Shown one piece after another: positions 1-32,218 of a stretch of 32,218 nt of DNA (within the stretch, counting starts at the first letter, position 1; the number at the start of each line of letters is the position of its first letter). Position numbers and translations under genes: made by a program. The stretch is taken from contig JAQWDY010000003.1 of the NCBI GenBank assembly GCA_028705215.1, positions 22,409 to 54,626 of the forward strand. The letters are read 5' to 3'. Source of the DNA: Patescibacteria group bacterium. Its GTDB lineage: Bacteria > Patescibacteriota > Patescibacteriia > Patescibacteriales > UBA12465. A model generated the notes under the pieces. The model saw only the letters and a list, made by a program, of their open reading frames with translations, was not told the DNA's origin and made no database searches.

Positions 1-1
1 A

Positions 2-97
2 AAAAAAGTTGCTAAGAAAAAACCAGCTGTAAAGAAAGCCGTTAAAAAGGTGGTAAAAAAAGTTGCTAAGAAAAAACCAGCTGCTAAGAAAAAATAA
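2..97 (+). CDS. C-terminal end of a Lys/Ala/Val-rich basic protein (histone H1-like / basic-tail type), truncated at the window start
   Basis: Open frame from base 2 reads KKVAKKKPAVKKAVKKVVKKVAKKKPAAKKK and stops at TAA 95-97; no start codon inside the window. Confidence 0.7.
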   Translation, partial: KKVAKKKPAVKKAVKKVVKKVAKKKPAAKKK

Positions 98-147
98 TTC
101 TTAAAATTTATCATTTATAATAAATTTTATTAATTTGAAAATTATAC

Positions 148-177
148 AAAGATCGCTCTCTTTTGGGGGCGATTTTT
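148..177 (+). terminator. Rho-independent terminator
   Basis: AAAGATCGCTCTC-TTTT-GGGGGCGATTTTT: 13-pair stem including G-U pairs, ending in a T-run, downstream of the basic-tail gene. Confidence 0.75.
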
Positions 178-204
178 GTAATTTAAAAATAGTTTATTCT
201 TCTC

Positions 205-213
205 TGTTATAAT
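205..213 (+). promoter_or_regulatory. Extended -10 promoter element (TGTTATAAT)
   Basis: TG-N-TATAAT about 22 bp upstream of the ATG at 236; no good -35 seen. Confidence 0.6.
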
Positions 214-235
214 TTATTTTTTAGTCTATTAAGTT

Positions 236-1048
236 ATGAAAAATAAAATAGCAATATTTTGTTTATTTCTTGGCGCAATGTTATTATTTTTAACTAATGT
301 TTTTGCGCAACAAAATTTTCTTCGTTTATCTATTTTAGATGTGGGGCAAGGTGACGCTTGTCTTGTTAATTTAAATAATGAAAAAATAATTTTGCTTGAT
401 GGTGGTCCGAGTAATATTTTGTTGCGGCGCCTGGGGGAGAGTTTGCCTTTTTATAAAAGAAGAATTGATTTTGTAATTATTAGTCACTTTCATGAGGATC
501 ATATTATTGGCTTGGTTGAATTATTCAGACGTTATCAAGTTGGCACTCTTATATATGGAGCTGGACTAGAGGAATCGCATCCAGCAGAAATTATTTTCGC
601 AGAAGCTGCGCGACAAGGAACTAAAATTTTAGCGATAAAAAATGAGTCATCTTTTATTCTCGGCGATAATTGTTACTTTAAGGTTTGGAATTTGGTTTCC
701 AAATATAGAGTAAATGATAATAATTCTTTAGTAACAAAACTTAAGTGCTCCCATTTTAGTTTTCTTGCGGCTGGTGATAATGAGCTAGCAGCTGAGAAAA
801 CAATACTTGATTTAAAGCTTGATATAGAGTCTGGTATTTTTAAGGCGTCTCATCATGGTGCTGACAATGCTAATAGTCTAAAATTTTTAGAAAAAATTAA
901 TCCTCAGTTGATGATTATTTCTGTGGGAAGTGATAATAAATTTGGTCATCCGAGCGAAGCCTTAATTAGACGTGCTTATGATTTAGATATTAAAGTAAAG
1001 AGAACTGATCTTTTAGGAACTATTAATATTTTTACTAATATAAGGTAA
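236..1048 (+). CDS. Secreted metallo-beta-lactamase-fold hydrolase, ComEC/Rec2 C-terminal-domain-like
   Basis: N-terminal signal peptide; LSILDVGQGDACLV, LLDGGP, ISHFHEDHIIGL, KASHHGADNA motifs typical of the ComEC MBL domain; no competence membrane domain. Confidence 0.8.
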   Translation: MKNKIAIFCLFLGAMLLFLTNVFAQQNFLRLSILDVGQGDACLVNLNNEKIILLDGGPSNILLRRLGESLPFYKRRIDFVIISHFHEDHIIGLVELFRRYQVGTLIYGAGLEESHPAEIIFAEAARQGTKILAIKNESSFILGDNCYFKVWNLVSKYRVNDNNSLVTKLKCSHFSFLAAGDNELAAEKTILDLKLDIESGIFKASHHGADNANSLKFLEKINPQLMIISVGSDNKFGHPSEALIRRAYDLDIKVKRTDLLGTINIFTNIR

Positions 1049-1111
1049 ATAATTAGAAGGGAAAATAAAAAAATAAGCATTTTCTAAATTATTATTAAAG
1101 CTTAAGATTGG

Positions 1112-1140
1112 TTGACCACTCGCCTTTGCTCTGTTATAAT
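1112..1140 (+). promoter_or_regulatory. Sigma70-type promoter TTGACC-N17-TATAAT with extended -10
   Basis: TTGACC 1112-1117, 17-bp spacer, TGTTATAAT 1132-1140, 40 bp upstream of the ATG at 1180. Confidence 0.75.
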
Positions 1141-1179
1141 TATTTTAGGGTATATAAGCCCCTTTTTATTGTTTTATAT

Positions 1180-1824
1180 ATGATAATTACATGGCAAGGA
1201 CATTCTTGTTTTAAAATTCAAGACAAAATTGGACCAGATGGCGTGACGGTGATTTGTGATCCTTTTAATAAAGATGTTGGTCTAAAGCCACCAAATTGTG
1301 AAGCTAATATTGTCACTATCTCTCATAATCATAGCGATCATAATAACGTTTCCTCCTTGCGAGGCAAGCCTTTTGTGGTTGATTGCGCAGGTGAATATGA
1401 TCATCAAGGAGTTTTTATAGAGGGAATTGATTCTTATCATGATGCAAAAGAGGGCAAAGAGAGAGGAAAAAATATTATTTTTCGATTAGAAGTAGATGAT
1501 ATTTCAGTAGTGCATCTAGGTGATCAAGGTGGCGCCTTAAATGATGATCAGATTGAAAAATTAGCGGGAACGGATATTCTTCTTATTCCTGTTGGTGGTA
1601 AATATACATTAGATGCAAAAATGGCGGTTGAAGTTATTTCTCAAATTGAACCTAGAATAGTTATTCCTATGCATTATAAAGTTGAAGGGCTAACTTTAGA
1701 TATTGATCCCGTCGATAAGTTTATAAAGGAGCTGGGCATAGAGCCAATGCGAGAAGAAAAACTAAAAATTTCAAAAAAAGATCTTCCACAAGAAGATATG
1801 GAGTTAGTAATATTAAGTTTTTAA
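1180..1824 (+). CDS. Metal-dependent hydrolase, MBL fold (UPF0173/COG2220-like)
   Basis: MIITWQGHSCFKIQ, ISHNHSDHNN, VVHLGDQGG, IPVGGKYTLD, IPMHYK. Start moved from ORF-track 1108 (TTG) to ATG 1180 because the 24 extra codons overlap a strong promoter and conserved sequence begins at the ATG. Confidence 0.85.
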   Translation: MIITWQGHSCFKIQDKIGPDGVTVICDPFNKDVGLKPPNCEANIVTISHNHSDHNNVSSLRGKPFVVDCAGEYDHQGVFIEGIDSYHDAKEGKERGKNIIFRLEVDDISVVHLGDQGGALNDDQIEKLAGTDILLIPVGGKYTLDAKMAVEVISQIEPRIVIPMHYKVEGLTLDIDPVDKFIKELGIEPMREEKLKISKKDLPQEDMELVILSF

Positions 1825-1834
1825 AGAAAATTAT

Positions 1835-2437
1835 ATGGTAAATATTAAAAAAGAAAGAACTTTAGTAATTCTTAAGCCAGATTCGGTGCAACGCGGCTTG
1901 ATTGGAGAAATAATTAAAAGAATAGAAAGCACTGGTTTAAAGATGGTTGGTCTTAAGATGATTATAGCTCAGGAAGATCAATGTTGGCAGCATTATAATA
2001 AAGATGAGGCCTGGTTTTTAAGCAAAGGAGAAAAGGTGGTTGAGAATCGTAAAGAAGCTGGCTTGCCTATTGAAAAAGAGACCATTGAGTATGGCCGTGA
2101 TATTATTGGCGCTCTTGTTAAATTTATGACCTGTAGTCCAGTTGTGCCCATGGTTTTTGAAGGTAATCAAGCGGTGGGAATTGTAAAAAAATTAGTAGGC
2201 TCAACTGAACCTCTTTCTTCTGATGGGGGAACTATTAGAGGGGATTATACCATTGATTCCTTTGGGTTGGCTAATTTTGATGGTCGCGCGGTTCGTAATT
2301 TAATCCATTGTTCTGATCAAGTAGATGAGGCAAAAAGAGAAATCTCAATTTGGTTTGATGAAAAAGAGCTACTTCATTATAGCTTAATTAATGAGAAGAT
2401 TCTTTATGATATTAATCTTGATGGTTTAAAGGAATAA
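1835..2437 (+). CDS. ndk: Nucleoside diphosphate kinase, long variant with insertions
   Basis: ERTLVILKPDSVQRGLIGEII..., LVKFMTCSPVVPMVFEG, GGTIRGDY, NLIHCSD (catalytic His), EAKREISIWF; 200 aa versus about 140 aa for canonical NDK. Confidence 0.88.
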   Translation: MVNIKKERTLVILKPDSVQRGLIGEIIKRIESTGLKMVGLKMIIAQEDQCWQHYNKDEAWFLSKGEKVVENRKEAGLPIEKETIEYGRDIIGALVKFMTCSPVVPMVFEGNQAVGIVKKLVGSTEPLSSDGGTIRGDYTIDSFGLANFDGRAVRNLIHCSDQVDEAKREISIWFDEKELLHYSLINEKILYDINLDGLKE

Positions 2438-2451
2438 TTAATTATTTTTTT

Positions 2452-2838
2452 ATGGCCAAGTCTACAAAAAAAAGCAATGAAGTCTTGATTATGCAGATTA
2501 GTATATTTGTTATCATGACTCTTATTTTTATTTTTTGGGTATTTAATTTAAAAAATATTTGGCAATATCAGGAGGGAGGTTCTACTAATGAAGTCGAAGA
2601 GATAAAAAAAATTATTAATGAAGATCCTCTTAACAAAGAGCCAATTAATGATTTTAAGGATGAGACTGGTAAAATTATCGAAGATTTAACAGAAAGCGAA
2701 AAAATGACAGCAAGTAGCTCAGAAGAAATAAAAAGAAATAATTGTCCCGAGTGGATAAATTGTATGCCGACGGTTGGTGAAGCTAGGCCTTGTCAAATTC
2801 CGCCCGGCTGCGAGGGGATAACTCAAATTGCTTATTAG
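2452..2838 (+). CDS. Small single-pass membrane protein with a 4-Cys C-terminal tail
   Basis: One TM helix (IMQISIFVIMTLIFIFWVFNL), charged spacer, then CPEWINCMPTVGEARPCQIPPGCEGITQIAY; sits between ndk and gyrA in the same orientation. Confidence 0.7.
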   Translation: MAKSTKKSNEVLIMQISIFVIMTLIFIFWVFNLKNIWQYQEGGSTNEVEEIKKIINEDPLNKEPINDFKDETGKIIEDLTESEKMTASSSEEIKRNNCPEWINCMPTVGEARPCQIPPGCEGITQIAY

Positions 2839-2850
2839 CTTAATTTATTT

Positions 2851-5394
2851 ATGTCAAAAAAAGAAAAAATTGAAAAAGAAGAAGCTGATTTAGAAAAAGA
2901 CTTAGAAAAGCAAACACCAGTTGAAGGCTCTCTTAAACGTCGGCAAACAGAGTTTGGCTTAGTTGAAGAACAACCCATTGTTGAAGAAATGAGTAAGTCT
3001 TATTTAGATTATGCCATGAGTGTTATTGTTTCACGTGCTCTGCCAGATGTCAGAGATGGAATGAAGCCGGTTCATCGTCGTATTTTGTATGCCATGTGGA
3101 GTATAGGACTTAGATCAAGCGGAAAATTTAGAAAATCAGCAACTGTTGTTGGTGAAGTTTTAGGTAAGTATCATCCGCATGGCGATAGCGCGGTTTATGA
3201 TTCTATGGTGAGAATGGCGCAAGACTTTTCTATGCGTTACCCCCTTGTTAGAGGTCAAGGAAACTTTGGCTCTATGGACGGCGATGGAGCAGCGGCAATG
3301 CGTTACACAGAAGCTAAACTATCTGCTATTTCTGAGGAAATGTTGTTTGACATTGAAAAAAACACGGTTGATTTTACCCCAAACTTTGATGGCAGTCATA
3401 AAGAGCCAGCAGTTTTACCTGCTAAACTTCCCAACCTACTTCTTAATGGAACCATGGGGATTGCGGTTGGCATGGCAACGAATATTCCGCCACATAATCT
3501 TCAAGAATTAGCAGACGCGATTGCTTATTTAGCTGATAATCCAGAAGCAAGCACTGAGGATCTTTTGCAATTTGTTAAAGGTCCAGATTTTCCAACCGGA
3601 GGAATTATTTATAACAAGAAAGATATAAATACCGCCTATGCTACTGGTAAAGGGGGCATAGTTTTACGTGGTAAAGCGGAGATTAAAGAGCAGAAAAATG
3701 GTAGCTTTATGATTGTTATCTCAGAAATTCCTTATCAAGTAAATAAGGCTGATTTAGTAGAGAAAATTGCTGATTTAGTAAAAGATAAAAAGTTAGACGG
3801 AATAAAAGCTTTACGCGATGAATCAGATAAAGACGGTGTAAGAGTAGTAATAGAGTTAAAAAAGGATTGTTATCCGAAAAAAGTATTAAATTCTTTATAT
3901 AAGAATACCTCTTTACAAACTACATTTCATTTAAATATGTTAGCCTTAGTTGATGGCATACAGCCGAAGGTATTAACATTAAAAATGATTTTAGAAGAAT
4001 ACATTAAACATCGACAAGAAATTGTGCGTCGTCGCGTTCAGTTTGATCTTGATAAGGCAAAAGACAGGGCGCATATTTTAGAGGGCTTAATGATTGCTCT
4101 GCGTCATATTGATGATGTTATTAAAACAATTAAAGCTTCAAAAGATAAAGAAACGGCGAAAATAAATTTAATAAAAAAGTTTAAATTATCCGAAAAACAG
4201 GCAATTGCAATTTTGGAAATGCGTCTTCAGAATTTAGCCAACTTAGAACAGTTGAAGATTGAAAATGAGTTAAAAGAAAAGACAATTTTAATTAAAGAAT
4301 TGGAAGGAATTTTAAGTTCAAAAACAAAAATCAGAAATATTGTAAAAAAAGAATTAAAAGAACTGGCAGAAAAATTTGGCGATAAGCGTAAGACGGCGGT
4401 TGTGGCTAGCCCAGTTGGCGAATTTAGTGTAGAAGATTTAGTGCCAAATGAAGAAACAGTGGTAATGATGACTCGAGATGGCTATGTGAAGCGTTTAGAG
4501 CCAGATACCTTCAAAGTGCAGGCACGTGGGGGCAAGGGCGTTATGGGATTAACTACTAAAGAAGAGGATACGGTGCAATTTATGTTTACCAGTCTGACCC
4601 ATAATGATATTCTGTTTTTTACAACCAAAGGGCGTGTTTTTCAGTTAAAAGTTTATGAAATACCCACCTCATCACGTATTGCCAAGGGAACGCCAGTTGT
4701 TAACTTTTTGCAACTTATGAGTGGTGAACAGGTTTCTTCTATATTACCTCTTGATAAAACTGTATTTAGTAAATATTTATTCTTTGCTACTGAAAAAGGG
4801 GTTGTTAAAAAAGTAGAAATTGAAGCCTTTAAAAATTTAAGAAAAAATGGCCTTATTGCTATAAAGATAAAAGATAACGATCGTTTAATATGGGTAAAAC
4901 CTACATCAGGTAGTGATCATATTCAACTTATAACTGCTCAAGGACAAGCTATTCGTTTTAAGGAAACTGATGTTAGAAAGATGGGAAGAGGAGCATCTGG
5001 AGTAAATGGCATTAGGCTACATACTGATGACATGGTTATTGGTATGGGTGTCGCAAAAACAGATAAGGATAAAAAAAGAAACTATCAAATTTTAACAATC
5101 ATGGATAACGGTTATGGTAAGCGCACCGATTTAAACTCGTATAAGATTCAGGGTAGAGGGGGTAGCGGTATTAAGACGGCGAAAATAACTACTAAAACAG
5201 GAAATATCGTTAATGCCTTTTTAGTTAACTCCGATCACATGCAAGACCGTGATTTAATTATTATTTCACAAAAGGGTCAAGTTATAAGAACGCCATTTAA
5301 GGCAATCAGTGTGTTAGGGAGAGCTACTCAGGGGGTAAGAATCATGCGTTTTAAAGTGGACAATGATAAAGTTGGTGGCGTGACTTGGGTTTAA
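2851..5394 (+). CDS. gyrA: DNA gyrase subunit A
   Basis: [53 protein letters not shown], catalytic AMRYTEAKL, GyrA-box-like QARGGKG. Confidence 0.96.
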
Positions 5395-5414
5395 TCGTTC
5401 TTATTAATAAACAT

Positions 5415-5855
5415 ATGAAAAAACTTTTACAAGAATTTAAAGAGTTTGCTATTAAAGGTAATGTAGTGGACTTAGCTGTGGCTGTAATCATTGGTGGCGC
5501 TTTTGGAAAAATTGTTTCTTCTTTTGTTAGCGACATTGTAATGCCTTTAGTAGGAGTAGTTTTAGGTGGGGTTGATTTTACAACTTATAAATGGGTGTTA
5601 GTAAAAGCAAGCCTGGATGAGACGGGTGCTGTAGCACAAGCAGAGGTAGCAGTTAATGTTGGTATTTTTTTGCAGAATATAGTTGATTTTATAATTATTG
5701 CCTTTGCAATATTTATGATGATTAAAATTATTTCAAAAAGTAAAGAGAAGATGGGGAAGAAAAAAATTGAAGAAAATGAGGAAAGCGTAGTTGAGCCAAG
5801 TAAAGAAGAGGTGCTTTTGACTGAAATAAGGGATATATTAAAAAACAATAAGTAG
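5415..5855 (+). CDS. mscL: Large-conductance mechanosensitive channel MscL
   Basis: MKKLLQEFKEFAIKGNVVDLAVAVIIGGAFGKIVSSFVSDIVMPLVG. Start moved from 5385 to ATG 5415 by homology. Confidence 0.94.
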   Translation: MKKLLQEFKEFAIKGNVVDLAVAVIIGGAFGKIVSSFVSDIVMPLVGVVLGGVDFTTYKWVLVKASLDETGAVAQAEVAVNVGIFLQNIVDFIIIAFAIFMMIKIISKSKEKMGKKKIEENEESVVEPSKEEVLLTEIRDILKNNK

Positions 5856-5863
5856 TTTTAGAA

Positions 5864-6982
5864 ATGGAAACAACCTATATTATTTTAATATTAGCGTTAG
5901 TTGTAATTGGCTTTACAACCATAATATTTTTGTTAGCAAGAAAAAAATCTGGTGGCTTAGACGATGAAAGGGTGGGGGCTATGATGGAGCGCTTAAATAA
6001 TATATCAGAACAAAATTCTAATTTAAAAAGAGAATTAGACGCAAAGCTGTCAGAAACACATCGTAGCAATCAAACGCAATTTAGCGAGACTGCAAAAATT
6101 GTGCAAAATATTACTAATCAATCCGCTCGTTTAATCTCTGATGTTAGTGAAAAACTAACCAAGCTTGATGAAACTAACAAGCAGGTGGTTAATTTTTCAT
6201 CGCAGCTGCAAAATTTGCAGGATATTTTAAAGAACCCAAAACAACGAGGAGTTTTGGGGGAATATTTTTTAGAAGAAACGTTAAAAAATGTTCTACCACC
6301 CAACTCATATGCGATGCAATACAGGATGGGCAAAGATGAAAAAACAGGAAAAGACTTAATTGTTGATGCGGTTGTTTTTGTTAAAGATAAAATTATCCCG
6401 ATTGATGCAAAATTTTCTTTGGAAAATTATGAAAGAATTTTGGGAGAAAATGATAAGGAAAGAAGAGGTAAATTGGAACAACTTTTTAAGCAAGATCTTA
6501 AAAATAGAATTGATGAAACTGCAAAATATGTTTTGCCGGAAAAAAAGACAATGGATTTTGCTTTTATGTTTATTCCTTCAGAGGCAATTTACTACGATTT
6601 ATTGGTTAATAAAGTAGGGGCAGTAAAAGTTAATACGCGAGATTTAATTGAATATGCGTTTCGCGACAAAAAAGTCATTATCGTTTCCCCAACTTCTTTC
6701 TTAGCCTATCTACAGACTGTATTACAGGGATTAAAGGCTATGCAAATTGAGGAAAAAGCACAAGAAATCAAGAATAATATTGAAAAGTTAGGAAAACATC
6801 TTCTCAGTTATGATGAGTTTATGAAAAAACTTGGCAACAGCATGTCAACAACTGTCAGTCATTATAATAATGCTTATAAAGAATTTAAAAAAATTGATAA
6901 GGATGTAACTAAAATTGCAGGAGAAAAATCAAAGGTGGAAACTTTGACTATAGATCGCCCTAAAACTCATGGTGACTTCTAA
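5864..6982 (+). CDS. rmuC: DNA recombination protein RmuC
   Basis: N-terminal TM helix, coiled coil, then RGVLGEYFLEETLKNVLP, IPIDAKFSLENYERI, MFIPSEAIYYDLL, VIIVSPTSFLAYLQTV. Confidence 0.92.
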   Translation: METTYIILILALVVIGFTTIIFLLARKKSGGLDDERVGAMMERLNNISEQNSNLKRELDAKLSETHRSNQTQFSETAKIVQNITNQSARLISDVSEKLTKLDETNKQVVNFSSQLQNLQDILKNPKQRGVLGEYFLEETLKNVLPPNSYAMQYRMGKDEKTGKDLIVDAVVFVKDKIIPIDAKFSLENYERILGENDKERRGKLEQLFKQDLKNRIDETAKYVLPEKKTMDFAFMFIPSEAIYYDLLVNKVGAVKVNTRDLIEYAFRDKKVIIVSPTSFLAYLQTVLQGLKAMQIEEKAQEIKNNIEKLGKHLLSYDEFMKKLGNSMSTTVSHYNNAYKEFKKIDKDVTKIAGEKSKVETLTIDRPKTHGDF

Positions 6983-7838
6983 TTACAATTTAGAGCTTTT
7001 AGAAAAAGTTTTGGAAATACTGATATTTTATGATTTATTTTCCTTTCCGCCAACTGCCTGGGAAATCTGGCAGCATCATAATACGAAGCTGTCTTTTTTG
7101 GAAATAGAGTCAATCTGTAATGATTTAGTAAAAGCAGGCGTTATCTTAGAAAAAGAAGGTTTTTATTTTTTGCCCCAAAGAGAGGATTTAATTGTTACTC
7201 GTAAGAAAAGGTATAACTATTCTGTTAAGAAATTGAAAAAAGCATATTTTTTTAGTCGCTTATTTTCTCGTTTTACAGGAATTAAGGCTATCGCAGCGGC
7301 TAATTATATTGGTAGTCATAATTGGCGATTAGGTAGTGACATTGATCTTTTTATAATAACAAAAAAGGGTTATCTCTGGCGTAGTCGTTTATATTGTGCC
7401 GGATTAGCGCAGCTTCTTCTTAGCCGGCCAACGGAAAAAAAGAAGAGAGATAAAATTTGTCTTAGCTTTTATGTAAGCGAAGAAGCTCTTGATTTAAGAG
7501 ATTTAGAACTTGCCGGCGGTGATCCTTATTTTTATTATTGGCGACAAGGACTTTTACCGCTTTATGCCTCTGGTGATATTTGGAAAAAATTTATAGAAGC
7601 TAATAAGGGGGAAAAGAAGCAACGGAAAGGAGAAATTTTAAAGTTAGGATTTTGGGAAAATATAGCTAAGAAAATTCAGCTTAAAATTATGTCGCCCCGA
7701 TTACAAGGAGCGCTAGGTAACTCTTCGGGAGTATTAATAAATGATAATATATTAAAACTGTATGTCAGAGAAAGACGTCAGGAATTCCGTGATAAGTTTA
7801 ATTTAAAAAAGTATGAAATTTTTAAGACTATTAACTGA
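6969..7838 (+). CDS. Nucleotidyltransferase-domain protein with N-terminal winged-helix-like region
   Basis: GSHNWRLGSDIDLFIIT matches the NTP_transf_2 GS...DxD pattern; N-terminal helix-rich region before it; overlaps rmuC by 14 bp. Confidence 0.65.
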   Translation: MVTSNYNLELLEKVLEILIFYDLFSFPPTAWEIWQHHNTKLSFLEIESICNDLVKAGVILEKEGFYFLPQREDLIVTRKKRYNYSVKKLKKAYFFSRLFSRFTGIKAIAAANYIGSHNWRLGSDIDLFIITKKGYLWRSRLYCAGLAQLLLSRPTEKKKRDKICLSFYVSEEALDLRDLELAGGDPYFYYWRQGLLPLYASGDIWKKFIEANKGEKKQRKGEILKLGFWENIAKKIQLKIMSPRLQGALGNSSGVLINDNILKLYVRERRQEFRDKFNLKKYEIFKTIN

Positions 7839-9093
7839 GGGCCTTTTACTTCTATTTATTTTCTTGTTGCCCTGGCAAACAAAATTAATTATTTTTGCAG
7901 CTAATAATAATTTTAATGAAATTAGCTTATACGGCAGTCACTTAGTTTTGAGTTTAGCCTTAATTTCTTTTTTTGTTTATCAAATTAGAAAAAAAAGAGA
8001 AGAAGAGAGAGTGCCTAAAATTTGGTATTTTTTGGGTATAATTGAAGTTTGTTTTTTTATTTCCTTCTTTTTTGCTAGTGATAAAATACTGGCAACTTAC
8101 CATTTTGCTTTATTAATTTTAGGTTTAGCCTTGTTTTATATATTACGAGAAGGATTAAGTCCAGCTTTTTATGCTGATAATATATTTAATCGAAGAAGAG
8201 CAATCTACGCCTTCTTAATTAGCACTTTTTTTCATGCTTCTTTAGGAATATATCAGTTTTTTACTCAAAGCACTTTTGCTAATAAGTATTTAGGATTAGC
8301 TAAGCATGATCCACAAGTTTTAGGGTCTGCAGTAATTGAGACGGTCTCGGGGCGTTGGCTTCGGGCTTACGGGGGCCTAGATCATCCTAATATTTTAGGC
8401 GGAGTCTTGGTTTTTTCACTTTTACTTTCAGTTTTTATTTTAGCTAGTAAAAAAATTATTAATTCACGGATTCAGATATATGGCCTACTTCTTTTGTTTG
8501 TTAATTATTTTGTATCTCTTTTGGCCTTATTTTTCACCTTTTCTCGCGCCTCTTGGCTGGCATTCTTTGTTGGCTTAGTTGTTCTTGCGATAACGTTTTT
8601 TAGAAAGGAAGATAAATGGATAAAAGGACGCTTTTTAACACTACTTTTATTTTCACTTGTCTTTTTTGCGCTTGCCTTTTTCCCTTATAAAGACTTAGCT
8701 TTAACCAGAATTAAAGCTGAAACAAGACTGGAGGTTATCTCAACAACGGAAAGAAAAGAACAGCTAATGGAAGTAAAAAATATAATTCAAAAAAATCCTA
8801 TTTTTGGAGTTGGAACCGGTAATTATGTTACTCATCTTGAAACCGAAGAGATAGGTAATAATTCCTATGTCCAACCAGTTCACAACTCCTTGCTTTTATT
8901 TTTAGCAGAAACTGGCTTAGTTTCATTTTTAGCGCTCATGTTTTTCTTTTTCTTTCTTGTCCGTGATGGCAGGCGAGAAAACTTTTCTTTAGCACTAGCC
9001 GTTTCCCTTTTAGTCTTAATGTTATTTGAGCATTGGTTTTTTTCTCTTCCCTTTGGTATTATTTTTTTCTTTTTTATTCTGGGAATAATTTGA
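7813..9093 (+). CDS. O-antigen ligase / Wzy-like polytopic membrane protein
   Basis: Multiple hydrophobic segments; loop motif NPIFGVGTGNYV...PVHNSLLLFLAETG typical of Wzy_C; overlaps the upstream ORF by 26 bp. Confidence 0.8.
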   Translation: MKFLRLLTEGLLLLFIFLLPWQTKLIIFAANNNFNEISLYGSHLVLSLALISFFVYQIRKKREEERVPKIWYFLGIIEVCFFISFFFASDKILATYHFALLILGLALFYILREGLSPAFYADNIFNRRRAIYAFLISTFFHASLGIYQFFTQSTFANKYLGLAKHDPQVLGSAVIETVSGRWLRAYGGLDHPNILGGVLVFSLLLSVFILASKKIINSRIQIYGLLLLFVNYFVSLLALFFTFSRASWLAFFVGLVVLAITFFRKEDKWIKGRFLTLLLFSLVFFALAFFPYKDLALTRIKAETRLEVISTTERKEQLMEVKNIIQKNPIFGVGTGNYVTHLETEEIGNNSYVQPVHNSLLLFLAETGLVSFLALMFFFFFLVRDGRRENFSLALAVSLLVLMLFEHWFFSLPFGIIFFFFILGII

Positions 9094-9311
9094 TAATTTT
9101 CTTGTAGCCAAACTAAATCTTTTTCTATATTTGTTAATGTTTTTTTAAAATCCGGCGTATAATCTGCCGGATTTTTCTCTATTTTTTGTTTTATTAAAGC
9201 AATGATTGTGGCTATGGTGCCAAAATAATCATCCTGACTGACATGATATTTAACGCTTGTTTTATCCCGGATTAGGAGAATAATGTTTTTGAGATTATAA
9301 TTTTTTGACAT
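8880..9311 (-). CDS. Hypothetical protein translationally coupled to radC; C-terminus antisense to the Wzy-like gene
   Basis: ATG overlaps the radC stop (TAATG). Plausible N-terminal about 75 residues; Lys/Arg-rich tail lies antisense to the Phe-rich 3' end of the plus-strand gene. Confidence 0.55.
   Translation of the reverse strand: MSKNYNLKNIILLIRDKTSVKYHVSQDDYFGTIATIIALIKQKIEKNPADYTPDFKKTLTNIEKDLVWLQENYQIIPRIKKKKIIPKGREKNQCSNNIKTKRETASAKEKFSRLPSRTRKKKKNMSAKNETKPVSAKNKSKEL
9148..9177 (+). terminator. Rho-independent terminator of the plus-strand unit, located inside the minus-strand CDS 8880-9311
   Basis: AAAATCCGGC-gtataatct-GCCGGATTTTT: perfect 10-bp stem, 9-nt loop, T-run. Confidence 0.8.
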
Positions 9312-10027
9312 TAAATTAGACTAATATATTTATTATTAGCAATAAGAAGGTGGTCTAATAATTCAATATCAAGAATTTTTCCAGCAGCTTTTAATTTGTC
9401 AGTTATTTGCGCATCAGCTTTGGTTGCTTTTAAAACTCCAGAGGGATGGTTGTGGGCAATAATTATTGCCACGGCTCCACACTCTAAAGCTGGACGAAAA
9501 ACGTCGCGAGCTTGTATGATGGCGGCATCAATAGTGCCAATTGAAAGAACTTCGTCATGGATTAACTGGTAGTGGTTATTTAGATACAGGCCACGAATTT
9601 GTTCCTTGTTATAGCGACTCATTTCTTTAAGGTGGTCAAAAGCTTGATTGGAATTTCTTAAAGTAATGAAGCCACCGGGTTTTCTTTGGTAGAAACGACG
9701 ACCTAATTCAAAGCAGGCAACAATTTGACAGGCTTTTACTATAGGGACTTTTAAGTCGCGACTAATAATTTCTGGATTTTTTTGATAAATTATCCCTTTT
9801 TCTCCATATTCACGCAGTATTCTTAAAGACATGGCTAAGACGTCTTCTCTTTTGCTTCCTACTCCAAAAACAATGGCAAGTAATTCTGCCGAGCTAAGTT
9901 TAGCGGGGCCAGATTCAAGTAATTTTTCCCGAGGTTTTTCATTGCTAGGCAAATCTTTTACTCCTGAAATTCGGTAATTTTTACCAGAGCAAAGAATTGT
10001 ATTTTTATCTTTAAGCTGGTAGGTCAT
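9311..10027 (-). CDS. radC: DNA repair protein RadC (JAMM fold)
   Basis: LPSNEKPREKLLESGPAKLSSAELLAIVFGVGSK and HNHPSG...D motifs. Start moved from 10102 to ATG 10027 because the longer ORF covers a promoter element. Confidence 0.92.
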   Translation of the reverse strand: MTYQLKDKNTILCSGKNYRISGVKDLPSNEKPREKLLESGPAKLSSAELLAIVFGVGSKREDVLAMSLRILREYGEKGIIYQKNPEIISRDLKVPIVKACQIVACFELGRRFYQRKPGGFITLRNSNQAFDHLKEMSRYNKEQIRGLYLNNHYQLIHDEVLSIGTIDAAIIQARDVFRPALECGAVAIIIAHNHPSGVLKATKADAQITDKLKAAGKILDIELLDHLLIANNKYISLI

Positions 10028-10060
10028 ATTATTTTGATAAAAATTTTTTTTATGCTTTAA

Positions 10061-10069
10061 ATTATAGCA
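10061..10069 (-). promoter_or_regulatory. Extended -10 element TGCTATAAT for radC
   Basis: Plus-strand ATTATAGCA, 33 bp upstream of the radC ATG. Confidence 0.6.
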
Positions 10070-10117
10070 GAAATGTGCTAGATTTAAAATAACAAGATAC
10101 AAATAACATGATTTTTT

Positions 10118-11383
10118 ATGAATAAATACGAAAATATAGGACTATCAAATGGGAGCAAATTAATTCTTGTTCCTGAGAAAGATGCAAAAACAGCTACTGC
10201 TCTTTTGTTATTTAAAACTGGTTCACGAAATGAAAATAGAGAAAACAATGGTATCTCTCATTTTTTGGAGCATATGTTTTTTAAGGGTAGTAAAAATTAT
10301 TCTAATACATTAGCCCTTTCAAGCGCCTTTGATGCCTTAGGTTGCGAATTTAACGCTTTTACTGGCAAGGAATATACTGGCTATTATGTAAAAGTGGCGG
10401 CTAGTAACTTAGAAAAGGTTTTGACTATTTTCAGCGATATGATGCTTAATCCGAAGCTTGAAAGCAAGGAAATTGAAAGAGAAAAGGGGGTTATAATTGA
10501 GGAACTGAAAATGTATGAAGACAATCCGATGATGCATATTGATGATGTTTTAGAAAACTGTCTTTTTGGCGATACGCCAGTTGGTTGGGACACTATTGGC
10601 ACTAAGGAAAATATTCGTTGTTTTAAAAGAAAGGATTTTGTGAATTATTTAGAAAAACAATATTGCGCTTCTGCCGCTAACTTAGTTTTAGCGGGAGCAG
10701 TAAGTGGCCAGGCGTTAAAAAAGGGTAAAGCTTTGCTTAGCGCATTTAATCAGGGCGATTTCAGGTCAGCGGAAAGATTTAACTTAAAACAAAATAAGCC
10801 ACAGTTAAAAGTAGTTTATAAAGATATAGATCAGACAGTTTTGTCTTTAGCTGTAAGAACCTTTCCCCTTGGCCACCCCGAAGAGCTGAAGGTAAAATTG
10901 TTAGCCTTAATTTTAGGAGGTGCCATGAGTTCACGCCTGTTTATTAGCTTACGGGAACGTAAGGGTTTAGCTTATTCGATAAGAACTAGTACCGAATTTT
11001 ATTTTGATACAGGGTATTTATACACCCAAGCAGGTGTTCCTTTTGACAAGACAGAAGAGGCGATTAAAATAATTTTGCGTGAATACAAACGATTGAAAAC
11101 AACAAAAATTAGTGCCCAAGAATTAAAAAAGGCTAAAGATATTATTTCAGGAAGAATGATAATGCAAATGGAGTCCAGTGATAATTTGGCTAGTTGGTAC
11201 GGTGCACAAAGTTTGTTTCGTTCGAAGGTAAAAACCCCTCAAGAGTATTTAGAGCAGATTAAAAAGATTAATGCCTCATCTTTACAAAAAACTGCACGCG
11301 AGATTTTTAAAGAAACAGATTTAAACTTAGCATTAATAGGAAGGAATAAAGAGGTGAAGTTAAAAGCATTGCTTAAGATATAA
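10118..11383 (+). CDS. M16 family (insulinase-like) zinc peptidase
   Basis: Inverted zinc motif HFLEHMFFKG; GVIIEELKMYEDNP; RERKGLAYSIRTSTEFYFDTGYLYTQAG. Confidence 0.93.
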   Translation: MNKYENIGLSNGSKLILVPEKDAKTATALLLFKTGSRNENRENNGISHFLEHMFFKGSKNYSNTLALSSAFDALGCEFNAFTGKEYTGYYVKVAASNLEKVLTIFSDMMLNPKLESKEIEREKGVIIEELKMYEDNPMMHIDDVLENCLFGDTPVGWDTIGTKENIRCFKRKDFVNYLEKQYCASAANLVLAGAVSGQALKKGKALLSAFNQGDFRSAERFNLKQNKPQLKVVYKDIDQTVLSLAVRTFPLGHPEELKVKLLALILGGAMSSRLFISLRERKGLAYSIRTSTEFYFDTGYLYTQAGVPFDKTEEAIKIILREYKRLKTTKISAQELKKAKDIISGRMIMQMESSDNLASWYGAQSLFRSKVKTPQEYLEQIKKINASSLQKTAREIFKETDLNLALIGRNKEVKLKALLKI

Positions 11384-11399
11384 GTTTAACTTATTAGTT

Positions 11400-12497
11400 A
11401 TGATAAGTAATAAAACAATTTGGCTCATTATTTTTTCAGGATTAATAATTATTTCTGGTGTTTTTTGGTGGAACATTGATCGCTTAAATCAAGGACAGGA
11501 CGTAATATGGAATAAAAATTTAAAAACAGAAGAAAAGGTTGTAGTTAAAACAGAGCTAGAAATAAAAGAAAAAAGGCCACTGAGATTTATGTTCTTTGGT
11601 GATGTCATGTTAGATAGAAATGTAGCCAATGTTTTAGAGAAAAAAAACATGGAAGAATTATTGGCTGGGCTTTCAAGTAAAGATGATTATTTTAAAAAAA
11701 GTGATATAATCAGCGCGAATTTAGAAGGAGCGGTTACCAATGAAGGAAAACATTATGCGCCGGTTAATTTGTATGATTTTGCCTTTCCAGTGGAAAGGCT
11801 TACTGGTTTAGAACAGAGAGGTTTTAATTATTTTACTCTAGCTAATAATCATTTCTTAGATCAAGGGGAGAGGGGGGTTAAGGAAAGCCGAGAGAATTTG
11901 GCTAAAGAAAACTTTTATTTCAGTGGCGCTCCAGATGCTAAAATAGATGATTTTTCACGGATTGATGTAAAAATAGAAGATAAAAAAGTCGCCTTAATAG
12001 GGTTGTCGATGGTGTATAATCATTTTTCGCGTGAGAAGGCTATTGCTTTGCTTTCACAGACAAAAAATGAAGTTGATTTAATAATAGTAAATATTCATTG
12101 GGGAAATGAATATGAGCACTTATTTAATAGATACCAACAAGAAGTAGGACATTATTTGATAGAGGAAGGTGCGGATATAATAATTGGACACCATCCCCAC
12201 GTTGTCCAAGGAATGGAAATTTATCAAGGTAAGCCAATTTTTTATTCTTTAGGAAATTTTATTTTTGATCAATATTTTTCTATTCCCACCCAAACCGGTT
12301 TAGCGCTTTATTTAGAAATAGATGAGGAGGAATTAATTTTTAAATTTTTCCCTTTTTCTTCAAAACAATCAGCGCCAACTTTCAAGGAAGATAAAATCGA
12401 GATAGAAAATTTTTTAAATGATTTTATTTCTTGGTCAGAAATAGATCAAGAATATTCAACTATGCTTAAAAGTGGCGTGTTGGAAGTTAAAAGATAA
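11400..12497 (+). CDS. CapA/PgsA-family metallophosphatase-like protein with N-terminal TM anchor
   Basis: FFGDVMLDRNV, ANLEGAVT, LANNHFLDQGERGV, VNIHWGNEY, IIIGHHPHVVQGMEIYQGKPIFYSLGNFIFD. Confidence 0.9.
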   Translation: MISNKTIWLIIFSGLIIISGVFWWNIDRLNQGQDVIWNKNLKTEEKVVVKTELEIKEKRPLRFMFFGDVMLDRNVANVLEKKNMEELLAGLSSKDDYFKKSDIISANLEGAVTNEGKHYAPVNLYDFAFPVERLTGLEQRGFNYFTLANNHFLDQGERGVKESRENLAKENFYFSGAPDAKIDDFSRIDVKIEDKKVALIGLSMVYNHFSREKAIALLSQTKNEVDLIIVNIHWGNEYEHLFNRYQQEVGHYLIEEGADIIIGHHPHVVQGMEIYQGKPIFYSLGNFIFDQYFSIPTQTGLALYLEIDEEELIFKFFPFSSKQSAPTFKEDKIEIENFLNDFISWSEIDQEYSTMLKSGVLEVKR

Positions 12498-12508
12498 TAA
12501 TAAATTTA

Positions 12509-15469
12509 ATGACAGATTTATTAAAAAATTTAAATAGCGCTCAAAAAAAGGCGGTTACTCATTTACAGGGACCACTTTTATTAGTGGCTGGAGCTGGTAC
12601 AGGCAAGACAACGGTTTTAATTAATCGGTTGGCATATTTGGTTTTAAATAAAAAACAAAGCACTGACAACATCTTGTTACTCACTTTTACCGAAAAGGCA
12701 GCAGGTGAAATGGAGGAGCGAGCGGATAGAATACTTCCCTATGGATATACGGATTTATGGATACACACTTTTCATGGCTTCAGTGAGAGAATTCTACGAG
12801 ATCATAGTTTGGAAATAGGACTTAATCCAGACTTTAAATTATTATCAGAAACAGAACAATGGGTTTTTGTAAAAAAAAATTTAGCCGCCTTTTCACTTGA
12901 TTATTATCGTCCTTTAGGTAATCCGACAAAATTTATTTCTGAGTTGCTTAAACATTTTTCTCGTTTAAAAGATGAAAATATTACAGTGGATCAGTATTTA
13001 AAATATGCAGAAAAATTTAAGGTAGAAAAAGAGGGCGACCAGGAAGAGAAGATGAAAATAACAGAATTATCTCAGGCTTATAGTACTTATAATAATTTAT
13101 TGTTAGAGGCTGGTTATTTAGATTTTGGCGACTTAATTACTTATACCATTAAGTTATTTAAGCAAAGAAAAAATATTTTGCAGTTTTATCGACAAAAGTT
13201 TAAATATATTATGGTTGATGAGTTTCAGGATACTAACTTAGCGCAATATCAATTAATTAAATTACTTGCTTCCCCGAAGAACAATTTATTAGTGACAGGT
13301 GATGACGATCAGGCTATATATAAATTTAGAGGCGCTTCGATTTCCAATATTATGCAATTTAAAGAGGATTATAAAGAAGCGCAAGAGGTTGTTTTAACTG
13401 ATAACTATCGTTCTTATCAAGAAATTTTAGATGCTGCCTATCGTTTTATTCAGCATAATAATCCTAATCGCCTAGAAGATAAATTAAAAATAAATAAACG
13501 ACTTTTAGCAAAAGCTAAAAAGGAGGTAAAAAAATATAATGTTACGCCAGTTAACTTTTTAAGCTTTGCTGGTGTGGACGATGAGGTCGCTTTTACTGTT
13601 TCTAAAATTAAAGAGATTTATTTTTCTGAAAATAAAGAAGAGAACAAAATTAGCTTCAATGATTTTGCTATTTTAGTAAGAGCAAATGATACGGCCAATG
13701 CTTATGTAAAAGAGCTGAATCGTCAAGATATCCCCAATCAGTTTATGTCCTGGCGAGGCTTGTATTATAAGCCAATTATTTTAGATATTTTAGCTTATTT
13801 TCGTTTACTTGATAATTATCATGAATCAGCTGCACTATTTCGTATTTTAAGCATGGATTCTTTTTTTATTTCTCACACTGATATGGTGGCAATTAATAAA
13901 TGGGCGCGGCGCAAGACATGCTCACTTTATGAAGCGTTGCAAAATATTGAAAAAATAGTTGAGGTTAGTGGTGCGAGCATAAAAAATTGTCAAAAATTGT
14001 TAACGCTTATAAAAGAACATTCACAGCTTGTAAAATCTACAAAACCAACTAAGCTTTTTCTTCATTTTGTTTATGATTCAGGCCTGTTGGCAAACTTAGA
14101 TAGAGACAGGGACTTAGAGCAGTTTTCTTATTTAAATCAATTTTATCAAAAAATAAAAAAGTTAGAAGAGTCAGGTTCTGATTTAAGATTGAAAGATTTT
14201 TTAGAAGCGATTAATCTAGAGCTAGAGGCTGGAGAAACGGGCGCTTTAAAATTAGATTTTTTAGACAATGATACAGTTAAAGTAATGACTGTTCATGGAG
14301 CCAAGGGCTTGGAGTTTAAATATGTTTTTCTTGTTAATTTAGTTGATAAAAAATTTCCCACAATTGCGCGTAGTGAAAAAATTTCTATTCCTAAAGACTT
14401 GATAAAAGAGAAGGTGCTAGCTGATAAAAATGCACACGTTGAAGAAGAGCGTCGACTTTTTTATGTGGCTTTAACTAGGGCGAAGAAGGCAATTTTTTTA
14501 ACAGCCGCTAAAGATTACGGAGGCGCAAGAGAGAAAAAGCCATCAAGTTTTTTAGCAGAAATGGGGATTGAGCAAGACGCTAAAATGCTAGAGCCAGTAA
14601 GTGTTGAAAATTTGCAGTTTATAAAAGATTTAAAAGGGGAACTAGAAGGTGAAAGAAAAAAGATTACCAATAAAGATGACTATGTTTTACCTGCGAGATT
14701 CTCCTTTTCGCAATTAGCCGCTTTTTCAACCTGCCCCCTGCAGTATAAATTTGCATTTGTTTTAAAAATACCAGTAGTTAGCGATAAGGCGGCCTTTGCT
14801 TTTGGGCGGTCTTTGCATACAACCCTTTGTAATTTTTTACAGCCTTTATTAAGTGATAAATATAAACAGAGTAGTTTATTTGCCAGCACAGAGAGTAAGA
14901 AAAAGATAGAAAATGCATTAAACAAAAAGCGTTTGCAGGATCTTTACTTAAAGTATTGGCAAAGTGATGGCTATCAAAGCAAGGAGGAGAAAGAGGCATA
15001 TTTTGAAAAAGGAAAAAAAGTTTTAAGTGATTTTTTTCAGGATTATCAAGAAAATAGACCGTTTGAAATTATTTTTTTAGAAAAAAACTTTACTTTTAAA
15101 ATCGGATTAGATGTTATAAAGGGGACTATTGATAGAGTAGATCGACTACCTGACAAAACACTAGAAATTATTGATTATAAAACTGGAGGCACTAAAGAAA
15201 AGCTTGTTTTAGCTGACAAAAAACAATTAATTTTATATCAATTATTTTTAGAAGAGTATTTACAAGAAACGGTCTCTAAGCTAACCTATTATTATTTGGA
15301 AAGCGGCGAGAAAAGATCCTTTCTGGCGAGTGAAAAAGAAAAAATTAAAATCAAAGAACAGATTAGAGATGAAATAGCGGCAATAAAAAAAAGGGATTTT
15401 CACCCTTCACCTTCACCACTATGTCAGTTTTGTGATTTTAGAGATATTTGTGAATTTAGGCAAGTTTAA
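12509..15469 (+). CDS. UvrD/PcrA-type superfamily 1 helicase fused to a C-terminal RecB/AddB-like nuclease with putative Fe-S cysteines
   Basis: Walker [57 protein letters not shown]; nuclease GTIDRVDRL...[15 protein letters not shown] plus [10 protein letters not shown]. Confidence 0.93.
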
Positions 15470-15480
15470 ATTTTTATATT

Positions 15481-16500
15481 ATGTCCAAGGAGGAAAGATT
15501 AATAACCCCACAAGAAAAACCAGAAGAAGATGCCTTAGAGACTTCTTTAAGGCCACGTCATTTTCAGGATTATGTGGGGCAAGAGAGAATTAAAAAGAAC
15601 CTGGAAATTGCAATTTTAGCGGCTAAAAAAAGAGGTGAGCCGATTGATCATGTTTTACTTTATGGCGCACCTGGTTTAGGAAAAACTACTCTAGCACATG
15701 TTATTGCAAATGAAACAGGGGCTAATATTCGTGTTACCTCAGGACCAGCAATTGAAAAAAGCGGTGACTTAGCGGCTATCTTAACTAATTTAGAGGCAGG
15801 AGATATATTGTTTATTGATGAAATTCATCGATTACCAAAAACAGTGGAGGAAATACTTTATCCAGCAATGGAGGATTTTGCTTTAGATATTGTAATGGGC
15901 AAGGGGCCCAGTGCGCGTACTTTACGTTTAGATTTGCCCCACTTTACTATTGTTGGCGCAACGACTATGGCTTCATTGTTATCGGCGCCACTTCGTGATC
16001 GTTTTGGATTATCGTATCATCTTAATTTTTATGAAAACAAGGATATCGAAAAGATTATTAGTCGTAGTGCAAAAATATTAGGGATAGAAATTGCGTCTGA
16101 GGCAAAATCGGCAATTTCAAGTCGTTCTCGTCGAACTCCTCGTATTGCTAATCGTTTGTTAAAAAGAGCGCGTGATTACTGTCAGGTTAAAAATGAAGGA
16201 AATTTAACTCTACCTTATTGTTTAGAAGCTTTTTCTCTTTTGGAGATAGATAAGTTAGGACTTGATACCGTTGATAGGCGCCTGTTACAGACTATTGCGG
16301 AAAAATTTAAGGGAGGCCCAGTGGGATTAAACACTTTGGCAGCAGCTACAGGCGAAGAAGCTGATACCATTGAAAATGTTTATGAGCCCTATTTGTTGCA
16401 ACTTGGTTTTTTAGATCGCTCTCCGCGAGGACGGGTGATTACGCATCTTGGTCGAGCACACCTTGGCTTAAATGATGAGCCAGAAAATAGCTTATTTTAA
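15481..16500 (+). CDS. ruvB: Holliday junction branch migration helicase RuvB
   Basis: [71 protein letters not shown]. Confidence 0.97.
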
Positions 16501-16503
16501 TAA

Positions 16504-17565
16504 ATGAAAACAAGTAATTTTGATTATAATTTGCCTACTAGTCTTATTGCGCAAAGGCCGGTAAAAAAACGCGATCATTCGCGTCTTTTGGTTTTAGACA
16601 AAGAAAAAGGAAGCAGAAAGCATCACTTGTTTTATGAGATTTTAGATTTTTTACAGACGGGAGATTTGTTAGTACTGAATAATTCAAGAGTTTTCCCTGC
16701 TCGTTTAATAGGAAAAAAAGAAAAAACACTAGGTACGGTTGAAATTTTTTTACATCAAAAAAAGGAGGTTAAAAAAACCTCAGTTGTTTGGGAATGCCTA
16801 TTGCGAGGCAAGGTAAAAACAGGGGGGCATGTTATTTTATCGAAAAAAATGAAAGCGAGATTATTGGCGCCGATTGAAGATGGGTTGTGGTTAGTAGAAT
16901 TTAATTTACCTGATAAAGATTTTTGGCAAGAAATAGAAAAAATTGGTGCAGTACCTCTGCCACCTTATATAAAAAGAGAAAAGAAAAATGAAGAAGATAA
17001 AAAAAGATATCAAACAGTGTATTGTCGATCTGATAAGGCTGGTTCAGTAGCGGCACCAACAGCCGGCCTGCACTTTGATAAAAGTTTGCTCAAAAAAATA
17101 ATTGCCAAAGGGGTAAAAATAGAATTTGTTACTCTTAATGTTGGTCTGGGCACCTTTGCGGCAGTAAAAACAGAGGATATTGAAAAACATAAAATGCACA
17201 GTGAGTACGTTGAGATAAGCAAGGAAGCAGCGTTATCTGTTTATCGGGCAAAACAAGAAGGGCGTAGAATAATTGCGGTTGGCACCACAAGTTGTCGCGC
17301 TCTTGAATCTGCGGCGGAGGAAATATTGAAGACAAAGGGAAATATTAATGATCCACTTCTTTTTTGGACAGACATTTTCATTTATCCGGGATATAAATTT
17401 AAAATTATTGACAGCTTGCTTACTAATTTTCATTTGCCTAAATCAACTTTACTTATGTTAGTTTCTGCTTTTGCTGGACAAAAAAACATTGAAAAAGCTT
17501 ATCAGGAAGCAGTATCTTTAAAATATCGTTTTTTTAGTTACGGTGATGCGATGTTGATTATTTAA
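16504..17565 (+). CDS. queA: S-adenosylmethionine:tRNA ribosyltransferase-isomerase QueA
   Basis: FDYNLPTSLIAQRPVKKRDHSRLLV, LLVLNNSRVFPARLIG, GSVAAPTAGLHFD, VGLGTFAAV, TSCRALES, TDIFIYPGYKF, TNFHLPKSTLLMLVSAFAG. Confidence 0.96.
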   Translation: MKTSNFDYNLPTSLIAQRPVKKRDHSRLLVLDKEKGSRKHHLFYEILDFLQTGDLLVLNNSRVFPARLIGKKEKTLGTVEIFLHQKKEVKKTSVVWECLLRGKVKTGGHVILSKKMKARLLAPIEDGLWLVEFNLPDKDFWQEIEKIGAVPLPPYIKREKKNEEDKKRYQTVYCRSDKAGSVAAPTAGLHFDKSLLKKIIAKGVKIEFVTLNVGLGTFAAVKTEDIEKHKMHSEYVEISKEAALSVYRAKQEGRRIIAVGTTSCRALESAAEEILKTKGNINDPLLFWTDIFIYPGYKFKIIDSLLTNFHLPKSTLLMLVSAFAGQKNIEKAYQEAVSLKYRFFSYGDAMLII

Positions 17566-17583
17566 AGGGACGTATTTTCTTGC

Positions 17584-17612
17584 TTGATTAATCCCTCTTT
17601 TTTTGGTATAGT
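17584..17612 (+). promoter_or_regulatory. Promoter TTGATT-N17-TATAGT with extended -10 (TGG)
   Basis: TTGATT 17584-17589, TGGTATAGT 17604-17612, upstream of lepB ATG 17670. Confidence 0.65.
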
Positions 17613-17669
17613 AAATTCTGAATTAAAACTCATTATTAGATAAATTTTAAAGTTTTATCTTTTTATTTT

Positions 17670-18233
17670 ATGCGTAAATTTTTTCTCTTTATCTGGGAGA
17701 TTGTAAAAATAGTCAGTATTTCTTTGGCTATTATTTTACCAATTAGATATTATCTAATTCAGCCATTTTATGTTAAAGGGGCTTCTATGGAGCCTAATTT
17801 TCATGATCATGAGTACTTAATAGTAGATGAAATAAGCTATCGTTTTAATGAGCCACAAAGAGGGCAAGTGATAGTATTTCGCTATCCAAGAAATCCACAG
17901 GAATATTATATAAAAAGAATAATTGGTTTGCCAGGTGAAGAAGTGCAAATTAAAGATGGGCAAATATTTATCTACAACGAACAAAGTCCAAAGGGAGAAG
18001 TTTTGGTAGAAGGCTACTTGCCAGAAGATTTAAATACTTACAGCAATAGTGATTTAAGCGTTAAACTAGATAACGATGAGTATTTTGTTCTAGGAGATAA
18101 TCGCTCAGCGTCAAAGGATTCGCGTAGCTTTGGACCTGTGCATGAATCATTTATTACAGGAAAAATATTATTTCGAGGTTGGCCACTTGATAAAATAACA
18201 GTTTTTAATAAAGACTATTGGCCTAAATATTAA
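17670..18233 (+). CDS. lepB: Signal peptidase I
   Basis: KGASMEPNF (Ser nucleophile), YYIKRIIGLPGEEV (Lys general base), LGDNRSASKDSRSFGPV. Confidence 0.95.
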   Translation: MRKFFLFIWEIVKIVSISLAIILPIRYYLIQPFYVKGASMEPNFHDHEYLIVDEISYRFNEPQRGQVIVFRYPRNPQEYYIKRIIGLPGEEVQIKDGQIFIYNEQSPKGEVLVEGYLPEDLNTYSNSDLSVKLDNDEYFVLGDNRSASKDSRSFGPVHESFITGKILFRGWPLDKITVFNKDYWPKY

Positions 18234-18237
18234 TTAT

Positions 18238-19569
18238 ATGCCAAGAAGAAAAAAAACGGCGTCTGATGCGCCAGTTGTTAGAACTACAAGAAAAAATGAT
18301 AAATTGCCGACTCGTTTATTGGGAATGAAAGATTTTTCTTATTTTGAGCAAGCTTGTTTTGATTTTGCGCTATCAAGAGCGCGGCACTTGGCTCGGGTTT
18401 ATGGCTTTAAATCAATTAAAACGCCAATTATAGAAAGTTTTGATTTATATAAAAAAACTGTTCGTCACGAAAATGAAAAAGAGATCTACAGTGTCGATGG
18501 TGACAAGGGAGAAAAGCCTGTTCTGCGTCCAGAGCTTACACAAGGAATTATTAGGTCATATTTGGAAAATAATCAGGAAATTGAAAATAAGGTAGCGAAG
18601 CTGTATTCAATTGGGCCAGTGTTTCGTCGGGAAAAATTACAAAGTGGATATTATCGTGAATCAACGCAGTTTGACTTAGAGGTGATAGGGGCAAGAAAGC
18701 CAATGACTGAAGCTTTGTTAATTGCTTTAGCGAGTAATTTTTTTGCTGATATGCAAGTAGATGTTCAATTGCAGATAAATAGTATTGGTGATTTAGTTTG
18801 TCGTAAAGAATATTGTGCCAAATTGTCTAATTTTTATAAGGAGAGAGGCAAGAAATCAAAGCTTTGTGTTGCTTGTAAAAATAATTTAACAAAGAACTGT
18901 TTAAGTTTATTAGATTGCAAACAAGAAGCTTGTGTTAAATTAAGAGAGGGCGCACCTCAAATTGCTGATTTTCTATCAGAAGCAAGCCGTGATTACCTTG
19001 CTAAAACATTAGAAATATTAGATGAGCTAAAAATTAATTATAATTTTAACCCCTATTTGGTAAGAGGATTAAATTATTACAATGATATAGTTTTTGAATT
19101 TTGGCCTATTAATAAAGACGATTCAGTTGGAAACCTTGCTTTGGCCGGAGGTGGACGTTATGATAATCTAATTGAAAACCTAGGCGGCTTAAATTTGCCC
19201 GCCTCGGGACTTGCCATAGGTTTAGAAAGGGTTGTGTCACGGGTAAGAGATAAGGCAGCTTTGACAAATGTAGAAGAAAGCGATATAGTATTTATTGCTC
19301 AATTGGGAGATCAGGCTAAATTAAAAGCACTGCAGCTATCAAATGAATTGTTAGCTCTTGGTTATAATGTAAGGCAATCACTTATTACCGATAGTTTAAA
19401 AGAGCAATTAGAAGAAGCAGCGAAATTAAAAGCAAAGGTTTGTCTGATATTGGGCAAAAAAGAAATAATGGATGGCACCATTTTAATGCGTGATATAGAT
19501 TCTGGTGCTCAGGAAACAGTTGTTTTCAAAAAAGTAAAAGAGCGATTGGCAAAAAGGATGAGCTCTTAA
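18238..19569 (+). CDS. hisS: Histidyl-tRNA synthetase, divergent
   Basis: VLRPELTQGIIRSY, FRREKLQSGYYRESTQFDLEVIG, YLVRGLNYYNDIVFEF, LAGGGRYDNLIENLGG, GLAIGLERV, C-terminal anticodon-binding-like domain. Confidence 0.9.
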   Translation: MPRRKKTASDAPVVRTTRKNDKLPTRLLGMKDFSYFEQACFDFALSRARHLARVYGFKSIKTPIIESFDLYKKTVRHENEKEIYSVDGDKGEKPVLRPELTQGIIRSYLENNQEIENKVAKLYSIGPVFRREKLQSGYYRESTQFDLEVIGARKPMTEALLIALASNFFADMQVDVQLQINSIGDLVCRKEYCAKLSNFYKERGKKSKLCVACKNNLTKNCLSLLDCKQEACVKLREGAPQIADFLSEASRDYLAKTLEILDELKINYNFNPYLVRGLNYYNDIVFEFWPINKDDSVGNLALAGGGRYDNLIENLGGLNLPASGLAIGLERVVSRVRDKAALTNVEESDIVFIAQLGDQAKLKALQLSNELLALGYNVRQSLITDSLKEQLEEAAKLKAKVCLILGKKEIMDGTILMRDIDSGAQETVVFKKVKERLAKRMSS

Positions 19570-19600
19570 AAATAAATTATTTATTTAATAATTAGAAAGA

Positions 19601-19607
19601 GAGGTGG
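19601..19607 (+). promoter_or_regulatory. Strong Shine-Dalgarno sequence (GAGGTGG) for rpsU
   Basis: GAGGTG complements the canonical anti-SD core; 7 nt between GAGGTG and ATG 19614. Confidence 0.85.
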
Positions 19608-19613
19608 ATTCAA

Positions 19614-19844
19614 ATGGCTGATTTTAAAAGAAAACCAGGCGAAAGTTTTGAAGGTTTTCTTAGAAAATTCAAAAGAGGCTTAAAAAATAGCAAGCGCTTA
19701 GAAAAAGCAAGATCGAAGCAGCATTTAGAGCCAAAGACAACAAAGCGTTTAAATAAGAAGAAAGCGTTATCAGGAATAGCTTTGCAAAAAAAGAATGAAA
19801 TTCTAAGAAAAACTGGAAAACTACAAGAAACAAGACGTCGTTAA
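19614..19844 (+). CDS. rpsU: 30S ribosomal protein S21 (bS21)
   Basis: KRKPGESFEGFLRKFKRGLKNSKRLEKAR... basic 76-aa protein matching the S21 pattern. Confidence 0.9.
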   Translation: MADFKRKPGESFEGFLRKFKRGLKNSKRLEKARSKQHLEPKTTKRLNKKKALSGIALQKKNEILRKTGKLQETRRR

Positions 19845-19865
19845 ACGTTTAATTTCTTAATGTAT

Positions 19866-19894
19866 AAAAAAGAGTCAAAATTTGACTCTTTTTT
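19866..19894. terminator. Bidirectional Rho-independent terminator between convergent rpsU and rel
   Basis: AAAAAAGAGTCAAAATTTGACTCTTTTTT, near-perfect palindrome with A-run and T-run on either side. Confidence 0.88.
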
Positions 19895-19901
19895 GTTTCC
19901 T

Positions 19902-21377
19902 CTATTTTTTCCCATCTTCCCTTGTTCCGGGAAGAAGTCGTTTTATATTTTCGATAGTTGATTTTTTCGCGTGTTGTTTAATTTGATCACGAGCGCGTTT
20001 AGTTTTAACGAATTTTAGCCAGTCTTTACTTGGATGTTGTCGATTTTTTTCAACAATAATTTCAACCATATCGCCATTTTTTAATTCTTGATCAAGGCGT
20101 CCTAACTTATCATTTACTAAAACTCCCGATGCCTTATTGCCAATATTGCCGTGAACAGCATAAGCAAAATCTATGGGGGTTGATTTTTCTGGTAGCTCAA
20201 AAACGTCACCGCGAGGAGAAAAGACAAAAATACGATCTCGAAATATATCCATTTTTATATTTTTGACCAGCTCTGAGGTATTTGTTATTTCTTTTTGAAT
20301 ATCAACAATTTCTTGAACCCAGTAAGGTTGTTGATATTCACTGCTATTTTTTGCTTTATAATACCAATGGGCAGCAATACCATAAAGCGCTTCTTCGTGC
20401 ATCTCTTTGGTCCTGATTTGAAATTCGGTTGGTTTGCCCTCTGGACCAAAAATTGTTGTATGCAGGGAACGATATCCATTTGGTTTAGGAACGGCGATAT
20501 AATCTTTAAAGCGATTTGGCTTTGGTTTCCAGATAGTATGAATAACACCTAAAACCTTATAACAATTATCAATTGAAGGCACTATCACCCGCAGGGCAAA
20601 AACATCATAAATCTCGTTGAATTTACGATCTTTTTCTTGCATTTTTTTAAAAATACTATAGAGATGTTTAAAACGGGCTTCAATTTGGTATTCAATATTA
20701 GCCTCGTCTAATTTTGGGATAAGAATTTTTTTTACTTTTTGCAAAAAACGCTGCCTTTCTAGTTTTTTTTCAACTTCGTATCTGTATTCTAATTCGTTAA
20801 ATTTTTCCGGATAAAGATATTTAAAACAAATATCTTCCATTTGCCACTTTAAACGTTCTATTCCGAGAAGGCCGGCAATAGGCGCGTATATCTCTAGAGT
20901 TTCAGCGGCGATTCGTCTTCTTTTCTCTTCAGGCAGGGAGTCAAGGGTGCGCAGGTTATTTAAACGGTCGCAGAATTTAATGAAAATTACACGCAAGTCG
21001 CTGGTCATAGCAAGAAACATTTTTTTTAAATTTTCACGATATCTTTCTATGCCGCGATATTTAATTTTTCCTAATTTAGTAACCCCTTTTACTAAGGAGG
21101 CGACTTCAGATCCAAATTTTTCTTCTATATCCTCTAAAGTCCTTTCTGTGTCTTCAGGGACGTCGTGTAATATGCCAGCGGTAACAGTGGGCAGGTCAGC
21201 TCTGATTTCTGCCAAAATATAAGCGGTATGTAAAGGGTGCTGAATATAAGGCTCCCCATTTTTTCGCATTTGCCCCTTATGCGCTTCTTCTGCAAATAAA
21301 AAAGCTTCTTCTAAAATTTTAGCCTTTACCCCCGGGTTATTACTTTCAAATTTTTTTATTATTCTATCTATGTTCAT
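19902..21377 (-). CDS. RelA/SpoT-family (p)ppGpp synthetase/hydrolase lacking the C-terminal regulatory domains
   Basis: HD domain (YIQHPLHTAYIL...GILHDVPEDTERT...FGSEVASLVKGVTKLGKIKY), synthetase (YDVFALRVIV...RFKDYIAVPKPNGYRSLHTT...EFQIRTKEMHEEALYGIAAHWYYK), TGS domain (RIFVFSPRGDVFELPEKSTPIDFAYAVH); ends soon after TGS. Confidence 0.94.
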   Translation of the reverse strand: MNIDRIIKKFESNNPGVKAKILEEAFLFAEEAHKGQMRKNGEPYIQHPLHTAYILAEIRADLPTVTAGILHDVPEDTERTLEDIEEKFGSEVASLVKGVTKLGKIKYRGIERYRENLKKMFLAMTSDLRVIFIKFCDRLNNLRTLDSLPEEKRRRIAAETLEIYAPIAGLLGIERLKWQMEDICFKYLYPEKFNELEYRYEVEKKLERQRFLQKVKKILIPKLDEANIEYQIEARFKHLYSIFKKMQEKDRKFNEIYDVFALRVIVPSIDNCYKVLGVIHTIWKPKPNRFKDYIAVPKPNGYRSLHTTIFGPEGKPTEFQIRTKEMHEEALYGIAAHWYYKAKNSSEYQQPYWVQEIVDIQKEITNTSELVKNIKMDIFRDRIFVFSPRGDVFELPEKSTPIDFAYAVHGNIGNKASGVLVNDKLGRLDQELKNGDMVEIIVEKNRQHPSKDWLKFVKTKRARDQIKQHAKKSTIENIKRLLPGTREDGKK

Positions 21378-21404
21378 AAAGTATTTTATTTTTACCCGTC
21401 TTCA

Positions 21405-21413
21405 TGCTATAAT
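21405..21413 (+). promoter_or_regulatory. Extended -10 element TGCTATAAT for the 21472 gene
   Basis: Consensus TGnTATAAT 58 bp upstream of ATG 21472. Confidence 0.65.
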
Positions 21414-21425
21414 TTAACTATATTA

Positions 21426-21434
21426 ATTATAGCA
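21426..21434 (-). promoter_or_regulatory. Extended -10 element TGCTATAAT for rel
   Basis: Plus-strand ATTATAGCA, reads leftward into the rel start at 21377. Confidence 0.65.
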
Positions 21435-21471
21435 ATATAAGAAGCAACTTAAAAGGCTTCTTCAGTTTAAA

Positions 21472-21840
21472 ATGTTAAAAAGAAAAAAAATAATAATCGG
21501 TATTTTACTGGTTTTTTCTATTTTTTTAGTGACACATTTAGTGCAGGCACAAGATTTTGGCTTACAAGAAGTTGACGAGACCATTAATCTCAGCGCCGAT
21601 GATCCGCGTACTATTGTGGGCAGAATTATAAACTTTGTTTTAAGTTTTTTAGGGATAATTTCCTTGGGGCTTATTATTTATGCGGGATTTTTGTGGATGA
21701 CATCTGGCGGCGAAGAAGAAAAGGTCAGGCGAGCACAGAGTATTTTAAAGAATGCAATTATTGGCTTGGTGATTATTTTATCAGCTTGGGGAATAACCAC
21801 TTTTATCATTTCTCGCTTGTGGGGAGCAACTCAAGGCGGT
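21472..21840 (+). other. VirB2/TrbC-pilin-like N-terminal module, copy 1
   Basis: Residues 1-123 align throughout with residues 1-126 of the next ORF (QDFG..EV...DPRTI.GRIIN.VL.FLG..SLG.IIYAGFLWM.S.G.EEK...A...L..A.IGL.IIL..WGI.TF...RL.GATQG). Confidence 0.8.
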
Positions 21841-24138
21841 GAAGTTACAGTTAGCCCCATAGGCAATAATTTATCCAATAATTATGGATTAGGTGCTATC
21901 GGTTCTTGCTCGGTTGAATCAGTTTATCCAGAAAATGGGCAAAAAGATGTGGCCCGAAATACTGCTATTATTATGACCTTTAAAGAAGCTGTCGGTTTAG
22001 CCTCAGCTTGTGTTAATGAAAGTGGGACCAGTTGTGCTTGTAATAACGCAGATTGTTCTTATATTAATCCAAATACAATACGTATTTTTACCGAAAACTT
22101 AGGAGATGCTTGTGGTGATACTTGTCCAGAGGTAAATACTAATGTGAGCGATGTTACAGTGTCAGTTTCTTCCGATCAAAAAACCTTAGTGTTAACACCG
22201 CTAGCATATTTAGGTTCAGCTGATAAAAAAACAGATTATGCGGTAAAAGTGACAGCTGATTTAAAAAAATCTAATGGAACCTCAATGTTCGCTTCTTGCA
22301 GTACAAATTATTTAAATTGGGGTTTTGAAGTTAGTACCAAATTGGATTTAACTCCACCTCAGGTTGTCTCCAGAGGTTTGTTTCCGCAACCAGACAATGA
22401 GGCGGATGTGTTTGCGGTAGCAAGCGCCGCTCAAGCGGCTAACGGAGAAATCTTTGTTAAAGATTGTCCGTCTACATTTAAGGCGGCGGAAGTAATCTCA
22501 GTCTCACAAGATGCTCAGGTTAGCCTTAATTATCATGGCAATCTCACCGATTTTAAAGTTTCAGTTCCCGCCGATGCTCCTGGTCGAGCGCAATTGTTTA
22601 ACGCTGCTGATAACTCTTCTTTAGGAGTGGCGGACTTTGATGAAAATATGGTAGTAAGTTTTGAAAACTATTTTTCTTTAAAAGTAGAAAGCACCGATCC
22701 TGGGAATTTATGGGAGATAAAAATTAATCCGGAAAGAAGAGCTGATTCTCTAAAAGTTGGAAATCAAGTTTATATTTTTTCTGATACTGGAGAGAATAAT
22801 AATATTGTTGTAAATGAAGGAAATTGTGATACACGACAACAAGCAGCCAATATTCAGGCAAAATTAAGTGGACACCCTGATATAAATGTTAGCATTTTAG
22901 ATAATCGCGTTATTTTGCAAGCTAAGGTAGCAAATAGCATGGGAAATGAGATTGAATTAGCAACTACTAATAGTCAGGCTTTAGAGCTTATTCCTTTTAC
23001 AGGCGGGACTGATTTAGAGAGTTCGTATCAGGTAAAAGATAAGAGAGATACGGCTATGAATACAGTAATTAAAATAACCTTTAATGAGCCGATGAATCCC
23101 ATTAATATTTCTGGCCCAGCAGCGGTAGTGTCTCCCTTTATTAAAGTGGTTAACGCTCGTACTGATGCTCTAAGTGAAGGCAGTGCTTGTTCTTTAGATA
23201 ATCAATGTAAATCGTATAATTGTGAGGGATCTGTTTGTGTTGGCGATTATTTAAACGGTACTTTTATGGTCAGTAATAATTATAGAACGGTTGAATTTAT
23301 TTCTGATAACGAGTGTGGGATCAATGGCTGTGGTGAAAAAGTATACTGCCTGCCCCCTAGTAGTCAATTAGCGGTAGAATTAAAGGCAGCTGATTTAAAA
23401 AATTGTATTTCAAATCAAGATTGTTTAGGATTTACTCCATTTCAAACTTGTGCACTTGGCGCCTTAGGTTATCGCACTTGTCAAGATAATAGTCAAAGAA
23501 ATTATCCAGCCGCTGATACTATAAATTTAAATGGCGCTACCGATGTTGCTTTAAATTCCTTGGATGGGAATCGCGACACAGTTGTTGATGGCCCCTTATT
23601 ATTTTTTAATGAAAACACAGGTGATGTAAATAATCGTGATAGCTATAGATTTTCTTTTTTTGTAAATGATCAAAAGAATTTACAATCTCCAGCTATTACT
23701 AATATTGTTCCCCTTGGTGGACAAACGGGAATTGTCACTTTAACAACGCCAGTTGAAATATCTTTTAATACCTTAATGATGTCAAGCACCTTACGTTCCG
23801 GAGGGTCTATTTTAAGTAGTGGCACAGAGAGCGTTGCTCATAAGCTTATTAATTTAAAGAGTTCGCAGGAATCTCCTTTAGGTTATTGGTTAACAAATAA
23901 GGACCTTGATACAGGGGCTTTAGATGGTGTTGTTGATGTTACCATAGCTGAAATCCAGCACTCTCCATTTTTAGAGGCCCTTTCTTATAATGCTCAGGTG
24001 GGATCAGGAGTAAAGGATATTTATCAAAATTGTTTTAAACCTAGCGCTGGTCCTGGTTGTGAGGCAAACTGGGAGAATCCTTCTTGTTGTTTTGGAGTAG
24101 CAACTGGTACTTTAAACGAAAATGGTGATTGTAATTAA
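21472..24138 (+). CDS. Large surface protein: signal peptide + VirB2/TrbC-like two-helix module + Big_5/Ig-like ectodomain with Cys pairs
   Basis: LVQAQDFG signal-peptide end; DPRTIVGRIINFVLSFLGIISLGLIIYAGFLWMTSGGEEEKVRRAQSILKNAIIGLVIILSAWGITTFII; repeated SbsA-Ig-like segments (VESVYPENGQKDVARNTAIIMTFKEAV; DTAMNTVIKITFNEPMNP; PLGGQTGIVTLTTPVEISFNTLM). Confidence 0.85.
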   Translation: MLKRKKIIIGILLVFSIFLVTHLVQAQDFGLQEVDETINLSADDPRTIVGRIINFVLSFLGIISLGLIIYAGFLWMTSGGEEEKVRRAQSILKNAIIGLVIILSAWGITTFIISRLWGATQGGEVTVSPIGNNLSNNYGLGAIGSCSVESVYPENGQKDVARNTAIIMTFKEAVGLASACVNESGTSCACNNADCSYINPNTIRIFTENLGDACGDTCPEVNTNVSDVTVSVSSDQKTLVLTPLAYLGSADKKTDYAVKVTADLKKSNGTSMFASCSTNYLNWGFEVSTKLDLTPPQVVSRGLFPQPDNEADVFAVASAAQAANGEIFVKDCPSTFKAAEVISVSQDAQVSLNYHGNLTDFKVSVPADAPGRAQLFNAADNSSLGVADFDENMVVSFENYFSLKVESTDPGNLWEIKINPERRADSLKVGNQVYIFSDTGENNNIVVNEGNCDTRQQAANIQAKLSGHPDINVSILDNRVILQAKVANSMGNEIELATTNSQALELIPFTGGTDLESSYQVKDKRDTAMNTVIKITFNEPMNPINISGPAAVVSPFIKVVNARTDALSEGSACSLDNQCKSYNCEGSVCVGDYLNGTFMVSNNYRTVEFISDNECGINGCGEKVYCLPPSSQLAVELKAADLKNCISNQDCLGFTPFQTCALGALGYRTCQDNSQRNYPAADTINLNGATDVALNSLDGNRDTVVDGPLLFFNENTGDVNNRDSYRFSFFVNDQKNLQSPAITNIVPLGGQTGIVTLTTPVEISFNTLMMSSTLRSGGSILSSGTESVAHKLINLKSSQESPLGYWLTNKDLDTGALDGVVDVTIAEIQHSPFLEALSYNAQVGSGVKDIYQNCFKPSAGPGCEANWENPSCCFGVATGTLNENGDCN

Positions 24139-24170
24139 ATTTATAAATAAAAATTTTAAAATATAAATTT

Positions 24171-24547
24171 GTGAGAAAAAAAATTTTTAAAAATTTTTTA
24201 TTATTTTTCTTAATAGCATCAGGTCTTGTAATTTTTCGCTTTGCTTTAGCGCAAGATTTTGGCACTAATGAAGTAAGTCAGGGCTTAGATGGCGCTTTAG
24301 CGCAAGGTGATCCGCGAACAATAGCGGGAAGGATTATTAATATAGTTTTAGGCTTTCTGGGAGTGGTATCGTTAGGAGTTATTATTTATGCGGGTTTTTT
24401 GTGGATGAGTTCAAGTGGAAATGAGGAAAAAATAGCTAAAGCAAAAAAGACTTTAACGAGCGCAGTTATTGGTTTGGCTATAATTTTAGCATCCTGGGGA
24501 ATTGCTACCTTTGTTCTTAATAGATTAAGTGGGGCGACTCAGGGAAC
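24171..24547 (+). other. VirB2/TrbC-pilin-like N-terminal module, copy 2
   Basis: ALAQDFGTNEV...DPRTIAGRIINIVLGFLGVVSLGVIIYAGFLWMSSSGNEEKIAKAKKTLTSAVIGLAIILASWGIATFVLNRLSGATQGT. Confidence 0.8.
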
Positions 24548-27500
24548 ATCAAGCGGTGGCGTTTGTAGTGAAGGGGCAAGCCTAGCTTGTGGTTGTGGTG
24601 GTGTTATGTATTGCCAGAATGGTTATTGGGGAGCTTGCTACGGATCAAATTGTGGTTTTGGCGGCGGAACTGGTCCGACAACTTGTGATTCAAGTCCTAA
24701 TCCAGGCTGTCAAGCCAATAGCAATATTTGTGCTTCTGGTTATTATTGTGATAGTGCCTGTCTTTGTCAGCCCCAAGGTAGTATTGGCGACTCCTGCGAT
24801 CTTAATCCAGAGTCTGCAACTTGTAATGCTAGTGACGACTTGTGTGGTGAATTTTTATCATGCGATAGTAGTACCTGTACCTGTTTTGGGCCACCTGTTA
24901 TTACAGGCGTTAGTCCTATGGGTGGTTTTTGTAATGAAGATAAAAATAAATCTTGTAAAAGTGATACTGATTGCGTCTCGGGATGTAATTTAATTACACC
25001 CAATGGTGCAAGTGGTAATTTTATAACAATTTTAGGAAATAGTTTTGGTGAATATGATGCAGCTGTAAGTCGGGTTTATTTTTCTAATAATCAATTAGGA
25101 AGAAATCCAATTGAAGTTAATCCAGTTTGTGTTAATTTTTGGACCAATGATCAAATTGTAATCGCTGTTCCTCCCGGAGCAGTAGATGGGCCAATTAGAG
25201 TTACTCGCTCTGATGGTTTATCAGATTTAAGCAATGATAATTATGGGCCAAAAATTCCTGATTTTATTGCTAATAACATTGTTCGTCCTGGTTTATGTAG
25301 TGTTAGTCCAGAGTCTGGTCTTTTGGGCGAAGAGTTGGCTTATCAAGGCATTAACCTGTATTCGGGCGAGGCTTATTTTGGTAATTATAATTCAAACATC
25401 CAAGCCTTAAATTCTAATTTTGTTCACCCCAGTGGCTTATCAGGACTAGCTTCTTTACCGAATATTAAAACCGGTGAAGCAGATAGTTTTGTGATAAGTA
25501 GTTTAGGTGGAAACAAACAGGCAAGTAATTATATACGTGTAGCTAAAGAAGCTGACCCAAAAGAAGGCGCTTATTTAATTTCTTTTGCGCCGACTGAAGG
25601 AAAAACAGGACAATACGTTACCATTAACGGATCTGGGTTTGGTGGCGCCAAAGGGACGTCTCGGGTTTATTTTGGAAACGTTGAAGCAAATTATGATTTT
25701 CCAGCAATTTGCTCTTCCTCAGTTTGGAGTGATAATCAAATCATTGTGAAGGTGCCAGAGGGGATGGTAAATGGGAGCTATTATATTAAATTAGATATAG
25801 AGGGGAAGACTATAGATAGTAGTAATCTTTCACCTAATATATTTTCAGTTAACAATTCCCTATCTTTGAAAACAAGTCTTTGTAAATTGGAACCTAATCA
25901 GGGAACGGCGGGTACGCCAGTAAAAGTTTATGGCGAATATTTTGGTGATGAGGGTCGTGAGGGTTTAACTAGGTTTCATCGAGAAAAAAATATCTCAGGA
26001 ACGATAAGTAAAGAAAATGATGCTGATGTTTTAAATATTTCTGTGCCTGCGGGAGCAATAACGGGTCCAGTAAAAGTGGTAAAGAATGATCAATGGGGTA
26101 ATGAGCTTAACTTTACCGTTGCTAGTTGCAAGGTCAACAGTGATTGTCCGGGACAAGTTTGTTGTCCCGCTAATACTTATAAGAAGGGGCGCTGTGTTAA
26201 TAGCCTGTCTGAATGTTTAATTGATATCCCTAACTCTGTTTTTGAATGGAGCTTTTCTACTGGCTATACTGGCACAACAATTTCTGATCCAACTGAAACT
26301 TGTGGCACTCTAGCAAGTTATTATGGTTCTTGTCAGACGGGAGTTTCTTGTCCTAACAAACCAGGGGTTTGTTCCCCTTATTCTGGAGGAGGAAAACAGG
26401 TGGTTGCAGATTGTGATTATTCCTGTTCTTCGGTAGCTGGTTGTAGTGGCGGCCTTGGTTCTAGTTCTTGCACCTACGATGAAATGATCAATAAATGTGT
26501 AAAAGATGGAAGCTCTGGTATCTGTAGTTTACCTCAGACTAAAGTCTTTACCATTGCGGGCCAGGAGTATGAACTTAACTTGACCTGTAATGCAGAGGGT
26601 AATTGGCAAACAGTTACCCCCACTTCTTGTCCTGATGGTTACGAAAGAGGACTTAACGATGTTTGTGTTGATAAAGCCTCTGTTTGTAGTTTGTGTGATA
26701 GTAATTTAAGTTGTGAGAAAATAGGAACTGAAGGTCGCTGCGTGTCTAAAACAATTTGTCCTTCTGGTTCAGTTTGTGAAGAAACTGGTCAAGAAAAAGA
26801 TAGTTGTATCGCTTTTTCTGATCCAAGCTGTGATTGTTGTTGTCGTATTGGTAATAGCGCTCAAGATTGTTGCGCTCCTTTAGAATGTACGGGCACTTGT
26901 GGCAGTGACACTACAGATGATGGTGCTGGTTTTGGCGCTTGTTCCGGTTGTGCCCTAGTGGGAACAACGCAGGCAGAACATGATGCTGCCTGTAATTGCG
27001 CTGGTAGTAGTGGTCAGTATTGCAGTATAAGCCCAGAGACTCCAAATGGAATTTGTTCAGATTGTAGTAATTTGAAGATGGCAAGTAGCTGTGCTGATCA
27101 TAGTTCAGTTTGTTGTTATGATGCTCGTCAAACCGCATCTAATAGTGATGATATTTGTCGTGGTGGCAGTGGCTTGGAGATTAGCAATAATCCGCTCCAT
27201 CCCGATTATGGTTATTGTGCTTATTATAATTGTGATAGTAATGATAGTTCGCTTTGTGCTAGTTCTACTCCGGTTAAATTAGGTTTATTTAAAAATGTTT
27301 ATGATTGTGAAATCGGAGCAGCCGAAGGAAAATGTGATATTTGTGCTCTTTATGACGGGAAAAAGGATGATTGTTCGCAAATTTCTACCTGTTGTTTTGA
27401 TTATAATACAAGCAAGTGTTTAGGCGGAGAACGAATAGTGGATGGTGAAAATAGTGGATATTGTGCTTATTATGACTGTGGCGACTTGCAAGCAACTCCA

Positions 27501-29924
27501 CCGCAAAATCCAAATACCTGTATTCCTGAAAAAAAATTAAGTGGAAAATACTCTAATTTTGATTCTTGTGTTGCTGGGTGTTCCTATGGTTCAAGTGGGG
27601 CAGGACAAAACTGCGTGTCTCAGACTACAGCCTCAGTTTGTAATTTCGATATATGTAATTATCCAGGCTCTGATTGCTTAGTCGAAAATGGAGAGCTTGC
27701 CTCAGACGCTTCTGATTGTGGAATTTGTTGTTGTGACCCTGCTAATCCAACCTCTTGTCAGATAGGAGAAGGATCTAGCTTGTATTGTCAGGCAAATGTT
27801 GGAAATTGCACAGGTGAGAATCGTGGTTTATGTTGTGGTTGTCAGCAAGATAGTGAATGCGGAAATGCGGCGGCAGTAGGTTGTGGTTTTGACTCTTGTT
27901 GTGAGGCGAGACCAACCATTGCCTCCTCTTCGCCTTTAAGTGGTGATGAAAATATTTGTCGCAATGCGGTGATGTCATTGAGTTTTAGTCAGACCATGGA
28001 TTTTGCTAGTTTAGAAAATAATATTATTTTACTTCAAGAAATGGAATATGGCAGCAGTGTTTGTCCAATTGGCACCTTCGCCTATGAAACCGAGGGAGTA
28101 AAAGAGAGAAGTAAAATAGTAAAATTATTTTATAATTTAAAAACTAAAATTAATAATTTCTTTAAGGGCAGTATTTTTAAGAATGAGACTGTGTTGGCGC
28201 AATTACCAGACTCTAATCGTTTATACTGCACTACAAATATAAATGTATCAACTGAAAATACTTTAAGCCAAACAATAGTAAACGTCATGCCACGAAAGCT
28301 ATTGGCGCCAGATACAAATTATTTCTTAATCATTAAAGGAGATGAAGAATTAAATAGCCAGACCGGTGTTATTAGCTCAACGGGCATAGGATTTAATGGT
28401 GACGGTTTGGAAAGTGATGGAGTCTTTACTGAGGGTGAGCATCTTAAATTTAATGATAAAAGTTATAAAAACTCTCATATTGTTCAATTTAAAACTTTAT
28501 CAGACAAGATAACCAATTCTGGTGTTTGTGAAATTGATCATACTAGGGTAAGGCCAAGTTCATATCTTTTTAAAACAACTGAAAATGATTTAGATGAAAA
28601 TGATGACAACCCAAAAAGTGGTAACTTTGATACAGCTTTTGATAGGGATAAAGTGTTTACCGCTTGGGCTTATAGCTCTAATAGTCAGCTTTTACAACCG
28701 GTAACTGGCTATTTCTGGAATTGGAATTTTAAGTTAACAGATACTTCCGTTGCAACTATTTTAGAGGTAAATGATTTGGAGGAAAATAAGGTATTTATAC
28801 GTGCTAATGGCGGAATTACTGATGCTAGTACAAAGCTAGAAGCTTCAGTTGATATGAGTAATTTCTTAGGAGGCAGTGCTAACAGTAGCTTAGATTGCAG
28901 TTGTGTTGATGATGTTTGCTCCTCTAATTGTCTGAATGCATTTTCAGCAGGTGATGGAGAAAAGGCAATTAGTAATATTTACGTCTTTATTTGTAACAAT
29001 CCTTGGCCACCGGTTAATCTTGATGGCACCTGGCAGCCATGGAGTGATAATTGTAATGCGGCGCTTGGGGATTGCACAGATTTTAGTTATAAATTTTATT
29101 ATTGTCGTGACTCTGGAGAGCCTGGCACCTTTGATGATTTGCCAGCGATTAGCGATAAAGCTGTTATTAGAGGAGAGAGCTCAGTTTTGGCTTGTAGTTT
29201 AGATGGTTCGCCTTGCAATACTTTAAATTCAGTTTGTGGTAACGATAGAAATGGTGATGGACAACTTGATGGAGTCTGTGTTTGGAGTATTTTAAAGGAA
29301 TCATATTTTTTCCGAGAACAAGTATTGCCACCGGGAAACATCAATTCTATTGTTGATACGAAATTAGGAGGAGAAGTGCTTATAAACTGGACTTCATTTA
29401 GTAGTCAAGTAAAAAGTTATAAAATTTATTATGGTCAAGCAGGTAGAGCAAGTAGTGTTTATAAAGAAGTAACAAAGGAACAAGCACAGTGTCAGACAGT
29501 TGGTGATAAATTTAATTGTCAAACTAAGATCGGCGGTTTAGAGGATGGCAAGCCTTATGTATTTAAATTATCAGTAATTTCAGAAAATAATACGGAAAGC
29601 ATTTTGAGTTCAGAGAGAATGGCTGTCTCTAGTGATCAGACGCCACCATTGGCGCCAACAAACTTTATTATCTCTAGCTCGACTGGTGACAAATTATCTT
29701 TTTCCTGGGAGAAGAATGATGCTAGCACAGTAAGCTATCGCTTATTTAGAGGTATAAATAGCGGAAAGTATGGAGAGTATTTAAATATTGGAAATCAAAC
29801 CGAATTAGTGTTATCAAAAGATACTTTAAATCCTGATAATAATTATTTTGCTCTTTCTGCTTTTGATGATAACGGAAATGAAAGCGTAAAATCAGAAGAA
29901 GTTGTGTTTTTCTATGAAGATTAA
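24171..29924 (+). CDS. Giant (1917 aa) surface protein: signal peptide + VirB2/TrbC-like module + IPT/TIG repeats + Cys-rich repeats + Big_5-like + FN3-like domains
   Basis: GTG start; N-terminal module paralogous to the previous ORF; TIG-like segments (VITGVSPMGGF...ITILGNSFG; YLISFAPTEGKTGQYVTINGSGFG; LCKLEPNQGTAGTPVKVYGEYFG); Cys-rich core; C-terminal FN3-like segments (PPLAPTNFIISSSTGDKLSFSWEKND...). Confidence 0.85.
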   Translation: MRKKIFKNFLLFFLIASGLVIFRFALAQDFGTNEVSQGLDGALAQGDPRTIAGRIINIVLGFLGVVSLGVIIYAGFLWMSSSGNEEKIAKAKKTLTSAVIGLAIILASWGIATFVLNRLSGATQGTSSGGVCSEGASLACGCGGVMYCQNGYWGACYGSNCGFGGGTGPTTCDSSPNPGCQANSNICASGYYCDSACLCQPQGSIGDSCDLNPESATCNASDDLCGEFLSCDSSTCTCFGPPVITGVSPMGGFCNEDKNKSCKSDTDCVSGCNLITPNGASGNFITILGNSFGEYDAAVSRVYFSNNQLGRNPIEVNPVCVNFWTNDQIVIAVPPGAVDGPIRVTRSDGLSDLSNDNYGPKIPDFIANNIVRPGLCSVSPESGLLGEELAYQGINLYSGEAYFGNYNSNIQALNSNFVHPSGLSGLASLPNIKTGEADSFVISSLGGNKQASNYIRVAKEADPKEGAYLISFAPTEGKTGQYVTINGSGFGGAKGTSRVYFGNVEANYDFPAICSSSVWSDNQIIVKVPEGMVNGSYYIKLDIEGKTIDSSNLSPNIFSVNNSLSLKTSLCKLEPNQGTAGTPVKVYGEYFGDEGREGLTRFHREKNISGTISKENDADVLNISVPAGAITGPVKVVKNDQWGNELNFTVASCKVNSDCPGQVCCPANTYKKGRCVNSLSECLIDIPNSVFEWSFSTGYTGTTISDPTETCGTLASYYGSCQTGVSCPNKPGVCSPYSGGGKQVVADCDYSCSSVAGCSGGLGSSSCTYDEMINKCVKDGSSGICSLPQTKVFTIAGQEYELNLTCNAEGNWQTVTPTSCPDGYERGLNDVCVDKASVCSLCDSNLSCEKIGTEGRCVSKTICPSGSVCEETGQEKDSCIAFSDPSCDCCCRIGNSAQDCCAPLECTGTCGSDTTDDGAGFGACSGCALVGTTQAEHDAACNCAGSSGQYCSISPETPNGICSDCSNLKMASSCADHSSVCCYDARQTASNSDDICRGGSGLEISNNPLHPDYGYCAYYNCDSNDSSLCASSTPVKLGLFKNVYDCEIGAAEGKCDICALYDGKKDDCSQISTCCFDYNTSKCLGGERIVDGENSGYCAYYDCGDLQATPPQNPNTCIPEKKLSGKYSNFDSCVAGCSYGSSGAGQNCVSQTTASVCNFDICNYPGSDCLVENGELASDASDCGICCCDPANPTSCQIGEGSSLYCQANVGNCTGENRGLCCGCQQDSECGNAAAVGCGFDSCCEARPTIASSSPLSGDENICRNAVMSLSFSQTMDFASLENNIILLQEMEYGSSVCPIGTFAYETEGVKERSKIVKLFYNLKTKINNFFKGSIFKNETVLAQLPDSNRLYCTTNINVSTENTLSQTIVNVMPRKLLAPDTNYFLIIKGDEELNSQTGVISSTGIGFNGDGLESDGVFTEGEHLKFNDKSYKNSHIVQFKTLSDKITNSGVCEIDHTRVRPSSYLFKTTENDLDENDDNPKSGNFDTAFDRDKVFTAWAYSSNSQLLQPVTGYFWNWNFKLTDTSVATILEVNDLEENKVFIRANGGITDASTKLEASVDMSNFLGGSANSSLDCSCVDDVCSSNCLNAFSAGDGEKAISNIYVFICNNPWPPVNLDGTWQPWSDNCNAALGDCTDFSYKFYYCRDSGEPGTFDDLPAISDKAVIRGESSVLACSLDGSPCNTLNSVCGNDRNGDGQLDGVCVWSILKESYFFREQVLPPGNINSIVDTKLGGEVLINWTSFSSQVKSYKIYYGQAGRASSVYKEVTKEQAQCQTVGDKFNCQTKIGGLEDGKPYVFKLSVISENNTESILSSERMAVSSDQTPPLAPTNFIISSSTGDKLSFSWEKNDASTVSYRLFRGINSGKYGEYLNIGNQTELVLSKDTLNPDNNYFALSAFDDNGNESVKSEEVVFFYED
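27054..27581 (+). repeat. Tandem duplication (two units of about 80 aa) of a Cys-rich module inside the giant ORF
   Basis: Unit A 27054-27308 and unit B 27333-27581 share CxxC...C...S.CC.D...C.GG...GYCAYY[ND]C...C...LG/SGKY...[YF][DS]C. Confidence 0.7.
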
Positions 29925-29954
29925 TTATATATTGAGAATTAAATAATATATTAT

Positions 29955-32218
29955 ATGAAAACTAAATTAGCATGGCGATTTTGTCTTTTGGCAATATTTG
30001 CCATTTTCTCAGTTTTATTTTTTGTCCAAAAAAGCGATGCTCAAAATCAAAATGATGCAATTGGAATTAGAATAGTACCCAATCCTAATCATTACAGCAT
30101 TTATCGCTGGTATCAAAACCAGGGCTTTACGGGGTCGCCACAAGCGCTAACCGTCGATGGTTATGAAGCTTTACGTGATGGGCGCACAGTTTATGTTAAC
30201 GCTGCCCATATAGTTCCTGAATCAAAGCAAATCTATACTAATATTTATTTAATTTCTTATAATCAGGATTCAGAAGATAATACAGTAGATATTTTGGGAC
30301 AAATAATTTCACATTGGAAATTTAATGATAATTTGCCAGACACCGAAGCTACTTGTTCTATCTCTGCACTTAAATGTTCTAGTGATTCTGAATGTTTTTC
30401 TGGTCAAACTTGTTCCTTAGATAGCGGCACCTGTCAATTGGAAGAGGGTAAAGTTTGTCAGGTTGATGCTGATTGTCCAGTGAATTTTTTCTGTGATAGT
30501 CCAAAGGCAAAAATAGTGCGCGATTTAAATCGAGTTGGAAAAATGGAGGAATTAAGAGAGGCTTTATCAAAATACAGGGATAACAATAATCATTATCCTT
30601 TAATATCTTCTGGTAGCTATTTGCCTGGTGTAAGTACTTCTCTTTGGCCATCATGGCAGGAAACATTTTTATCTAATTTATCCTCATCCAGTGTTTTTCT
30701 AGATCCAATTAATCGTTTTGGAGTTTGTTCAGGTTATGATAATAAGACATGTTGGGATAAAGATGCGCAAAAATTTATTTATTCAAAAGAGGGTTTAACC
30801 TTGAAATTGCCAAATGATAGTTATGCCTTTGTTTACACTACCAACGAAAGCGGCTCCGATTATAATTTATGCGCTGTGATGGAAAGCCGGGATAGTTCCG
30901 ATCCATTGCTTGGTTATAGCTTAAATCCTAATGATCCTGCTGGTAGTAGTTGTGTAACGGCAACTGGTATTATGGCTGGAGGTAGCTTGATATCTAACCA
31001 AGCACCTCAAATTTCTGAATTAGTACTAAGTGGTATATCGGGGCAGGAATTTAACGGTTTTATTAAAGCAACAGACAGGGAAAATGATCCCTTGTTTTGG
31101 CGCTTGGAAACAGGGGGCAATTGGTCTGGTTGGTCGGCCGCTCCAATAATTAAGGGGACTAATGATTTGCAGCAAAAGAAAATTTTTGCAGAAAAGGCAG
31201 GCGGGCCTGGCACTTATCCAATTACGATTGTAGTAACAGATAGCAAGGGGGCTAGCACCGCCACCACCACCAGCATTAATATTAGACAGGCTGGGACTTT
31301 AGCTGAGGCAAATGAATATATCTATCGCCTTGATCCGACCTTACCCTTTAATTACGGTTATTATGTTAGCGGTAGCACTAGCGCGCCACAAAATACAGTT
31401 ACTTTAGTTAGTGGGCCCAATGTGTTAAACATGTCAGGTATTGATAAAACGTCTATCGCTGAGGGAATTAATCGTGTAAAGGTGAGTTATAGAGGTATAT
31501 TTTCAACTAATTTGACTTTTAAGGAAGATAGTGAAAGTTATTACAAGCTATCAGCTAGTGGCGCCAATGATGCTGCTACTGAAAATATGTTTGTTATTAA
31601 AATAAAGGTAGAAAAACCAATTTTAGATTTTTCATGTGATACGCAAATTCGTCAAGGGCAAGAATATAATTGTTTTATTGGTCAAAAGAGCCAAGGCAAT
31701 TATAATATTTCATATAGTGCTGATACACCCCTACCTGATGGCTTGGAACTTGTTACAGTAGATAATGAAAGTGGGGGGCAAGATGTGTATTTAAAAGGCG
31801 TTGCTAATGTAATTAACCCTGGTCAGGAAATTAGAATTAAAGCGGTAAATGATTATGGCACTGAAAATATGAAAAGCTTTATTTTACGTATTAATAGTTA
31901 CTGTGGTGACGGGATAAGGCAGGCGCCCAATACTGAAGGAAAGGGAGGTGTTTATAATAATGGATATGAAGCTTGTGATGGATCTTCTTTTGTTGCAAGT
32001 AGCGTGGAGATGAGTGATAAAACAAGGCAATACGCTTGTAATAATCCAGACAGTGGAAGCACGCCAACTCAAATTTCTACATATGATTATTGTATTTTTA
32101 AATCACCTCTAGATGGTGGTGGTTTTTGTGGTGATACTTATTGCCAAACAGAAATAAATAATATTGGTGGAGAGAACAAATCAAATTGTCCCTTTGATTG
32201 CGACCCTAATTACTTAGG
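29955..32218 (+). CDS. Large secreted Cys-rich protein, truncated by the window end; internal pseudopilin-like segment, Ig/cadherin-like segments, CGDG-type Cys repeats
   Basis: Missing from the ORF track because no stop is reached. ATG 29955 followed by signal peptide MKTKLAWRFCLLAIFAIFSVLFFVQKSDAQ; continuous open frame to 32218 checked by hand. Confidence 0.85.
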   Translation, partial: MKTKLAWRFCLLAIFAIFSVLFFVQKSDAQNQNDAIGIRIVPNPNHYSIYRWYQNQGFTGSPQALTVDGYEALRDGRTVYVNAAHIVPESKQIYTNIYLISYNQDSEDNTVDILGQIISHWKFNDNLPDTEATCSISALKCSSDSECFSGQTCSLDSGTCQLEEGKVCQVDADCPVNFFCDSPKAKIVRDLNRVGKMEELREALSKYRDNNNHYPLISSGSYLPGVSTSLWPSWQETFLSNLSSSSVFLDPINRFGVCSGYDNKTCWDKDAQKFIYSKEGLTLKLPNDSYAFVYTTNESGSDYNLCAVMESRDSSDPLLGYSLNPNDPAGSSCVTATGIMAGGSLISNQAPQISELVLSGISGQEFNGFIKATDRENDPLFWRLETGGNWSGWSAAPIIKGTNDLQQKKIFAEKAGGPGTYPITIVVTDSKGASTATTTSINIRQAGTLAEANEYIYRLDPTLPFNYGYYVSGSTSAPQNTVTLVSGPNVLNMSGIDKTSIAEGINRVKVSYRGIFSTNLTFKEDSESYYKLSASGANDAATENMFVIKIKVEKPILDFSCDTQIRQGQEYNCFIGQKSQGNYNISYSADTPLPDGLELVTVDNESGGQDVYLKGVANVINPGQEIRIKAVNDYGTENMKSFILRINSYCGDGIRQAPNTEGKGGVYNNGYEACDGSSFVASSVEMSDKTRQYACNNPDSGSTPTQISTYDYCIFKSPLDGGGFCGDTYCQTEINNIGGENKSNCPFDCDPNYL

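Follow-up and report, generated by a model that had tools for sequence, protein, structure and literature searches.

The 32,218-nucleotide stretch of DNA analyzed here (the window) raises the question of why rpsU, the gene for ribosomal protein bS21, should carry a strong Shine-Dalgarno (SD) sequence among starts that have none, and whether S21 thereby controls its own synthesis through the 3′ tail of 16S rRNA. The first-pass annotation had proposed an arrangement like that of Flavobacterium, with S21 as the cause of SD-independent translation. Based on the analysis presented herein, the rpsU element is real and strongly conserved, and it represents a known kind of translational control in a new phylum and in an altered form. 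From the combined analysis we regard S21 feedback through this element as probable.

The data are from metagenome-assembled genomes. The one that holds the window has 746 kb in 36 contigs (G000, 99% complete), and among named organisms it is closest to Candidatus Falkowbacteria and other Patescibacteria, in line with the guess of a Patescibacteria-like host. Its single 16S gene ends ...GGATCACCTCCTTTCTAGGGAG with the anti-SD (CCUCC) intact, and the tail GGATCACCTCCTTTCTA is nearly invariant across the order. The conserved 5′ edge of the rpsU motif, described below, suggests that the mature tail extends to ...UUUCUA. The relevant features of the window are as follows, with energies in kcal/mol.

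19614..19844, forward strand: rpsU, ribosomal protein bS21, 76 aa, supported by domain and profile matches; single copy in the genome.
19593..19606, forward strand: extended bulged SD of rpsU, UAGAAAG-[A]-GAGGUG, which forms a 13-bp helix with the tail of 16S rRNA, CACCUCCUUUCUA.
19570..19592, forward strand: rest of the hisS-rpsU intergenic leader, AT-rich and not conserved; centroid structure without a stable fold over the SD.
19866..19896, forward strand: inverted repeat AAAAAAGAGTCAAAATTTGACTCTTTTTT 3′ of rpsU, a likely terminator read by eye, which the pattern scan did not report.
18238..19569, forward strand: hisS, histidyl-tRNA synthetase, the upstream neighbor, without an SD (−1.5).
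1..97, forward strand: 3′ terminal part of the gene for an H1-like, Lys/Ala-rich protein (G000 C27:22152-22505); its start, with a perfect SD (−23.8), lies just outside the window.

The rpsU gene is flanked by hisS and, on the opposite strand, by a RelA/SpoT-like gene. Its product hits the bS21 models PF01165 (E=2.8e-4) and TIGR00030 (E=4.7e-5) with scores under their curated cut-offs, and among solved structures a profile built from the relatives of the product finds bS21 chains (best E=1.4e-7). A search at rpsU for an mRNA hairpin or a known RNA family found none.

The rpsU leader, TTAGAAAGAGAGGTGGATTCAA-ATG at 19592-19616, is where the first-pass annotation had placed it, but the helix is longer than described there: UAGAAAG (19593-19599) and GAGGUG (19601-19606) pair on either side of a bulged A (19600), and the helix ends 7 nt 5′ of the ATG. 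With the genome's own 16S tail, GAUCACCUCCUUUCUA, the computed duplex energy, which refers to RNA outside the ribosome, is −18.4 kcal/mol, versus +1.6 to −5.0 kcal/mol for the 22 other listed starts of the window, and rpsU is indeed the only one of the 23 with a real SD. A scan of both strands of the window (64,396 20-mers) found no other site as strong as −18.4, and the same value was attained by 8 of 20,000 composition-preserving shuffles.

Absence of the site from relatives, which had been named as evidence that would count against the proposal, is not what was found. With related genomes counted separately, rpsU leaders at or below −12 make up 50 of 53 in the order, 15 of 16 in the same class and 30 of 44 in other Patescibacteria, and none of 249 non-rpsU genes of the family reaches −13. 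In 90-100% of the strong order-level leaders there is pairing to CCUCC, CUA and most other bases of the tail, and the flanks vary; the commonest form is UAGAAAGG-N-AGGUG, where N is any base, such that all 13 tail bases are matched with one bulged base. The motif TAGAAAGGNAGGTG has 32 matches in 60 whole genomes, at most one per genome, and 31 of these lie directly upstream of rpsU, while a reversed-motif control over the same 60 genomes gave 0 matches. The exception is G049, where the motif precedes the gene of a 71-aa CxxC protein (L291:1144-1359, minus strand, C21) and the genome's own rpsU has no SD. A search of this CxxC protein against NCBIfam returned no match.

Two genomes have altered 16S tails, CACUUCC in G045 (L212) and UAUCUCC in G042 (L198). 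In G045 the rpsU leader (GGAAGU) pairs at −12.4 with its own tail versus −8.2 with the canonical one, and the pilin leader (AGAAAGGAAGUGAUU) at −21.7 versus −17.9. A matching alteration (CTTCC...GGAAG) in the pre-16S sequence 3′ of the tail speaks against an error of sequencing. In G042, rpsU retains only the UAGAAAGG half. This compensatory change, read from the sequences of one clear genome and two genes, is evidence that pairing with the rRNA is what selection would keep at rpsU.

The helix is also of an unusual form. Interrupted helices occur in 41 of the 50 strong order-level rpsU leaders, a number to which short additional pairings outside the main helix contribute. An intact GGAGG is present in 17 of the 50 versus 19 of 21 other strong-SD leaders (the sequences are related, and no P value is given). 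The position of the insertion varies (GG-N-A, G-N-GA, GAG-N-GU), and because it falls at differing places the interruption itself may be under selection.

We turn to the genome as a whole, where pattern searches had whole-genome scope and pairing statistics came from a sample spanning about 47% of its length (about 350 kb), with genes and hence starts set by a longest-ORF rule and mock windows placed 40 nt further upstream of each start. In this sample SD pairing lies below chance, with 28 starts versus 93 mock windows at ≤−5 and 11 versus 44 at ≤−7 (n=293), which bears out the expectation that most genes are SD-less. SDs are likewise scarcer than chance in the family. Many equally strong SDs, above all at ribosomal-protein genes, were the other finding that would have told against the proposal, and they were not seen: a run of ribosomal-protein and elongation-factor genes on contig C19 is without comparable SDs (the strongest are EF-Tu at −8.6 and S12 at −6.7), the S6 and S18 genes also lack strong ones, and the pairing of rpsU is the strongest among the ribosomal protein genes examined, which are S6, S18 and the C19 run, a subset of all.

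The starts show signals of another kind. G at positions −14 to −1 is reduced to about 2-10%, A is enriched around −13/−12 and −6 to −4, and T occupies −1 in 78% of 293 starts (giving UAUG, as at 1180, 2851, 5415 and 18238 in the window). T at −1 is seen in every gene context, operon-internal genes included, and is less frequent in the class and phylum. Possibly, U(−1) pairs with A37 of the initiator tRNA and so extends the start codon pairing. Leaderless transcription as a general cause of SD-lessness was considered and rejected, since genes inside operons have the G depletion and the U at −1 as well. As separate observations, the apparent initiator tRNA-Met of this genome (L010:8972-9045, G000 C9) carries C33 in place of the near-universal U33 (loop CCCATAA), and A29:U41 for G29:C41, features also present in L198 (G042) and L204 (G037), and S18 (L231; G000 C27:2713-2868) carries a CxxC...CxxH pattern (CHFC ... 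CAWH) that is possibly zinc-binding.

The claim that only rpsU has a strong SD, which stands within the window, does not extend to the genome, in which at least four non-rpsU genes lie at or below −17 with unbulged SDs; rpsU as the sole SD gene was thus rejected genome-wide.

G000 C3:11119-11568: type IV pilin, SD −17.7.
C20:4063-5304: membrane protein, perfect SD −17.6.
G000 C27:22152-22505: H1-like Lys/Ala-rich (KPAAKK) protein, perfect SD −23.8.
L113/L293: small pilin-like secreted protein, perfect SD −22.9.

Major type IV pilin genes (L252-L281) of many relatives likewise have very strong SDs, to −22 kcal/mol and mostly unbulged, in a clade otherwise SD-poor.

Across the phylum, the S21 profile was unmatched in 59 of 241 sampled Patescibacteria genomes, and SD use in these is not clearly different from that in S21-positive ones. 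Restoration of SD use upon loss of S21 was not seen in 14 S21-negative Patescibacteria genomes, in some of which S21 was possibly missed and among which lineage effects remain, and G270, of the same class and with no detectable S21, is SD-poor. Since S21-lacking Patescibacteria are not more SD-using, S21 need not silence the anti-SD. In those genomes outside the class that have the extended rpsU SD, SDs are in use (110 starts versus 54 mock at ≤−7). Tracking of SD-lessness by the extended rpsU SD was therefore not seen across the phylum, and because the element is found equally in SD-using members it does not track sequestration of the anti-SD. Neither of these two results supports the idea that S21 is the cause of SD-independence. 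The S21 of this genome has no Tyr, as had been noted, and the C-terminal part of its relatives has no invariant Tyr.

Based on these data we put forward a hypothetical mechanism in which the rpsU leader is an extended SD acting as a translational feedback element on S21, a reading that we favor with somewhat better than even confidence. The leader would pair with essentially the whole single-stranded 16S tail, one bulge usually breaking the GGAGG core, in a genome where SD pairing is absent from most other starts and the A/U-rich leaders mostly have U next to the AUG. We propose that the long helix gives rpsU mRNA preference in initiation on 30S subunits that have no S21 or whose tail S21 does not hold, and that S21-replete subunits initiate on this mRNA less, such that S21 output would track demand. 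S21 feedback is the best reading because the genomic signature is mostly that of F. johnsoniae. The intact tail, the SD depletion, the 13-bp complementarity, its conservation, the near-exclusive occurrence of the motif at rpsU and the covariation are read directly from the genomes; the S21 dependence, the direction of feedback and the role of the bulge we infer. Against the proposal, at least four other genes pair equally strongly, so that S21 is not set apart by the strength of its SD, the motif of G049 lies at the CxxC protein gene and not at rpsU, and the tyrosine of the Bacteroidia protein, Tyr54, is not conserved. The results from S21-lacking and from SD-using Patescibacteria also weigh against it.

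Feedback could operate in either of two alternative ways, through a sequestration pocket or through docking that does not depend on S21. The former would be the full Bacteroidia-type system, in which a pocket of S21, S18 and S6 sequesters the tail in most ribosomes, the genome has lost its SDs as a result, and use of the rpsU SD is confined to ribosomes that lack S21. The SD depletion below chance, the intact anti-SD and the extended rpsU SD are all as described for that system (PMC9976891), but the equivalent of Tyr54 is absent, S21-lacking genomes are not SD-using, SD-using lineages also have extended rpsU SDs and other strong-SD genes persist, and we consider it rather unlikely in this strict form. 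The latter supposes that S21 normally aids pairing between tail and mRNA, a role in mRNA association with the small subunit being stated in PMC9723584, and that the long rpsU helix forms unaided, which would give the same feedback output with no sequestration. It accounts for the presence of the extended rpsU SD in Patescibacteria with and without SD use; alone, however, it does not account for the genome-wide SD depletion or for the bulge, and we give it a limited chance, a little above that of the pocket. Feedback that needs no sequestration fits the data from S21-negative and SD-using genomes at least as well as the strict version.

It is also conceivable, although doubtful in our view, that the element is a plain strong SD for output, by which a few abundant proteins (S21, the major pilin, the Lys/Ala-rich DNA-binding-like protein) are boosted with no feedback on S21. 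The strong SDs at the genes for the type IV pilin, the H1-like protein, the membrane protein and the pilin-like secreted protein, with strong pilin SDs recurring in relatives, are what would be expected of such boosting; EF-G, EF-Tu and the C19 ribosomal proteins, expected to be abundant too, are nevertheless without comparable SDs, and the rpsU helix differs in form from those of the other genes, given its mostly broken GGAGG, its reach to the last tail base and its usual bulge. Finally, rpsU might be a relic, a gene that is merely late in losing its ancestral SD. More distant Patescibacteria do use SDs, but the complementarity here exceeds that of a normal SD in length and runs to the tail's end, the site is kept in nearly all order-level leaders while the flanks drift, and it follows an anti-SD mutation, making this explanation highly improbable.

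A broader and more tentative proposal, which we hold at well below even confidence, is that the bulged, full-tail rpsU SD is of old standing and widely distributed in Patescibacteria, serves S21 homeostasis with no need for sequestration of the anti-SD and arose independently of the one in Bacteroidota. In that case S21-poor ribosomes would be specialized for rpsU and, in this clade, perhaps for pilin mRNAs too. In the literature searched, control of S21 by S21-lacking ribosomes has been shown only in Bacteroidota, and no open-access paper was found that links Patescibacteria with rpsU SDs, which is not proof of absence. That Patescibacteria show the same signature, although their helix differs and the key tyrosine is absent, suggests that control of S21 dosage via the 16S tail is ancient or was repeatedly invented. 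Patescibacteria would also be a natural system in which to separate S21 feedback from anti-SD sequestration.

In F. johnsoniae, biochemistry and genetics have established that the 16S tail is held by S21 in concert with S18 and S6 and that ribosomes without S21 translate rpsU preferentially (PMC9976891). The genome studied here resembles F. johnsoniae and the Bacteroidota in its intact anti-SD, in SDs that are rarer than chance and in an rpsU SD below −13 kcal/mol that is the strongest among the sampled ribosomal protein genes, and to this extent the arrangement first proposed is the same. Covariation of the rpsU SD with the altered anti-SD of Chryseobacteria has likewise been reported (PMC8710568), and G045 provides a natural counterpart. 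There are also differences. The Bacteroidota rpsU SD comprises 9-13 consecutive base pairs (McNutt et al. 2023, PMC9976891), whereas the helix here has 7+6 bp around a bulged A; Tyr54 of bS21, which stacks on A1534 there, is not conserved; and pilins and a few other genes share the strong SDs, while in Flavobacteriales rpsU is typically the lone strong-SD gene. The phylum is a different one, and extended rpsU SDs occur also in its SD-using members. As for SD-less starts, those of Bacteroidetes are also A-enriched around −12/−13 and −6 (Baez et al. 2019, PMC6847099), but the dominant signal here is the U at −1, operon-internal genes included. The rpsU of Chlorobia, again in a different phylum, is similar in having an extended SD without the Tyr54 signature among mostly SD-less mRNAs, with a mechanism that is again putative (PMC9976891).
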